DNA of 64,000 nucleotides from an uncultured Rhodoblastus sp. Lineage in GTDB: Bacteria; Pseudomonadota; Alphaproteobacteria; Rhizobiales; Beijerinckiaceae. Location of the stretch: positions 1-64,000 of the forward strand of contig NZ_CAIUXT010000201.1 of NCBI RefSeq assembly GCF_903903185.1, written 5' to 3'. The notes beneath the pieces are model-generated. The model made no database searches, had not been told where the DNA came from, and saw nothing but the letters and a program-made list of their open reading frames with translations. Numbering within the stretch: the first letter of the stretch is position 1; each line of letters starts with the position of its first letter. This document shows, one piece after another, positions 1-64,000 of the stretch. Both the position numbers and the translations under genes were made by a program.

Positions 1-40
1 TCACACGCTCACGCAGATCAAAGGAATAGCCTCGCGACAT
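1..40 (-). CDS. IS630-family transposase, N-terminal fragment (runs off left edge)
   Basis: Only the first 13 codons are inside the window; they read MSRGYSFDLRERV. The pattern MSR-Y-S-DLRERV is the usual start of IS630-family transposases, just before their helix-turn-helix. The ATG at 38-40 (minus strand) is preceded by GGGAGG at good spacing, so this is a genuine start. The IS end must lie to the right of it, probably within about 150 bases, but I could not define the terminal repeat. The family call rests on 13 residues and is therefore moderate. Whether the rest of the gene is intact cannot be seen. Confidence 0.55.
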   Translation of the reverse strand, partial: MSRGYSFDLRERV

Positions 41-247
41 CCTGCGCCTCCCGATTCAGAGGGAAACCAAGATTCGCCCATTTCCACGCCCAAGGGAATC
101 CCCCAAATCATTCCGATTCACGCCAAGCGGGGACTGCTCTAGCCCCCCAAACTGGCGTGAGGCCTGCGTCGAGGTTGCCGACAGGCCCGGCTTCGTGCGA
201 TGGGGTTCGCGGCTGGATTTTGCAATTCGCGGCAAGGGATCCGACGC

Positions 248-598
248 ATGGAATGGATGATTCGTCCCTCGGGACGCCGGGCTTTTCTCGGGCTTTCGCT
301 GCTTTTCATCGCCGCATCCGGATTGCCGGCGCTGGCGCAGGCTGACAAGAGCCCGCAGGCCTCGCTCCCGAAAATCTTTCATGGCGTCGGCGCGATCACG
401 GGAATTGACGCAGGCGCCGGCGAGGTCAGCATCGACCACGAGGAAATTCCGGGCCTGATGAGCGCCATGGAAATGGCATATCAGGCGCGTCCGCCCAAGG
501 TCCTCGAAGGACTGAAGGCCGGCGACAGGGTCGAGTTCGACGTCGACGGCAAGACGCTGACGATTCTCGCGATCAGGAAACGCGATTCCGGCGGATAG
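248..598 (+). CDS. CusF-like periplasmic copper-binding protein
   Basis: Small (116 aa) exported protein. The start at 248 puts GRRAFLGL near the N terminus, a twin-arginine-like signal, followed by a hydrophobic stretch ending ALAQA. The mature part holds the CusF fold signature: a VSIDHEEIPGL strand with the metal-ligand histidine, then a methionine pair in SAMEMAY, and the LKAGDRVEF closing strand. In E. coli CusF the Cu(I) ligands are one His and two Met plus a tryptophan; here the Trp position appears to be replaced by Leu/Met. It is convergent with a Csp1-like copper store at 710-1144, which supports a role in periplasmic Cu(I) handling. An upstream in-frame ATG at 200 would destroy the signal peptide and is not used. 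Confidence 0.8.
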   Translation: MEWMIRPSGRRAFLGLSLLFIAASGLPALAQADKSPQASLPKIFHGVGAITGIDAGAGEVSIDHEEIPGLMSAMEMAYQARPPKVLEGLKAGDRVEFDVDGKTLTILAIRKRDSGG

Positions 599-604
599 GC
601 TTGT

Positions 605-644
605 CGCGCGCGGGCGAGCCGACCCGACGGCGCGCCCGCGCGCG
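605..644. terminator. GC-rich hairpin between convergent copper genes
   Basis: A perfect 12-bp stem (605-616 pairs with 633-644) made of alternating CG lies between the stop of the CusF-like gene and the stop of the Csp1-like gene. Neither side has a strong T-tract, so termination is inferred from position and stem stability rather than from a textbook intrinsic terminator. Confidence 0.4.
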
Positions 645-709
645 CATTTCATTCGGAGGGACGGACTTCGGCTCGCCAGAACCCTCATCCGCTTTGCTTC
701 GGCTAAGAA

Positions 710-1144
710 TCATGCGCCGATCTTGCGGCATTCGTCGCCGCAGGCCTTGCAGGATTCGGCGCAGGCCTTGCACTCGGCGACTTCGGGATATTTTTCACAT
801 TCCCGCTGGCAGGCGGCGCAGATTTCGGCAGTGGCCTTCGCGAAAGCCGGCGTCTGGCGCGAATTGACTGCAGCGAGCGCCTGAAGCGCGCCGCAGGCGA
901 CGACGACCTGATAGGCGGTGTTGATGCATCCCGTCATCGAATGATCGTTCATCGCCAGCATCCCGATGCAATGGCGCAGGCAGTCGTTGGCTGTGCCGAC
1001 GCAATGGCCGGACAATTCCTGGAGAGCCTTGTATTTTGGCGGATGCATCGTTCCCATGCGCATTTCGCCGGTTTGCGCGCGGGCGTCGGTCGTCGAGAGC
1101 AACGCGGCGGCGCCGGCGGCGGCGAGGAATGCACGGCGTTCCAT
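710..1144 (-). CDS. csp1: Csp1-like copper storage protein (13 Cys, Tat-exported)
   Basis: A 144-aa protein starting MERRAFLAAAG, a twin-arginine signal; AAGGAA lies upstream at good spacing, so the longer upstream reading frame is not needed. The mature protein is rich in CxxxC-type pairs (HC, NDCLRHC, ICAACQREC, ECKACAESCKACGDEC) and contains exactly 13 cysteines. Csp1 of Methylosinus trichosporium is a tetramer of four-helix bundles whose 13 inward-facing Cys bind up to 13 Cu(I) per subunit; number and spacing agree. Inferred role: bulk storage of Cu(I) outside the cytoplasm, for copper enzymes or for detoxification. Neighbouring CusF-like gene supports this. DUF326-type cytosolic stores (Csp3) are the alternative, but they lack a Tat signal. 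Confidence 0.85.
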   Translation of the reverse strand: MERRAFLAAAGAAALLSTTDARAQTGEMRMGTMHPPKYKALQELSGHCVGTANDCLRHCIGMLAMNDHSMTGCINTAYQVVVACGALQALAAVNSRQTPAFAKATAEICAACQRECEKYPEVAECKACAESCKACGDECRKIGA

Positions 1145-1238
1145 GAAGCGGGTTCCTTGTCGGTCCATCCCGGCGGAAGGGTTCGGTCCCGCGGCCGCCG
1201 GCATTGCTCCCAGCATAATCCACTCCTGTCTTCGACGC

Positions 1239-2054
1239 CTATAAAATTTTTGTCTCGCGCGCCGGCCCAGGGAAGAACACATTGACCCTTCGACAATAGT
1301 CCTCGAAAGCCGCGCCGCGCGAGGCCTGCATGTGGCGCTCCAGCGGCGGCACGCCGCTGACATGGACCAGCAGGACATAGATCAGCGCCGGCGCTGCAAA
1401 CGCGATCAGGCCCAACGGATAGGCGCCCGAGAAATCGAGAGCGATCAGCGGCCAGGCGCACCAGAACAGAAATTCGAAAAAATAATTCGGATGGCGCGAA
1501 TGGGCCCAGAGTCCGATGTCGCAGATGCTTCCCCGCGACGCCGTGCGGCGGAATCGCGTCAACTGGGCGTCGGCGAGCCCTTCGCCGAACAGCGCGCCGA
1601 TGGCGAGGAGCGCGCCCGCGACGTCGGTCGCGGCGGGAAAAGCCTGCGGCGCCCTCGCCGCGATGGCGACCGCCACGATCAGCGGCAGGGCCGCCGCCGC
1701 CTGAATCTGCAAAAAAATGAACAATTGCCTGCGGAAATCCGCACCCCATTCGCGCGCCAGCGCCGCATAGCGCGGATCGTCGCCGCCGCCGCGCGTGCGC
1801 GCGACGATATGGGTCGCAAGCCGTCCCGACCAGATCAGGACGAGCGTCGCCGCCAGAAGTTTTCGCCCGAAAGGCGTTTCGGAAGACGGGAAAAAAATCG
1901 CGGCAAGGCTCGCGAGGCCGGTGGCGGCCGACCAGATGGCGTCGATCCAGCCGCTGTTTCCGGTCCTGAGGCGCACGGCCCAGGCGAGGCTCATCGCCAA
2001 AACCATGAAAACAGCGGTAAAGGGGACAAGAACAGACATGGCGGGAATAGACAT
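1239..2054 (-). CDS. DUF1295 (steroid 5-alpha-reductase-like) membrane protein
   Basis: A 271-aa polytopic membrane protein. The start at 2054 (MSIPAMSVLV) has GGAA about ten bases upstream; 2039 is an alternative ATG. Several hydrophobic spans are followed by the family signature around LWAHSRHPNYFFEFLFW and a C-terminal Y-x-x-Y/F-x-R segment (FEDYCRRVNVFFP). DUF1295 proteins resemble NAD(P)H-dependent isoprenyl/steroid reductases and ICMT methyltransferases; the substrate is not known. It is divergent from the lipid-modifying operon starting at 2191, so a role in the same lipid pathway is plausible, but no sigma-E-like promoter is visible on its side. Confidence 0.8.
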   Translation of the reverse strand: MSIPAMSVLVPFTAVFMVLAMSLAWAVRLRTGNSGWIDAIWSAATGLASLAAIFFPSSETPFGRKLLAATLVLIWSGRLATHIVARTRGGGDDPRYAALAREWGADFRRQLFIFLQIQAAAALPLIVAVAIAARAPQAFPAATDVAGALLAIGALFGEGLADAQLTRFRRTASRGSICDIGLWAHSRHPNYFFEFLFWCAWPLIALDFSGAYPLGLIAFAAPALIYVLLVHVSGVPPLERHMQASRGAAFEDYCRRVNVFFPGPARETKIL

Positions 2055-2130
2055 GACGCGATTCCGATGATGTATTGCTTCAACGCAAGCGGCGACGCTT
2101 TGGATTGCAACCGTCGAAGGCGGCGGGTGG

Positions 2131-2158
2131 TGAACCATTGCCGCAGCGGCAACGTAAC
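2131..2158 (+). promoter_or_regulatory. Probable sigma-E (RpoE/ChrR) promoter of the lipid operon
   Basis: TGAACC (2131-2136), 16 bases, CGTAAC (2153-2158). The same arrangement, TGAACC-N16-CGTAA, sits upstream of the rpoE gene on the other strand at 8257-8283, with matching G-rich bases before the -35 element. It lies about 33 bases before the start codon at 2191, a sensible leader length. ECF sigma factors of this class commonly autoregulate, so the shared motif is the best evidence that this operon belongs to the RpoE regulon. Confidence 0.7.
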
Positions 2159-2190
2159 AGCTATTCGACGCTTTTCATCAAGAGGATTGG

Positions 2191-3564
2191 ATGGACCGTT
2201 TTTCTCCCCCGGGCCCGCTCCGCCAGAAAATTGCGGTGGTCGGCTCCGGCGTGTCCGGCCTCGCCTGCGCCTGGCTGTTGTCGGCTAACCATGATGTCGT
2301 TCTCTATGAGGCCGACGCGCGCCTCGGTGGCCATTCGAATACCGTCGAGGTATTGGCCAGAGCGGGCGCCGCCAAGGGCCGGACAATCCCCGTCGATACC
2401 GGCTTCATCGTCTATAACGAGCCGACCTATCCCAATCTGACCGCACTGTTCGCCCATATCGGCGTCAAGACGGCGGAAACCGAAATGTCCTTCGCGGTTT
2501 CTCTCGACCGGGGCGGGTTCGAATATGCCGGCAAGGATTTGCGCGGACTGTTCGCTCAGCCCGCCAATATTCTGAAAACCCGCTTCTGGTCGATGATCGT
2601 CGACCTGTTGCGCTTTTACCGGTCGGCGCCGCGCGACCTCGCCTCGCTCGGCGAAATGAGCCTCGACGATTATCTGAAGCGTGGAAATTACGGCGAGGCT
2701 TTCATCCGCGACCATCTCTATCCGATGGCCGCCGCGATCTGGTCGACTCCGGCGGCCAGCGTCGGCGATTATCCGGCCGCCTCCTTCATCCGCTTCTGTG
2801 AAAATCATGGCCTGTTGAAAATTTTGGGAAGGCCGGTCTGGCGGACCATTCCCGGCGGCTCCCGAACCTATGTCCAGCGTCTGGCTCAGGATATCGGCGA
2901 GATCCGGCGCGGCGCGCTGGTCGCGCAAATCCGGCGGCGCGCCGATGGCGTCGAAGTCGTCGATGCGCGCGGCGGCTCCGATCGTTTCGACCAGGTCGTC
3001 CTCGCCGCTCATGCCGACGACGCGCTCGCCCTGCTGGAACAGCCGAGCGAGGCGGAAAGCCGCATTCTCGGAGCCTTCCGCTATGCCGACAATCAGGCAT
3101 GGCTGCACGACGACCCCGCTTTCATGCCGCGCCGCAAGGCCGCCTGGGCAAGCTGGAATTATCTTTCGGAGGGCGGCGCCGATCCTGCGCTATCGGTCAC
3201 CTACTGGATGAACCGCCTGCAGCCGCTCGGCGCGGCGCCGGAACTTTTCGTCACCCTCAATCCCGCCCGCCCGCCGCGCGAAGAGAGGGTCTATCGCTGC
3301 GAGACCTATCGCCATCCGCAGTTCGACCTCGCCGCGATGCGGGCGCAGAAATTGCTTTGGTCGTTGCAGGGACAGGATCGGGTCTGGTATTGCGGCGCCT
3401 ATTTCGGCGCCGGTTTTCATGAGGACGGCTTGCAGGCGGGGCTTGCAGTCGCCGAACAGCTCGGCGGCGTGAAGCGTCCCTGGCGCGTCGAAAACGAGAG
3501 CGGACGCATTTCCATCGGCCCCGCCCCGGAAACGGCGGCGAGGGAGAAATTGCTGACGCCATGA
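2191..3564 (+). CDS. FAD-dependent amine oxidase-like oxidoreductase (COG2907)
   Basis: A 457-aa flavoprotein. The N terminus has the FAD-binding beta-alpha-beta motif KIAVVGSGVSGLACAWLL followed by the acidic strand end LYEADARLGGHSNTV, and the C terminus the flavin segment WYCGAYFGAGFHEDGLQ. GAGGA precedes the ATG by four bases. It is the first gene of a four-gene operon in which each next start overlaps the previous stop (ATGA). Members of COG2907 sit with DUF1365 and cyclopropane-synthase genes in many bacteria. In Rhodobacter sphaeroides homologues of this pair are sigma-E targets, and a flavin-dependent desaturase (UfaD) acts in bacterial furan fatty acid synthesis; which of these roles applies here is inference. 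Confidence 0.85.
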   Translation: MDRFSPPGPLRQKIAVVGSGVSGLACAWLLSANHDVVLYEADARLGGHSNTVEVLARAGAAKGRTIPVDTGFIVYNEPTYPNLTALFAHIGVKTAETEMSFAVSLDRGGFEYAGKDLRGLFAQPANILKTRFWSMIVDLLRFYRSAPRDLASLGEMSLDDYLKRGNYGEAFIRDHLYPMAAAIWSTPAASVGDYPAASFIRFCENHGLLKILGRPVWRTIPGGSRTYVQRLAQDIGEIRRGALVAQIRRRADGVEVVDARGGSDRFDQVVLAAHADDALALLEQPSEAESRILGAFRYADNQAWLHDDPAFMPRRKAAWASWNYLSEGGADPALSVTYWMNRLQPLGAAPELFVTLNPARPPREERVYRCETYRHPQFDLAAMRAQKLLWSLQGQDRVWYCGAYFGAGFHEDGLQAGLAVAEQLGGVKRPWRVENESGRISIGPAPETAAREKLLTP

Positions 3565-4457
3565 CGACGATAGCCGAAAATGCGACCGCCAAGAACACGG
3601 GGACGACGGAGACGAAGGCCACGGAGTTCTCGTCCCTCGGCGCGCCCGCACTTTATGTCGGCGCCGTCACCCATCGCCGTCTGCGGCCGCGCGAGCACAA
3701 GCTCGCCTATCGCATCTATTCGCTGCTGCTGGATCTCGACCGTCTGGACGAGCTCGACGCCCGGCTGAAACTGTTTTCGCTCGACCGTTTCAACCTGTTT
3801 TCCTTCTACCGCGCCGATCGCGGCGACAAATCGGCGCCTCCCAAATCCTCGGCTAAACTGCGCCAAAGGATCGAGACCTCGATGCGCGGCGCCGGAATCG
3901 AGCCCGACGGCGGCCCGATCTGGCTGCTCACCATGCCGCGCCTGCTGGGCTGGGCCTTCAATCCGATCAGCGTGTTCTATTGCTTCGCCCGGTCGGGCAA
4001 GCTGGCGGCGGTGCTGTGGGAAGTCGACAATACGTTCGGCGAGCGCCACGCCTACATGATTCCGGTGGACGGCGACCCGGAGGACGAAATCCGGCAGGCC
4101 TGCCCGAAGGATTTCCATGTCTCGCCCTTCATGAACATGACGCTCGACTACGCCTTCCGGCTGCGGGTTCCCGGCGAGCGGCTCAACCTCGCCATCGACG
4201 TGTCGGACCTTTCCGGCCTGCTGCTCACCACCCATTATCGCGCCCATCGCCATGAGCTGACCGACGCCAATCTGCTGCGGGTGTTCTTCAGCGTGCCCCT
4301 TTTGACCCTGCGGGTGGTCGGGGGCATCCATTGGGAGGCGCTCAAGCTCTGGCGCAAGGGCATCGGGCTGCGGCCCAAGCCACCGCCGCCTCTGGCTCCT
4401 GTCACTTTCATCAAAACCGCCAGCCCTCATGCGATCCGCAAAGGCCTTTCCGAATGA
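3561..4457 (+). CDS. DUF1365 (COG3496) family protein
   Basis: A 298-aa protein with the DUF1365 hallmarks ALYVGAVTHRRLRPREH near the N terminus, NPISVFYCF in the middle and NTFGERHAYMIP after it, then HVSPFMNM. Its ATG overlaps the TGA of the flavoprotein gene (ATGA at 3561-3564), implying translational coupling. The biochemical activity is not established; the family travels with COG2907 flavoproteins and Cfa-type methyltransferases. In R. sphaeroides the COG3496 member was reported to affect singlet-oxygen-triggered turnover of ChrR (from memory of the literature). Here it lies 3 kb from rpoE-chrR behind a matching promoter. Confidence 0.85.
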   Translation: MTTIAENATAKNTGTTETKATEFSSLGAPALYVGAVTHRRLRPREHKLAYRIYSLLLDLDRLDELDARLKLFSLDRFNLFSFYRADRGDKSAPPKSSAKLRQRIETSMRGAGIEPDGGPIWLLTMPRLLGWAFNPISVFYCFARSGKLAAVLWEVDNTFGERHAYMIPVDGDPEDEIRQACPKDFHVSPFMNMTLDYAFRLRVPGERLNLAIDVSDLSGLLLTTHYRAHRHELTDANLLRVFFSVPLLTLRVVGGIHWEALKLWRKGIGLRPKPPPPLAPVTFIKTASPHAIRKGLSE

Positions 4458-5701
4458 GCAGCCTCGATTCTTCCTCGCAGCGAACACTGGAACGGACGCG
4501 AAAGGGCCGGTTCCTCGTCAGTCCCGGCGCCCATGTGCTGCGGCGGCTGCTGAGCCGCCTGCACGTCGGCCGGTTGGTCGTGCAATTGCCGTCGGGAGAA
4601 AGCTGCGAAGGGCGCGGACCGGTTCCGGGGCCGGAGGCCTCGCTGCGCATCGTCCATCACCGGGCGTTGCGGCGGCTGTTTTCGCGCGGCGACGTCGGTC
4701 TGGCCGAAGGCTTCATCGAGGGCGACTGGACCAGTCCCGACCTCGTCGCGCTGATGCGCCTGGCCGCCGCCAATTCGCCGCATATCGGAGCCTTCGTCTC
4801 GGGCTCGCCGATCTTCCGCCTGCTCAACCGGATGCAGCTGCGTTTCAAGTCCAATTCCCGGCGCGGCAGCCGCAGCAACATCATGAGCCATTACGACCTC
4901 GGCAATGAATTCTTCCAGCTCTGGCTCGATCCGACCCTGCTCTATTCCTCGGCCGTCTGGCATGAGGACACGCCGGATCTCGAAAGCGCGCAGCAGAACA
5001 AGCTGGCGCGCATCGTCGAAAGCCTCGGAATTCGCGGCGGCGAGCATGTGCTCGAAATCGGTTGCGGCTGGGGCGCTTTGGCGCGGCGTCTCGTCGAAGC
5101 GGGAGCGGGACGCGTAACCGGCCTCACCCTGTCGCCGTCGCAACTGGCCTTCGCGCAAAAATCCCTTGCCGGCGTCGAGGCCGGTGAAAAAGTCGATCTG
5201 CGGCTGCAGGATTATCGCGACGTGTCCGGACAGTTCGACCGCGTCGTCTCCATCGAGATGATCGAGGCGGTGGGAGAGGCCTATTGGCCGGCCTATTTCG
5301 GCAAGATCGCGCAGGTGCTCAAATCCGGTGGGCGGGCGCTGATCCAGGCCATCACCATCGAGGACGAGCGTTTCGACGATTACCGCGCCCGGCCGGACTT
5401 CATCCAGCGCCACATTTTCCCCGGCGGCTTCCTGCCCTGCCCCACGGCGATGGCGCAACAGGCCGAGCGCGCCGGGCTGCGCCTCGTGTCCGTGGAGAAT
5501 TTCGGCCTGTCCTATGCGAAAACCCTGGCCGAATGGCGCCGGCGTTTCGAGGCGCGCCGCGACGAGGTCGCGGCGCAGGGCTTCGATGAGCGCTTCCAGC
5601 GCCTGTGGACCTATTACCTGTGCTATTGCGAAGCCGCCTTCCGCGAAAAGGCGACCGACGTCGGCTTCTACCTGCTTGAAAAAACCGGAGCGAGCGCATG
5701 A
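4454..5701 (+). CDS. cfa: Cyclopropane-fatty-acyl-phospholipid synthase-type SAM methyltransferase
   Basis: A 415-aa enzyme; ATG at 4454 overlaps the previous TGA. The N-terminal lipid-binding part contains LAEGFIEGDW, followed by SHYDLGNEFFQLWLDP and the SAM-binding motif HVLEIGCGWGALA, then MIEAVGEAYW and the conserved RPDFIQRHIFPGG segment. These are diagnostic of the CfaB/Mycolic acid methyltransferase family, which methylates double bonds of phospholipid acyl chains at the inner membrane. The product could be a cyclopropane, or a methyl-branched unsaturated chain as made by UfaM in furan fatty acid synthesis; sequence alone does not decide. Operon context and the upstream sigma-E-like promoter link it to oxidative membrane stress. 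Confidence 0.88.
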   Translation: MSSLDSSSQRTLERTRKGRFLVSPGAHVLRRLLSRLHVGRLVVQLPSGESCEGRGPVPGPEASLRIVHHRALRRLFSRGDVGLAEGFIEGDWTSPDLVALMRLAAANSPHIGAFVSGSPIFRLLNRMQLRFKSNSRRGSRSNIMSHYDLGNEFFQLWLDPTLLYSSAVWHEDTPDLESAQQNKLARIVESLGIRGGEHVLEIGCGWGALARRLVEAGAGRVTGLTLSPSQLAFAQKSLAGVEAGEKVDLRLQDYRDVSGQFDRVVSIEMIEAVGEAYWPAYFGKIAQVLKSGGRALIQAITIEDERFDDYRARPDFIQRHIFPGGFLPCPTAMAQQAERAGLRLVSVENFGLSYAKTLAEWRRRFEARRDEVAAQGFDERFQRLWTYYLCYCEAAFREKATDVGFYLLEKTGASA

Positions 5702-6093
5702 AAATCCTGGCTGTCTATGTCGCGACCCTCGTGGTTTTTCTCGGCGTGGATTTCATCTGGCTCGGCCGCATGGGCGACGCCTTCTATCGTCCGGCCATGG
5801 GCGACATGGCGCTGACCGACTTCCGGCTCGCGCCGGCGATCGTCTTCTATCTGCTCTATGCCTTTGGCGTGGTGTTTTTCGCGGTCAATCCCGCCTTGGC
5901 CTCGGGCGACTGGAAGACCGCGCTGCTGAACGGCTTTTTGCTCGGCCTCGTCGGCTATGGCGTCTACGATCTGACCAATCAGGCGACGCTCAAGTCCTGG
6001 CCGGTGGCGCTGACCCTCGTCGATATGACCTGGGGCGCTTTTCTCACCGGAATCGCAGCGCTGGGCGGCTATGGCGCCGGACGGCTGGTGTAA
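5698..6093 (+). CDS. DUF2177 membrane protein
   Basis: A 131-aa protein with four predicted membrane spans, beginning MKILAVYVATLVVFLGVDF. The signature FIWLGRMGDAFYRPAMGD and the later GVYDLTNQATLKSWP match the DUF2177 family. It overlaps the methyltransferase gene by ATGA and ends the operon. Members of this family are found next to cfa-like and DUF1365 genes; no activity is known. Presumably it acts in the inner membrane on, or in transport of, the modified lipid. Confidence 0.82.
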   Translation: MKILAVYVATLVVFLGVDFIWLGRMGDAFYRPAMGDMALTDFRLAPAIVFYLLYAFGVVFFAVNPALASGDWKTALLNGFLLGLVGYGVYDLTNQATLKSWPVALTLVDMTWGAFLTGIAALGGYGAGRLV

Positions 6094-6094
6094 G

Positions 6095-6120
6095 AAAAAC
6101 CGGGCCGCGCAGCGGCCCGG
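6095..6120 (-). terminator. Intrinsic terminator for the His/Arg-repeat gene
   Basis: Perfect 9-bp GC stem (6100-6108 with 6112-6120, loop GCA). Read on the minus strand it is followed immediately by GTTTTTC, so it terminates the minus-strand gene ending at 6150. On the plus strand there is no T-tract, although the stem may protect the 3' end of the lipid operon mRNA. Confidence 0.7.
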
Positions 6121-6149
6121 GCAAGATCGAAAAAAACCGCTCGGGGCGG

Positions 6150-6473
6150 TCAGCGCCAGCGGCAGATGCGTCGTCCATGGCTCCACCAGCAAACCTGGTG
6201 GCGGCGATGGTGGTGATGGACGACCACCGGGCGACGATGGTGATGGTGATGAACGACGACCGGACGGCGATGGTGGTGGCGGACAGCCGGACGGCGATGG
6301 TGGACGACGACCTGGGCCTTTTCGATCGGCGCTTCGATCGGTCCGGACCGGATTGACGCCGGCGCGATGGGCGCGGCGTCGGCGGCGCCCGCGATCAGGC
6401 CGACCGTCAGCGCGAAGGCGACGGCGGCCCTTTGCAGACCCGTCAGTATGCTGTTGTTATCGACCAATGCCAT
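6150..6473 (-). CDS. Exported histidine/arginine-repeat protein of unknown function
   Basis: A 107-aa protein. AAGGAG seven bases before the ATG at 6473 fixes the start (an upstream ATG at 6500 lacks it). The first 43 residues form a signal peptide ending near AADAAP. The mature half is an imperfect repeat of RRPVVVHHHH (three or four copies) with about twenty His, and ends VCWWSHGRRICRWR, a Trp/Arg/Cys tail seen in small exported proteins of related bacteria. His clusters suggest metal binding and Arg clusters nucleic acid, LPS or phospholipid contact; neither is shown. It lies between the lipid operon and chrR, transcribed towards the former, and has its own terminator. Confidence 0.75.
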   Translation of the reverse strand: MALVDNNSILTGLQRAAVAFALTVGLIAGAADAAPIAPASIRSGPIEAPIEKAQVVVHHRRPAVRHHHRRPVVVHHHHHRRPVVVHHHHRRHQVCWWSHGRRICRWR

Positions 6474-6810
6474 GGCGAAGCTCCTTGCGTCCCGCTTCAT
6501 TGCTACATCCCGCTTCGGCGGCGGTCAAACCCGCATTGGCCGCGCGGCGGCCGGGCGTCTCCGGCTGCCGCGCCCGATCCCGCGGTCTTTGCCGGTTTGC
6601 ACGTCCGGCTTCGCGCGAGAGACCCGGCTGAGGCGCTATAGTCCATTGCACGCGGGACGAGGAGCGTCAGGGTCAAGGGGCTTGCAAGCTTTGGAAAAAT
6701 GCGGGCGCCCGGCTCCCGTGGTTCGAGACGCGCCTGTCCATGGCACAGGGAACGAATTTCATGAGGGCGGCCTCCCGGCGAGGAGGCCCGGCACAGGCGC
6801 CGAAAACCGG
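6474..6810. other. Intergenic, no gene seen
   Basis: Between the His/Arg-repeat gene start and the chrR stop. It must hold the promoter of the repeat gene, but I find no convincing -35/-10 pair. A 7-bp stem (6769-6775 with 6782-6788) just after chrR may end the rpoE-chrR transcript; it lacks a T-tract. Confidence 0.4.
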
Positions 6811-7470
6811 CTAAATCCCCATCAGCGGCTGAAACATCCGCCCCATCAGGGAATTGATGAGCAGGGGCTGTTCGACCGCGGCGATGCACAGACATTCTCC
6901 CCCGTCGGTCACCCGGGGTTCGTGGTCGCAAAGCTCCTCGTCCGCCTCGATCAGGTCGCCGGGACCGTAAAGGCCTCGCGAGTCGCTGAATCGACCGTAG
7001 AGCACCTGCGTCAGTTCGAGCCCGCGATGGGCATGGGCCGGCGCCTTGTGACCGGCGGCGATCTTGAGCAGCACCACGCGTTCGTCGGGCGCGTCGGCCA
7101 GACGCACGCGCGCCCAGCGTAGATTGGGGTTGATGAAGCGCCACGGGCCGATCTCGCTGCCCGCAAGCGCCGCCGGCAGGGCGAAGCCATTCGGCAGGAC
7201 GGGCGCCTGTTTTCGCCATCGCCGTCTTTCGGGCGGGACGGGACCAGCGTCGATAGTCAGGAAAATCCTTTCCAGTTGCGACGACGAAACCGGGGCCGGC
7301 GGGAGGTTTTCGAGCAGCGCGCCGCCCATGGCCTCGAACAACTTGACCCGGTCGCGGCAATGAGGACAGGATTCGAGATGAATGGAGACCACAAGGCGCG
7401 GTCCCGCCCCGAGATTTCCTGCGGCGAGTCGCATCAGGGTTTGGTCGCTTGGATGCCGGAAAGCGGTCAC
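6811..7470 (-). CDS. chrR: ChrR-type zinc anti-sigma factor with C-terminal cupin
   Basis: A 219-aa protein whose start overlaps the rpoE stop (ATGA, 7467-7470). The N-terminal zinc anti-sigma domain has H6, H31, C35 and C38, exactly the four zinc ligands of Rhodobacter sphaeroides ChrR, within the motif IHLESCPHC. The C-terminal domain is a cupin: H146 and H148 (PAHAHRGLE), E152 and H183 (LCDHEPR) are the likely metal-binding residues. In Rhodobacter the cupin is needed to sense singlet oxygen, after which ChrR is destroyed and sigma-E freed. Same function is inferred here because of residue-level agreement, coupling to rpoE and the nearby lipid operon. Confidence 0.93.
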   Translation of the reverse strand: MTAFRHPSDQTLMRLAAGNLGAGPRLVVSIHLESCPHCRDRVKLFEAMGGALLENLPPAPVSSSQLERIFLTIDAGPVPPERRRWRKQAPVLPNGFALPAALAGSEIGPWRFINPNLRWARVRLADAPDERVVLLKIAAGHKAPAHAHRGLELTQVLYGRFSDSRGLYGPGDLIEADEELCDHEPRVTDGGECLCIAAVEQPLLINSLMGRMFQPLMGI

Positions 7471-8213
7471 GGCGCTTCCTCCATCAGGGTTTTGAGCCGC
7501 GCCAGCGCCAGCCGCACCCGCGACTTGACAGTGCCAAGCGGCACGCCGAGGTCGCGCGCGATGGCCGATTGCGGCTTCTCGGCGAAATAGGCCTGTTCGA
7601 GAACCATCGCCTGTTCGCGGCTCAGTTGCGACAGGGCCCTGCGCAGCTTCGTCTCGCGTTCGGCGGTCAGCAGGAGGTCCTCCGCTGTCGGACTGTCGTC
7701 GATTTTATCCCAGTCTTCGAGCGGCGACAGCTCGCGATTGGCCTTGCGGCGCTGGTAATCGGTGCGCAGGTTGCGCGCGATGACGAAAATCCAGGTGGAG
7801 GCGCCGCCAAGCGCCGGACTGTAAAGTCCCGCCTTGCGCCAGACCGAGACCATGGTTTCCTGCACGACGTCCTCCGCCTGCGCCGGGGTCATGCCGGAAC
7901 GCGTCAGCCAGGCGGCGAGGCGCGGCGCGAAATAGGTGTGCAGGCGGGCGAAGGCGTCGCGATCCTGCCTTTGCGCCACGGCCTGCAGCCATGCCGCCAG
8001 ATTTTCGGGAGTCGAACCCGTTTCGACGCTATCGACCTTCACCCGCAGCGCTTGGCTTTCCTTCGGACCTGTTTGCTCATTCGCATCGACGCGAAACGAT
8101 GGTCCGAAAGGATCGCCGCGCCGCCGATGCGGCATGAGTAGCCCGAATCGCGCCTCGGGGTCCAGCGGAACCCCGGCGGGACCGATCGACGAAACGGCGA
8201 AAGCTATGGTCAT
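7467..8213 (-). CDS. rpoE: ECF sigma factor RpoE (ChrR-controlled, group ECF11)
   Basis: A 248-aa protein. Region 2 is seen at FARLHTYFAPRLAAWL through ASTWIFVIARN and DYQRR; region 4 contains AEKPQSAIARDLGVPLGTVKSRVRLAL. Partnering with chrR defines it as the singlet-oxygen sigma factor. The ATG at 8213 has a very good ribosome site (GGAAGGGAG) and lies about 40 bases after its own predicted promoter. This start gives roughly 65-70 residues before the sigma core, which is absent from the R. sphaeroides protein; internal Met27 has no visible ribosome site. Autoregulation is indicated by the TGAACC-N16-CGTAA motif shared with the operon at 2191. Confidence 0.92.
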   Translation of the reverse strand: MTIAFAVSSIGPAGVPLDPEARFGLLMPHRRRGDPFGPSFRVDANEQTGPKESQALRVKVDSVETGSTPENLAAWLQAVAQRQDRDAFARLHTYFAPRLAAWLTRSGMTPAQAEDVVQETMVSVWRKAGLYSPALGGASTWIFVIARNLRTDYQRRKANRELSPLEDWDKIDDSPTAEDLLLTAERETKLRRALSQLSREQAMVLEQAYFAEKPQSAIARDLGVPLGTVKSRVRLALARLKTLMEEAP

Positions 8214-8256
8214 GCGCTCCCTTCCTTTCAAGCGGCCCTCATAGCGCGCCTGATTT

Positions 8257-8283
8257 TTACGAAGGAAAGCGATCGACGGTTCA
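8257..8283 (-). promoter_or_regulatory. Probable autoregulated sigma-E promoter of rpoE-chrR
   Basis: On the minus strand: TGAACC (complement of 8278-8283), 16 bases, CGTAAAAA (starting at 8261). It is the same as the promoter predicted at 2131-2158 in both elements and spacer length, and stands about 44 bases upstream of the rpoE start codon. Confidence 0.72.
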
Positions 8284-8466
8284 CCCATCGAGCGAGGGTG
8301 CGAATTGGCTCGGGGCGCCGGGCGCCTCGCAGCCCTCCGGCTTTGTCGGAGCGCTTGCGGCGGATCCCATATAGAGCCGCAGCGCGGGCTTGGGCTTTGT
8401 GATGCTGGACAACAGCCGGCAAAGCATGGAAGGTTATGACAAGATTTGGAGGTGGGGGGGATTTCG

Positions 8467-9609
8467 GTGCGCATCTCGATTCTCGCCGCTCTGGTTTTCG
8501 GCGGTCTCGCCGTTCCCGCTGTCGCCCAGAAGCAGGCGCCGGCCACCCAGCAGCAGGCGCAGCCCGCCTTCCCCGTCGGCATTGTCCTCGCCAAACGCGC
8601 CCCCATCGCGAAAACCGCCGAATTCGTCGGGCGCGTCGAGGCCATCGAGCGGGTCGAGATCCGGGCGCGCGTCACCGGCTTTCTCGAATCGGTCAATTTC
8701 AGGGAAGGCGAAGACGTCAAGCAGGGCGCGCCGCTCTATAGCATCGAAAAGGACCAGTTCAAGGCGGCGGTCGAACAGGCGCGCGGCGCGCTGGAGCGCG
8801 ACAAGGCGGCGAAAACCCTGGCGGAAATCGATCTGAAGCGCGCCCAGGAATTGATGAACAAGGGCAGCGGCACGGTGGTGGCGCGCGACAAGGCGCGCGC
8901 GGCGGACGAACAGTCGCAGGGCTCGCTGACCGCCGATCTGGCCAATCTGGAGACCGCGCAGATCAACCTGCGCTATACCGACATCATCGCCCCGATTGCC
9001 GGAAAAGTCGGCAAGACCAATGTCACCAAAGGCAATGTCGTCGGGCCGGACAGCGGCGTCCTGACCACGATCGTCAGCCAGGACCCGATGCGGGTCGCCT
9101 TCCCGGTCAGCCAGCGCGAATTTTTGCGCGCCAAGTCCGGAGCAGCCAAGTCCGGAGAAAACGGCGGAAAGCGGGAGACGGTCAAGGTCCAGCTGCGTTT
9201 CTCCGACGGCCAGGCCTATGACCAGTCTGGAACCGTCGATTTCATCGATGTCACCGTGGACCGCAAGACCGACACCGTGCTGGTGCGCGCCACGTTCCCC
9301 AATCCGGACGAAATTCTCGTCGACGGCCAGCTGGTGCGCGTCAATCTGGAAAGCGACCGGCCCGAAGAAAAAGTAATCGTCCCGCAGGCGTCGATCATCG
9401 CCGATCAGGAAGGCGTCTATGTCTTCATCGTCGAGGACGGCAAGGCTGCGGTCCGGCGCGTCACGGTGGGCGCCGAGATCGGCGCCGGCGTCGTCATCGA
9501 ACAGGGACTTTCCGGCGGCGAACAGGTGATCGTGCAGGGCCTGCAGGGCGTGCGCCCCGGCGTCGCGGTGCGCGCCAATCCCTTGCCGCAGACGCTGGTG
9601 GGAGACTGA
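8467..9609 (+). CDS. RND efflux periplasmic adaptor (AcrA/MexA family)
   Basis: A 380-aa membrane fusion protein. The GTG at 8467 is preferred because it gives a clean signal peptide ([13 protein letters not shown]...AVAQ) and lies downstream of GGAGGTGGGGGGG; an in-frame TTG at 8446 overlaps that site. The barrel-sandwich half-motif [25 protein letters not shown] and the later [14 protein letters not shown] frame a helical hairpin of coiled-coil type, followed by beta-barrel and membrane-proximal domains. It bridges the pump encoded four bases downstream to an outer membrane channel, which is not in the window. Divergent from rpoE but without a sigma-E motif on this side. Confidence 0.93.
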
Positions 9610-9613
9610 CAAC

Positions 9614-12600
9614 ATGTTCTCCGCGCTTTTCGTCGACCGGCCCCGGCTGGCGATCGTCATCGCCATCGTCACCACCATCGCCGGCGTGCTGGCGCTGCTG
9701 GCGATTCCGATCGCCCAATATCCCGACATTGTGCCGCCGCAGGTTTCCGTCACCACCTTCTATCCCGGCGCCAACGCCAAGGTCGTCGAGGAATCGATCG
9801 CCCAGCCGATCGAGGCGCAGGTGGTCGGCGTCGACAAGATGATCTACATGAAGAGCGTCAGCGGCGACGACGGCTCCTACACGCTCACCGCCTCGTTCGA
9901 ACTGGGCACGAACCCCGACATCAACACCGTCAATATCAACAATCGCGTCCAGACCGCCATGGCCAGCCTGCCGCCCGACGTGCAGCGCCAGGGCGTGACG
10001 GTGAAGAACAAGTCCTCCGCCCTGCTCGGCGTCATCGCGGTCTTTGCCCCCAAGGGCACGCATGATCCTCTGTTCCTGTCGAATTACGCCACCATCAACC
10101 TCATCGACCGGATCAAGAGCACGCCCGGCGTCGGCGACGCCTCGCTGTGGGGCCCACAGGATTACGCCATGCGCGCCTGGGTGCGCACCGACCGGCTGAC
10201 CGGCCTCGGCCTGACCACCGGCGACATCATCGACGCCATCAAGGCGCAGAACGTGCAGGCGGCGGTCGGCCGCATCGGCGCGCGCCCGGCCTCCAACGAT
10301 CAGCAATTGCAGCTCAACATCCAGACGACGGGCCGCCTCCACACGGTCAAGGAATTCGAAGAGATCATCATCCGCTCCAATCCCGACGGCTCGATGTTGC
10401 GGCTTGGCGACGTGGCGCGGCTGGAGCTCGGCGCCGCCAATCTCGACCGCGACACAAGGTTCAACGGCGGGCCGGCCTCGGTGGTGGCGATCTTCCAGTC
10501 GCCGGGCGCCAATGCCATCTCGACGTTCGAAGAAGTGCGCCGGCGGATGGCCGAGGCGCAGCAGCGCTTTCCCGACGATCTCGAATGGAAGGTGGTCTAC
10601 GACCCGACCTTGTTCGTCACCGACACCATCCATGAGGTGCAGAAGACGCTGATCGAGGCGTTTGTCCTCGTGGTTCTCGTGGTCTTTCTGTTTCTGGGGA
10701 GTTTGCGCGCCACGTTGATCCCGACTCTGGCGGTGCCGGTCAGCCTGATCGGCACGTTCGTCGCCTTGCTCGCCGTCGGCTATTCGGCCAATACGGTGTC
10801 GCTGCTGGCCATCGTGCTGGCCATCGGCATCGTCGTCGACGACGCCATCGTCGTGGTCGAGAATGTCGAGCGCGTGATGGAGGAACATCCCGAACTGACG
10901 CCCGCCGAGGCGACCAAGAAGGCGATGGCCGAAATCACCGCGCCGATCATCGCCATCACCCTCGTCTTGCTCTCGGTGTTCGTGCCGGTCGCCTTCATTC
11001 CCGGCATTTCCGGCGAATTGTTCCGCCAATTCGCGGTGACGGTGGCGGTCGCCATGCTGTTGTCGGCGATCAACGCCCTGACCCTGTCGCCGGCCCTGTG
11101 CAGCATCCTGCTCAAGCCCCATCACGGCCCGAGGAAAGGCCCGATCGGCTGGGTCATGAACGGAATCGACAAGGTGCGCGATTCCTATGGCGCCGTTGTC
11201 GCCCGTCTCGTGCGCATCGCCGTCATCGGCCTCGTCATGGTCGGCGTCGCCATGCTCGGCATCGTCGGCCTGTCGAAAATCACCCCTACGGGGTTTTTGC
11301 CGGAGGACGACCAGGGCGCTTTTTTCGTCATCGTGCAATTGCCGGGCGGCGCTTCGGTGGCGCGCACCACCGACGCCATCGCGCAAGCCGAGGCGATCCT
11401 CAAGGACGAGCCCGCGGTCGAGGACGTCACCTCCGTCGTCGGCCTCAATTTCATCGATTCCTATTCCGAGCCCAACGCCGCCTTCATCGTCGTCACGCTC
11501 AAGGAATTCGAACATCGCAAGGCGGCTTCGCTCGGCGCCAAGCAGGTCATCGCGCGGGTCGGTGAAAAATTCCGGCAGATTCAGGGCGCCAATGTGCTGC
11601 CGCTGGCGCCGCCGCCGGTCATCGGGCTCGGCACGGGGGGAGGATTCACCTATGTGCTGGAGGATCTGCGCGGCGGCGACAGCAAGGCCATGGCGCAGGC
11701 CCTGCGCGGCCTGCTCGTCGCGGCCAACCAGGACCCGCAGCTCGCCCGCGTGTTCAGCACGTTTTCCGCGACCAACCCCTCGATCTTCCTCGATATCGAC
11801 CGCGAAAAGGCGCAAATCCTCGGCGTCGGCCTGAGCAATGTGTTCCAGGCCCTGCAGGCGTCGCTCGGCGGCTATTTCGTCAACAACATGAACCTCTATG
11901 GACGCACCTGGCAGGTGCAGGTGCAGGCCGAGGCCGCCGACCGCGCAAGACTGGACGACATCTACCGCATCAATGTGCGCAGCAAGGATGGCGCGATGAT
12001 CCCGCTGCGCAGCCTCGTCGAGACCAAGGTCGTCGTCGGCCCCTCGGCGCTGATCCGCTACAATAACCTGCGCGCGGTGACGATCCAGGGCGCGCCCGCC
12101 CCCGGCGTTTCCTCCGGACAGGCGCTCAACGCCATGGCGGCGGTGGCGGCGCGCACCCTGCCGCCGGGCTATGCCGGAGAATGGACCGACACCGCTTTTC
12201 AGGAGAAGAAGGCGGAAGGCAAGACCGCGATCATTCTCGGATTCGCGCTGCTGTTCGCCTATCTGTTCCTCGTCGCGCTTTACGAAAGCTGGTCGATCCC
12301 GGTTCCGGTCCTGCTGTCGGTCGCCATCGGCGTGCTCGGCTCCTACGCGGCAATCGCGCTGGCGGGCCTGACGCTCGATCTCTATGCCCAGATCGGCATG
12401 GTCGTGCTGATCGGCCTCGCCGCCAAGAACGGGATTCTGATCGTGGAATTCGCCAAGGAGAAACGCGAACAGGGCGTTCCGCTGCTGGAGGCGGCGGCGG
12501 AGGGCGCGCGGTTGCGCTTCCGGCCGGTGATGATGACCTCTTTCGCCTTCATCCTCGGGCTTTATCCGCTCGTCGTCGCCACCGGCGCCTCGCAACTGGC

Positions 12601-12781
12601 GCGGCGCAATGTCGGCACCCCCGTGTTCGGCGGCATGATTCTGGCGTCTTTCATCGGCATTTTCGCCATCCCGCCGCTTTATGTCACCTTCCAGGCGATC
12701 CGCGAAAAGCTTCGGCCCGGCGCGCGTCCGAAGCCCAAGGGCGATCCCGATAAGCCCGAGCGCGGCGCGCCCGCCGAATGA
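9614..12781 (+). CDS. RND multidrug efflux permease (AcrB/HAE1 family)
   Basis: A 1055-aa inner-membrane pump of normal length. TM1 follows [15 protein letters not shown]; the pore-domain segment [16 protein letters not shown] and the TM4 proton-relay pair in [19 protein letters not shown] are present, as is [13 protein letters not shown] opening the second half and [16 protein letters not shown] in TM10. Two large periplasmic loops lie between TM1-2 and TM7-8. Co-transcribed with the adaptor (four-base gap). Drug range cannot be predicted; no local repressor gene is visible and the tolC-like partner must be elsewhere. Confidence 0.94.
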
Positions 12782-12788
12782 ACAGGTT

Positions 12789-13685
12789 CTAAAGCCCGCG
12801 CGCCCAGGCCGGCCGCAGCGGGGCTGCCTCGGGCGCCGCGATGGCGGCGCGCAATTCCCGCAACAATCGCGGCTTGTCCGCCCCGAGCGTCCCTCTTAGA
12901 ACCAGCCAGTTCGAGGCGTGGTCGCTGCGAAACACCGTCCTTTCCAGTTCCAGCGCCGAAAGCAACAGTTCCATTTCCTGCATCAGGCCCGGCACGTCGA
13001 GCGGCTCCCAGCCGGGGAATTTTTCGAGGAAGCGCGTCTCGCCTTGTGGAAAGCTGACCACCAGCGTCGAAAGAAATTCGGGCTGTGTGGCGTTCATCAG
13101 CGCCGCCGAATTCAAGGCATGCTGGCGCGACAGGGCGCGGCCGCCGAGGCCGTTCAAAATCATCACCGAGCGCTTGATCCCGGCCTCGCCCAGTTTTTCC
13201 AGCGCCTCGCGGCTGCTCTCGAAGGTCTCGCCCTTGTCCACCGCCGCCAGCACTTCGTCGTCGCCCGATTCCGCGCCGACATAGACCAGCGACAGCCCAA
13301 GCTCGGCCAGTTCGCGCAATTCGGCGGCGGTTTTCTTGCGCAGATTGCGCGGCAGGCAATAGCTCGACACCCGCCTTACGCCGGGCAGGTCGCGGCGGAT
13401 GGCTTCGAGAATGGCGGCGAGACGGCGCACCGAAAGCGTCATCGCGTCGCCGTCGGACAAGAAAACGCGACGCACGCTCTGGCCCATTTGCTCGCCGCAG
13501 CGCCGGATGCTGTCGAAGACCTCTTCCTCGCCGCGCGGACGGAAGCGCTTCTGCGGCGCCGTGTACATTTCGCAGAACGTACACTTGTTCCAGGAGCAGC
13601 CGTCGGTCACCGGCAGAATCAGCGATTCCGCCTCGCTTGGCGGACGATAAACGGGTTCGACATAACGGATCGGGGCGATGGTCAT
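12789..13685 (-). CDS. Radical SAM protein
   Basis: A 298-aa protein with a cluster motif C30-x4-C35-x2-C38 in DGCSWNKCTFCEMY. The x4 spacing is usual for this subfamily of COG1032-like radical SAM enzymes, not a defect. Further family features are the RVFLSDGDAM strand, the Glu/Gly-containing VYVGAESGDDEVL and a C-terminal segment without extra cysteines, so only one iron-sulfur cluster is expected. The substrate is unknown. It is convergent with the efflux permease, with seven bases between the stop codons, and is probably a single-gene transcript. Confidence 0.85.
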   Translation of the reverse strand: MTIAPIRYVEPVYRPPSEAESLILPVTDGCSWNKCTFCEMYTAPQKRFRPRGEEEVFDSIRRCGEQMGQSVRRVFLSDGDAMTLSVRRLAAILEAIRRDLPGVRRVSSYCLPRNLRKKTAAELRELAELGLSLVYVGAESGDDEVLAAVDKGETFESSREALEKLGEAGIKRSVMILNGLGGRALSRQHALNSAALMNATQPEFLSTLVVSFPQGETRFLEKFPGWEPLDVPGLMQEMELLLSALELERTVFRSDHASNWLVLRGTLGADKPRLLRELRAAIAAPEAAPLRPAWARGL

Positions 13686-13773
13686 GCGCGGGCGGCCTGT
13701 CCTGTAGTGAAAACGCTTCGTAGTTTAGCGCAAAGGCGGCGACGGACGAAATTTTTAACCGGCGAGGGACCTG

Positions 13774-14136
13774 TCATTTCGGCGCGTAACCTGCCGGCGC
13801 CAGATGCACCGCAAGCCAGACGGTCGCCCGGTCCGGATCGGTCCAGGCGACCCGATGGCGGCGATGCGCGGGGATTTCGACGTAATCGCCCGGGGCCAGC
13901 ACTTTCGGCTCCGCGTCGCCCTCGAACAGCAGACCCGCCGAACCCGCGACCAGAAAAACCCATTCGGTCGCGTCCTGATCGTACCAGAAACCCGGCGGGC
14001 TCGCCTGTCCGGTCGAGACGATGCGCTCGATCCGCGCGCCGGACAGGTTCGCGAGCACGCAAACTTCCTCCGCGTCGCGTTCCTGCTCAAGTCCGGCGAA
14101 GAGATTGCCCGCCAGAATATCGCCAGAATGACTCAT
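13774..14136 (-). CDS. Small cupin-domain protein
   Basis: A 120-aa single-domain cupin. GGGAGA upstream fits the ATG at 14136 best (14142 is two codons earlier). The domain shows WYDQDATEWVFLVAGSAGLLFEG, then LAPGDYVEIPAHRRHRVAWT, the cupin motif 2 with its histidines. The first motif has E instead of the usual HxH, so metal binding may be weakened. Function unknown; related proteins are annotated as cupin phosphomannose-isomerase-like. It is divergent from the transglutaminase gene at 14280. Confidence 0.78.
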   Translation of the reverse strand: MSHSGDILAGNLFAGLEQERDAEEVCVLANLSGARIERIVSTGQASPPGFWYDQDATEWVFLVAGSAGLLFEGDAEPKVLAPGDYVEIPAHRRHRVAWTDPDRATVWLAVHLAPAGYAPK

Positions 14137-14279
14137 CGACATTCTCCCGGTCGTCGCGCCGGAAACCACCCTGACGCCTTGCGACACGAATCCGGCTTTT
14201 GTTGTGATAGGATAAAAACCGACCGGAACAACCCATCCGTTCGCGCCGCCAGCAGCGCCCGCGGTGGGGAGGAAGATAA

Positions 14280-15191
14280 ATGCCACGCATCCGCATCGTC
14301 CACACCACCGAATATGCCTACCGCAACCCGGTGGCACTGACCCGGCACCGCATGATGATCCGGCCGGACGACAGCCATGATCTGCGCCTGCATCGCGCGA
14401 AGCTGAACGTCGATCCGGCGCCCGCCAGAATTCTCTGGAAACATGATGTTTTCAACAACTCGATCTGCTTTCTCGAATGGCCCGAAACGTTGCGCACGCA
14501 GCATCTGCGCATCGTCTCGACGCTCGACCTGACGCATCATCCCGCCGGCGCGACCTTGCCTGCCTGCACGCTGGAGCCCTGGGCCGAACTTTTCCCCTTT
14601 GCCTATGCGGCGGAAGAGATCCCGGAACTTGCCGGTCTCGTCGAGCGCCAGTCGCCCGATCCGGACGGGCTGGTGGAGATCTGGGCGCGTCGCTTCCTCG
14701 CGACCGAGGGACCGACAGACACATTGAAAATGCTGGCGGCGATGACCCATGCGATCAAGGCCGATTTCCGCTATGGGGCGCGGCACGAGGAAGGCACGCA
14801 GACCCCCGTCGAGACGCTGAACCTCCGGTCGGGGACGTGCCGCGATTTCGCGGTGCTGATGATGGAAGCCCTGCGCAGCCTCGGCCTCGCCGCGCGTTTC
14901 GTCACCGGATATCTTTACGACGACAGCACGGGGACGACCCAGGGCGGCGGCAGCACCCATGCCTGGTGCAGTGTTTACCTGCCCGGGGCGGGCTGGACGG
15001 AATATGATCCGACCAATGGGCTCGTCGCCGGCGCCAATCTCGTTCGCGTCGGCGTCACGCGCACCGCAGGGCAAGCGCTCCCGATCTCCGGCGGTTTTGT
15101 CGGCGCCGCCGATGATTCCCTTGGTCTCAACGTCTGCGTCGCGGTAACCGCCGCGCCAATCGAGAAACGCACCGCGCGTGTTGCGGTTTAG
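14280..15191 (+). CDS. Transglutaminase-like cysteine peptidase-fold protein
   Basis: A 303-aa protein with an N-terminal beta domain (RIRIVHTTEYAYRNPVALTRHR) and a transglutaminase core. The catalytic triad is visible: C187 in RSGTCRDFAVLMMEALR, H227 in STHAWCSVYLPG and D243 in EYDPTNG. No signal peptide is present, so it is cytosolic. This bacterial class acts as a peptidase or amidase rather than a protein cross-linker and often clusters with circularly permuted ATP-grasp and alpha-E genes for peptide ligation; those partners are not next to it here, so the substrate is open. Confidence 0.87.
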   Translation: MPRIRIVHTTEYAYRNPVALTRHRMMIRPDDSHDLRLHRAKLNVDPAPARILWKHDVFNNSICFLEWPETLRTQHLRIVSTLDLTHHPAGATLPACTLEPWAELFPFAYAAEEIPELAGLVERQSPDPDGLVEIWARRFLATEGPTDTLKMLAAMTHAIKADFRYGARHEEGTQTPVETLNLRSGTCRDFAVLMMEALRSLGLAARFVTGYLYDDSTGTTQGGGSTHAWCSVYLPGAGWTEYDPTNGLVAGANLVRVGVTRTAGQALPISGGFVGAADDSLGLNVCVAVTAAPIEKRTARVAV

Positions 15192-15420
15192 TCGTCTATT
15201 CGTGTTGTGGACAAGCTTGAAGACAACAGAGCGGAACATCCTCTTTCCAGTCGATTCGAGCGAACAAACCTTCAGGCACGCTTCTTGTTAGTAAAGGGAG
15301 TGGTTTTGCAAAATGCAAAAATTTTGCGTGCAAGCCACGAGGACGGACCATGTCCTGAGTTTGGCGGCCCGGACGGCGGCGCCGCCTTTCGGCGGGCGAT
15401 CAATGCGAGGTTTTCTAGAA

Positions 15421-16305
15421 ATGTCGATCAGCAAATTCTTCGTCGCCTCGGCATTGCTCGCCGCCGCGATTTTGACGGCGCCGGCGAGAGCAGACGATCT
15501 CGACGAAATTCGGGCGCGCGGCGAACTGCGGCACCTCGGGATTCATTACGCCAATTTCGTCACCGGCGCCGGCGACGGCTTCGATGTTGAACTGGCTCGG
15601 GGTTTCGCCAAGGATCTGGGCGTGGCTTACAAATTCGTGCAGACCGATTTCTATTCGGTCATGCGCGATCTGCTGGGCAAGAACGTCGTGCGTCACGGCG
15701 ACGAAGTGACGCTCGAAGGCGACTTTCCGATCCGTGGCGACATTATCGCGACCGGCTTCACCATGCTGGGCTGGCGCGAAAAGGCCGTTCTCTACTCCAA
15801 GCCGACCTTCCCTTCGCAGGTCTGGCTCGTCGCCCGCGCCGACGCGCCCTATTCGCCGATCAAGGAAAGCGGCTCGCTCGCCAGCGATATCGACGAAACC
15901 AAGGCGCTGATCGGCGGCAAAAGCCTCCTCGTCATGGAAAAAACCTGCCTCGACCCCGCCAATTACGGGCTCAAAGGCAAGGGAATCGACCTTCGCGCCT
16001 TTACCAAAAACACCAATCTGAACGAAATGGTCCCCGCCCTGTTGAACGGAGACGCCGAATTCACCCTGCTCGACGTGCCAGACGCGCTGCTCGACCTGCA
16101 AAAATGGGCGGGCAAAATCAAAGTGATCGGTCCAATTTCCGAAGAGCAGAAGCTGGCCGCCGCCTTCCGCCAATCCGGCGGCAGGTTGCGCGACGCCTTT
16201 GACGACTACCTCCGCAAGATCAGGGCGGACGGCTCCTATGACGCCCTGGTGGACAAATATTATCCCGGCATTCGCAAATATCTTCCGGACTTTTTTGCAA
16301 ATTAG
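15421..16305 (+). CDS. Periplasmic solute-binding protein, family 3
   Basis: A 294-aa protein whose start at 15421 gives a signal peptide (MSISKFFVASALLAAAILTA). The mature protein begins DDLDEIRARGELRHLGIHYANF and follows the SBP_bac_3 fold used for polar amino acids and small organic acids. No ABC permease or ATPase gene is adjacent. Instead a hybrid sensor kinase gene begins only 24 bases downstream, so a likely role is ligand capture for that kinase. A 7-bp inverted repeat GCAAAAT-N6-ATTTTGC at 15308-15327 lies upstream and could be an operator. Ligand not predictable. Confidence 0.85.
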   Translation: MSISKFFVASALLAAAILTAPARADDLDEIRARGELRHLGIHYANFVTGAGDGFDVELARGFAKDLGVAYKFVQTDFYSVMRDLLGKNVVRHGDEVTLEGDFPIRGDIIATGFTMLGWREKAVLYSKPTFPSQVWLVARADAPYSPIKESGSLASDIDETKALIGGKSLLVMEKTCLDPANYGLKGKGIDLRAFTKNTNLNEMVPALLNGDAEFTLLDVPDALLDLQKWAGKIKVIGPISEEQKLAAAFRQSGGRLRDAFDDYLRKIRADGSYDALVDKYYPGIRKYLPDFFAN

Positions 16306-16329
16306 GAATCGCGAAAGGCGAAATGCAAA

Positions 16330-18882
16330 ATGCGAAAGTCGATCCGGCGAAATGTCGGTTGGCCGCTGATCGGCGCGATCGCCTTCTGCCTTTACGCTGC
16401 GGCATTGCTTTGGATCGGCTTTAATTCCGAGCGCCAGCTCCGGTCGGCGGCCGACGTGCGCCTGTTGCTCGAAAGCGAACGGCGCGCGGCGGCGGTCGGC
16501 GACTTTTTCACGCTCTTGCGCGAGGACGCCAGCGCCTTCGCCGAACTCCCGCCTATTGCCGGGTACAACGCCAACAAGGCGTTGGGCATGTCGCAGCGCT
16601 ATGGGCTCGGCGCCAACCTCGACGCCATCGCCGAAGCCTTCCGGATCAGGCTTGGGCAAATCACGATTCGCGGCCAGGCCGTTTTCGATCGCGTAACGCT
16701 TTTCGATGAAACCGGCGCCGTGCTGGCGGAAGCCGCGACCGCCGCCGATACTCCCCAGCCAGGGCCAAAGTCCGCGCCGGAAAGCGCCGAAGTCGTCCTC
16801 AACATGGCGGATGGCGTTCTGACGTCGCGCGCGCCGGTGTTCTTTCGCGGCCGTCCCGCCGGATGGATCGCCGCGCAGGCGCCGATGGCGCAGTTGTCGC
16901 GTTATCTGATCCAGGCCGACGCCGGTTCCGGCTTTTTCGAGGTTCTCTTGACCTCGGACGGACGCCCCCTTCCCACCGGCGGGAACGTGCCGCAAACCTT
17001 CGCGGACGCGCTGGCCGCCGGCTTGCGGCAGGCGCCGGGAATTGTCGAGCCGCACCCCGCGCCCGGCGAGAAAGAGGTCTGGCTCTCGGTGCGCACACCC
17101 ATTGCGGATTCGGGGATCGAACTGATCACGCTGATGTCGCAAAAGGCCGCCTATGGCCATATCGCCTCGAATCTCGTTCTTTACACCGCCAGCATTTTTC
17201 CGCCGCTCGTCCTGCTGGCGGCGATCCTGTTTCAGCGCATGCGCCGCAAAGCCGAGGCGCTTCAGGCGTCGGTGGCGGAATCGAACCGGCGCCGGTTCGA
17301 GCTACAGAACCGCAACGACTCCTTGCTGCGCGAGATAGCCCGCCGCGAGGAAGTGGAGCGGGAGTTGCTGGAAAAAGGCGAGCAGCTCGAGACCATGGCC
17401 CGCGACCGGAAGGCCAGCCTGCTGCGCGCGGAGGAAGGAAGCCGCGCCAAATCGGAATTTCTGGCGACGATGAGCCATGAAATCCGCACGCCGATGAATG
17501 GCGTGATCGGCATGATCTCGCTGCTCGAAGACACGACGCTGACGGGTGAACAGAAACATTACGTCCATACCATCAACCAGTCGGGCAAGGCGCTGCTCAG
17601 CCTGATCGACGACATACTCGACTTTTCCAAACTCGAAGCGGGGCGAATCGAAATCGAACGGCGCGTGTTTTCCCCGGTGACGATCGTCGAGAATGTTCTG
17701 GACATTCTGGAGCCCATCGCGACCGGCAAGGGCCTGCGCATGGAGATGGACCTGGGTGGCGACCTTTCCGGAACTTGCCTGGGCGACCCGACGCGCCTGC
17801 GCCAGATCCTGCTCAATCTCGTTGGCAATGCGATCAAGTTCACCGAAAGCGGCCGGGTTCTGATCCGGCTGGCCGCCCTTTCCCATGAGCGTTTGCGGTT
17901 CGAGGTCCATGACACCGGCATAGGCGTCGCGGCGAACAATCGCGATCGATTGTTCCAGGTGTTCGGCCAGGTCGATGCGTCCATCACCCGCAAATACGGT
18001 GGCGCCGGCCTCGGACTGGCGATCTGCAAGCGCATGGTCGAGGCGATGGGCGGCCAGATCGATTTCGAGAGCCCGGAAGGAGGCGGCAGCCTGTTCTGGT
18101 TCGAGACGCCCGTAGGCGCCGGCGCCCCGGCGGCGCCCGCGACCCAATGCCGGAAGGCCGCCTTGATCTGCGCCCCCGAACGCGGGCGTGCTTGCGCCGA
18201 ACACGTCCTCGCGCAATGCGGGTTCGAATCGGTCGATCCGTCGGCGGCGGAGATCGTCTTCGTCGAGGCCGAACAGGCGGGCGCGGCCTCGGTCCGAACG
18301 CTCAGGGAAAACGGCAAGACCCTGTTTGTCTTCGGAATTCATGACTCGGCCAATGAGGCCGCTTTCGCATTCGCCGTCGCGGGCGCGCTGACGCCGGGCC
18401 GAATCGCCCGGACCCTCGACGCCGAAGATCCCGCGACGAAGCCGCCAAAGGACGGCTCTCCGGCCTGCGCCCCCGCCCTGCCGCCCCTCGTCATCCTGAT
18501 CGTCGAGGACACGCCGGCCAACCAGGCGGTTCTTGGCGGCCTGTTGCGCCGCCTCGGGCATCGAGTCGAAATTGCCGAAAACGGCCTGCAGGCTTTGCAA
18601 ATGATCGAGGCGCGCGATTACGACCTCGTCTTCATGGATGTTCAGATGCCGGTGATGGATGGACTTGAAGCCACAAGGCGCATCCGCGCGCTGAATTCGC
18701 CGCGCGCGGCGCTGCCAATCGTCGCCATGACCGCCAGCGCTTTTCCGTCCGATATCGAGGCCTGTCTCAATGCGGGCATGGACGAGTATTTGTCCAAACC
18801 GGTCGACCGCAGGAAGCTGGCGGCGGTATTGGGCAAGATCCCCACCCGAGGTAGCGACGCCCTCGTTCGCGCGCGGCAGTGA
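16330..18882 (+). CDS. Hybrid sensor histidine kinase (sensor-HisKA-HATPase-REC)
   Basis: An 850-aa membrane kinase. TM1 is at about 11-31, a periplasmic sensor domain of about 250 residues follows, TM2 is at about 280-301, then a coiled coil. The phospho-acceptor box [14 protein letters not shown] is at about 380, N box NLVGNAIKF at about 496, G boxes DTGIGVA and GGAGLGLAI at about 527 and 557. A C-terminal receiver domain begins [11 protein letters not shown] (about 722) with the phosphorylatable Asp in [14 protein letters not shown] and the Lys in YLSKPVD. No DNA-binding regulator or Hpt gene is nearby, so the relay must continue elsewhere. Pairing with the binding protein at 15421 suggests indirect ligand sensing. 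Confidence 0.92.
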
Positions 18883-19461
18883 CGGCGATATCGCGATAGA
18901 TTCGCGCCCGGATTTTTGGGACGCACGATGCGATCGGTTGCGCCGAAGGCTTTGCATGCCGCATCTTCCGCCGACGGCGTTTAAGATAAACTATCTAAAA
19001 ATCATATAGTTAGATTGAAATCTACCAAATCCCGCGCACCGCGCCCGGCTTGCTCAATGAAAATCGCGACGTCGTTTCGCGCTCCTCTGCTTTCTCGGGG
19101 TTGAGTCGCATCGGGGTTGGTCAATCGGGGCGCGACGGGAGGCGTTGGCCAAGCGCGAAAGAAATCGACGGATTTTTCGGTTTTTGCTGGTTCCGGGGCT
19201 CAGGGCCGGTCTCGCCGGACAGGCCGCTCGGCCTGAAAAGCTCATCGTCCGGACTAAAAAGGCGCGACCTATCCCGGCCGTCCGGGTGAGAGCGATCGAA
19301 AGCGCGGCTGCGGAGCACTGTCTGACGGCCATGCGCGACAACGGCGGGTCCGCCAAAACGCAATTCGCCTGCGGCCGATTCTTGCCGTCGCGCGAATCGC
19401 GTCATCGGAAGCCCGGTTCTGTCGCCACAACCGCTCCGACGAGCGGTTGAAGCAAAAAAAC
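18883..19461. other. Intergenic, no gene seen
   Basis: About 580 bases after the hybrid kinase. Short open frames occur on both strands, but none has a ribosome site, family resemblance or consistent codon use. An AT-rich patch at 18980-19030 contrasts with the surroundings. Confidence 0.45.
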
Positions 19462-19486
19462 GGCGCGCCGTTGTTCCCGGCGCGCC
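19454..19486 (-). terminator. Intrinsic terminator for the GNAT gene
   Basis: Two copies of GGCGCGCC (19462-19469 and 19479-19486) form an 8-bp stem with a nine-base loop. Read on the minus strand the stem is followed by a run of seven T (complement of 19454-19460). It lies about 150 bases downstream of the minus-strand GNAT gene ending at 19635. Confidence 0.75.
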
Positions 19487-19534
19487 ACGTTCGAGTTTTG
19501 AGGCAAGGCCGCCGGAGCGGACGGGGAATTTCCT

Positions 19535-19631
19535 GGAGTCGATTGCGATTCGGCTGAATCGCGATCGACTCCATATTTATTTGTTTTCGCGATGTTTTTG
19601 CGAAAAACCGGCGTCCACTTTTTCGCACATT
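19535..19631 (+). repeat. Composite palindromic repeat, copy 1
   Basis: Module one is a 17-bp stem (19535-19551 with 19556-19572, one G-T wobble, loop GGCT) whose core reads TTGCGATTCG-CTGAATCGC. Module two, about 25 bases later, is TTTGCGAAAAACCGGCGTCC plus ACTTTTTCGC. The same two modules in the same order, reverse-complemented, occur at 40540-40629. The second module resembles the dispersed palindromes common between genes in Hyphomicrobiales. It lies in the GNAT 3' region. Confidence 0.7.
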
Positions 19632-19634
19632 GCT

Positions 19635-20222
19635 CTAAGCGCGGGGCTGGAGGGAGAACACCCGGGTCTGCAAGTCCAGCATGGCCGTGGCGAAACTCGT
19701 CGCATTATCGGCGAATTCGCCCCAGAACGAGGCGGCAGAGGGTCCGCGCGCCACAAACCGGCCGGTCAGGTCGTCGGTCTCGAAAAGCAGGTCGGCCTCG
19801 AACTTGCGCGCCAGCGCCTGCATGGCGACATTGCGCGCAAGGCACGACATGTAGAGCCCGTCGGCGCGACGGTTGCGGGCCGCCCGCACGATGCGGTCCA
19901 TCAACTCCGTGCCGACGCCGCGACGCCTCCAGGCCAGTTCGACGCTGAACGCCGCTTCGACCGAACCGCCGATGATGTTGTTGCCCACCGCCCGCAATTC
20001 GCCGGCGCCACGCATCGTCCCATCGACATAATAACCATAGATGACGTCGTCTATGCCGAAACAACGTTCCGCGTAGCGAATTAGAAAGGCGTCATTGACC
20101 GCCATCGCAAAGCGGTCGAACCGGCTTTGAGTGTCGAGTCGGAGCAGATGCTCCCGAAAGGCGGGAAGATCGGCCGGCCATAATCTGCGGATGACGCCGC
20201 CATGGATCATTGAATGTTCCAT
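19635..20222 (-). CDS. GNAT-family N-acetyltransferase
   Basis: A 195-aa protein. The ATG at 20222 has AGGGAA upstream; the extra N-terminal frame to 20339 lacks acetyltransferase features. The domain begins GGVIRRLWPADLPAFREHLLRL, and the acetyl-CoA loop is seen in VELAWRRRGVGTELMDRIVRAAR (the R-R-G-V-G-T motif A), followed by GLYMSCLARNVAMQALARKF. The acceptor substrate is unknown. It stands alone with its own terminator at 19454-19486. Many phototroph and methylotroph genomes hold close paralogues of this short type. Confidence 0.83.
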   Translation of the reverse strand: MEHSMIHGGVIRRLWPADLPAFREHLLRLDTQSRFDRFAMAVNDAFLIRYAERCFGIDDVIYGYYVDGTMRGAGELRAVGNNIIGGSVEAAFSVELAWRRRGVGTELMDRIVRAARNRRADGLYMSCLARNVAMQALARKFEADLLFETDDLTGRFVARGPSAASFWGEFADNATSFATAMLDLQTRVFSLQPRA

Positions 20223-20662
20223 GAAGATATTCCCTGTCTTTCCGCGGCGCGACGCCGCTGTTGAACTCTGCCTCCCGAACGTTTCTCCACTACCTGTATA
20301 TATTGCACCGCAGCGAAATTTTGAGCCCTGATTTTGCACTGCGAAATCAATTTTTCGGTTGCTCCGAAAAGCGACCTGCGCGGGATAAGGCGACTCGAAA
20401 ACCCGTCTTCTCGCTGTTGCAGCAAGTCATGGGCCAACTAACATGAATGTCATTAATTATCAATGAATTAGCTTGTTGTTCAGGCAGGTTCCGCTTCCTT
20501 CGGCCGCGGAAATTTCCCAAAATGCAATGCCGCATCCAGGCGACTCGCCTTACGCAAAGGAAACCTTGCCAGATTGCAAAGCCATTGCGCCGTCGGCGCG
20601 CGGACGCCGGGTCGAGACCGGCGTCGCGCGATATTTTTCAATTCAGATCGCGGCGACTGGCG
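20223..20662. other. Intergenic, no gene seen
   Basis: Lies between the start of the GNAT gene and the stop of the second hybrid kinase, both on the minus strand. An AT-rich stretch near 20430-20470 probably contains a promoter for the GNAT gene or is simply spacer. No coding potential is supported. Confidence 0.4.
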
Positions 20663-22873
20663 TTAATGGCGTTCCGGCGAAACCGTCTCGTGACGAAGCC
20701 AGGGCGTCAGTGTCGCAACCATTTCTCTGAGTCGGAACGGCTTGGCGATGAAACTGTTCATCCCCGCCGCCATGGCCTGCTGGCGCTGACTTTCCATCGC
20801 GCCCGCCGTGAGCGCGATCACCGGCAACTCGCTGAGCCCGAGATCGTGGCGGATCGCCCGCGTCGCCTCAAGGCCATCCATTTCCGGCATCTGGACGTCC
20901 ATCAACACGAGATCGAACCCTTGCGGATTCGCGCGGAGCCGTTCGACCGCGGCGCGGCCATTCTCGACCGCTTCGCAAATCGCGCCTTCCGACGTCAGCA
21001 GCTTGGTTACGATGTCCCGGTTGGTCACGATATCGTCCACGATCAGGATGCGAACCCCGAAAAGTTGTTTTTCGGGCAGGCGTACCGCCGTGCGCGGGTT
21101 CGGCGCCTCAGCCGGCGGCGCGACCTTGAACGGAACGACGAACCAGAACTCGCTGCCCCGACCCAGAACGCTGGTCACGCCGACCTCGCCGCCCATCAAC
21201 TCGATGAGCCGTTTGCTGATGGCCAGTCCGAGCCCGGTCCCGCCAAACTCGCGATAGGTCGATCTCTCGGCCTGAACGAAAGATTCGAACAGTTTTCCGA
21301 GATTCTCCGGGGCAATGCCGATCCCGGAGTCGCGCACCGCGAATCGGAGGCGAAGCGCTCCGTCTGAGCGTTCGAGCGTCTCCACCGAGATGACGACGGC
21401 GCCCTGCGAGGTGAACTTGATCGCATTTCCCACGAAATTGTTCAGCACCTGCCCCAGTCTCATGACGTCGCCGACAAGCGCGGGGAGCTCGCCGGGCGGC
21501 AGATCGACCCGCAGGGCCAGGCCCTTGCTTTTCGCCGGCGCCGCAAACGTGTCCGCGACATTCTCGACGACCTCGCGGAGATCGAACGCGGAAATGTTCA
21601 GTTCGAGCTGTCCCGCTTCGATCTTGGACAGGTCCAGCACGTCGCTGAGCAGGACGAGCATGTTCTGTCCCGCCGAATCGAGGGTCCGGACACATTCCTT
21701 TTGCTCTGCGTCCAGCGCGCTGCGCGCAAGCAACTGGGTCGTTCCCATGATGGCGTTCAGAGGCGTGCGGATTTCATGGCTCATGGTCGCGAGGAATTCG
21801 GACTTGGCCTTGTTGGCGGCTTCGGCCAGCGCCTCGCTGGCGACGAGGTCGCGATTCTTCAGTTCAAGTTCCTTCGTCCGTTCCGCGACGCGCCGCGCCA
21901 GAAGTCCCTTTTCCTCGATCAGCGATACGGCCGAGGTATGAAGACGACGGGCGATCCATAGCGAAGCGAGGATCGTCCCGAGCGAAAACAGCAAGAATTC
22001 GAATGCCAGCGGCCGCCAGGATCGATCGAGAACGTCCGTCGGCTGCCCGACCAACATGAAAAACGGAGCGCGGCTGAGCCTTTGATAGGCGTAAAGCCGC
22101 TCGACCCCGTCTTGCGGCGCAATCGTCTCGTAAAAGTCGTGGTCCCGTGCGGGATTCGCCTGCAGAATGGCCTTCAGCTTCGCGGAAATCACCCCGTCGC
22201 CGGTCGGGCTGCGCTCGGAGGGGTCCAGGGAATAGCGCGCAATCAGCACACCTTTGGCGTTCCTGAAGACAAGGACTCCATGGAGGAAGAGATCGACCGT
22301 CGAGAGCCGCTGTTCGAACGACTCCACCGGGATGCTGGCGACCGCGACGCCAACGAACTCGCCGTTCTTGTTCTCCAGCCTTCTCGACAGGACGACGATC
22401 CACCCATCGCCGAATTTGGCCTTCAGCGGGCCTTCGAAAATCAATCCGCGTTCGCCTTCGGCCGCCCGCGTGAAATAGGGACGCTCCGATATTTCCGCCC
22501 CCTGTAGCCCCCCTTTGAACGTGCCGCCGCCGACCCGGATCCGTCCGGCCGCATCCGCGATATAGAGGCGTGCGAGGAAAGGATAGTCAGCGATATCCCG
22601 TTCCACGTGGCTGGCCAGCAGCGATTTTTTATCTTGGCCGCCGTCAATGCCCTCGACATATAGCCGCCCGATCGACACGAGCTGAGCATCGACCTGATCG
22701 AAGGTGTTCTCGAAATTGCTGGCGATGAGTTTCGCCATATTGAGCGCCGTCGTGCGGCCGGTCGCGTAATCCGTCGTCCGGACCTGCCAGACCAGATAGC
22801 CGGAAAGCAGAGCAGGCAGAAGCGAGGCCGCAAGCGCCGTCAGGTAAAATATCGAGGCGCGAGGGCGATCCAT
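20663..22873 (-). CDS. Hybrid sensor histidine kinase with periplasmic Cache-like domain
   Basis: A 736-aa protein. TM1 (about residues 8-29) and TM2 (about 290-310, FLLFSLGTILASLWIARRL) enclose a 250-residue extracytoplasmic region with dCache-type features such as YFTRAAEGERGLIFEGPL. A coiled coil leads to HisKA ([18 protein letters not shown], about 366), HATPase_c ([39 protein letters not shown]) and a C-terminal receiver (ILIVDDIVTNRDIV; Asp in DLVLMDVQMPEMDG). Like the kinase at 16330 it is an orphan with no response regulator nearby. Cache domains usually bind small carboxylates or amino acids; the ligand is unknown. Confidence 0.92.
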   Translation of the reverse strand: MDRPRASIFYLTALAASLLPALLSGYLVWQVRTTDYATGRTTALNMAKLIASNFENTFDQVDAQLVSIGRLYVEGIDGGQDKKSLLASHVERDIADYPFLARLYIADAAGRIRVGGGTFKGGLQGAEISERPYFTRAAEGERGLIFEGPLKAKFGDGWIVVLSRRLENKNGEFVGVAVASIPVESFEQRLSTVDLFLHGVLVFRNAKGVLIARYSLDPSERSPTGDGVISAKLKAILQANPARDHDFYETIAPQDGVERLYAYQRLSRAPFFMLVGQPTDVLDRSWRPLAFEFLLFSLGTILASLWIARRLHTSAVSLIEEKGLLARRVAERTKELELKNRDLVASEALAEAANKAKSEFLATMSHEIRTPLNAIMGTTQLLARSALDAEQKECVRTLDSAGQNMLVLLSDVLDLSKIEAGQLELNISAFDLREVVENVADTFAAPAKSKGLALRVDLPPGELPALVGDVMRLGQVLNNFVGNAIKFTSQGAVVISVETLERSDGALRLRFAVRDSGIGIAPENLGKLFESFVQAERSTYREFGGTGLGLAISKRLIELMGGEVGVTSVLGRGSEFWFVVPFKVAPPAEAPNPRTAVRLPEKQLFGVRILIVDDIVTNRDIVTKLLTSEGAICEAVENGRAAVERLRANPQGFDLVLMDVQMPEMDGLEATRAIRHDLGLSELPVIALTAGAMESQRQQAMAAGMNSFIAKPFRLREMVATLTPWLRHETVSPERH

Positions 22874-23757
22874 CTGACATTCGTTCTCCTGATGTCAGCT
22901 CCGATGGCTCGAAGTCTGCATCCTGTGGCTGAATTTTTTCGAGCCGCAAGCCTTGCCTTCGGCCCGGACCATGTCTGCGTCGTTGCGACCCGTCGCCCGG
23001 CCAAGATACCGGGGGCAAGATACCGGCGCCAAGACCCGCGCGACAATGCGCCCCGGTTGACGCCCGCGCATCGCGTGGCAGAGTGGAAGGCCGCGCATCG
23101 CCCGAATAACACGACTGACCTCTATATTATTGAATTATTTATCGATTTCCAGCCTTTCCAGCTTATGCCGGCTTTTTTGTTTCAGCGGCGCCTTGTTCGC
23201 CGCCGGCTGGCGCGAATGGCCGGGCTTTGGCGAAAGGCCGGGCTTTAGCTCCGAATCTGGAAATTCGCGTGAACGGGATGAGGAGCGATATGGCCTCAGT
23301 CGAAGGCTTGCCCGTCCTGTCGAACGAGCGGCGGGTGCGCGCTCCAGAAAATAAACGGCGCCAATTCATCGACCGGACGAGGCGAGCTTGCTGCAGCGCG
23401 CCGGCGGTAGACAGAGGCCCGCTCGCCGCGCGGGAGGCGCCCGTTTTCCCTGCCGGCAAGCGCCCGCCGCCATGCGTCGGATCGGCCCTCGTCACGCAAT
23501 CGGGCGCTGCGCGCCAGTGGGGGCTGCGCTCGGGATCACGCCGCTCATGCCGCCCTTCCGGGCAAATTCAACGCCCGGCGGCAACTTTGACCCGTTCAGC
23601 AGCCGGGAACGAGCAAGCCGGGCCTGACCTTCATGGCCAGCCCGGCACTTCGGCAAAGCCGCAAATTTGCGGCCTGAATCGGCGAATTGCTGCGCCCCCG
23701 CTTCGAAATCCAGCCGTCGGGAAGACCCGACGGATGAAGAAGCCGAAGGGTCGCGCC
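22874..23757. other. Large gene-poor region, possible decayed sequence
   Basis: Nearly 900 bases with no supported gene. It contains a short AT-rich segment near 23115-23155 (upstream of the kinase, perhaps its promoter side), a perfect 16-base palindrome GCCGCAAATTTGCGGC (23658-23673), and a perfect 8-bp hairpin CCGTCGGG-AAGA-CCCGACGG (23714-23733) just beyond the end of the gene at 23758. Open frames through it run antisense to the neighbour and look like GC-rich shadows. Confidence 0.45.
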
Positions 23758-24336
23758 CTAAACCAGAGTGACGCCGGACCTATCGTCCGCCACCAGGGAA
23801 GAAAACGGCTTCGCCCGGCTGATCGTCGGCAGACCCGCAAGCGCGGACAAGGGCGCCGCGTTGTCCTGAAGCGGGGTGCGCGATTTCGAATTCGAAAGCG
23901 TGGGGAACCCGAAAGAGGACGTCAAAGACTTGTTTTCCGGCAATTTGATGGAAGATTTCGACTTTGCCAGCACCGTCTGTTTGATGAGATCCGAGAACGG
24001 CGACGGGTCGCGCGTAGAAGCCGTAGTATAATGAAAGTCAGGGTTTTTGATGCCGGAGTCGACCGGTCCATGACTGTTGAGCGCATGCAAGGCGCTTTTC
24101 CCAAAACCCCATGGCGCGCTAACGCTCACAAGCGCATGTCCCTGGCGAATTTTGTCGGCATAGATGGCGGCGTGGGACGGGTGGACGCCGCCCTTGATGA
24201 CTTGAGCTGCGGGGTCCTGACCGCTTGATCGCGTGACCAGGTTGATATGCTCCGAACGGAATCTTTCCTTGAGCGCGTTCGCAGCGGCGACAGCGTGTTC
24301 TTCTGCGGCATAAAGCCGCGTAATGATCGTGGTCAT
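23758..24336 (-). CDS. Conserved-looking protein of unknown function upstream of puc
   Basis: A 192-aa protein starting MTTIITRLYAAEEHAVAA with AAGGAA eight bases upstream. The N-terminal part (to about 75) looks like a small alpha/beta fold of the YflT / general-stress-17M type: an opening strand, a helix AANALKERF, then INLVTRSS and a later strand HALVSVSAPWGFG. The second half is low-complexity, rich in Ser, Lys and Pro, and probably disordered. No membrane segment or signal. It is divergent from the antenna operon, sharing its upstream region, so regulation by light or oxygen is possible; function is not known. Confidence 0.7.
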   Translation of the reverse strand: MTTIITRLYAAEEHAVAAANALKERFRSEHINLVTRSSGQDPAAQVIKGGVHPSHAAIYADKIRQGHALVSVSAPWGFGKSALHALNSHGPVDSGIKNPDFHYTTASTRDPSPFSDLIKQTVLAKSKSSIKLPENKSLTSSFGFPTLSNSKSRTPLQDNAAPLSALAGLPTISRAKPFSSLVADDRSGVTLV

Positions 24337-24748
24337 GACTTCATTCCTTCGTTGCTCAACATGCTCATTAGGCATCTCGCGAACAGGCGCGTCCTTTTGT
24401 CACACCCCTTACTATTCAGGCGGTTGCGCTATCCAGAACGGTCTGACCACCCCCCCTTATACCACAGGCTTTTGCTTCAGACACCTTGGAAGCCTCAACA
24501 CCCGCCACTCAAAAACCCACCGTGACGGTCTCCGTCCGCTTGCGCCGCCTTGACCGTCCTAAATGGGCATCCCTCTTGAAATCAGATACTTGCCTCGGCC
24601 CAATCCGATGCCTTGCCCGTCTCCGCCTCCGAACCCGGCGCACTGGCGGGCCTGCGAATCCAGCGCACCAACCGAAAGCCGCTGAAGCGACGCGCCTTTA
24701 GCCTCGCGCAGGCGGTTTCGAAGTGACGCCCTATTCCGAGCAAATTTA
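24337..24748. other. Upstream region shared by puc operon and gene at 23758
   Basis: About 410 bases without a gene. It is noticeably pyrimidine-rich around 24450-24600. I looked for a second TGT-N12-ACA site and found none that is perfect. Confidence 0.4.
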
Positions 24749-24766
24749 TGTCACATCGAATTGACA
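24749..24766 (+). promoter_or_regulatory. PpsR/CrtJ operator overlapping a -35 element (puc promoter)
   Basis: TGTCACATCGAATTGACA is a perfect TGTCA-N8-TGACA palindrome, the binding site of the photosynthesis repressor PpsR (CrtJ). Its right end forms TTGACA (24761-24766), a consensus -35 element; no strong -10 is visible at 17 bases, as in many activated puc promoters. It lies 143 bases upstream of pucB, implying a leader of about 115 bases. Oxygen/light repression of the LH2 operon is the expected outcome. Confidence 0.75.
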
Positions 24767-24909
24767 GTTTCAAGCGTAAATGCAAAGTTACAGATGGTTC
24801 CACGCTGAATGGCTTTGGCGATGCCGGGGGGCCCGTCCAAATTGGGCGATCGCTACCTGCGTGCAGGTGGAGCACGAGAGCAATCTGCTGAAATCAATGA
24901 GGTTGGCAA

Positions 24910-25071
24910 ATGGCTGATCAAGACGACCCGAACAGGGTATGGCCGACAGGCTTGACGTTGCCGGAATCGGAAGAACTGCACAGGCACGTGATCGACGGAG
25001 CGAGGGTTTTCTTCGTCATCGCGCTGTTCGCGCATATCCTCGCCTATTCCTTTTCACCTTGGCTGCATTAG
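24910..25071 (+). CDS. pucB: LH2 light-harvesting complex beta subunit
   Basis: A 53-aa antenna apoprotein, too short for ordinary gene calls. The sequence has the LH2-beta order: polar N terminus, [18 protein letters not shown], then one membrane helix [18 protein letters not shown] ending in WLH. H42 is the ligand of the B850 bacteriochlorophyll and H24, eighteen residues earlier, is the second conserved histidine. TGAGG precedes the ATG by seven bases. pucA follows after 12 bases with its own GGGAGG site. With pucA it forms the peripheral antenna ring in the photosynthetic membrane. Confidence 0.96.
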
Positions 25072-25083
25072 GGAGGTCCGACC

Positions 25084-25401
25084 ATGAACCAAGCTAGAAT
25101 ATGGCTGGTGGTCAATCCCACCGTCGGTCTGCCGCTGTTTTTGGGCTCGGTAGCCACAATCGCCTTGCTGGTGCACTACTCGGTGCTCAGCCACACGACG
25201 TGGTTCTCCGGCTATTGGCAGGGTGGCAAGGGCGTCAAGGCCGCCGCCGAGACCGCTCCGCTTCCGCAAGTCGGCGAAGTTGTCTTGCCGAACGGCGCGA
25301 AGGTCACGTTCTCGGTCGACAACTCGACGACCTGGCAGCCCGGAACGGCTGTTCTCGCCGCCAATGTCGTACATGATTCGGCGCCACCAGCGACGAAATG
25401 A
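25084..25401 (+). CDS. pucA: LH2 light-harvesting complex alpha subunit with C-terminal extension
   Basis: A 105-aa protein; the first ~53 residues are a standard LH2 alpha: [18 protein letters not shown], one membrane helix, H31 as the B850 ligand, then [12 protein letters not shown]. Positions 44-45 are Tyr-Trp, the pair that hydrogen-bonds the bacteriochlorophyll acetyl groups in B800-850 complexes (low-light B800-820 forms have Phe-Leu), so an 850-nm type is predicted. Residues from about 54 onwards form an unusual Ala/Pro/Val-rich tail about 50 residues long that is absent from typical Rhodoblastus alpha subunits. It is in frame and coding-like, ending at 25401. GGGAGG lies seven bases before the ATG. 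Confidence 0.93.
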
Positions 25402-25542
25402 GCTTTTCGAAGCCCTCTTGGCGGCCGGCGTCCTCGGATGTCGACCGCCATGTTATCGCAGGAGCGGGAATCGGCGGTTACGCGCGCTGAAAGACCCTTG
25501 CGCATACAGCCGCCTCGCAGGGCGCCTGTTCGATCGAACCGG

Positions 25543-25649
25543 AACTCCGGATCGCCCAAAACCTTAGATCGCTCGCGAACTTTGGATCGCCCGAGAAACT
25601 TGGATCGCCCAAGAACTTTGGATCGCCCAAGAACTTTGGATCGCCAATG
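25543..25649 (+). repeat. 18-bp tandem repeat between pucA and pucC
   Basis: Six consecutive imperfect units of AACTTTGGATCGCCCAAG; the GATCG core recurs at 25550, 25567, 25585, 25603, 25621 and 25639 (spacings 17, 18, 18, 18, 18). The last unit ends three bases before the pucC ATG and supplies no good ribosome site. The units become more alike towards pucC. Because 18 is a multiple of three, frames on both strands stay open through it, which creates spurious ORFs. It may be a translation or mRNA-stability element separating abundant pucBA from scarce pucC message. Confidence 0.85.
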
Positions 25650-25651
25650 TC

Positions 25652-27058
25652 ATGAATCGATTTAGCCAGAAAGCGATGCGGGCATGGGCGGGCCTCGGAA
25701 CCCGCTTTCTTCCATTCGCCGATTCGGCCACTCCGGAATTGCCGCTCCCGAGGCTGTTGCGGCTGTCGCTGTTTCAGGTTTCGGTCGGGATGGCGCTGGT
25801 CCTGCTCGTCGGCACGCTCAACCGCGTGATGATCGTCGAGCTTGGGGTTCCCGCCTCGCTGGTCGGGATCATGATTTCGCTGCCGCTCATTTTCGCGCCG
25901 TTGCGCGCCGTGATTGGTTTCCGCTCCGACAACCATCATTCGGCGCTGGGCTGGAGGCGCGTGCCCTTCATCTGGAAGGGCGCGCTGTTGCAATTTGGCG
26001 GGCTCTCGATCATGCCTTTCGCGCTGCTGGTGCTGGCAGGCGCGGGTAATGCGAGCCAGGCGCCGGCATGGCTCGGCTATGCCGGAGCAGGCGCGGCGTT
26101 TTTGCTCGTCGGCGCCGGCCTGCACACGATTCAGACCGTGGGTCTCGCCCTCGCCACCGATCTGGCGCCGACCCAGGCCCAGCCTAAAGTCGTCGGCTTG
26201 ATGTATGTGATGCTGCTTGTCGGCATGATCGTCTGCGCGCAGCTGTTTGGCGCCCTGCTGGCGGATTTCACGCCCGGGCGCCTCGTCCAGGTGATCCAGG
26301 GCGCGGCCGTGGCGACCATGGTTCTCAATTCCATCGCGCTGTGGAAGCAGGAGGCGCGAAAGCCCTCGCGAGCTCAGAACACGGTCCGCCCGCCTTCGTT
26401 CCGGGAATCCTGGGCGAGCTTCACCTCGGGCGAGAACGCCATCCGCCGGCTGGTCGCCATTGGCCTTGGAACCATGGCCTTCAGCATGGAGGATATCCTG
26501 CTGGAGCCCTATGGCGGACAGGTTCTGGGCCTTACCGTCGGCCAGACGACAAGATTGACGGCGGCGCTCGCCATCGGCGGCCTGTTCGGCTTCGCTCTCG
26601 CCTCCCGCGTGCTGAGCCGCGGGGCCGATCCCTTCCGCATGGCCTGCTATGGCGCCCTGGCCGGAATTCCGGCTTTCGCCGCCGTCATTCTCGCGGCGCC
26701 GTTCGATTCGACCCTGCTGTTTGGCTTCGGCACGATGATGATCGGGTTCGGGGCGGGCCTGTTCGGCCATGGCACCTTGACGGCGACGATGAATCTGGCG
26801 CCCGAGAACCAGACGGGCCTGGCGCTCGGCGCCTGGGGCGCGGTGCAGGCCTCGGCGGCGGGACTGGCGATCGCCATGGGCGGCGTCATCCGCGATGTCG
26901 TCGCCGGACTGCCGATCCAGCAGCCATTCGGACCCGCGACCTCCTACGACGCCGTTTACGGCCTCGAAATGCTGCTGCTGCTGGCGGCCATCGCCGTCAT
27001 GGCCCCGCTGCTTCGCCGCTCTCCGGAATCAGCCCCGGCGGCTCAGACTTCCGCCTGA
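25652..27058 (+). CDS. pucC: PucC, LH2 assembly protein (BCD-family MFS)
   Basis: A 468-aa, 12-span membrane protein. LPRLLRLSLFQVSVGMALVLLVGTLNRVM in the first span, and FRSDNHHSALGWRRVPFIW followed by GALLQFGGLSIMPFALLVL, are typical of the PucC/LhaA/BchG-associated major-facilitator family. Members are needed for LH1/LH2 assembly, probably by delivering bacteriochlorophyll to antenna apoproteins. Placement directly after pucBA fixes the call. The start lacks a strong Shine-Dalgarno sequence, and it follows the 18-bp repeats, which suggests low, controlled translation. Two stem-loop terminators follow at 27159 and 27235. Confidence 0.94.
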   Translation: MNRFSQKAMRAWAGLGTRFLPFADSATPELPLPRLLRLSLFQVSVGMALVLLVGTLNRVMIVELGVPASLVGIMISLPLIFAPLRAVIGFRSDNHHSALGWRRVPFIWKGALLQFGGLSIMPFALLVLAGAGNASQAPAWLGYAGAGAAFLLVGAGLHTIQTVGLALATDLAPTQAQPKVVGLMYVMLLVGMIVCAQLFGALLADFTPGRLVQVIQGAAVATMVLNSIALWKQEARKPSRAQNTVRPPSFRESWASFTSGENAIRRLVAIGLGTMAFSMEDILLEPYGGQVLGLTVGQTTRLTAALAIGGLFGFALASRVLSRGADPFRMACYGALAGIPAFAAVILAAPFDSTLLFGFGTMMIGFGAGLFGHGTLTATMNLAPENQTGLALGAWGAVQASAAGLAIAMGGVIRDVVAGLPIQQPFGPATSYDAVYGLEMLLLLAAIAVMAPLLRRSPESAPAAQTSA

Positions 27059-27158
27059 AGCGGCTTTTGCGCCGGCTGTCGTCAGTTTGACACAAGCGCG
27101 GGCTATCAATCTCGCAATTCCAGGGCGCGCTCGGATGAACAGCCGCCAGGGATCAAGG

Positions 27159-27191
27159 CCCCGCACGGTGAAAACCGGATGCGGGGTCTTT
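27159..27191 (+). terminator. Terminator of the puc operon
   Basis: CCCCGCACGG (27159-27168), loop TGAAAA, CCGG-A-TGCGGGG (27175-27186) then TCTTTC. One-base bulge. It is 100 bases after the pucC stop. Confidence 0.65.
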
Positions 27192-27234
27192 CGTTCAAGC
27201 GCGGATTGTTATCCGGAAGCTTGACCCCGAGAAC

Positions 27235-27262
27235 AGCCGGAAGCGAGACGCTCCGGCTTTTT
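27235..27262 (+). terminator. Second plus-strand terminator before tRNA-Arg
   Basis: AGCCGGA (27235-27241) pairs with TCCGGCT (27252-27258), with added pairing inside the loop, followed by five T (27258-27262). It backs up the terminator at 27159 and prevents antisense reading into the tRNA gene. Confidence 0.7.
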
Positions 27263-27284
27263 CGTCTTGAGTTTTTGATTTTGA

Positions 27285-27361
27285 TGGCGCGCCCGAAAGG
27301 ATTCGAACCTCTGACCCCTAGATTCGTAGTCTAGTGCTCTATCCAGCTGAGCTACGGGCGC
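27285..27361 (-). tRNA. tRNA-Arg (anticodon ACG), CCA encoded
   Basis: Read on the minus strand it starts GCGCCCGTAGCTCAG and ends with CGGGCGCG plus encoded CCA. The anticodon stem CTAGA/TCTAG closes the loop CTACGAA, giving anticodon ACG (A34 edited to inosine, reading CGN codons). The T arm contains GGTTCGAATCC. Length 77, all arms pair normally. Confidence 0.97.
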
Positions 27362-27559
27362 CTTTTGCGGCGCTTCACTCGGCGCCGCAGGTGTGGCGCG
27401 GTGTTTAGCCGCTCCCTTCCGCCTTGGCAATAGGGACAGGCGCACAAAATCTCCCACGCCGGCGGGCGCCCGCCGGCGCGGGAACGGGCGGCGCGGCTCA
27501 ACCTTGGCGCGCCGCCGGTTCCTGCGCGGGAGATAAGGTTTCGCGGCGCCGCGATCGCG
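27362..27559. other. Divergent spacer between tRNA-Arg and rpmH
   Basis: No gene is seen. The minus-strand promoter of the tRNA must be here but is not obvious. Confidence 0.35.
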
Positions 27560-27588
27560 TTGACTTTTCGTCGCCCTTGCCCTTATAA
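27560..27588 (+). promoter_or_regulatory. Sigma-70-type promoter of rpmH-rnpA-yidC
   Basis: TTGACT (27560-27565), 17 bases, TTATAA (27583-27588). It is the best consensus match in the window. The start would be near 27595, giving a leader of about 185 bases before rpmH. Confidence 0.65.
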
Positions 27589-27637
27589 GGCCGCTCGCTA
27601 TTTCGGCTTCGCGCCGACGTGGTTTCCGGCTGTTGGC

Positions 27638-27680
27638 GTCTCTTGATATTGCCGTCTCTTGATATTGCCGTCTCTTGGCC
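27638..27680 (+). repeat. 16-bp tandem repeat in the rpmH leader
   Basis: GTCTCTTGATATTGCC is repeated exactly at 27638-27653 and 27654-27669, followed by a partial third unit GTCTCTTGGCC. It lies within the predicted 5' untranslated region of rpmH. It may be a simple slippage product or a leader element; no function is shown. Confidence 0.75.
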
Positions 27681-27778
27681 GCAGGCGGGAAACCAAAAAA
27701 CGAAGCGCGAAGCCTTTTGCATTCAGACCGCGTCCAGTCCTGTTTGGCCGACGCGCCCAGATAAACCGGAGCAGACCC

Positions 27779-27913
27779 GTGAAGCGGACCTATCAACCTT
27801 CCAAACTCGTGCGCAAGCGCCGTCACGGCTTTCGCGCCCGCATGGCCACCGTGGGAGGCCGCAAGGTGATCGCCGCCCGCCGGGCGCGCGGCCGCAAGCG
27901 CCTTTCGGCCTGA
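27779..27913 (+). CDS. rpmH: 50S ribosomal protein L34
   Basis: A 44-aa, highly basic protein starting with GTG: (V)[21 protein letters not shown]...RKRLSA, an essentially canonical alphaproteobacterial L34. CCGGAG lies before the GTG. It is followed by rnpA and yidC, the conserved rpmH-rnpA-yidC order. Confidence 0.98.
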
Positions 27914-27945
27914 AGACACCAACGCGCCGCGCGCGCGGCCCCGCC

Positions 27946-28443
27946 ATGACCCGTCCATCCGACGGCGAAACTTTTTCTCCCCGCGAGGCTGACGCCCAGC
28001 GGCCCCTTTGTTTGCGACTGAAGAAACGCGCCGATTTCCTTGGCGCCGCCAAGGGCCGGCGGCAGCATCAACGCTGTTTCGTGTTGCAGGCCCGTCGGCG
28101 GCAAGGGGCTGGTCCGGAGTCCGGCGAACGGGTCGGCGAAATGGCGCTGGAGTCCGAAATCGCGCAGAGCCCACGTTTCGGCTTCACCGTCACCAAGAAA
28201 GTTGGCAACGCCGTCATCCGCAACCGCATTCGCCGCCGCCTGCGCGAAGCCGTGCGGCTGGCGGATTTTTCGCTGTCGAAAGCCGGACACGATTATGTGC
28301 TGGTGGCGCGGATCGAGGCGCTCACCGCCCCCTTCGAAGAATTGCGCGGCGAAATCGCCCGCGCCCTGACCCGAATTCACCAGACCGGCCCAGATCGCCG
28401 GCCTCCCGCCTCCCCGGCCGCCGATCGCAAGCAAGACGTTTGA
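27946..28443 (+). CDS. rnpA: Ribonuclease P protein component
   Basis: A 165-aa basic protein. [15 protein letters not shown] near the start, [28 protein letters not shown] in the middle (the RNA-binding R-N-R motif) and [10 protein letters not shown] are diagnostic. It binds RNase P RNA to process the 5' ends of tRNA precursors. ATG 27946 was chosen as the nearest plausible start; the 20 residues before the core are variable in this family. The stop is three bases from yidC. Confidence 0.95.
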
Positions 28444-28445
28444 AC

Positions 28446-30287
28446 ATGCAGGATCAAAAAAATCTCATCCTCGCCATGGCCTTGTCGCTCCTGGTCATCA
28501 TTGGCTGGAATCATTTTTTCGGCGCGCCGAAAATGCAGGCTGCGCGCCAGACGCAAGAGCAGCTTCAGCAGCTTGACGCCTCGGGCCAGCCCAAGGCGGC
28601 CAATGCCGAGGCCAACAACCCCGCCGCAGGGCCGTCAAGCGCCCTGGGGCCGTCAAGCGCTTTCCCGCCGGAAGCCGCCCAGCCGCTGACCCGCGCCGAG
28701 GCGCTGGCGCAAAGCCCGCGCATCGCCATCGACACTGCCAACATGTTCGGCACCCTCGCCCTCAAGGGCGCGCGTTTCGACGACATCGCCTTGAAGAAAT
28801 ACCGCGAGACCGTGGACCCGCGCAGCCCGAACATCGTGCTGCTGTCGCCCTCGGGCGCGCCCGACGGCTATTTCATCGATCTCAATTATGTCGCCCCGCG
28901 CGGCGTCGCCCTCGATGTCCCCAAGGCCGACACATTGTGGAAGGCCGATGGCGACCGGCTGACCGAGGCGACGCCCGTCACCCTGAGCTGGGACAATGGC
29001 AAGGGGCTGGTTTTCAGGCGCAAGATTACGGTGGACCAATTCTATATGTTCACCGTCGCCGACAGCGTCGAAAACCAGGGCAAGGAGCCGGTCACGCTCT
29101 ATCCCAATGCTTCGGCGACGCGCCAGGGCATGCCGACGACGTCCGGCTTCGCCGTGCTGCACGAAGGGTTCATCGGCGTCGTCGGCGCCGACGCGCCCTC
29201 GACCGAAATCACCTATGCCGCCATCGCCAAGGAGCCCAACGGCGCCAAGGTCCTGCCGGGCGAGGGCTACGCCCAGGGCGGATGGCTCGGCTTCACCGAC
29301 AAATATTGGGCGGCGGCGATCGTGCCCGACCAGACCCAGAATTTCAAAGGCTGGTTTCGCGAGTTTCCCGGCCTGAAGCCGCAGTTCCAGGCCGATGTCT
29401 TCGCCGAGGCGCAAACCATCCAGCCCGGCGCCCGGTTCGAAACCAGCGCCCGCGTGTTCGCCGGCGCCAAGGAGAGCCGCGTTCTGGATTATTATCAGAA
29501 CGTCCAGGGCATCCGAAAATTCGACATGCTGATCGACTGGGGCTATTTCCATTTCATCACCCGGCCGATGTTCTGGCTCTTGGAGACGATCTACGGCATC
29601 GTCGGCAATTTCGGCGTCGCCATCCTGGTCATCACGCTGTTGGTCAAGGGCCTGTTTTTCCCGCTGGCCAACAAATCTTATTTGTCCATGGCCAAGATGA
29701 AGATGGTCCAGCCCAAGCTCAAGGCGCTGCAAGAGCAATATCCCGACGACAAGGCCAAGCAGCAACAGGAAATCATGGAGCTTTACAAGCGGGAGAAGAT
29801 CAATCCCGTCTCCGGCTGCTTGCCGGTGCTGTTGCAGATCCCGGTGTTTTTCTCGCTCTACAAGGTGCTGTTCGTGGCCATCGAAATGCGCCATGCGCCG
29901 TTCTTCGGCTGGATCAGGGATCTGTCCTCGCCCGACCCAACCAATGTCTTCACCCTGTTCGGGCTGCTGCATTTCGATCCGACCCAGGCGCCGATGATCG
30001 GGCACCTGCTGCATCTCGGCGTCTGGCCGCTGATCATGGGCGTCTCGATGTGGGTTCAGATGAAGATGAACCCAGAGCCGGCCGATCCGGTCCAGAAAAC
30101 CATGTTCGCCTGGATGCCGGTGATCTTCACCTTCATGCTCGGCTCATTCCCGGCCGGCCTCGTCATCTACTGGACCTGGAACAACACGCTGTCGGTGGCG
30201 CAGCAGATGCTGATCATGAAAAAAGCCGGCGTTAAGGTCGAATTATTCGACAATCTGAAAAAGACTTTTTCACGCAAGCCGGCGTGA
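28446..30287 (+). CDS. yidC: Membrane protein insertase YidC
   Basis: A 613-aa protein of the long proteobacterial type: N-terminal signal anchor ([21 protein letters not shown]), a low-complexity Ala/Pro/Gln linker with a duplicated GPSSA motif, a large periplasmic beta-sandwich and a C-terminal five-span 60KD_IMP core from [19 protein letters not shown] on. The conserved [17 protein letters not shown] and [21 protein letters not shown] segments are present. It inserts membrane proteins alone or with SecYEG, which in this organism includes photosynthetic complexes. Confidence 0.97.
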
Positions 30288-30351
30288 GGGCGGCCCCGCC
30301 GCGCTTCCCCGTCGTCATTGCGCAGGCTGCAGATAACAAAAGGCTGTACCC

Positions 30352-31035
30352 TTGACCGACGCCGACATCGAACCGGATTTCGCGGAAATCGGGCGAAAGC
30401 TGTTCGCCCAGAACTGCGATTTCATCTGGGCGGCGGACAGGATCGACGGCCTGCCGCCGATGGGGCCGCTCGAAATCGCCTTCGCCGGGCGCTCCAATGT
30501 CGGCAAGTCCTCGCTGCTCAACGCCCTGACCGGACGCAAGGCGCTGGCGCGCACCTCGCATACGCCGGGCCGCACCCAGCAGCTCAACTTCTTCAACCTC
30601 GGTCCCAACCCCGACGCGCCTCTGCTGCGCCTCGTCGATATGCCCGGCTATGGCTATGCTGCGGTGTCCAAGGAAAAAATCGCCAACTGGACCCGGCTGA
30701 TGACGGACTTTTTACGCGGCCGGGCGACGCTTGCCCGCGTTTTCGTACTCATCGACGGACGTCACGGCCTCAAGCCGCTCGATCACGACATGCTCGACCA
30801 GCTCGACCAGGCCGCGCTGTCCTATCAATTGGTGCTGACCAAGCGCGACGAAGTCAAAGCGTCACAGATCGAACATACGATTCTTGAGGCGAAGGCTGGC
30901 CTGCGCCGTCACTCGGCGGCGCATCCGGAGGTCATCTTTTTGTCCTCGCACGAGGACGAAGGGGTTGGCGAACTGCGCGCGGCCATCGCCCTGTTGATGT
31001 TCGAGCGCGACAGACACGTTTTCGACCGGGCCTGA
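30352..31035 (+). CDS. engB: Ribosome biogenesis GTP-binding protein EngB (YihA/YsxC)
   Basis: A 227-aa GTPase. G1 is AFAGRSNVGKSSLL, G2/G3 region TPGRTQQLNFF and DMPGYGYAAVSKEK, G4 LTKRDEVK. The start is TTG at 30352 with AAAGG upstream; no ATG is available before the GTPase core that keeps the usual N terminus. It acts in late assembly of the 50S subunit. Placement after yidC and before argB is the usual order in Hyphomicrobiales. Confidence 0.94.
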   Translation: MTDADIEPDFAEIGRKLFAQNCDFIWAADRIDGLPPMGPLEIAFAGRSNVGKSSLLNALTGRKALARTSHTPGRTQQLNFFNLGPNPDAPLLRLVDMPGYGYAAVSKEKIANWTRLMTDFLRGRATLARVFVLIDGRHGLKPLDHDMLDQLDQAALSYQLVLTKRDEVKASQIEHTILEAKAGLRRHSAAHPEVIFLSSHEDEGVGELRAAIALLMFERDRHVFDRA

Positions 31036-31074
31036 ACAGGCTAAACAAGCCCATCCCCAAGAGAGGCGCCCGCA

Positions 31075-31980
31075 ATGACCGACACGCCGGCCACCCGCCC
31101 CCCGATCGACCAGGCCGCCGCCATAGATCAGGCCAAGATCCTGATGCAGGCGCTGCCGCACATGCTGCGCTACGACGAAGCCATCATCGTGGTGAAATAT
31201 GGCGGCCACGCCATGGGCGACGAGGAGGGGGCCCGCGATTTCGCCCGCGACATGGTGCTGCTCGAACAGTCGGGCGTCAATCCGGTGGTCGTACATGGCG
31301 GCGGACCGCAGATCGGCGCCATGCTGACCAAGCTCGGCATCAAGTCCGAATTCGCCGACGGATTGCGCGTCACCGACAAGGCCACGGTCGAAGTGGTCGA
31401 AATGGTGCTGGCCGGCGCGATCAACAAACAGATCGTCGGCCTGATCAACAGCGAGGGCGGACGCGCCATCGGCCTGTGCGGCAAGGACGGCAACATGGTC
31501 ACCGCGCAAAAGGTGGTCAAGGTCGAGCAGCCGGGCAAGCCGCCTGTCGATCTCGGCTTTGTCGGCGAACCCTCGAAAGTCGATTCGACCGTGCTCGAAC
31601 AGATTCTGGGCCGCGAACTGATTCCGGTCCTCGCCCCGATCGCGCAAGGGTCCGAAGGCGAGACCTTCAACGTCAATGCCGACACTTTCGCCGGCGCCAT
31701 CGCCGGGGCGCTGGGCGCCAAGCGCCTGTTGCTGCTGACCGACGTGCCCGGCGTGCTCGACAAGGACAAGAACCTGATCAAGCAATTGCGGATCGGCGAA
31801 ATCCCCGGCCTGATCGCCGATGGCACGATCACTGGCGGCATGATCCCGAAAGTCGAGACCTGCATCTACGCCATCGAGAAAGGCGTCGAGGGCGTGGTCA
31901 TTCTCGACGGCAAGATTCCCCATGCGGTGCTGATCGAACTCCTGACCGATCACGGCGCCGGGACGCTGATCACCCGGTGA
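31075..31980 (+). CDS. argB: Acetylglutamate kinase
   Basis: A 301-aa amino acid kinase: [15 protein letters not shown] with the phosphate-binding glycines, [17 protein letters not shown], then GDGN-binding [15 protein letters not shown] and [15 protein letters not shown]. It phosphorylates N-acetylglutamate, the second step of arginine synthesis. Residues around the N-terminal helix suggest the arginine-inhibited hexameric type, but this is inference. It overlaps the next gene by GTGA. Confidence 0.96.
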
Positions 31981-32699
31981 ACGCCCCGAGCGGAAAAATA
32001 ACCCACGATCTCGCGGCCTTTCGCCGGGTCGATACCTGGGTGTTCGACCTCGACAACACGCTTTATCCGCCCGACAGCGATCTGTGGCCGCGCATCGACG
32101 CGCGCATCACCGCCTACATGATCGGGCTGTTCGGCATGGACGGCCTTTCGGCGCGGGCGCTGCAAAAACATTATTACCGCGCCTATGGCACGACGCTCGC
32201 CGGCCTGATCCGCGAGCATGACATCAAGCCGGAAGAATTCCTGCATTTCGTCCATGACATCGACCGCACTTCGCTCAAGCCCAATCCGGAGCTCGAACAG
32301 GCGATCGAAGCCTTGCCGGGACGCAAGCTCGTGCTGACCAACGGCTCCCACGCCCATGCGCTGGCGACCGTCAAACAGCTCGGCATCGAGCGCCTGTTCG
32401 AGGATTTCTTCGCCATCGAACAGGCCGATTACCTGCCAAAGCCCGCGCTTTCGACCTACCAGCGGTTTTTCGAGCGTCATGCCGTCGATCCGGCAAAAAG
32501 CGCGATGTTCGAGGACATGGTGCATAATCTCGAAGCGCCGCACGCGAGCGGCATGTTGACGGTGCTGGTGCGCCAGAAGCACGGCGCCCTCGATCACCGC
32601 GAGGATTGGGAAAAGACCAGCGGCAAACCGCCGCATGTCGATTTCGTCACCGACGATCTGGAGGGGTTTCTGCGGACGGTGATGACGCCGTCACCTTGA
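31977..32699 (+). CDS. HAD-family pyrimidine 5'-nucleotidase
   Basis: A 240-aa protein with GTG start overlapping the argB stop (GTGA). HAD motif I is [11 protein letters not shown] (nucleophile and acid/base Asp), motif [12 protein letters not shown], motif III/IV Lys in YLPKPAL and acidic [11 protein letters not shown]. The LYP/LYPP variant marks the Sdt1/pyrimidine 5'-nucleotidase group that hydrolyses UMP/CMP. It sits between argB and dapD, a conserved alphaproteobacterial neighbourhood without obvious pathway logic. Confidence 0.9.
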
Positions 32700-32770
32700 C
32701 TTCTCCGCCTCAAAACCCGAAACCAGCGCCAAGAATAGCCAGCCTCAAGAACTGCAAACAGGAAACGCCC

Positions 32771-33625
32771 ATGCCGCACGCGCTCGCGACCATCATCGAC
32801 GCCGCTTTCGAGGACCGCGCCAATATCACCCCGAAAACCACCGGCGACATTCGCCAGGCGGTCGAGTCGGCGCTGCATCTGCTCGACTCCGGCAAGCTGC
32901 GCGTGGCCGAAAAAATCCCCGGCAAGACCGGCCCGGAAAGCTGGAGAGTCAATGAATGGCTCAAAAAGGCCGTGCTGCTGTCGTTCCGGCTCAATGACAT
33001 GCATGTCATTCCCGGCGGCGCATATGGCGCGACCTGGTTCGACAAGGTCGCTTCCAAGTTCGATGGCTGGGGCTCCAAGGATCACCTCGCCGCCGGCTTC
33101 CGCTCAGTTCCCGGCAGCATCGTGCGCCAGTCCGCCTATATCGCCCCCGGCGTCATACTGATGCCGTCCTTCGTCAATCTCGGCGCCTATGTCGATACCG
33201 GAACCATGGTGGACACCTGGGCCACCGTCGGCTCCTGCGCCCAGATCGGCAAGAACGTCCATCTGTCCGGCGGCGTCGGCATTGGCGGCGTTTTGGAGCC
33301 CCTGCAGGCCAGCCCGACCGTCATCGAGGATAATTGCTTTATTGGCGCGCGTTCGGAAGTGGTCGAGGGCGTGGTGGTCGGCGAAGGCGCGGTGCTCGCC
33401 ATGGGCGTATTCATCGGCGCCTCGACCAAAATCGTCGATCGCGCCACCGGCAAGATTCACGTCGGCTATGTGCCGCCCTTCTCGGTGGTGGTTTCCGGCA
33501 ACCTGCCCGGCAAACCCCTGCCCGACGGCCAGCCCGGCCCATCGACCTATTGCGCCGTCATCGTCAAAACCGTGGACGCCCAGACGCGCTCCAAGACCGC
33601 CATCAACGAATTATTGCGCGAATGA
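32771..33625 (+). CDS. dapD: 2,3,4,5-tetrahydropyridine-2,6-dicarboxylate N-succinyltransferase
   Basis: A 284-aa left-handed beta-helix enzyme. The hexapeptide repeats run from [19 protein letters not shown] through [21 protein letters not shown] to [22 protein letters not shown]; the N-terminal domain has [20 protein letters not shown]. It catalyses succinylation in the lysine/diaminopimelate pathway. dapE, the desuccinylase, lies 476 bases further, with a membrane protein gene between. Confidence 0.96.
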
Positions 33626-34083
33626 TGCAAAACGGCGAGTTCCGCTTCCTCTTCCGCCAGAGCGACGGAACCATTTCCGCCCCGCTCTGGCGGCGCTGGA
33701 CGCTCGCCCTCACCGGCCTCTGCCTTGCGCTGGCCTTGCTGTGGCGGCTCGTAAGTCCCTGGACCGAGCGCGACCTTTCGACGCAGGGTCTGTTCGACCT
33801 CAAGGCTTTTCTCGCCTTCGTCTATCTTCTGGTGTTCGCCGGCGTCCTGCTGCTGGCGCAGGTCAGCCAGTATAATCTCTCGGCCAAGCGCTTTCGCGCC
33901 AAAAGCCTCGACCCCGGCTGGGCCGCCGTCTGGCCGCTCTCGGGCTTCGTCGCCGGGGCCGCTTTTTGGGCGCAACCCAATTTCTTCGGGCTGCTGCCGG
34001 AGTTTCTGCCATGGCTGTTCCTGCTGGCGGCGGTCGCGGTCTTCCTGGTGCAATTTTTCGAACTGGGCCTGCGAGCCGAATAG
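33622..34083 (+). CDS. Small four-span membrane protein (DUF805-like)
   Basis: A 153-aa protein overlapping the dapD stop by ATGA. Four predicted membrane helices are separated by a cytoplasmic loop [22 protein letters not shown], which resembles the R-x-x-D-x-G-x-S-G-W loop of DUF805 proteins though with clear differences. No enzymatic residues are evident. It is wedged in the dapD-dapE operon and translationally coupled, so it is co-expressed with lysine/peptidoglycan precursor synthesis; a role there is only suggested by position. Confidence 0.78.
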
Positions 34084-34100
34084 ACGAGGATGGCACGACA

Positions 34101-35255
34101 ATGGCGCCGAGTCCCGCCGTGGCGCTGACGCGCGAATTGATCAAGAAACCGTCCGTCACCCCCGCCGACGCCGGGGCGCTCGACCTTCTGGAAACGCGCC
34201 TGCGCGACGCGGGTTTTGTCACCCATCGCCTGCCGTTTTCGCAAGTAGGCACGCCGGATATCGACAATCTTTACGCGCGCATCGGCGATAGCGCGCCGTT
34301 CCTGCTGTTTGCCGGCCATACCGATGTCGTGCCGCCGGGCGACAGGGCCAAATGGCGCGTCGATCCCTTCGCCGGCGACATCATCGACGGCGAAATTTTC
34401 GGACGCGGCGCCGCCGACATGAAGGGCGCCATCGCCGCTTTCGCCGCCGCCGTCTTTGCCTATCTCGCAAAGCATGGGCGCCCGAAGGGCTCGATCGGCT
34501 TTCTGATCACCGGCGACGAGGAAGGCCCGGCAATCAACGGCACGGTCAAGATGCTCGAATGGCTGGCGCAAAGGGGTGAGCGTTTCGATCACGCCATCGT
34601 CGGCGAGCCGACCAATGCGCAGGAACTCGGCGACATGATCAAGATCGGCCGGCGCGGCTCGCTCAATGGCCGGCTGCTGGTGCGCGGCGTTCAGGGGCAC
34701 GTGGCCTATCCGCAGCGCGCCGATAATCCGGTCGCGCATCTGCTGGCCTTATGCGCGGCGCTCAAGGACCAGCCGCTCGATGCCGGAACCGACTGGTTCG
34801 ACGCCTCCAATCTCGAAATCACCTCGATCGACATCGGCAACGAGGCGACCAATGTCATCCCCGGCGAGGCGCGGCTGCGCTTCAACATCCGCTTCAACGA
34901 TCTATGGACGCCGGACAGCCTGAAGGCGGAAATCCGGAGCCGGCTGCTGTCGGCGCGCGGGCCGGAAAATTTCGAGCTGGAATTCGATCCCTGCAACGCC
35001 GTGTCCTTCATCACCGAGCCCGGCCCCTTCACCGAACTGGCGGCGCAGGCGATAGAGGCCGAGACCGGACGGCGGCCGGAATTTTCCACCTCCGGCGGCA
35101 CGTCGGACGCGCGTTTCATCGCCCAATATGGCCCGGCGGTGGAATTCGGGCTGGTCGGCAAGACCATGCACCAGATCGACGAGCGCGTCGCGGTCGCCGA
35201 CATCGACAGGCTGACGGCGATTTACGCGCGGATTCTGGAAAGCTATTTCGCCTAA
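34101..35255 (+). CDS. dapE: Succinyl-diaminopimelate desuccinylase
   Basis: A 384-aa M20 zinc hydrolase. Metal/catalytic motifs are [38 protein letters not shown] and IVGEPTN; the dimerisation domain contains [21 protein letters not shown] and the C-terminal ligand His is in [11 protein letters not shown]. The ATG at 34101 has GAGGA upstream and the expected N-terminal spacing. It releases LL-diaminopimelate from its N-succinyl form. Confidence 0.95.
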
Positions 35256-35426
35256 ACGCTACCATTTTCGTGGATGGTCCGTGGCCGCAAAAGTGGTCAT
35301 CGAATGCAAAAATTAATCAGCGGTGAGCAGTTTTAAAACTCTATTTTCTACATTGTAGTGCAACAAATAGAGCTTGTAACAGGGCAGCATTTCGAACAAA
35401 CTCTGGCTATCGAAAGGATTACATCG

Positions 35427-36254
35427 ATGGCAAAGACAATGCTCACTCCTGAAATTGGTGCTCTGGACAAGGTGCTGAAGGCGCACAACAAAAGCCGAGT
35501 GGACTTGGCAGGCGCTTTGGGTATGTCGCGTGGTACGCTGAAAAAGATCGCCGATGGCGTGTCAACGAAAGATCAAACTCTAAAAAGAGTTGCGATGCAT
35601 CTCAAAATTCCAGTGGATCATTTGATTATGACTCCCAAGTTGGAAGTCGTTCCCTCCGAAAACCCCAGCGGTATTCAGTGCGGTATCAATGATTCCGGGT
35701 TCGAGCAACTCGAAATGAGGCAGCTTGATGCATTTCAATTCGCAATTTTACTGGATTCAGGGCCAGAACTTATATGGAATCTAAACGTAAACAATATCGA
35801 TGCAACGGTCTCCGACCTTTTGAAAAAACTTGAAGAAAACGTAAATATTGTTAATTGCCGACAAAGAGATAATTTCCAATCTGAAAAAAATAAATGCGAG
35901 GCTATGCCGCCGCTCGCATTACAGATAGAAGAAAAACAATCTCTAAATAAAATTGAAATCATCATAAATGAATTAAAATTGAAAGGCATATATATCTATG
36001 GTAACAACTATATGTATTGGAGCCGAGACCAGGAACGCGAATTTTCCTGTCTCGGCGAAGGAGCAATGGTTTATAAGTTCCATTCAGATTACAAATTTTT
36101 GATATTTATAGATAATCGAAATGTTAATGTGTTTCACAGGGAAGTATATATTGGAAGCGCTCCCCCAAAAAAGGTCCCCTGGGACGGTGGTCGTGTAATG
36201 ATAAACGGAAAGCATGCGGAACTAGTTGAACAAGATGATAACTTCCCGTTTTGA
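35427..36254 (+). CDS. AT-rich XRE-type protein of unknown function
   Basis: A 275-aa protein; AAAGGA eight bases before the ATG sets the start. Residues about 8-65 form a helix-turn-helix of the XRE type (KSRVDLAGALGMSRGTLKKIADG, then QTLKRVAMHLKIPVDHLI). The remaining 200 residues match no family I know; they are rich in Asn, Ile and Lys and carry an aromatic patch YIYGNNYMYWSRDQEREFSC. Base composition and codons (AAA, ATA, AAT) differ sharply from all neighbours, so recent acquisition is likely. It stands alone between dapE and a minus-strand SDR gene. No toxin, transposase or integrase is adjacent. It could be a lone regulator or part of a defence island remnant. Confidence 0.75.
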   Translation: MAKTMLTPEIGALDKVLKAHNKSRVDLAGALGMSRGTLKKIADGVSTKDQTLKRVAMHLKIPVDHLIMTPKLEVVPSENPSGIQCGINDSGFEQLEMRQLDAFQFAILLDSGPELIWNLNVNNIDATVSDLLKKLEENVNIVNCRQRDNFQSEKNKCEAMPPLALQIEEKQSLNKIEIIINELKLKGIYIYGNNYMYWSRDQEREFSCLGEGAMVYKFHSDYKFLIFIDNRNVNVFHREVYIGSAPPKKVPWDGGRVMINGKHAELVEQDDNFPF

Positions 36255-36313
36255 TGCCGTTGTGATATTTGGTCAAAAAAGCCGGGCGCGCCGGGCGCAA
36301 GGGGGGAAGAAAA

Positions 36314-37057
36314 TCAATACGCCAGCCTGTCGTTGAATTCCTCGACGAAGGCCCATTCGTTCGGGCCGGGATTGTCGCGCAAGGCCTTCACCCTTTCGAC
36401 CAGAACCTCATCGGAGCCGCTGGCGAAGCTGCGCAGGGTCTCGTCGATGAAATCCTGCAAGGGCATGGCGCGGGGCTCGTCGCGGGCGCCCATCAGATCG
36501 GTCTGCACCCAGGGCGGCGCCACTTCGAGCACCCGCACCGACGTTCCGCGCAGCCGGTAGCGCAGCGACAAGGTCCATGAATGCAGCGCCGCCTTGGTCG
36601 CCGAATAGACCGCCGCATGGGCGAGCGGCGTGAAGGCCAGCCCCGAGGTCACATTGGCCAGAACCGCGTCGGGACGGGTTTTGAGATGTTCGATCAGGGC
36701 CGAGGTCAGGCGCATCGGGCCGAGCAGGTTGGTTTCGATGGTGGCCACCGTCAGGTCGTCGTCCATGAAGCCGCCGGTCTTGTCGCCGGCCATGATGCCC
36801 GCGTTGTTGATCAGCACATTGACTTCCGGGTGGGTCATCACCAACCAGTCGGCGACCTCGACGATGTTTTGCGCGTCGCGCATGTCGATGATGCGAAAAT
36901 CAATGCCGGGAAAGGCTTTCGCCATTTCTTCGAGCGGCCCCCGGCGACGCCCGGCGACGATCACCTTGTTGCCCATGGTGTGGAAGGCGATGGCGAGCGC
37001 CCGGCCAATCCCCGAGCCGCCGCCGGTGATGAACATCGTGTTGCCAATCATTTTCAA
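36314..37057 (-). CDS. Short-chain dehydrogenase (COG3967, DltE-like)
   Basis: A 247-aa NAD(P)-dependent oxidoreductase. TTG at 37057 is preferred over ATG 37051: GGGAG is seven bases from the TTG, and [18 protein letters not shown] then matches the N terminus of the family. The cofactor motif [13 protein letters not shown] and the catalytic YSATK (with the upstream Ser) are intact. COG3967 members are annotated as involved in D-alanine esterification, but in Gram-negatives the substrate is unknown. It is divergent from rpiA. Confidence 0.86.
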
Positions 37058-37187
37058 GGTGAAACTCCCGGGCCATTTCGATCCCTTCAACATTGGGAGG
37101 GACGCGACCACTGGCAAGCGGCGAAGACGACATTGCCTTTCCGCGCCAATGCGGCTATCGCCGAAGTGGATACTTGCGGAGCGCGAC

Positions 37188-37901
37188 ATGAATCTGACGC
37201 CCATCGAATTGCTGAAACGCCAGGCCGCCGAACAGGCCGCCGATCTGGTGCGTTCGGGCATGCGGCTTGGGCTCGGCACCGGCTCGACCGCCGCCCATTT
37301 CGTCCAGTGCCTTGGCGAGCGCGCGCGCGAAGGGCTTACCGTGATCTGCGTGCCGACGTCCGAGCGCACCCGCCTGCAGGCCGAGGGCTGCGGCCTGCGG
37401 CTCTCGACGCTCGACGAGACGCCGCAACTCGACCTGACCGTGGACGGCGCCGACGAATTCGACGATCAACTGCGTCTGATCAAGGGCGGCGGCGGCGCCC
37501 TGCTGCGCGAAAAGATCGTCGCGGCGGCCTCGCAGCGCATGGTGGTCATCACGGATTCGAGCAAGCAGGTTTCGCGGCTCGGCAAATTCAAACTGCCGGT
37601 CGAGGCGGATCGTTTCGGTCTGGTCGCGACCCGCCGCCATATCGAGGACGCCGCGCGCGTCAGCGGCTGCTTCGGCCCGGTGACCTTGCGCAAGGACTTG
37701 GAGAACAAGGATTTCCTGACCGATGGCGGCCATGCCATCTTCGATTGCGATTTCGGCGCGATTCCCGATCCGGAGGCGCTCGCGGCGGCGCTCAACGCCA
37801 TTCCCGGCGTGGTCGAACATGGGCTGTTCATCGGCCTCGCCAGCGCGGTGATCGTCGCCGATCCCGAAGGCATCCGAATCTTGGGCGATCTCGACGGCTG
37901 A
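37188..37901 (+). CDS. rpiA: Ribose-5-phosphate isomerase A
   Basis: A 237-aa enzyme with [15 protein letters not shown] (phosphate loop), [13 protein letters not shown] (catalytic Asp region) and [19 protein letters not shown], all diagnostic of RpiA. GGAG precedes the ATG by six bases. It interconverts ribose-5-phosphate and ribulose-5-phosphate, feeding the pentose phosphate and Calvin cycles. Followed after 13 bases by a DUF2059 gene and then gor, probably one transcript. Confidence 0.95.
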
Positions 37902-37914
37902 AGGAGGGTTTCAA

Positions 37915-38427
37915 ATGCTCCGCCCGGTGGCGCGCCTCTTCTTTTGCGGCCTTTTTTTCGCGGCCGCCGGTCCCGCCCGCGCGCAGGAGACGCAAGCTTC
38001 GCAAGCGCCGGAACCCGACAGCCTCAGGCTGGCGCGGCTGGTGGTCGTCGATTCCGGCCTCGCCCGCTCGTTTCGCGGGCTGGTCGAACAGATGAGCCAG
38101 GATTTGCGCAACCGGGCGGCGGCGACGCGGCCCGAAGCCGTCGCCGATCTGAACGCGGCGCTGGCTGAATTGCAGCCGGAATTCGACGCCCTCGCGGAGA
38201 CGATGACAGACCGCGCGGCGGCGCTTTACGCGGCCCGCCTGTCGCGGCGGGAACTGGCCGATGTCGCGGTGTTTTTCGCCGGTCCCTCGGGCAAGGCCTA
38301 TGTCGCGGCGCAACCGGCGCTGATCGGCGATCTCGCCGCCGCACTGGCCGAATGGCGCCGGGACGCCTCGGTCACGACGATGACGCGGGTGCGCGAGAAG
38401 ATGCGCGAAAAGGGCCGCGAATTCTAA
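37915..38427 (+). CDS. Exported DUF2059 protein
   Basis: A 170-aa protein with a signal peptide (MLRPVARLFFCGLFFAAAGPARAQ) and a helical mature part ending in the DUF2059 pattern LSRRELADVAVFFAGPSGKAY. These periplasmic proteins are of unknown function and frequently sit between rpiA and gor in alphaproteobacteria, as here (13 and 25 base gaps). Confidence 0.85.
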   Translation: MLRPVARLFFCGLFFAAAGPARAQETQASQAPEPDSLRLARLVVVDSGLARSFRGLVEQMSQDLRNRAAATRPEAVADLNAALAELQPEFDALAETMTDRAAALYAARLSRRELADVAVFFAGPSGKAYVAAQPALIGDLAAALAEWRRDASVTTMTRVREKMREKGREF

Positions 38428-38452
38428 CCCCCTTAAAAGGAGCGCCGCTTCG

Positions 38453-39838
38453 ATGACCGACTATCAAGCCGACCTGTTCGTCATCGGCGCCGGTTCGGGC
38501 GGCGTGCGCGCCGCGCGCATCGCCGCAAACCTTGGCGCGCGCAGCATGATCGCCGAGGAGTTCCGCATCGGCGGAACCTGCGTCATTCGCGGCTGCGTGC
38601 CGAAAAAACTCTATGTCTACGCCTCGCGCTTCGCCGAAGAATTCGAACAGGCGCGGGCCTTCGGCTGGAAACTTCCGCAACAGCCGGAATTCGACTGGCC
38701 CAAACTCGTCGCCGCCAAGGAGGCGGAGATTTCGCGGCTGTCGAACATCTACGAGACCAATCTGCGCAAGGCCGGCGTCGAGATTTTCGAGGAGCGCGCC
38801 GAAATTCTCGGTCCGCATGAAGTGCGGCTCATCCGCTCGGGCCGCGTCATTTCGGCAAGGCATATTCTCGTCGCCACCGGCGGCGGTCCGACTTTTTTGC
38901 GCGATATTGAGGGAATCGAACACGCCATCGGCTCCAACGAGATTTTCGACCTCGAAACCTTTCCCCGTCGACTCGCCGTCGTCGGCTCCGGCTATATCGC
39001 GGTGGAATTCGCCAGCATTTTCGCGCGGCTCGGCGCCCAGGTCACGCTGCTGTTTCGCGCCAGCAACGTGCTGCGCGGCTTCGACGGGGCTTTGCGCGAG
39101 GGCCTGCGCGAGGCTTTTGTCGCCGCCGGGATCGACCAGCGGCCCGGCGTGCTGCCGACCGCGATCGCCCGGACCGGATCGTCCTTTCGCCTGCGGCTCT
39201 CGGATGGCGGCGATCTCGATGTGGACCGGGTGTTGTTCGCCACCGGCCGCGCGCCGCACACCCAGGGGCTTGGGCTGGAACAGGCGGGCGTCGCGCTCGA
39301 CGCCGCCGGCGCGGTGAAGGTGGATGGGTATGGGGCCAGCACGGTCGCCTCGATCCATGCGGTCGGCGACGTCACCAATCGCGTCAATCTCACCCCGGTC
39401 GCCATCCGCGAGGGTCACCTGCTCGCCGAAAGACTTTTTGGCGGCGGCGTGGCGCAGGTCGATTACGATCTCATTCCCACCGCCGTCTTCACCACGCCGG
39501 AACTCGGCACGGTCGGGCTCGGCGAGGCGCAGGCGCGCGAAAAATTCCGCTGCGTCGATATTTACCAGACCAGCTTTCGCCCGATGAAGGCGACGCTGGC
39601 GGGCGGGCCGGACCGCATCGTCATGAAGATCGTCGTCGATGGCGACAGCGACCGCGTGCTCGGCGTGCATGTGCTTGGCGACGACGCCGGCGAAATGGCG
39701 CAACTGCTGGCGATTTCGCTGCGGCTAGGAGCCAAGAAGGCCGATTTCGACGCCACCATGGCGCTGCACCCCTCGGCGGCGGAAGAACTCGTCACCCTGC
39801 GAACGCGGACCGCACGCTTTGTGCGCGAGGACGTTTGA
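38453..39838 (+). CDS. gor: Glutathione-disulfide reductase
   Basis: A 461-aa flavoprotein. FAD motif LFVIGAGSGGVRAARIAA, redox-active disulfide GGTCVIRGCVPKKLYVYA (the CVIRGC form is typical of glutathione reductase), NADPH motif LAVVGSGYIAVEFASIFARLG, and the C-terminal HPSAAEELVT with the catalytic His. It keeps glutathione reduced, relevant to the singlet-oxygen stress theme. The next gene begins within its last codons. Confidence 0.95.
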   Translation: MTDYQADLFVIGAGSGGVRAARIAANLGARSMIAEEFRIGGTCVIRGCVPKKLYVYASRFAEEFEQARAFGWKLPQQPEFDWPKLVAAKEAEISRLSNIYETNLRKAGVEIFEERAEILGPHEVRLIRSGRVISARHILVATGGGPTFLRDIEGIEHAIGSNEIFDLETFPRRLAVVGSGYIAVEFASIFARLGAQVTLLFRASNVLRGFDGALREGLREAFVAAGIDQRPGVLPTAIARTGSSFRLRLSDGGDLDVDRVLFATGRAPHTQGLGLEQAGVALDAAGAVKVDGYGASTVASIHAVGDVTNRVNLTPVAIREGHLLAERLFGGGVAQVDYDLIPTAVFTTPELGTVGLGEAQAREKFRCVDIYQTSFRPMKATLAGGPDRIVMKIVVDGDSDRVLGVHVLGDDAGEMAQLLAISLRLGAKKADFDATMALHPSAAEELVTLRTRTARFVREDV

Positions 39839-39843
39839 ACCCG

Positions 39844-40524
39844 ATGTGCGGGCGTTTCGCCATCACCTCGCCGCCCGAAGCCGTTCGCGCCTTTTTCGGC
39901 TATGCGGAACATCCCAATTTCCCGCCGCGCTATAATATCGCGCCGACTCAACCGATCCCGATCATTTGCGCGCGCCGCGAAGCGGAGGGAGCGACGCGGC
40001 ATTTTCAGCTCGCGCGCTGGGGATTTCTGCCCGGCTTCGTCAAGGACGTGCAGAAATTCCCGCTGATTCTCAACGCCCGCGCCGAAACCCTGGCGGAGAA
40101 GCCGAGTTTTCGAGCCGCCTTGCGGCGCCGGCGCTGCCTTGTGCCCGCCGATGGCTGGTATGAATGGCGGGCCAATCTCAAGGGACCGAAAACGCCGTTT
40201 CTGTTTCGCCGGGCCGGCGGCGGCCTCCTTGCCTTCGCCGGGCTGTGGGAGACGTTCATCGACCCTTCGGGCGCCGAAATCGACACTGCCTGCATCGTCA
40301 CCACCATGGCCAATGGCGCCACGGCGGCGATTCACGACCGCATGCCGGCATTGATCGAAAGGGAAGATTTCGACGCCTGGCTCGACCCCGACGAGACCCG
40401 CCCGCCGCGCCTGAACCTGCTGCGCCCGGCGGCCGAAGGCGCCATCGAATTTTTCGCCATCGGCGCGGCGGTCAATCGCGTCGCCAATGACGGGCCGGAA
40501 ATCCAGACGCCGGCCGACTGCTGA
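39844..40524 (+). CDS. SRAP-domain protein (HMCES/YedK), abasic-site shield
   Basis: A 226-aa protein. The start must be ATG 39844 because Cys2 (MCGRFAITS) becomes the N-terminal nucleophile after Met removal. Other active-site elements: NARAETL, ADGWYEWR (Glu) and AAIHDRMP (His). Family members crosslink covalently to abasic sites in single-stranded DNA. It starts five bases after the gor stop. Followed by a strong hairpin with T-tract at 40596. Confidence 0.92.
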   Translation: MCGRFAITSPPEAVRAFFGYAEHPNFPPRYNIAPTQPIPIICARREAEGATRHFQLARWGFLPGFVKDVQKFPLILNARAETLAEKPSFRAALRRRRCLVPADGWYEWRANLKGPKTPFLFRRAGGGLLAFAGLWETFIDPSGAEIDTACIVTTMANGATAAIHDRMPALIEREDFDAWLDPDETRPPRLNLLRPAAEGAIEFFAIGAAVNRVANDGPEIQTPADC

Positions 40525-40539
40525 TGCCCGAAGCGGCAT

Positions 40540-40632
40540 GGCAAAAAATGGACGCCGGCTTTTCGCAAGAATACCGCGCGAATCGACGAGTCCGGAGTCT
40601 CTTGCGATTCGACCGAATCGCAAGAGACTTTT
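40540..40632 (-). repeat. Composite palindromic repeat, copy 2, also acting as a terminator
   Basis: In reverse orientation to copy 1 at 19535: a perfect 15-bp stem (40596-40610 with 40615-40629, loop GACC) whose core is TTGCGATTCG-CGAATCGCAA, and, on its left, the GGACGCCGGCTTTTCGC module (40550-40566). On the plus strand the stem is followed by TTTTC, so it can end the gor-SRAP transcript. Both copies keep the same module order and spacing, which suggests one mobile-type repeat family. Confidence 0.72.
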
Positions 40633-40633
40633 C

Positions 40634-40966
40634 TCAGGGACAAGTCTGGTAAATCCCGGCCAGCGGCGCCTTCGAGCACATGATGCCGCCCCATTGGTAG
40701 CCGATTTTTTCGCCGTAGCGGATCCTGAACCAGTCATAGCCATTCATTGAGGTTCCCGCGTTTTCGAGAATCTCGATGTCGCTTCCCTCGTTGAGGGCGG
40801 TCAGGCGGGCGCTGGCCATGGCGGGCGCCGCGCGCACGACGCCTCCGAGCGATTTGCCTCGCATCGGCAGGCCCGCGGCAGGCTGCTGCGCCCACGCCTG
40901 TCCCGCCACGATAAGGCCGGCGAGCGCGACGATCATCAAGAACCGGCCTGGTTGGCGCCCCGTCAT
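40634..40966 (-). CDS. Exported SH3-domain protein
   Basis: A 110-aa protein with signal peptide (to about QAWAQQ) and one bacterial SH3 (SH3_3) domain: VVRAAPAMASARLTALNEGSDIEILENAG then YDWFRIRYGEKIGYQWGGIMC. GAGGA lies before ATG 40966. Two Cys near the C terminus (GIMCS, QTCP) may form a disulfide. Such proteins bind cell-wall peptides; target unknown. It follows the PhzF-like gene on the same strand. Confidence 0.8.
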   Translation of the reverse strand: MTGRQPGRFLMIVALAGLIVAGQAWAQQPAAGLPMRGKSLGGVVRAAPAMASARLTALNEGSDIEILENAGTSMNGYDWFRIRYGEKIGYQWGGIMCSKAPLAGIYQTCP

Positions 40967-40984
40967 CTTGTCTTCCTCAAACAA

Positions 40985-41890
40985 CTATATCGTCAAAAAC
41001 CCCTCGCCGACCTGGACGCAGGCGCCGCCGACGCTGGTTTGGGTCAATGCGCCGCCTGCGACCTGCAAAGTCAGGGCGATAAGGCTCGGGCGCCCGACAG
41101 CGAAACCCTGCTCGATGACCAGCGCATGCTCGCCATCCTCGGGCCGTTCGAAAGCGCAGGCGACGGAGGCGAAAGCGCAGGCTGCGGAGCCGGTCGCCGG
41201 GTCTTCCCCGACTCCCATGCCCGGTGCGAAAACCCGCGCCTGGACATGGTTGGCCGGGTCGTTCGTCTCGCGCGTATAGACAAAGGCGGCGGGACAATCC
41301 AGTCCGAAGGCCGCGCCAAAAATCTCGAACTTCGGCGCCAGCCGGTTCAGCACATTCAGGCCGGCGACGGGGATGAACGCGAAATCGAGACCCGCCGAGG
41401 CGATCACCGGTCGATGGGCGTCAAAGCCCAGATCTTCCGCCGCCAGCCCGAGCGCGGCGGCGATTTTTTCGCGCTCCGCCAAAACGCCGAGAATTTTCGG
41501 CGGTTGCGGCGCGGCGAATCGCGCCCGAATCGCGCCGTTATGACGCCAGACCTCGCAGGCGACCGGACCGATCTCCTCTTCGAGAACGAGGCCCAGAGGC
41601 TGGCGGGCGATCATTTCAGGGGCGCGCAACAGCGCGATGAGCGCGGCGGCGCCGACGGTCGGATGGCCGGCAAAAGGCAACTCCCGGATGGGCGTGAAAA
41701 TCCTCAGCCGCGCCGCGTGGAGGGAATTGCGCGGCCTCAATACGAAAACCGTCTCCGACAGGTTGAATTCACGCGCAATGGCCTGCATCTGGTCCGAACC
41801 TAGGCCATCCGCCTCGGGCAGGACGGCGAGCGGATTGCCGGCCAGCGGCTTTTCGGTGAAAACATCGAGCAGATGATAGGCGAGGCGCAT
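40985..41890 (-). CDS. PhzF-family isomerase-like protein
   Basis: A 301-aa protein with two-fold PhzF (diaminopimelate-epimerase-like) architecture: LLDVFTEKPLAGNPLAVL, the catalytic Glu in NLSETVFVL, PIRELPFAGHPTVGAA and GMGVGEDPATGSAACAF in the second half. PhzF itself isomerises a phenazine precursor; most homologues, including this one, have no known substrate, and no phenazine genes are near. It follows pssA by seven bases, so it is likely co-transcribed. Confidence 0.9.
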   Translation of the reverse strand: MRLAYHLLDVFTEKPLAGNPLAVLPEADGLGSDQMQAIAREFNLSETVFVLRPRNSLHAARLRIFTPIRELPFAGHPTVGAAALIALLRAPEMIARQPLGLVLEEEIGPVACEVWRHNGAIRARFAAPQPPKILGVLAEREKIAAALGLAAEDLGFDAHRPVIASAGLDFAFIPVAGLNVLNRLAPKFEIFGAAFGLDCPAAFVYTRETNDPANHVQARVFAPGMGVGEDPATGSAACAFASVACAFERPEDGEHALVIEQGFAVGRPSLIALTLQVAGGALTQTSVGGACVQVGEGFLTI

Positions 41891-41897
41891 CGCCGGC

Positions 41898-42749
41898 TCA
41901 GGTCCGGTTGGCGGCGGCGTCGCGTTCGCTCAATCGGCCAAAGGCGCGGATCGACACGGGAATCATCGCCAGATAGGCGAGGCTGAGGAAAATCAGCATT
42001 TCCATCGGGAAAGACGCCAACAGCACGAGAATGGCGACGGTGGCGAACAGCACGAAAATGAATTTGTCGCGCGGAACGCGTCCGATGCTCTTGCCGGAAA
42101 AATGCGGGATGCGGCTCGCCATCAACAGCGCGATGACGACGACATAGGCCAGTTCCAGCCAGGCGAAGCCCCGGGAAGCCGGCAGGTCGAGCGCCATGTG
42201 GACATAGAGCGGCAGCAGCACGACGATGGCGCCCGCCGGCGCCGGCATGCCGGTGAAAAAACGCCCCATCCAGGCCGGCTTGTTCGGGTCGTCGATCATC
42301 ACATTGAAACGCGCGAGCCGCAGCGCGGCGGCGATGGCGAAGAACAGCACCGCCACCCAGCCCGGGGTTTTCAGCTGGTGCAGCGACCAGAGATAGAGCA
42401 CCAGCCCCGGCGCGACGCCGAAATCCATGAAATCGGCCAGCGAATCGAGTTCCGCGCCAAAGCGCGACGAGCCTTTGAGCGCCCGGGCGATGCGCCCGTC
42501 GATGCCATCGAGCACGGCGGCGACGACAATCGCCAGCACCGCGAATTCGAACTTGCTCTCGATGGCGAAGCGGATCGCCGTCAGGCCGGCGCAAAGCGCC
42601 AGCAAGGTCACCACATTGGGAACGACAAAACGCAGCGGCAGGCCGCGCAGGCCCGGCGGCTTGTAGGTCGCGTGGGCGGGCCCGCTGGATTCGACCGGGA
42701 TGCCGTTGGCGTCGGCGGCCAAGTCGTCTCCCAAGTCGTCGCCCGTCAT
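41898..42749 (-). CDS. pssA: CDP-diacylglycerol--serine O-phosphatidyltransferase
   Basis: A 283-aa membrane enzyme. The CDP-alcohol phosphotransferase signature D-G-x2-A-R-x8-G-x3-D-x3-D is visible as DGIDGRIARAL followed by SSRFGAELDSLADFMDFG. About eight membrane spans follow an N-terminal polar segment. It makes phosphatidylserine, which psd (one base upstream) converts to phosphatidylethanolamine. The two genes form the usual alphaproteobacterial psd-pssA pair and supply substrates to the lipid-modifying operon at 2191. Confidence 0.94.
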   Translation of the reverse strand: MTGDDLGDDLAADANGIPVESSGPAHATYKPPGLRGLPLRFVVPNVVTLLALCAGLTAIRFAIESKFEFAVLAIVVAAVLDGIDGRIARALKGSSRFGAELDSLADFMDFGVAPGLVLYLWSLHQLKTPGWVAVLFFAIAAALRLARFNVMIDDPNKPAWMGRFFTGMPAPAGAIVVLLPLYVHMALDLPASRGFAWLELAYVVVIALLMASRIPHFSGKSIGRVPRDKFIFVLFATVAILVLLASFPMEMLIFLSLAYLAMIPVSIRAFGRLSERDAAANRT

Positions 42750-42750
42750 G

Positions 42751-43449
42751 TCATCCGACCTTGAAATGGCGTTCGGGCTCGCCGGGGCGGAAATCGGCGA
42801 TGACGGTTTCGCCGGCTATGGTCTTCGCGCCGACGCCGACCAGAATGCGCGAGCCGGGCGGCATATAGAGATCGACGCGCGAACCGAAGCGAATCAGTCC
42901 GAAACGCTCGCCGACGCCGAGACTCTGGCCTTCCTGCACGAAGGAGACGATGCGCCGCGCGATCAGGCCGGCGATCTGCACCACGCCGAAACGCCCCAGC
43001 GGCGAATCGATAATCAGGCCATTGCGTTCATTATCCTCGCTCGCCTTGTTGAGATCGGCGTTGACGAACAGGCCGGGCTTGTAGGCGATGCGCGAGATGC
43101 GTCCGGTGACGGGCGCACGGTTCACATGGCAGTCGAAAACGCTCATGAAAATGCTGAGGCGCTGCATCGGCTCCGGCCCGAGGCCAAGTTCCGGCGGCGG
43201 CGCGAATTGTCCGATCGAACAGATCGTTCCATCAGCGGGCGCGACCACCAGCCCTTCGAGCACCGGGGTGACGCGCGCCGGATCACGAAAGAAATAGGCG
43301 CACCAGAGCGTGGCGAGACCGGCGAGCCAACCCAGCGGGGCCCATAGCCAATGCAGGATCAGGGCGACAATGCCGAACAGGGCGACGAAAATATAGCCCT
43401 CGGGGTGGATCGGGGCGATCTGCTTGCGGACGGAATCGAGGATCGACAT
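42751..43449 (-). CDS. psd: Phosphatidylserine decarboxylase, short archaeal-type
   Basis: A 232-aa proenzyme. [14 protein letters not shown] and the C-terminal [14 protein letters not shown], with the FGS motif where the chain cleaves itself and Ser becomes the pyruvoyl group, are present. The short length without the N-terminal half of E. coli Psd matches the group common in Hyphomicrobiales. An N-terminal hydrophobic hairpin anchors it to the membrane. The stop is one base from pssA. Confidence 0.93.
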
Positions 43450-43559
43450 GGGCGCTCCAACTCAATGAGAAGAGAAGAGGTTCGCGGCGCTGTTGTCGCA
43501 TCAAAACACGGCAAAGTCACGCTGCGCCGGGGGAGGAATTTCATGCTTCCACTGCGTTT

Positions 43560-43766
43560 TCAATAATGCGGCGGCGGCTTTTCCGGGGCGCTGGTCTGGC
43601 TCATGCCGCGCAATTCCTCGCGCAGCCGCAGCACTTCGCGGGTCAGTGCGTCGATCCGTGTCCATTGTGCGGCGACGGCGTCGCTGAGTTCGGCCACGGC
43701 GCGATCCTGATGCGCGCTATGCGCCTCCAGCGCATCGATGCGGGCGAGTTGCTGTGCGGCGGTCAT
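43560..43766 (-). CDS. slyX: SlyX family protein
   Basis: A 68-aa coiled-coil protein: RIDALEAHSAHQDRAVAELSD heptads, and the family's terminal PPPHY. SlyX is widespread, non-essential and of unknown function. The C-terminal motif makes the assignment good despite the size. Confidence 0.85.
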   Translation of the reverse strand: MTAAQQLARIDALEAHSAHQDRAVAELSDAVAAQWTRIDALTREVLRLREELRGMSQTSAPEKPPPHY

Positions 43767-43919
43767 GGTACATCTCCCTCGATTCTAATTCTTTCCGTCG
43801 GTAAGCGCCATTCGATTTGTGATAGGTCGCGGCGACCGGATCCATTTTTTAAATTAGCGAATCTTGTGGTAGGTATTTTTTTATTGAGTCGCGGTCACTG
43901 CCGCCGACTGGAGGGCAAA

Positions 43920-44882
43920 TTGAAGCACATCACCGATTGGGAAATGTCCGATCTGCAAGCGCTTATCGACAACAAGATTCAAGAAAACCTTAACTTGGAT
44001 TACAAACGTTCGGCAAAACTTGCAAATATAGATAGCAATAAGGTCAACGAATTAACTGTCGACGTGTCCGCGTTTGCCAACTCAGCTGGAGGGCAGATAA
44101 TTTATGGAATAATTGAGGACAAACATATTCCAATAAGCATTGATACGGGGATCAATCCAGAGATAATGACAAAAGAGCGAATTGAGCAATTAATTAATTC
44201 AAATATAAACCCCCGAATTTCCGGAATAATTATCAAACAAATTCAACTTCCGTCCGGTTATGCTGCGTTCATTATTGATATCCCTCAAGCTACAAGTTTA
44301 GCGCCACACATGGCGAAAGATAATAAATATTATAAGCGATATAATTTTCAGTCGATTCCTATGGAGAACTACGAAGTAAGAGATATACTCCGCCGTTCGA
44401 CCACGCCACATCCCGTAATTAAGTTTAGCATCGAAGAATTTAAAAATGAGCCCGATGGAACGGTTATCGCAAATCTGACTGCCGCATTAACAAATCTATC
44501 CTCCGAACCTGTTCTATACGCCTCGATAACCATCGCTATAGATACGAGAATAATTCAAGAATTATCGAATTTCGGACAATATACGCGCAAATCGTCGGTC
44601 GAATTAAAAAATGAAGATAACGATATATTAAAAACGGTTTCTGTCCATCTGTACGAAGGAAATCATAGCGTTCCTGGAAAAATGCCCATATTTAAAGAAG
44701 TTTCATATAAAGCTGGTTCGGCAGAAATAAAAATACAAAAAAACAAGATATACGGTCTCGGATATGCAATAGCATGTCCCGGCTTTAGTTTCAATCAGAT
44801 GGGACATTTTGTATTGACGGAGGAAGGCACTTATCAAATTGGCGACAATTTTTTAGGGTTTCCAAGACTCGCAAATTTATAA
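43920..44882 (+). CDS. AlbA_2-domain (Schlafen-like AAA_4) protein, AT-rich
   Basis: A 320-aa protein. TTG at 43920 is chosen because GGAG is six bases upstream; ATG 43944 is the alternative. The first ~150 residues form an AlbA_2 domain: ENLNLDYKRSAKL, then the hallmark VSAFANSAGGQIIYGI and later YYKRYNFQSIPM. The C-terminal half is beta-rich and unrecognised. Codon use (AAA, ATA, AAT) is quite unlike slyX and mutL on either side, so it was probably acquired recently. AlbA_2 proteins are nucleic-acid-binding regulators or parts of defence systems; no partner gene is adjacent. It is convergent with mutL, 27 bases apart. Confidence 0.8.
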   Translation: MKHITDWEMSDLQALIDNKIQENLNLDYKRSAKLANIDSNKVNELTVDVSAFANSAGGQIIYGIIEDKHIPISIDTGINPEIMTKERIEQLINSNINPRISGIIIKQIQLPSGYAAFIIDIPQATSLAPHMAKDNKYYKRYNFQSIPMENYEVRDILRRSTTPHPVIKFSIEEFKNEPDGTVIANLTAALTNLSSEPVLYASITIAIDTRIIQELSNFGQYTRKSSVELKNEDNDILKTVSVHLYEGNHSVPGKMPIFKEVSYKAGSAEIKIQKNKIYGLGYAIACPGFSFNQMGHFVLTEEGTYQIGDNFLGFPRLANL

Positions 44883-44909
44883 AAACTGATATTCAAAACG
44901 CCTGTAGAA

Positions 44910-46718
44910 TTACCGCCGGCCGAATAGTTTTTCGATGTCGGCGAGCTTGAGTTCGACATAGGTCGGGCGGCCGTGGTTGCATTGGCCCGCGCCCGGCGTG
45001 CGCTCCATTTCGCGCAGCAGCGCATTCATTTCTTCCGGCGCCAACCGCCGCCCGGCGCGCACCGAATGATGGCAGGCCATGGTCGCCAGCACATGGTCGA
45101 GCCTTTTTTCGAGCGGCGCCGCCTGCCCGTCCTCCGCGAGCGAATCGGCGAGGTCGCGCAGCAAGGGCTCGATGGCCGAAAGTTTCATCCCGGCGGGCGC
45201 CTCATGCGCCGCCACCGCGCCGGGACCGAAAGATTCCACGACGAGACCGAGCGAGGCCAGAAGGTCGCCGGCTTCGACGAGACGCGCCGCGTCGGCCTCG
45301 TCGAAATCGACCACCAGCGGCGACAGCAGCGCCTGACGCGCCACGCCCTGTTCGGCGCGCGCGCGTTTGAGCCGTTCGTAGACCAGCCGTTCATGGGCGG
45401 CGTGCTGATCGACCAGCACGAGGCCGTCGCGGGTCTGGGCCAGAATATAAGTCTCGTGAATTTGGGCCCGCGCCGCGCCGAGCGGCGCCGCGAGATCGTC
45501 GGGCGATGGCGCGGCCTCATGCGCCCGCGCGTCGGCCATAGGCGCGGCGTCGTCGAAGCCTTTCGGCGTCTCGTCGAACCCCGGCGAATCGGGCGCGGCC
45601 GGCGAATCGCGCCAGTCCCAATGGCGCGCCGAAGGCGCCAAGAGTCCGCTGTTTGAGCGGGCTGGCGGCAGGCCGGCGAATTTGCGCAGGGCCGCCGGCG
45701 CATGGCTCGGCGTCGCGCGATGCAGGGCGCCGGCCAGGCTCTGCCTGAGCGAGCCGATGACGAGGCCCCGGATCAGTCCCGGATCGGCGAAACGCACCTC
45801 CGCCTTGGCCGGATGGACATTGACGTCGACCATCGCGGGCGGCGATTCGAGGAACAGCGCGAGGCTCGGATGACGGTCGGCGGCAAGATAATCCCTATAG
45901 GCGGCGCGGATGGCCCCGGCGATCTGGCGGTCGCGCACCGGACGGCCGTTGACGAAGACATATTGCGCCAGCGCGTTGGCGCGGTGCCAGGTCGGCAGGC
46001 CGGCGTAGCCCCACAGCCGGACGCCCTCGCGCTCCGAGTCGACGGCCAGCGCATTGTCGCGGAAATCGCGGCCGAGAACCTGGGTCAGCCGCGCCAGCAG
46101 GCCCTCGACGCCGGGCGCGCAGGCCGGATGGTCGAAGCCGGAAAGACCTTCGCCGCCGAGCGAGAAGCGCACCTGCGGATGGGCCATGGCCAGTCTCTTG
46201 ACCGCATCGGCCACGGCCAACGCCTCGGCGCGCGGGCTTTTCAGGAATTTGAGCCGCGCCGGAACAGCGGCGAACAGGTCGCGCACCTCGACGCGCGCGC
46301 CCTGCGAAAGCGCGGCGGGCGCGAGCGCGCCGACCTCGCCGAATTCGACGCGCAGGCCCCAGCCATGTTCGGCGCCCCGGGCGCGCGTTAAAATCTCCAG
46401 CCGCGCCACCGAGGCGATCGAAGGCAGCGCCTCGCCGCGAAAACCGAGCGTGTCGATGTTGGTCAGGTCGCCGTCGGGGATTTTGGAAGTGGCGTGGCGT
46501 TCGACGCACCAGGCGAGATCCGCGGCGTCCATGCCGGCGCCGTCGTCGATGACGCGAATCAGTTTCTGGCCGCCGCCTTCAATCGTAACGTCGATGCGGC
46601 TCGCGCCGGCGTCGAGGGCGTTTTCGACGAGTTCCTTGACGGCGGCGCTCGGCCGCTCGACCACCTCGCCGGCGGCGATGCGGTCGGCGAGGATGGAATC
46701 GAGCCGGCGGATGGTCAT
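44910..46718 (-). CDS. mutL: DNA mismatch repair protein MutL (endonuclease type)
   Basis: A 602-aa protein. N-terminal GHKL ATPase motifs: [44 protein letters not shown] variable Pro/Ala-rich linker lies at about 330-420. The C-terminal domain carries the endonuclease metal motif [12 protein letters not shown] (DQHA-x2-E-x4-E) and ends [23 protein letters not shown]. This is the nicking form found in bacteria without MutH. It closes the minus-strand ileS-lspA-peptidase cluster. Confidence 0.96.
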
Positions 46719-46721
46719 GTT

Positions 46722-48014
46722 TCAGGCGGCGTCGTTCTCGACAAGGCCTTCGGGCCGTCCGACGATGGCCACCAGCAGCCTGGCGTCGCCGATCAGCCTT
46801 TTGGCGACGCGATTCGCGTCTTCGAGCGTCACCGCCTCGACTTCCGAATTGCGGCGGTCGAGATAGCCGGCGTCGAACCCCTCGCGTTGCAGATGCAAAA
46901 GATGGCCGGCGATCTTGGTCGAGGTGTCGAAACGCAGGGCATAGGAGCCGGTGAGGAATTTCTTGGCTTTTTCCAATTCGTCCGCCGTCGGTCCCTCTGC
47001 GGCGAGCCGCGCGCATTCGGCCTCGATCACGCCGAGCGACTCGCCGGCGCGCTCGTTCTTGGTCGAGGTGGCGCCGATCAGCGACGGGCTGCTTTCGGCG
47101 GTGGTCAGCGAGGAATAGACCGAATAGGTGAGGCCGCGCTTTTCGCGCACTTCCTGAAACAGCCGCGAGGTGAAGGAGCCGCCGCCCAGAATATGGTTGA
47201 CCACCATGGCTGCGATATAATCCTTGTCGGCGCGGGCGATGCCCGGCCGGCCGAAGCGGATATTGGCCTGCGGCACGTCGAAATCGACGACGATTCGCCG
47301 CCCCAGCCCATGAACCTCGATCGCCGGGACCGGCGCGAGATCGGCCCTGGCCGGCAGGCCGGCGAAAACCGCGTCGACATGGGCGGCGAGCCGTGCCGCG
47401 TCGATGGCGCCGACCACGGCGATTTTCAGCGTGTCGCGCGCCAGAATCCGGCGCCGCAGTTCGACCAGATCGTCGCGGGTGACGGCGTCGATTTCACCCA
47501 ACTCGCCGCGCGGCGAGCGCGCATAGGGATGATCGGGCCAGGCGGCCCGCCGCCAGGCCTGCGCCGCCATGGCGTCGGGCTCTTTCGACTCGCGCTTGAG
47601 CATGGCGTTGACCTGCCCGCGCACCCGCTCCAGCGGCGCGGCGTCGAGACGCGGCGCATTGACCGCCAGCGCCAGCAATTCGAAGGCCTTGTCGATATGG
47701 CGCGAGAGCGTCTGCAAACGTCCGCCGAATTCGTCGCGCTCGACATTGAAGCTGAGGCGGATGGCGTGATCGTCGAGGGCGCGATGAAAGGCTTCCGCAT
47801 CGAGATCGCCCGCGCCTTCGTCGAGCAGGGCGGCGAGCAGGGCGCCGGCGCCCGCCTTGCCGGGCGGGTCCTGCGACGCGCCGCCGGCGAAGGAAAACTC
47901 CACCGCCGCCAGCGGCACGGCGTAATCCTCGACCAGCCAGGCTTTGACGCCGCCCGGGCTGACGACATGCTGGACGCGCTCGGCGCGGGAAACGGCAGGG
48001 ACGGGAACGTTCAT
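46722..48014 (-). CDS. M16 peptidase-like protein lacking the zinc site
   Basis: A 430-aa protein with both M16 halves, but the HxxEH zinc motif is missing: the equivalent helix reads GKAGAGALLAALLDEGAG. The R/Y pair region is present (VREKRGLTYSVYSSL). In two-gene M16 systems the inactive subunit pairs with an active one; here the active partner (48036) is directly upstream with 21 bases between. A periplasmic or processing role is likely; no clear signal peptide is seen. Confidence 0.9.
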   Translation of the reverse strand: MNVPVPAVSRAERVQHVVSPGGVKAWLVEDYAVPLAAVEFSFAGGASQDPPGKAGAGALLAALLDEGAGDLDAEAFHRALDDHAIRLSFNVERDEFGGRLQTLSRHIDKAFELLALAVNAPRLDAAPLERVRGQVNAMLKRESKEPDAMAAQAWRRAAWPDHPYARSPRGELGEIDAVTRDDLVELRRRILARDTLKIAVVGAIDAARLAAHVDAVFAGLPARADLAPVPAIEVHGLGRRIVVDFDVPQANIRFGRPGIARADKDYIAAMVVNHILGGGSFTSRLFQEVREKRGLTYSVYSSLTTAESSPSLIGATSTKNERAGESLGVIEAECARLAAEGPTADELEKAKKFLTGSYALRFDTSTKIAGHLLHLQREGFDAGYLDRRNSEVEAVTLEDANRVAKRLIGDARLLVAIVGRPEGLVENDAA

Positions 48015-48035
48015 GGGACTCGTTTCTTTGAAATT

Positions 48036-49382
48036 TCAGACTTCTTCCTTGAGCAGATAGCCGCTGACGGCGCGCTTGCGGTCCAGCCACTGGAACGCTT
48101 TCGCCACGTCCTCGACGCTGACCGCCTCGATGCGGCCGCTCCAGCCCAGCACGTCCTCGACGGTCTCGCCATTGGACAGCGCCGCGCCGAACCAGCGCGC
48201 GAGACTCGCCTGATTGTCCTGCGCATAGACGGCGTCGGCGACGAGCCGCGTCGCGGCGCGGGCGACATCGGCGGCGCTGACGCCCTCGCGCGCGGCCTCG
48301 CTCAGCACTTCGTCGATGGCGCTTTCCAGTTCCTCCAGCGACACGCCTTCGGCAGGCATGGCGAAGACAAAGAACCGGCTATCGTCGAGCGCGTCGGCGA
48401 AATAATAGGCCCCGGCCATGACCGCCTTTTTCTGCTCAAGCACCAGCCGGCGATAGAACAGGCTGGTCTGGCCGCCGCCCAGATGATGCGCGAGCACGTC
48501 CAGAGCTTCCGATTCGCCCTTTTTCGCGGTGCGGGCCGAGGGGACGAGATAGATGCGCTCGAACGCGGGCTGCTCGACTTTGGGGTCGGCGAGTTTCACC
48601 AGCCTTTGCGCGCGGGGCTGGGGTTCGCGCGGACGGTCGCGCACCGGCGCCTCGCCGCGCGCCGGGGTCTTGCCATAGGTCTCTCGCGCGAGCAGCTCGA
48701 CCTCGGGCGCCTCGACATCGCCGGCGACGACGAGAATGGCGTTTTCCGGCGTGTAGAACCGGCGGTAATAGTCGAGCGCGTCCTGGCGCGACAGGGTCTC
48801 GATCTCATGGCCCCAGCCGATCACCGGCACGCCATAGGAATGATGGGTGTAGAGCGCGGCGTTCATCGCCTCGTCGAGTTGCGAGGCGGGATCGGTGTCG
48901 GAGCGCATCCGCCGCTCTTCCAGCACCACATCGCGTTCGGGCGCGACGATCTCGTCGGTCAGGGTCAGGCCGGTCATGCGGTCGGCTTCGAATTCCATCA
49001 CCGTGCGCAGATGTTCGCGCGCCACGCGCTGGAAATAGGCGGTGTAATCGTATGAAGTGAAGGCGTTTTCCTGGCCGCCCAGTTCCGCCACCACATGGGA
49101 GAATTCGCCCTGCTTGTGGACGTGGGTGCCCTTGAACATCAGATGTTCGAGGAAATGGGCGATGCCGCTCTTGCCGCGCGGATCGTCGGCCGAACCGTTG
49201 CGATACCAGACCATGTGGGTGACAACGGGCGCGCGGTGGTCGGGAATAACCACCACTTTCATGCCGTTGTCGAGGGTGAAATGGTCTACGCGAGGGCCGG
49301 AGTGGCGGTCGCGGCCCTCTCCGTTGCCCGGCGGCTGCTCTTTCGCCGCGCTTGAGGGGAAAGCCGAGACAGGGTTAACCAA
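48036..49382 (-). CDS. M16 family zinc peptidase, catalytic subunit
   Basis: A 448-aa metallopeptidase with the inverted zinc motif HFLEH in SGIAHFLEHLMFKGTH and the downstream Glu in the EFEADRM segment. The ATG-less start is read as TTG at 49382, with AAGGA eight bases upstream; an upstream GTG at 49472 lacks a ribosome site. It pairs with the zinc-less protein encoded by the next gene, resembling alpha/beta subunits of mitochondrial processing peptidase. The natural substrate is not known. Confidence 0.92.
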   Translation of the reverse strand: MVNPVSAFPSSAAKEQPPGNGEGRDRHSGPRVDHFTLDNGMKVVVIPDHRAPVVTHMVWYRNGSADDPRGKSGIAHFLEHLMFKGTHVHKQGEFSHVVAELGGQENAFTSYDYTAYFQRVAREHLRTVMEFEADRMTGLTLTDEIVAPERDVVLEERRMRSDTDPASQLDEAMNAALYTHHSYGVPVIGWGHEIETLSRQDALDYYRRFYTPENAILVVAGDVEAPEVELLARETYGKTPARGEAPVRDRPREPQPRAQRLVKLADPKVEQPAFERIYLVPSARTAKKGESEALDVLAHHLGGGQTSLFYRRLVLEQKKAVMAGAYYFADALDDSRFFVFAMPAEGVSLEELESAIDEVLSEAAREGVSAADVARAATRLVADAVYAQDNQASLARWFGAALSNGETVEDVLGWSGRIEAVSVEDVAKAFQWLDRKRAVSGYLLKEEV

Positions 49383-49492
49383 TGCGCGCGTCCTTGTGGT
49401 CGAGGTAACGGGATCTATCAACCAATATAGAACGCGAAAGCCGGAACCACAGCCCCGGCTTGCAAAAAACACCGAACAAACGCGCAGCCGCG

Positions 49493-50188
49493 TCAGAACA
49501 GGCCGAAGAACTTCTTGTCCTTGGAGAAATCGCCGTCCTTCAGGCCGGAAACCTGACCGTCGGCGCCGGGCACCTTTTGCAGATATTCTGCCGGCGGCTT
49601 CGTCAAGGCCTCGTTTTCCGGGTTTCGCGCGATGGCGCGCGGTCCGCTCTCGCGCGGCGGCGGCAGCACCCGCTGCTGCGGCACAGCGAGTTTCGGTCGC
49701 TCGCTATAGTCGATCGATTCGCTCGGCTTGGGGCCGCCGAGGCCGACCGCCTTCCAGATATTGTCGAACATGCCCGGCTTTTCAGGAGCGACCGCAACCG
49801 GCGCCGGGACCAGTGTGGATTGGGCGGGAGCGGCCTGGACCGGGTTGACTGGAGCCGGGTTGCCCCGGACAGGATTGCCTTGGACTGGATTAACTTGGAC
49901 AGGGTTGGCTTGGACCGGGACGCCCTGGACTGCGCTGCCCTGGACCGGGGTGGTCTGGACCGGATTGATCTGGAGCGAATTGCCGGACGCGGGAGTGGCG
50001 GGGGCCTTGTCGGCCGGCTTGGCGCCGAAGCCGACCGTGTTCATGACCTTGTCCCAGATCCCGGCTTCCTCCGCGCAAGCCGGGGCGCCGGAAACGGCGA
50101 CCGCTCCTCCGATCATCACGCAGGACAAAACAAAAAAGCGGGCGGAGCCCACGATGTTCTTGCAGAATGCGTTTTTCGTCAAATCCAT
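49493..50188 (-). CDS. Exported pentapeptide (xxPVQ)-repeat protein with duplicated end motifs
   Basis: A 231-aa protein with an N-terminal signal region ending near APACAEE. Mature order: motif GIWDKVMNTVGFGAKP (about 43-58), then ten pentapeptides of type NPVQ/xxPVQ (about 74-123; DNA 49820-49969, 15-bp units), then a second copy of the first motif, MFDNIWKAVGLGGPKP (about 140-155), and a tail. The linker looks extended and envelope-spanning, like TonB-type Pro-rich arms. Location between lspA and the M16 genes matches DUF3035-type lipoprotein genes of other alphaproteobacteria, but no lipobox is clear. Function unknown. Confidence 0.78.
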   Translation of the reverse strand: MDLTKNAFCKNIVGSARFFVLSCVMIGGAVAVSGAPACAEEAGIWDKVMNTVGFGAKPADKAPATPASGNSLQINPVQTTPVQGSAVQGVPVQANPVQVNPVQGNPVRGNPAPVNPVQAAPAQSTLVPAPVAVAPEKPGMFDNIWKAVGLGGPKPSESIDYSERPKLAVPQQRVLPPPRESGPRAIARNPENEALTKPPAEYLQKVPGADGQVSGLKDGDFSKDKKFFGLF

Positions 50189-50265
50189 GGTCTAACCTCG
50201 AAACGTCTCGCCAAAGCCCGAATTGCGGAGGTCTAACGCGCCTTCAAGGCGATTTCACGGCATTT

Positions 50266-50784
50266 TCACGCCTTCCGGGTCTTGTCTGGCTCGGGCGTCG
50301 CGAGGGAGTCATATAACAACAGCGCCACACCGGCAACAATCGCCGCGTCGGCGAGGTTGAACACGTAATTCGACAAAGGCCCCAGCGAAAATGGCGTGTG
50401 AAAATAGAGGAAATCCGCCACCGCGCCGTGAACCAGCCGGTCGGAGGCGTTGCCGAGCGCGCCGCCGATCAGGCAGCCGAACCCCGCCGCCGCCGCCGGC
50501 CCGCGCGCGCGCCACAGCCAGACCGCAAGGAAAGCCACAGCGATCAGCGCCACGCCGACGAGCGCGTAGCGGCCGAGATCGCCGTCGGAGCGCAGCATCG
50601 TATAGGCGATGCCGCGATTCCAGCTCAGGGTCAAAGCGAGAAACGGCGTCAACGCAATGACCGGACGCTCCGGCCCGCCGAGCAGGCCGATCGCCCAAAA
50701 CTTGCTCGCCTGATCGAGCGCCAGCACAAGGGCGGCGACGCCGAAGCCAAGCCAGCGGCGGCGCGTTGCGGGCGAAAAGCTCAC
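50266..50784 (-). CDS. lspA: Lipoprotein signal peptidase (signal peptidase II)
   Basis: A 172-aa four-span membrane aspartyl protease. GTG at 50784 overlaps the ileS stop (GTGA). Catalytic Asp residues are in [19 protein letters not shown] and FNLADAAI. It removes prolipoprotein signal peptides after lipid attachment. The ileS-lspA linkage is classic. Confidence 0.95.
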
Positions 50785-53723
50785 GACCACAGGCCCAGAG
50801 CGCGCAATTCGCGCAAGGCCTGCGCATCGCGCGGCGTCACCTCGGGAAATTCCGGGTCGGCGCCGACCAGCGGCGAAATCCGCCACGAACGCGCGCATTT
50901 GCGCCCCTGCGCGCGGCGGCTGACCACGCCGACGCCCGGCGTTTCCGGCAAGGTGAAAGCGTCCGGCGGCGGTTCGCCGGCGACGATCTCCATGGCCGAG
51001 GTAATGCAGATATCTGCGAAATCGACCCCTTCGAGCGCCGCGCGCAGATTGGCGTCGGCAATATAAACCTGCGGATCGGCCTCCAGTGACGAACCGATGT
51101 TTTTCGCCGAACGCTCGATTTCGAGCGCCCCGGTGACGACGGCGCGGAGGCGACGGATCGTCCGCCATTTCGCCGCCAGCGGCTCGTCGCGCCAGATTTC
51201 CAGCCCGGACGGGAACTGGGTCAGGTGGATCGACGCCGCCGCTTGCGGGCGAAACCCCTGCCAGGCTTCCTCGGCCGTAAAGCACAGGATCGGCGCGAGG
51301 AATTTCAGCAGCGCGTCGCATAAAAGATCGATCGCCGTCAGCGCCGCCTTGCGCGCCTGGCTCGAAGGCGGGTCGCAGTAGAGGCAATCCTTGCGGATAT
51401 CGAAGTAAAACGCCGACAGGTCGCCGGTCATGAAGGCCGACAGCAGCGCCACGACTTTCTTGTAATCGAACTGGGCGTAAGATTCGCGGACCTGGGCGTC
51501 GATCTCGGCGAGGCGATGCAGGATCGCCCGCTCCAGTTCGGGCATGTCTTCGCGCGTCACGGCCTGCGCGGGGTCGAAATGGGCCAGCGCGCCGAGCATC
51601 CAGCGCAGGGTGTTGCGCAGTTTGCGGTAGGTTTCGGAAAAAGTGGCCAGAATTTCTTTGCCGATGCGCAGATCGTCGGAATAATCCGACGCCGCCACCC
51701 ACAGGCGCAGGATGTCGGCGCCGGAATCCTTGATGACGCTTTGCGGCGCGATGACATTGCCGAGCGATTTCGACATTTTCCGTCCCTTTTCATCGAGGAC
51801 GAACCCATGGGTCAGGACGGAATCATAGGGCGCGCGGCCGCGCGTGCCGCAGCTTTCCAGCAGCGAGGAGTGGAACCAGCCGCGATGCTGGTCGGAGCCT
51901 TCGAGGTACATCACCTCGTCCGGTCCGCCGTCATGGCGGCGGCGGATGCCGGCAAGGCTCGGGAAGTTTGTCGGGTCTTCGAGGGTGAAGGCGTGGGTCG
52001 AGCCGGAATCGAACCAGACGTCGAGCACGTCGTCGATCTTTTCATAATCGGCGGGGTCGTGATCGGGCGCGAGAAATTTTTCCGCGGCGCCATCCCTGTA
52101 CCACGCGTCGGCGCCTTCTTCCGCGAAGGCGGCGACGATGCGGGCATTGACCTTGTCGTCAACCAGGATTTCGTGGCCGCCTTTCTTGACGAAAACCGCG
52201 ATCGGCACGCCCCAGGCGCGCTGGCGCGACACCACCCAGTCCGGGCGGTTGGCGATCATGCCGGTGATGCGATTCTCGCCCGCCGCCGGCACCCAGCGCG
52301 TGCGGGCGATTTCTTCGAGCGCGACTTCGCGCAGCGTCGCGCCATTGGACGGCGCCCCGCCGATGGCGAAAGGCTTGTCCATCGCAATGAACCATTGCGG
52401 CGTATTGCGGAAGATCACCGGCTTTTTCGAGCGCCAGCTGTGCGGATATTGATGTTTCAGGCGCCCGCGCGCCAGCAGCGCACCCGCCTCGACCAGCGCC
52501 TTGATGACCCGCTCGTTGGCGTCGCCCTTGGCGCCCTTGTCGTCGATGACGCGCGCGCCCGGGAAGCCCGGAACCTCGTCGGTGTAAAAACCGTCGGCAT
52601 CCACGGTGTAGGGAATACGCGAATCGATGCCGCGCTCGTGCAGCAACCGGCCCGAGGCCATCCAGATGTCGAAATCCTCGCGGCCATGGCCGGGCGCGGT
52701 ATGGACGAAACCCGTACCCGCGTCGTCGGTGACATGGTCGCCGTCGAGCAAAGGAACATCGAAATCATAGCCGAGCGCGGCGAGCGGATGTGCGCAGGAG
52801 AGCGCCGCCAATTCGCTTCCGGGCACCTCGCTAAGCCGCTCGAAAACCTCGACCTTCGCGGCCTGCATCGCGCTTTCCGCAAGCTTGTCGGCGAGCACAT
52901 AGGTCGCGCCGGCCCTGGCCCAATTGCCTTCGGGCGCGGAGGTCACGCGGTAGAGGCCGTAAGAGATGCGACGCGAAAAGGAGATGGCGCGATTGCCCGG
53001 CAAGGTCCATGGCGTCGTCGTCCAGATGACGACGCTCGCCTCCTGCCCCTTCACCGGAAAAGCCACAAACACCCAATCCGAGGTGTGGTCCTCATATTCG
53101 ACTTCGGCTTCGGCGAGCGCGGTCTTTTCCACCACCGACCACATCACCGGCTTGGAGCCGCGATAAAGCAGGCCATTGGCGGCGAATTTCATGATTTCGC
53201 GTGCGATGATGCTTTCGGCCGGGAAATCCATGGTGGCGTAGCGTCCCGCCCAGTCGCCGGCGACGCCGAGGCGGACGAATTCCTCGCGCTGCACATCGAG
53301 CCAGCTTTCGGCGAAGGCCCGGCATTCCTGCCGGAACTCCACCACCGGCACGTCGTCCTTGTTGCGGCCCTTGGCGCGATATTGCTCCTCGATCTTCCAT
53401 TCGATCGGCAGGCCGTGGCAGTCCCAGCCCGGCACGTAATGGGCGTCCTTGCCCAGCATGCGCTGCGACCGGGTCACCAGATCCTTCAAGATCTTGTTGA
53501 GCGCATGGCCGATGTGGATGTTGCCATTGGCGTAGGGAGGGCCGTCGTGCAGCACGAATTTCGGTTTGCCCGCGCCGGCTTCGCGCATTTTCTCGGTGAG
53601 GCCGATCTCGGCCCAATGGGCCAGCAATTCCGGCTCCTTTTTCGGCAGGCCGGCGCGCATGGGGAAATCGGTGCGCGGCAGATAAAGAGTCGCGGAATAA
53701 TCGGGGCCGGTTTTTTCGGTCAT
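50781..53723 (-). CDS. ileS: Isoleucyl-tRNA synthetase
   Basis: A 980-aa class I synthetase. The HIGH motif is in [18 protein letters not shown] and KMSKS in [13 protein letters not shown]; the editing domain (CP1) is intact with [15 protein letters not shown]. Length is normal. It charges tRNA-Ile. The stop is translationally coupled to lspA. Confidence 0.98.
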
Positions 53724-53978
53724 AAGTCGGAACTCGCGGAAAATGTTATCGGCGACAAGGTCGTGCGGAACCTCCCGGCGCGCGTCTGAAACAGATCAGG
53801 CGCGGACCGGGCCGATAATTCGCGGCGAGCGGGAAAGGCAAGAACGGGAAAGGAACATCATGGGGCCTTTAAACAAGAATTTTCGGCCCGGATAAAGGGC
53901 GCTTTGGCGCGCAAGGCGCTTTTTGTGGATTTTCCGCCTCGGATTTCAGGCTATCGGGAGTGGTCCCGTCCGAAAAGG
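53724..53978. other. Intergenic upstream of ileS, no gene seen
   Basis: About 250 bases between the ileS start and the terminator of the transhydrogenase operon. It must contain the ileS promoter on the minus strand. I found neither a T-box nor a clear -35/-10. Confidence 0.4.
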
Positions 53979-54010
53979 CAAGGGGCGCGGCTGGCTGGCC
54001 GCGCCCCTTG
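53979..54010 (-). terminator. Terminator of the transhydrogenase operon
   Basis: A perfect 13-bp stem (53979-53991 with 53998-54010, loop of six). On the minus strand it is followed by CCTTTTCGG, a short T-tract. It stands about 60 bases beyond the pntB stop. Confidence 0.7.
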
Positions 54011-54069
54011 ATCCGTTCACAAAGCGGAGGCCCGATCCCCCTTGCGGGAGAGAAAGGCCCCTCGTCTTT

Positions 54070-55470
54070 TCAGTGCGCCATCGCCTTGATGATGCTCTCG
54101 ACCACCTTTTTGGCGTCGCCGAACAGCATCATCGTATTATCCTTGAAGAACAACTCGTTCTCGACGCCGGCATAGCCCGAACTCATGCCGCGCTTGACGA
54201 ACATCACCGTCTTGGCCTTTTCGACGTCGAGGATCGGCATGCCGTAAATCGCCGAGGTCTTGTCGGTCTTGGCCGCCGGGTTGGTCACGTCATTGGCGCC
54301 GATGACGAAGGCCACGTCGGCCTGGGCGAATTCGGAATTGATGTCCTCCAGTTCGAACACGTCGTCATAGGGGACATTGGCTTCCGCCAGCAGCACGTTC
54401 ATGTGGCCGGGCATGCGGCCGGCCACCGGATGGATGGCGTATTTGACCTCGACGCCTTCCTTCTTGAGGAGATCGCCCATTTCGCGCAGGGCGTGCTGCG
54501 CCTGCGCCACCGCCATGCCATAGCCCGGCACGATGATGACTTTCGACGAATTTTCGAGAATATAGGCGGCGTCGTCGGGAGAGCCCTGCTTGACCGGACG
54601 GGTTTCCGCCGCGCCGGCCGCTGCCGCCGTCTCGCCTCCGAAACCGCCGAGAATCACCGAGACGAAGGAGCGGTTCATGCCCTTGCACATGATGTAGGAC
54701 AGGATAGCGCCCGACGAGCCGACCAGCGCGCCGGTGATGATCAGCGCCATATTGCCGAGCGTGAAGCCAATGCCCGCCGCCGCCCAGCCCGAATAGGAAT
54801 TGAGCATCGAGACGACCACCGGCATGTCGGCGCCGCCGATCGGCACGATCAGCAGGACGCCGAGCGCCAGCGAAATCAGCACGATCAGCAGGAACAGGAA
54901 ATGCGAGCCGGTCGCGAAGAAGGCGACGGCGAACAGGAACAGCGCCGCCGCCAGCGCGATATTGATCTCATGACGCTTCGGCAACATGATCGGCTTGCCC
55001 GACATGCGGCCGTCGAGCTTGAGGAAGGCGATAATCGAGCCGGTGAAGGTCAGCGCGCCGATCGCCGCGCCGAGCGACATTTCGATCAGGCTGGCGCTGT
55101 GAATGTCGCCGGGAACGCCAATGCCGAAAGCCTGCGGCGCGAACAGCGCGCCCGCAGCCACCAGCACGGCGGCGAGGCCGACCAGCGAGTGGAAGAAGGC
55201 CACGAGTTGCGGCATCTTGGTCATTTCGATCTTGCGCGCCAGATAGGCGCCGAAACCGCCGCCGAGCGCCAGTCCGAAGGCCGCCAGCAGCCAGCCGGAG
55301 AACCCGGCGGGCGGGCGCAGGGCCAGCGTGGTGACAATGGCGATCGCCATGCCGATCATGCCGTACTGGTTGCCCTTGCGCGAGGTGGTGGGATGCGACA
55401 GGCCGCGCAGCGCGAAGATGAACAGGACGCCGGATACGAGATAAAGCAGGGCCGCGAGATTGACGTTCAT
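54070..55470 (-). CDS. pntB: Proton-translocating NAD(P) transhydrogenase, beta subunit
   Basis: A 466-aa protein: nine membrane spans (from MNVNLAALLYLVSGVLFIFAL), then the NADP(H)-binding dIII domain from about 290 with SKVIIVPGYGMAVAQAQHALREM and NDVTNPAA. Together with the two alpha polypeptides it couples hydride transfer from NADH to NADP+ to proton entry. It supplies NADPH for glutathione reductase and biosynthesis. The start is five bases from the pntAB stop. Confidence 0.96.
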   Translation of the reverse strand: MNVNLAALLYLVSGVLFIFALRGLSHPTTSRKGNQYGMIGMAIAIVTTLALRPPAGFSGWLLAAFGLALGGGFGAYLARKIEMTKMPQLVAFFHSLVGLAAVLVAAGALFAPQAFGIGVPGDIHSASLIEMSLGAAIGALTFTGSIIAFLKLDGRMSGKPIMLPKRHEINIALAAALFLFAVAFFATGSHFLFLLIVLISLALGVLLIVPIGGADMPVVVSMLNSYSGWAAAGIGFTLGNMALIITGALVGSSGAILSYIMCKGMNRSFVSVILGGFGGETAAAAGAAETRPVKQGSPDDAAYILENSSKVIIVPGYGMAVAQAQHALREMGDLLKKEGVEVKYAIHPVAGRMPGHMNVLLAEANVPYDDVFELEDINSEFAQADVAFVIGANDVTNPAAKTDKTSAIYGMPILDVEKAKTVMFVKRGMSSGYAGVENELFFKDNTMMLFGDAKKVVESIIKAMAH

Positions 55471-55475
55471 GGACC

Positions 55476-55943
55476 TCAGCCCTTCTTCTTGTACATGGCC
55501 AGCATGCGCTCGGTGACGAGGAAGCCGCCGAAAATATTCACCGATGCGAGCACCAAAGCGATGAAGCCGAAGATCCGCGCCCAGGCCGGGCCGCTGTCCG
55601 CCGGCCCGGCGGCGGCGGCTGCAGCACCGGAGGCGTCGACGCCGACCGAAAGCAGCGCGCCGACCACGATGACCGAGGAAATGGCGTTGGTGACCGACAT
55701 CAGCGGCGTATGCAGGGCCGGCGTCACCGACCAGACCACGTAATAGCCGACGAAAATCGCCAGCACGAAGATCGCCAGCCGGAAGATGAAGGGATCGATC
55801 GCGCCGCCGGTGGCGGCATGGGCGGCCGCGCCGGCGGCGCCGGCGACCTGATCGGCGTAATTTTGCGCGGCTTCGGCGGCGGCGCGGGCGGCGGCGGCGG
55901 CGGATTGCGCCCGATCGACGATGGTTTGCGAGTCAGTAGCCAT
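55476..55943 (-). CDS. pntAB: Transhydrogenase alpha subunit 2 (membrane part)
   Basis: A 155-aa protein. An Ala-rich N-terminal helix ([20 protein letters not shown]) precedes three membrane spans with [24 protein letters not shown], the dII signature. This split form (PntAA, PntAB, PntB) is known from Rhodospirillum rubrum and most alphaproteobacteria. It is the middle gene of the operon. Confidence 0.94.
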
Positions 55944-56008
55944 GGAATTCGCCCCTCTCCTGGGCTGACGAAATTTTCGGGTTGGGCTCTATGAGCGGGT
56001 CGAAGGCT

Positions 56009-57145
56009 TCAGCCTTGCGCGAAAGCGGGATGAACGACGGCGCCGTCGCGCGTCAGCAGCGTCGCCTTGACCAGTTCTTCCTCGGGGTCGATCTTCAGGG
56101 CCTTGGTTTCCTTGTCGATCAGGGTTTCGAGGAAAGCATAGAGGTTTTTCGCGTAAAGCTGCGAAGCGGTGGCGGCGAGTCGGCTGGCGATGTTGAGAAA
56201 GCCGATGATTTTCACGTGATTGGCGGTGGTGACCACTTCGCCGGGCTTCGACAGGGCGCAATTGCCGCCGCGCTCCACCGCCAGATCGACGATGACCGAG
56301 CCGGGACGCATGGATTCGACCATTTCCGCCGTGATCAGCACCGGCGCCGGACGGCCCGGAATCAGCGCAGTGGTGACGACAATATCCTGCTTGGCGATGT
56401 GGCTGGCCGTCAGCGCTGCCTGTTTGGCCTGATATTCCTTCGACATTTCCTTGGCGTAACCGCCCGCCGTCTGCGCCTGCCTGAATTCATCGTCCTCGAC
56501 CGCCAGAAATTTGGCGCCGAGCGATTCGACCTGTTCCTTGGTTGCCGGGCGCACGTCGGTCGCGGTAATGACGCCGCCGAGGCGGCGCGCGGTGGCGATG
56601 GCCTGCAGTCCGGCGACGCCGACGCCCATGATGAAGATTTTCGCCGCCGGCACGGTGCCCGCCGCCGTCATCATCATCGGAATGGCGCGGCCATATTCCG
56701 CCGCCGCTTCGAGCACCGCGCGATAGCCGGCAAGATTGGCCTGCGACGACAACACGTCCATGACCTGGGCGCGGGTGATGCGCGGCATCAATTCCATGGC
56801 GAAGGCGCGGACCCCGGCGCCCGCGAGTCCCCGAAGAGCCTCCTGCTGGCCATAGGGGTCCATGATGGCCAATACCGCCGCGCCCGGATGGACGCCGGCC
56901 AGCGTCGAGGGGGAGGGCCGGCCGACCGCCAGCACGACATCGGCGCCCTCGACCGTCGCAGCCGCGTCGGCGGCGATCCGGGCGCCGGCCTTTTCGTAAT
57001 CGCCGTCGAGAATGCCGGAATTGACGCCGGCGCCCGACTGCACGACGACCTCCGCGCCCAGAGCGGCGAGTTTCTTGACGGTTTCTGGCGTCGCCGCGAC
57101 GCGCTCTTCATCGGCGGCGGTCTCGGCGGGAACGGCTATACGCAT
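56009..57145 (-). CDS. pntAA: Transhydrogenase alpha subunit 1 (NAD-binding dI)
   Basis: A 378-aa soluble subunit with two Rossmann domains of the alanine-dehydrogenase type: MRIAVPAETAADEERVAATPETVKKL at the start, AKIFIMGVGVAGLQAIATARRLGG (NAD motif) and the mobile loop with GGYAKEMS. It binds NADH and docks on the PntB dIII domain. First gene of the three-gene operon; upstream repeats at 57221-57306 may belong to its control region. Confidence 0.95.
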   Translation of the reverse strand: MRIAVPAETAADEERVAATPETVKKLAALGAEVVVQSGAGVNSGILDGDYEKAGARIAADAAATVEGADVVLAVGRPSPSTLAGVHPGAAVLAIMDPYGQQEALRGLAGAGVRAFAMELMPRITRAQVMDVLSSQANLAGYRAVLEAAAEYGRAIPMMMTAAGTVPAAKIFIMGVGVAGLQAIATARRLGGVITATDVRPATKEQVESLGAKFLAVEDDEFRQAQTAGGYAKEMSKEYQAKQAALTASHIAKQDIVVTTALIPGRPAPVLITAEMVESMRPGSVIVDLAVERGGNCALSKPGEVVTTANHVKIIGFLNIASRLAATASQLYAKNLYAFLETLIDKETKALKIDPEEELVKATLLTRDGAVVHPAFAQG

Positions 57146-57220
57146 GAACGGCTCCAGATGGCCCGCGATGCGCGGGTCTTGAAAGGCGCGCGGCGGCCCG
57201 CGCGCAAAATCGGCTTGGAA

Positions 57221-57306
57221 TTTTCCCGAGAATTTTTCCCGAGAATTTTTTAGACTTTATTCTCGGGAATTTATTCCTGGGCGTTTTCGCGAGCATTTTT
57301 CGCGAG
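57221..57306. repeat. Cluster of 13-bp-period direct repeats and an inverted copy
   Basis: TTTTCCCGAGAA occurs at 57221-57232 and 57234-57245; an inverted copy forms an 11-bp stem (57236-57246 with 57259-57269). A second motif, TTTTCGCGAG, occurs at 57284-57293 and 57297-57306. Both direct repeats have the same 13-base period. They lie between the coxIV-like gene and pntAA, both minus strand, so they could serve as operator for pntAA or as transcript-end structure for the gene upstream. They are unusually AT-rich for this genome. Confidence 0.7.
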
Positions 57307-57372
57307 GGTTTTTTTCCGGGATTCTCCTGAAATCTCCCTTGTTTTTCAGGGCGCCCAGGGCTTTGGAATGGG

Positions 57373-57552
57373 TTAAAGGGTCAGGTAGGCGAGCAGCAAC
57401 ACGGCAAGAACGACCCCTATCGTCGCCCATTTGAGCAGATCGATGAAAAACCGGTAGGTGGCGACATGCGCCGCATAATCCATCGCCGGAGAATAATTCA
57501 TCGACGCGTGCCCATCCGGGTGGTCGCCTGCGGTCAATTGGTCCGCCGCCAT
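57373..57552 (-). CDS. aa3-type cytochrome c oxidase subunit IV
   Basis: A 59-aa protein with one membrane helix. AAGGGGAG precedes ATG 57552. The polar N-terminal part has HASMNYSPAMDYAAHVATY, matching the bacterial COX4_pro_2 pattern (M-D-Y-x-x-H-x-x-T-Y), and the helix is ATIGVVLAVLLLAYLTL. It stabilises the aa3 oxidase but other cox genes are not in this window; many alphaproteobacteria carry it alone upstream of pnt genes. Confidence 0.88.
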   Translation of the reverse strand: MAADQLTAGDHPDGHASMNYSPAMDYAAHVATYRFFIDLLKWATIGVVLAVLLLAYLTL

Positions 57553-57725
57553 GTTTTTCTCCCCTTGAGCGACAGGCTCCGTTGCAAGCCTCGCCCTTTT
57601 TGGTTTTCTCAAAAGGACTGGCCCAAGGCAATCCTTATTAGGTCTCGGTGGCAGTTTGGCGAAATCGGCGTCGCGGTCAAGCCCGACAGAAAGTTGAAGA
57701 TTGAAAGTCGGGTCACAGGCCGGGG

Positions 57726-59078
57726 TCAAAGTCCGACCTGCTCCAGCGCCGCCTGCTGCCGCGCCGCCACAGCGTCGAGATCGAAATCCGCCAGCGCCTC
57801 CTCGAACAGGCGATGGAAATTGAGCCGCGCCGAAAGATGCAGGAAGGCGCCGCCGAGGCCGATGGCCGCGCGGTCCATGAAAACGAATTCGCGTGGAATT
57901 TGCACCGACCCCTTTTCACGCAATTGCGCGTGGACCTGCGCCGCCTCGCGCCGGCCATAGGCGCCCGCCTTGACGCCATCGGCGATGGTGCGGACGCGGT
58001 CTTCGAGCAGCGGACCGAGAATGAAGCGCGCCCAGATGGTCAAGGTCTCGATCCGGTCGCTGTTGAGGCCTCGAAAACCCCAGGACTCGTAGGCATGGGC
58101 GATCTGGTCGCGGTTGTCGGCGCGCAAGGCGCGATAAAGCTGGATCACGCCGCCGACGAAGGATGGCGGGAAAATCCGTACGCAGCCATAATCGAGCAGG
58201 TTGATTCCCGCGGGTTCTCCGTGCGCGCCGTCCCCGCGAAACACCGTGTAATTGCCGAGATGCGGGTCGCCGTGGATCACGCCGTAATGCGCGAAAGGCC
58301 GCCACCAGGCGGCGAAAATCGCCTTGGCGATGGTGTTGCGATGCTCTTCCGGCGCCTCGACGAGGGACAGAAGCTTCTCGCCCTCCAGCCATTCGAGCGT
58401 CAACAGACGCCCGGTGGAAAGCCCGTCGAAAACGCCGGGAACGCGCACTTCCGGGCTGTCCGCCAGCATGATCCGGTAGAGACGCGCATGTTTCGCCTCG
58501 CGGAAATAATCCAGCTCCTCGCGCAGCCGCTCGGCGACTTCCTGCGCCGCCTCGCGCGCGTCGATCGCCGAATCGATCCGCCGGTGCAGGGCCAGAGCCA
58601 GGTCGAGCTGGGCGAGATCGGCCTCGACCGCCGAGGCCATGTCGGGATATTGCAACTTGCAGGCGAGATCCTCCCCCTCCGGTGTGGTCGCGCGGTGAAC
58701 CTGGCCGAGCGAGGCGGCGGCAGTCGGATGCAGATCGAAAGCGCCGAAACGTTCGCGCCAGTTCGGCCCCAGTTCGGCGGCCATGCGGCGGCGCACGAAG
58801 CCCGCGCCCATCGGCGGCGCCTCGCTCTGCAGGCTGGCCAGGGCCGCCGCGTAATCGGCCGGCAAGGCCTCTGGGATGGTGGCGATCAGCTGCGCCGCCT
58901 TCATCAGCGGACCCTTGAGCCCGCCGAGCGCGCGGGCGAGCGCCAGAGCGTCGCCGTCGCCGCCCTCGCCAAACAGCCTCCCGCCGGCCATACGCGCGGC
59001 AAAACCGCCCGCCTGCGCGCCAATGGCGAGATATCGCGCGGCCCGGGCCGAAAAGCGATTTTCCTCGTTATCCTTCAT
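57726..59078 (-). CDS. UbiB/ABC1 (AarF) family atypical kinase
   Basis: A 450-aa protein. The ABC1 KxGQ-like segment is degenerate here (KGPLMKAAQLI); the Ala-rich nucleotide loop region TAAASLGQVHRAT, the VAIK-type Lys in DLACKLQYP, catalytic HGDPHLGNYTVF and DFG-equivalent LLDYGCVRI are present. ATG 59078 has AAGGAAG upstream. UbiB-type proteins support ubiquinone synthesis or lipid homeostasis through ATPase activity. No ubiquinone genes are adjacent. Confidence 0.88.
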   Translation of the reverse strand: MKDNEENRFSARAARYLAIGAQAGGFAARMAGGRLFGEGGDGDALALARALGGLKGPLMKAAQLIATIPEALPADYAAALASLQSEAPPMGAGFVRRRMAAELGPNWRERFGAFDLHPTAAASLGQVHRATTPEGEDLACKLQYPDMASAVEADLAQLDLALALHRRIDSAIDAREAAQEVAERLREELDYFREAKHARLYRIMLADSPEVRVPGVFDGLSTGRLLTLEWLEGEKLLSLVEAPEEHRNTIAKAIFAAWWRPFAHYGVIHGDPHLGNYTVFRGDGAHGEPAGINLLDYGCVRIFPPSFVGGVIQLYRALRADNRDQIAHAYESWGFRGLNSDRIETLTIWARFILGPLLEDRVRTIADGVKAGAYGRREAAQVHAQLREKGSVQIPREFVFMDRAAIGLGGAFLHLSARLNFHRLFEEALADFDLDAVAARQQAALEQVGL

Positions 59079-59226
59079 GGGTCTTTTCTTCCTTCGCGGC
59101 GAGCCGCGAAGGATTGATCCCTCGCATGAGCCGTAACGGCGTCTTTGGACGCCCGTGATCCGGCCGGCTTCGGTCGGGTTTGCTCGTGGCCGGCCCCGCG
59201 GGGGCCGCACATCAATTCCTGCCCCC

Positions 59227-60177
59227 TTATAGTCGCAGCAAGGTCGCGCGGATCAAATCCTCGGCGGCGCGCGGCTGGGTCACCGGCAGCATATGGCCGC
59301 CATCGATCAAGGTCAGCTGCGTATTCGGGTTTTTCGCGCAAAAATCCTCGCCCTGCGCCTTGGGGTCGAGCAAATGGTCCTGCGCGCCGAACAAGACGCC
59401 GATCGGCAATGCGAGCGAGGCATACCGCGCCGCCATTGGCGGCAGTTCTTCGGGCTGATGCGCAATGTCGCGCGCGGCGGCGATCAGCGCCGGCGGCCGC
59501 GCCGAAAGGATCGCCCCGCCACGCCGCCAGTAGTCGCGCGCCATCGGCTCGGGACCGAACACCTCTTTGCGCGCCGTATTGAACGACAGCAGCGTCGCGA
59601 GCGGCCCCAGGGTCCAGGCGCCAAGCCATAGCGCGAGGGGCGAGCGGAACGCCAGCGCTCCGAAAGGCTTTGGCGGAGCGGAGATCGAGTGGGTCAGCGG
59701 CGCGATCAGGGCGAGGCCGCCGACTTTGGCGGGATGGTCGAGCGCCAGAGCCAGGGCAACGGCGCCGCCGAGCGAATGTCCGACGACCAGAGGTTGACGC
59801 AAGTTCATCTTGTCGATGATTTTGGCGACCAGATCGCCCTGCGCCTTCAGGCTCTGCGAGGGCGCCGCCTGGGAATAGCCCGAACCCGGCCGGTCGATCA
59901 GCACGATCCGGCGCTCCGGAAACCGGCCCGCGAGCGCATAGGTGAAATTGTTCAGTTGGCCGAGCAGCCCGTGAATGAACAGGATCGGCGGCGGCGAAAG
60001 CCCCGGCTTGTCGCCGCTGTCGATCACATGCAGGCGCAGGCCGCCAATGTCGATGAATTGGCCTTTTGGAGGAGCCAGCGCCTCGATCAGGCGACAGAGG
60101 CCGATATTGAACAGGACCAGCGCCGCGATGGCGAGCAGTGTCCAGAACAGGAACGAGAGCAGAAGGAGAACGGCCAT
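59227..60177 (-). CDS. Membrane-anchored alpha/beta hydrolase
   Basis: A 316-aa protein with an N-terminal membrane anchor (MAVLLLLSFLFWTLLAIAALVLF) and a hydrolase fold. FIHGLLGQLNNF forms the oxyanion loop, VVGHSLGGAVALALAL holds the nucleophilic Ser, DHLLDP the acid and GGHMLP the catalytic His. Probably an esterase or lipase facing the periplasm; substrate unknown. Confidence 0.87.
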   Translation of the reverse strand: MAVLLLLSFLFWTLLAIAALVLFNIGLCRLIEALAPPKGQFIDIGGLRLHVIDSGDKPGLSPPPILFIHGLLGQLNNFTYALAGRFPERRIVLIDRPGSGYSQAAPSQSLKAQGDLVAKIIDKMNLRQPLVVGHSLGGAVALALALDHPAKVGGLALIAPLTHSISAPPKPFGALAFRSPLALWLGAWTLGPLATLLSFNTARKEVFGPEPMARDYWRRGGAILSARPPALIAAARDIAHQPEELPPMAARYASLALPIGVLFGAQDHLLDPKAQGEDFCAKNPNTQLTLIDGGHMLPVTQPRAAEDLIRATLLRL

Positions 60178-60437
60178 GTTTGCTCAGGGGACGCGGGCGA
60201 ACTGGCGCAGGACCATCTGCTCAAACAACGCAATGTCAATCGTCGGCGCGCTCACAATGCCGGTTTTGCGGGGCGCGGGCGGCGGCGAGCGGCCGAACGA
60301 TCGGCCTTGAAGCCGACGCAAGCACAGAATTCGCGTTCCATTGGACGGACCCAAACTTTTTTCCTTCATTCCGGTCCGCCTCGCGCGGACTTTTGAGGCT
60401 TTTGTCCTTTACGGGGACGACATTTCAATTCAGCCTC
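60178..60437. other. Divergent spacer, no gene seen
   Basis: About 260 bases between the alpha/beta hydrolase and the promoter of the beta-oxidation operon. No supported ORF or RNA. Confidence 0.4.
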
Positions 60438-60471
60438 TTGCCGCGCCTCAAATTATCGTTTATATGTAAAC
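60438..60471 (+). promoter_or_regulatory. Promoter with overlapping operator of the beta-oxidation operon
   Basis: TTGCCG (60438-60443), 17 bases, TATATG (60461-60466). An inverted repeat GTTTA-TATG-TAAAC (60458-60471) overlaps the -10 element, a placement typical for a repressor that responds to acyl-CoA. A perfect 18-base palindrome GCGCGGCCATGGCCGCGC (60481-60498) follows in the leader. The regulator is not encoded nearby. Confidence 0.5.
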
Positions 60472-60526
60472 CAATATCGGGCGCGGCCATGGCCGCGCAA
60501 AATTTCAAAAAAAGCCGGAGGAAACC

Positions 60527-62314
60527 ATGCCGAGTTACCAGGCGCCCGTCGCGGACGTCCTTTTCCTGCTCAATGACGTGTTGCGCATGCAAGATCATGA
60601 CGATCTCGCCGGCTATGCCGAAGCCTCGCCCGACATCGTCGTCGCCGTGCTCGACGAGGCGGCCAAGCTCGCCGGGCAGCAATTGCAGCCGGTAAACCTG
60701 TCCGGCGACCAGGAAGGCTGCCGCCGCGCCGCCGACGGCTCGGTGCAGACGCCCAAGGGTTTCAAGGCCGCCTATGACGCCTATGCGGAAGGCGGCTGGA
60801 TTGGTCTAGCCTTCGACCCGGCCTATGGCGGCCAGGGCCTGCCCTATCTGCTGGCCGCCGCCGTCAGCGAATTTTTCATCTCCGCCAATATGTCGCTGTC
60901 GATGTATCCGGGACTGACCGCCGGCGCGGCGGCGGCCCTGTTGACCCATGGGTCGGAAGAGCTGAAACGGCTTTACGCGCCGAAAATGCTCGAAGGCCGC
61001 TGGACCGGCACGATGAACCTGACCGAGCCGCATTGCGGCACCGATCTCGGCCTGTTGAAGACGCGCGCGACGCGGCGCGACGACGGTTCTTTCTCGCTGA
61101 CCGGCCAGAAGATTTTCATCTCCGCCGGCGAACATGATCTGACCGAGAACATCGTCCATCTGGTGCTGGCGCGCATCGAAGGCGCGCCGGCCGGCGTCAA
61201 GGGCATATCGCTGTTCGTCGCGCCGAAATTCCTGCTCGACGCGGCGGGAAACCCCTCAGAGAAAAACGCAGTGTCCTGCGGTTCGATCGAACACAAGATG
61301 GGCATTCACGGCAATTCGACCTGCGTGATGAATTACGACGGCGCGCAGGGGTGGCTGGTCGGCGAGGAAAATCGCGGCCTCAACGCCATGTTCGTGATGA
61401 TGAACGAAGCGCGACTAATGGTCGGCGTGCAGGGGCTGGCGCAATCGGAAGTCGCCTATCAGAACGCCGCATCTTACGCGCGCGAGCGTTTGCAGGGCCG
61501 CGCCCTTACCGGCGCGAAAAGCCCGGAAAAGCCCGCCGATTCCCTGCTGGTCCATCCGGACATTCGCCGCATCTTGCTGGAAATCCGCGCCTTCAACGAG
61601 GCGGGTCGGGCCTTTGCCTTGTGGCTGGCGCTGCAAAGCGACATCGCCCATCGCAGCCCGGACGCCAAGGCGCGCGAAAAGGCCGCCGATCTGCTCGGCC
61701 TGATGACGCCGGTGCTCAAGGGCGTGCTGACCGACCGGGGCTTCGACAATTGCGTCAAGGCGCAGCAGGTTTTCGGCGGCCATGGCTATATTGTCGAATG
61801 GGGCATGGAGCAATTCGTGCGCGACGCCCGGATCGCCCAGATTTACGAAGGGGCCAACGGCATCCAGGCGCTCGATCTGGTCGGGCGCAAGCTGCCGGCG
61901 AATGGCGGGCGGGCGATCACCGCTTTCCTGACCGAGGTCGGCGCCTTCCTCAAGGCCAACGATGGCGACGAGGCGCTCAAACCCCTGCTCGGCCCCCTGA
62001 GCGCCAGCCTCGGCCATTTGCAAAAGGCGACGCTCTGGCTGATGCAGAACGCCCTGGCCGCTCCAGACAATGCGGGGGCCGCCGCCACCGATTACATGCA
62101 TCTGCTGGGGCTGACGGCGCTGGGTTACATGTGGGCGAAAATCGCCAAGGCGGCCTTTGCCGACGCCGATCCGGCGCGCGCCGACTTTTTGCAGGCCAAG
62201 CGGGCTTGCGCCCTGTTCCATGCCGAGCGCATCCTGCCGGAAACCGCCTTGCGCCTCGCCCGCATCCAGACCGGCGCCGGCGTGACCATGAGCCTGCCGG
62301 CGGAGCTGTTTTGA
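60527..62314 (+). CDS. Acyl-CoA dehydrogenase (long type with C-terminal domain)
   Basis: A 595-aa flavoenzyme, longer than the 380-aa classical type because of an extra C-terminal domain. FAD/substrate motifs: MNLTEPHCGTDLGLLKTRA, TGQKIFISAGEHDL, and the base-bearing region IAQIYEGANGIQALDLVGRK with QQVFGGHGYIVEWGMEQFVRD. GGAGG lies before the ATG. It catalyses the first step of fatty acid beta-oxidation, alpha,beta-dehydrogenation, passing electrons to ETF. Thiolase and FadJ-type genes follow. Confidence 0.94.
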   Translation: MPSYQAPVADVLFLLNDVLRMQDHDDLAGYAEASPDIVVAVLDEAAKLAGQQLQPVNLSGDQEGCRRAADGSVQTPKGFKAAYDAYAEGGWIGLAFDPAYGGQGLPYLLAAAVSEFFISANMSLSMYPGLTAGAAAALLTHGSEELKRLYAPKMLEGRWTGTMNLTEPHCGTDLGLLKTRATRRDDGSFSLTGQKIFISAGEHDLTENIVHLVLARIEGAPAGVKGISLFVAPKFLLDAAGNPSEKNAVSCGSIEHKMGIHGNSTCVMNYDGAQGWLVGEENRGLNAMFVMMNEARLMVGVQGLAQSEVAYQNAASYARERLQGRALTGAKSPEKPADSLLVHPDIRRILLEIRAFNEAGRAFALWLALQSDIAHRSPDAKAREKAADLLGLMTPVLKGVLTDRGFDNCVKAQQVFGGHGYIVEWGMEQFVRDARIAQIYEGANGIQALDLVGRKLPANGGRAITAFLTEVGAFLKANDGDEALKPLLGPLSASLGHLQKATLWLMQNALAAPDNAGAAATDYMHLLGLTALGYMWAKIAKAAFADADPARADFLQAKRACALFHAERILPETALRLARIQTGAGVTMSLPAELF

Positions 62315-62329
62315 GTTAGGGGCGCTCTT

Positions 62330-62454
62330 CCTTCTCCCCTTGCGGGAGAAGGTGGATCGACGCCGGAGGCGTCGAGATGGATGAGGGACCGCACTTGGCG
62401 GCGACGCCCCCTCATCCGGCGCTCCGCGCCACCTTCTCCCGCAAGGGGAGAAGG
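62330..62454. repeat. RIME-like intergenic palindrome
   Basis: The outer arms form a perfect 26-bp inverted repeat (62330-62355 with 62429-62454; it reads CCTTCTCCCCTTGCGGGAGA and onward). Inside are a 7-bp hairpin CGACGCC-GGA-GGCGTCG (62359-62375) and a 9-bp inverted pair (62379-62387 with 62409-62417). This mosaic of nested stems matches the RIME/BIME-type elements of Rhizobiales. It separates the dehydrogenase and thiolase genes and may control mRNA processing. Confidence 0.8.
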
Positions 62455-62515
62455 GATGAAGCTGAAATATCCGTGAAACAAATTAAATCGACATTCGTCC
62501 CAAAGAGGAACCGCC

Positions 62516-63721
<1,206 letters not shown>

Positions 63722-63734
63722 ACGGGAGATACCG

Positions 63735-64000
63735 ATGAACCTCACCGAATTCCGCCTTGAGACCGACGCCGACGGCATTGCCCTCGTGACCTGGGACGTT
63801 CCCGGCAAGAGCATGAATCTGATCGACTTCCCGATGATGATTGAACTGGAGCAGATCGTCGACGCGACGACCGCCGACGCGCAGGTCAAGGGCGTCGTGC
63901 TCGCCTCCGGCAAGGAGCATTTTTCCGGCGGCGCCGACCTGACCATGCTGGAGGCTGCGGGCCGCGCCTTGCGCGAAGCGTCCAAACGCGACGGCGCGGA
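63735..64000 (+). CDS. fadJ: FadJ-type multifunctional enoyl-CoA hydratase/3-hydroxyacyl-CoA dehydrogenase, 5' part
   Basis: Only the first ~88 codons are present; the gene runs off the right edge. [24 protein letters not shown] opens the crotonase domain, and the oxyanion-hole motif [13 protein letters not shown] is seen. GGGAG lies upstream of ATG 63735. The three-gene context makes the multifunctional FadJ type more likely than a single hydratase, but the second domain cannot be checked. Confidence 0.82.

Follow-up and report, generated by a model that had tools for sequence, protein, structure and literature searches.

Does the DNA at 1239-8283 of this uncultured Rhodoblastus contig encode one singlet-oxygen response, in which a sensor and a membrane-lipid pathway share a promoter type, and if so, what does the pathway make, and do the membrane protein families DUF2177 and DUF1295 belong to it? 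By the window we mean the whole stretch of 64,000 nucleotides that was analysed; the features of the cluster are listed in Table 1. The host is a purple photosynthetic bacterium, with two reaction-centre genes in its genome. The description of the cluster as a singlet-oxygen sigma/anti-sigma pair adjoining a lipid-modifying operon, with a common promoter type, is well supported. More specifically, the sequence leads us to read it, with a probability of roughly 0.86, as the form that the ECF11 sigma-E/ChrR response to singlet oxygen takes in the Rhodoblastus group, linked with the pathway for furan fatty acids. Clusters of this kind are already known, and what seems to be new here is DUF2177 and DUF1295 as apparent members. 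Our observations concern the genes, gene order, promoter sequences, zinc ligands and co-occurrence.

Table 1. Features of the cluster and its surroundings: feature, position in the window, strand, remarks.
DUF1295 integral-membrane protein gene	1239..2054	-	divergent from ufaD; Pfam DUF1295 1.4e-54
weak sigma-E-like site CAATCC-N16-CGTT	2082..2107	-	27 nt before DUF1295 ATG
ufa operon promoter TGAACC-N16-CGTAA, ECF11-type	2131..2157	+	exact motif match
ufaD homologue, FAD-dependent, RSP1091/RPA2571 type, COG2907	2191..3564	+	Pfam Amino_oxidase/NAD_binding_8
ufaO homologue, RSP1090/RPA2570 type	3561..4457	+	Pfam DUF1365 1.2e-78
ufaM homologue, SAM-dependent acyl methyltransferase, CMAS family	4454..5701	+	Pfam CMAS 3.6e-84
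DUF2177 small membrane protein gene, last of the operon	5698..6093	+	Pfam 2.1e-45
His/Arg-rich putative secreted protein, outside the module	6150..6500	-	no family
chrR, zinc anti-sigma factor with cupin-like domain	6811..7470	-	TIGR02451
rpoE, ECF11-type sigma factor	7467..8213	-	best PDB match 2q1z
rpoE-chrR promoter TGAACC-N16-CGTAA, ECF11-type	8257..8283	-	exact motif match

The Pfam families of the cluster genes are those that the initial annotation had given. Neighbouring genes among the four of 2191-6093 share 4 nt (ATGA) at all three junctions. Ten relatives in the genus were searched, six of which bear UfaO; all seven genes occur in identical order in three of these six, the other three being interrupted by contig ends. 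Among 80 named UfaO loci, with neither C. sphaeroides nor R. palustris named among them, UfaD is present at all 80, RpoE plus ChrR at 56, and all seven genes lie within about 10 kb of UfaO at 29. The compact layout of sensor and lipid genes, as first proposed, is not confined to this genome; calling it a self-contained regulon was too strong, as similar sites precede ferredoxin and DUF3429 genes elsewhere in the genome. Nor does anything tie in the His/Arg-rich protein that had been counted as part of the module: its open reading frame exists, but its best sigma-E-like site scores 3.2, as compared with 16.5 for both promoters, it has no match in the stretches from 32 relatives, and it belongs to no Pfam or NCBIfam family.

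The alternative that survives best concerns DUF2177 and DUF1295, which could be bystanders that operon structure and common descent have kept in place and that take no part in lipid or singlet-oxygen biology. In 60 related genomes, 33 of them with UfaO, all 22 carriers of DUF2177 have UfaO, as do all 19 with strong DUF1295 matches ("strong" meaning E below 1e-30, a threshold set after the table was seen); when any DUF1295 match is counted, 4 of 25 genomes are without UfaO. Related genomes are not independent, which favours the bystander explanation, but counts of one genome per genus are still 18/18 for DUF2177 (p 4e-7) and 14/14 for strong DUF1295 matches (p 2e-5). At the class level, 3 of 37 DUF2177 genomes and 4 of 40 strong-DUF1295 genomes lack DUF1365, and a control genome, that of Lactococcus lactis, has both families without DUF1365, again as bystanders might.

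Promoters bear on the same question. Separate DUF2177 genes in the vicinity of the cluster carry their own motif in 16 of 25 cases (background ORFs, 20/1125), which argues against bystanders; the other 9 of the 25 are without a promoter site of their own. This count replaces one made under a first rule for "separate" genes (17/44 at a score of at least 13, background 1.2 percent), since in many of the 44 a single gene separates DUF2177 from a preceding ufaM. Where the genes are not near the cluster, a strict site no more than 300 nt away was found for 0 of 8 DUF2177 copies (one of them truncated where its contig ends) and for 2 of 6 DUF1295 copies, and for this reason we slightly raised the odds that the two are bystanders. 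On the other side, a green alga induces all five gene types together under singlet oxygen: in Chlamydomonas, CFA1, CFA2, DUF1365, DUF2177 and DUF1295 appear in Table 5 of PMC4067076 as part of the SAK1-dependent response. On balance, we consider it unlikely that the two families are mere passengers.

We therefore favour their membership of the response. For DUF2177 we infer a place in the same response as a membrane partner of the furan lipid, with a putative role in lipid handling. In the literature searched, this family figures in the Chlamydomonas singlet-oxygen work, in virus work and in a heliorhodopsin paper, a passage of which names it in operons adjoining the heliorhodopsin gene. An identification of RPA2568 as DUF2177 was found to be unsupported; in two Bradyrhizobium loci, read by eye, a cysteine-synthase-like gene follows ufaM.

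DUF1295 may be a membrane partner of the furan lipid in the same response, with less certainty than DUF2177. Its position is conserved within the genus. The weak site before the gene scores 3.0 in the window, and a similar site was seen in all six Rhodoblastus-group intergenic regions read; the pattern, defined after the site had been seen, turns up in 323 of 40000 random stretches of 200 nt. Profile matches to 7c83 (1.4e-5) and 7bw1 (1.2e-3) over 72 of 269 positions, together with Steroid_dh matches in Pfam, at E of at most 0.01, for 44/44 DUF1295 members (18.8 bits for the protein of the window, below the cut-off of 22.6), suggest a distant likeness to steroid 5-alpha-reductases, and DUF1295 may reduce the spent furan lipid. 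In the literature searched, the Chlamydomonas work was the one paper to link this family with singlet oxygen. Both families had been placed outside the Rhodobacter description, and they are indeed absent from the core regulon as set out in the relevant part of PMC5507510.

The lipid-modification pathway first proposed can be named more exactly: families, gene order and promoter point to furan fatty acid synthesis, with 2191-5701 as putative ufaD-ufaO-ufaM. In Rhodobacter sphaeroides and Rhodopseudomonas palustris these genes serve furan fatty acid synthesis, UfaO being the DUF1365 protein, and deletion and expression have established RPA2571-2569 of R. palustris as the ufa genes, necessary and sufficient. 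The ufa families are also needed for ChrR turnover, and homologues of RSP1091-1090 have been reported from 337 genomes, mostly near rpoE-chrR.

Could the operon instead make cyclopropane or plain methyl-branched chains, its Ufa-like neighbours doing something else? The methyltransferase does belong to the CMAS family (its Pfam score in Table 1 was taken on a longer frame from 4331), and Cfa-type models give its top NCBIfam scores, but these reach at most 255 bits, below cut-offs of 400 to 650, and the gene shares an operon of overlapping frames with homologues of UfaD and UfaO, an arrangement like that of R. palustris. In E. coli Cfa, C139 and H266 are catalytic residues, and H240 too has a role. 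The UfaM of the window has Ser and Gln at the positions of C139 and H266, and across the 61 UfaM proteins compared, Gln at H266 and Ala at H240 are invariant, while C139 is replaced by Ser in 59 and by Ala in 2. A cyclopropane product is thus improbable, and furan synthesis stays the preferred assignment. Since no second CMAS protein over the cut-off was found besides UfaM in this genome (91 percent complete), there is no candidate for FufM, and the furan acyl chains predicted in the host of this putative ufa operon would be of the monomethyl type.

Both promoters match TGAACC-N16-CGTAA exactly, with equal spacers, as first described, and these are the two matches in the 64-kb window, at 2131-2157 (+) and 8257-8283 (-); the second interval stands as originally given, and the first, given as 2131-2158, was one base too long. 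In 100 shuffled versions of the window, the mean was 0.01 matches and none had two. The sites are near the gene starts, as claimed, their -10 elements ending 35 positions before ufaD and 45 before rpoE. The TGAACC-N16-CGTA of the window fits the published ECF11 promoter, differing at position 4 (A versus T) from the ChIP-seq ECF11/ChrR motif TGATCC-N16-CGTA given in an excerpt of PMC5507510. Position 4 is A in 7 of 49 ufaD/rpoE sites (selection permitted A or T there), and the spacer is 16 in 53 of 56 sites (15-17 permitted). A 15-base inverted repeat in the ufaD spacer (~2138-2152) was dropped, being absent from the related promoters compared.

The genome-wide search that had been proposed gave a divided answer: four exact copies of TGAACC-N16-CGTAA against one for a reversed-pattern control, and six of the relaxed TGAWCC-N16-CGTA against four, so that by motif count itself this genome is not clearly enriched. 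In six relatives, the count is 55 versus 12 for the control, many of the 55 sites lying inside long open frames and three being one repeated sequence. That the two copies arose by chance, the ufa operon and rpoE-chrR being regulated separately, is hardly credible even with the six-to-four count in its favour, given exact copies just before homologues of published targets and the same spacing from the starts of ufaD and rpoE in many relatives.

The zinc ligands of ChrR noted at the outset (H6, H31, C35, C38) are all present and align with those of C. sphaeroides ChrR (2z2s). Also kept are the second zinc site, in the cupin-like domain (H146, H148, E152, H183), and C193/C195; the protein scores 187.1 bits against TIGR02451, above the curated cut-off of 124.5, and the closest PDB entry to RpoE is C. 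sphaeroides RpoE (2q1z, 1.9e-33). By analogy, the predicted RpoE/ChrR pair would be activated by singlet oxygen. All biochemical and regulatory steps are modelled by homology on C. sphaeroides and R. palustris: singlet oxygen would disable ChrR, and the sigma-E so freed would transcribe rpoE-chrR and ufaD-ufaO-ufaM-DUF2177. UfaM would then methylate the 18:1 acyl chain of a membrane phospholipid, UfaD would make the diene, and UfaO would add oxygen, closing the furan ring.

As for the reach of the regulon, the ferredoxin site (contig C110, minus strand) precedes the open reading frame by 55 nt, and in relatives motif-type sites precede folE, fasciclin, MsrB and peroxiredoxin genes. No target is claimed for a site on C222, which by eye overlaps the start of a helicase-like frame on the minus strand, or for one on C234, 127 nt before a frame without family assignment.

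The furan lipid acts as an antioxidant, and passages of PMC7380195 describe its rapid disappearance once cells meet singlet oxygen; in the parts of the literature on this antioxidant role that we drew on, no description of the fate of the spent lipid was found. After quenching, the lipid would open to an ene-dione, a reactive enone, which DUF1295, as possible distant kin of NADPH steroid-enone reductases, might reduce within the membrane, with DUF2177 as a small membrane partner of lipid enzymes, and the co-regulated 2Fe-2S ferredoxin may donate electrons to UfaO. Taken jointly, these proposals would give the furan-lipid response a second half that has gone unrecognised, made up of DUF1295 and DUF2177 and conserved between bacteria and green algae, a reading that we offer tentatively and regard as doubtful as a whole. 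Because the two families track the pathway across genomes, are often in the cluster under its promoter, and are co-induced in the alga, they are direct candidates for spent-lipid handling, and in the compact Rhodoblastus-group cluster single deletions are easily designed.

Among known systems, the Chlamydomonas SAK1 response shares gene types with the cluster, by family name only; its regulator, unlike that of the cluster, is eukaryotic, and we know of no operon among the SAK1-dependent genes. The sigma-E/ChrR system of C. sphaeroides, in the portions of its description used here, is alike in its zinc anti-sigma factor with a cupin-like domain and its ECF11 promoter, and there too RSP1091-1090 homologues adjoin rpoE-chrR under the same promoter type. 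It differs in that 1239-8213 has, by Pfam, neither a short-chain dehydrogenase nor a lipoprotein resembling RSP1087/1088, in that the methyltransferase is within the operon here while RSP2144 is described at another locus, and in the addition of DUF2177 and DUF1295. The R. palustris ufa genes differ with respect to the FufM candidate and in that DUF2177 overlaps the end of ufaM here, but in RPA2571-2569 the three families are the same and so is their order.

The cluster in the window is a known kind of system, because the families and order of its ufa genes, their association with rpoE-chrR, the regulon and the promoter type have all been described. UfaD (RSP1091), UfaO (RSP1090, a DUF1365 protein) and UfaM jointly convert 18:1 chains to a methyl furan fatty acid (PMC7380195). 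RSP1091-1090 homologues occur in 337 genomes, mostly close to rpoE-chrR, and full singlet-oxygen activation of RpoE requires both proteins (PMC3818230). Both the sigma-E/ChrR core regulon and the role of furan fatty acid genes in ChrR turnover are covered in a review (PMC6852236), and ChIP-seq of a Pseudomonas syringae ECF11 sigma gave the motif TGATCC-N16-CGTA (PMC5507510).

The two copies of TGAACC-N16-CGTAA described in the initial annotation are present, with no third in the window; 100 shuffles of the window gave a mean of 0.01 copies, and none held two. Pfam calls at the locus are FAD amine-oxidase-like, DUF1365, CMAS, DUF2177, DUF1295, the ChrR cupin domain and sigma-70 regions 2 and 4. 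ChrR lies above the TIGR02451 cut-off (187.1 bits vs 124.5) and retains both zinc sites. The His/Arg-repeat protein, previously counted as a cluster member, shows no link to the module and is absent from all 32 relatives' stretches compared. A large transporter-like gene pair, of efflux-pump type by eye, adjoins rpoE; no sigma-E site was found before it (best upstream score -3.4). Given two reaction-centre genes in the genome and a PUCC protein in the window, the organism is very likely a phototroph, in which singlet oxygen is expected.

Features discussed, in the window unless a locus (L) is named
Feature	Position	Strand	Remark
Weak sigma-E-like site before DUF1295	2107-2082	-	similar site in the Rhodoblastus-group regions read
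TGAACC-N16-CGTAA	2131-2157	+	
Four operon genes	2191-3564, 3561-4457, 4454-5701, 5698-6093	+	4-base overlap at every junction
His/Arg-repeat putative secreted protein	6150-6500	-	between DUF2177 and chrR
TGAACC-N16-CGTAA	8257-8283	-	
Transporter-like pair	8452-12781	+	
PUCC protein	25652-27058		
2Fe-2S ferredoxin	L072:1125-1445	-	window genome, contig C110; behind site 1501-1526, gap 55 nt
DUF3429 membrane gene	L075:1535-1993	+	window genome, contig C209; right behind TGATCC-N16-CGTA
Shorter DUF3429 ORF with site	L038:11249-11569	-	relative G007; adjoins DUF1295
folE stretches	L038:4540-5211, L040:5489-6151, L035 about 12050-12203		relatives
Second UfaM-like methyltransferase	L141:6673-7698	-	
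DUF2147 and TspO/MBR genes	L141:12079-12462, 12898-13350		either side of DUF2177
Distant ECF sigma	L132, L144, L171: about 13030-13130	+	after DUF2177

Describing the regulon as self-contained over-stated the case, as like sites precede the ferredoxin and DUF3429 genes elsewhere in the genome; the rpoE-chrR/ufa unit looks like a hub rather than a self-contained module. Genome-wide, TGAWCC-N16-CGTA occurs 6 times vs 4 for reversed controls in the window genome, and 55 times vs 12 in six relatives, where many sites lie inside long frames and three come from one repeat. The 2Fe-2S ferredoxin stands behind a sigma-E-type site also in the relatives G002 and G004; others so placed are folE (G003, G004, G007, G008), fasciclin (G004, G007), MsrB (G003, G008, G010) and peroxiredoxin (G007 alone), each family being verified on one example and DUF3429 on both of its examples. 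In G003 and G007 the promoter and rpoE are separated by folE, which is absent from that position in the window; in G002 it is an N-terminal stretch by eye, remnant-like. A single photolyase was found, on a different contig.

UfaO is present in six of ten genus relatives. Three of these six hold all seven genes, arranged as in the window; contig ends interrupt the remaining three. Across 80 named UfaO loci, which are the closest to the query of at least 583 confirmed and no random sample, matches of at least 70 residues near UfaO comprise UfaD (80), UfaM (62), RpoE (61, part of them distant ECF sigmas), DUF1295 (60), ChrR (57) and DUF2177 (53); the full set occurs in 29. Judged by position, DUF1295 is frequently the third gene after rpoE-chrR, and it is divergent in the window. 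A distant ECF sigma with 26-31% identity is found together with GAAACY-type promoters in loci of Neorhizobium, Rhizobium and Agrobacterium, a hint of a sigma swap. In the Brucella locus L141, DUF2177 is flanked by DUF2147 and TspO/MBR genes. TspO is a porphyrin binder, and its position here is consistent with photo-oxidative stress.

DUF1295 and DUF2177 constitute a useful new lead, weakened but not removed by promoter absence at distant copies; among the matches listed, no literature joined them to the bacterial cluster. Across 60 related genomes, including the window's own, UfaO occurs in 33. DUF2177 is found in 22 (Fisher p 1.4e-8) and strong DUF1295 (E below 1e-30, a threshold set after the table was seen) in 19 (p 4.8e-7), every one UfaO-positive, with kinship ignored in both values; DUF1295 matches of any strength extend to 25 genomes, 4 of them without UfaO. 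With one genome per genus, p is 4e-7 for DUF2177 and 2e-5 for strong DUF1295. At class level (289 genomes, kinship ignored), DUF1365 occurs in 153, including 34 of the 37 DUF2177 and 36 of the 40 strong-DUF1295 genomes.

By our rule, DUF2177 is a separate unit in 25 of the 53 named loci that have it near UfaO, and TGAWCY-N16-CGTW lies within 170 nt upstream in 16 of these 25. The background rate is 20 of 1125 ORFs, a set in which many frames are not genuine genes. A site precedes DUF2177 in 7 of 14 relatives' stretches showing a match, one being L064, where DUF2177 heads the ufa operon; four of the remaining seven, which have no site of their own, are the genus operon. All six Rhodoblastus-group intergenic regions read contain a site directed at DUF1295 that is weaker and has the form C[GA]ATCC-N16-CGTT or CAATCC-N16-CGTA; among random 200-nt windows drawn from the same loci, 323 of 40000 hold a slightly broader pattern. 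The distance from the site to the gene ranges from 4 to 85 nt because the start codons are provisional. The best site is GAAACC-N16-CGTA in 9 of 24 divergent loci scanned (Rhizobium, Brucella, Pinisolibacter and other kin). Away from the cluster, none of 8 DUF2177 copies has a strict site within 300 nt, though four of them miss by a single base, with a score of 12.4 that about 2 percent of background windows also attain. For DUF1295, 2 of 6 such copies have a strict site no more than 300 nt from where the family matches.

A profile of 44 DUF1295 proteins matches the steroid 5-alpha-reductases 7c83 (1.4e-5) and 7bw1 (1.2e-3) over 72 of 269 positions and has an Asn and a Glu in common with them; all 44 members match Pfam Steroid_dh at E up to 0.01, the window's protein falling below cut-off. 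Other Pfam matches, to ICMT (24 of 44) and PEMT (9), make a methyltransferase a possible alternative on sequence grounds. Furans react with singlet oxygen to give endoperoxides and then ene-diones, so that an enone reductase, a possible role for DUF1295, would be a sensible partner of the furan lipid. A sequence search for solved relatives of DUF2177 found none with E of 1 or below. The electron donor of UfaO is described as unknown (PMC7380195), and the co-regulated 2Fe-2S ferredoxin is a candidate.

When 61 UfaM-type methyltransferases (the window's and named-locus proteins of more than 330 residues) were aligned to E. coli Cfa, all had Gln at H266 and Ala at H240, while C139 was replaced by Ser in 59 and Ala in 2. 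Window UfaM is the sole CMAS protein above cut-off in its genome (91 percent complete), which thus holds no second, FufM-candidate methyltransferase over that cut-off. Second UfaM-like matches, separated from UfaM solely by identity below 38 percent, occur in 43 of the 80 named loci, often adjoining DUF1295. The one example compared, from L141, has plant coclaurine N-methyltransferase as its best solved-structure match (5.9e-59). This protein may be FufM, given that AT4G33110 of Arabidopsis is described as FufM-like (PMC10940516) and Chlamydomonas CFA2 is labelled coclaurine (PMC4067076).

Heliorhodopsin operons, where DUF2177 is named next to an alpha/beta hydrolase (PMC11109279), are a second light-linked setting for this family. 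SAK1-dependent singlet-oxygen induction in Chlamydomonas covers CFA1 (log2 5.92), CFA2 (4.05), DUF1365 (3.50), DUF2177 (3.25) and DUF1295 (3.04), together with a fasciclin-like protein and the methionine sulfoxide reductase MSRA3 (Table 5 of PMC4067076); this algal response includes much of the window's gene set, matched by family only. In Rhodopseudomonas palustris, RPA2571, RPA2570 and RPA2569 carry out the same furan-forming conversion (PMC7380195), and the window carries these families in identical order.
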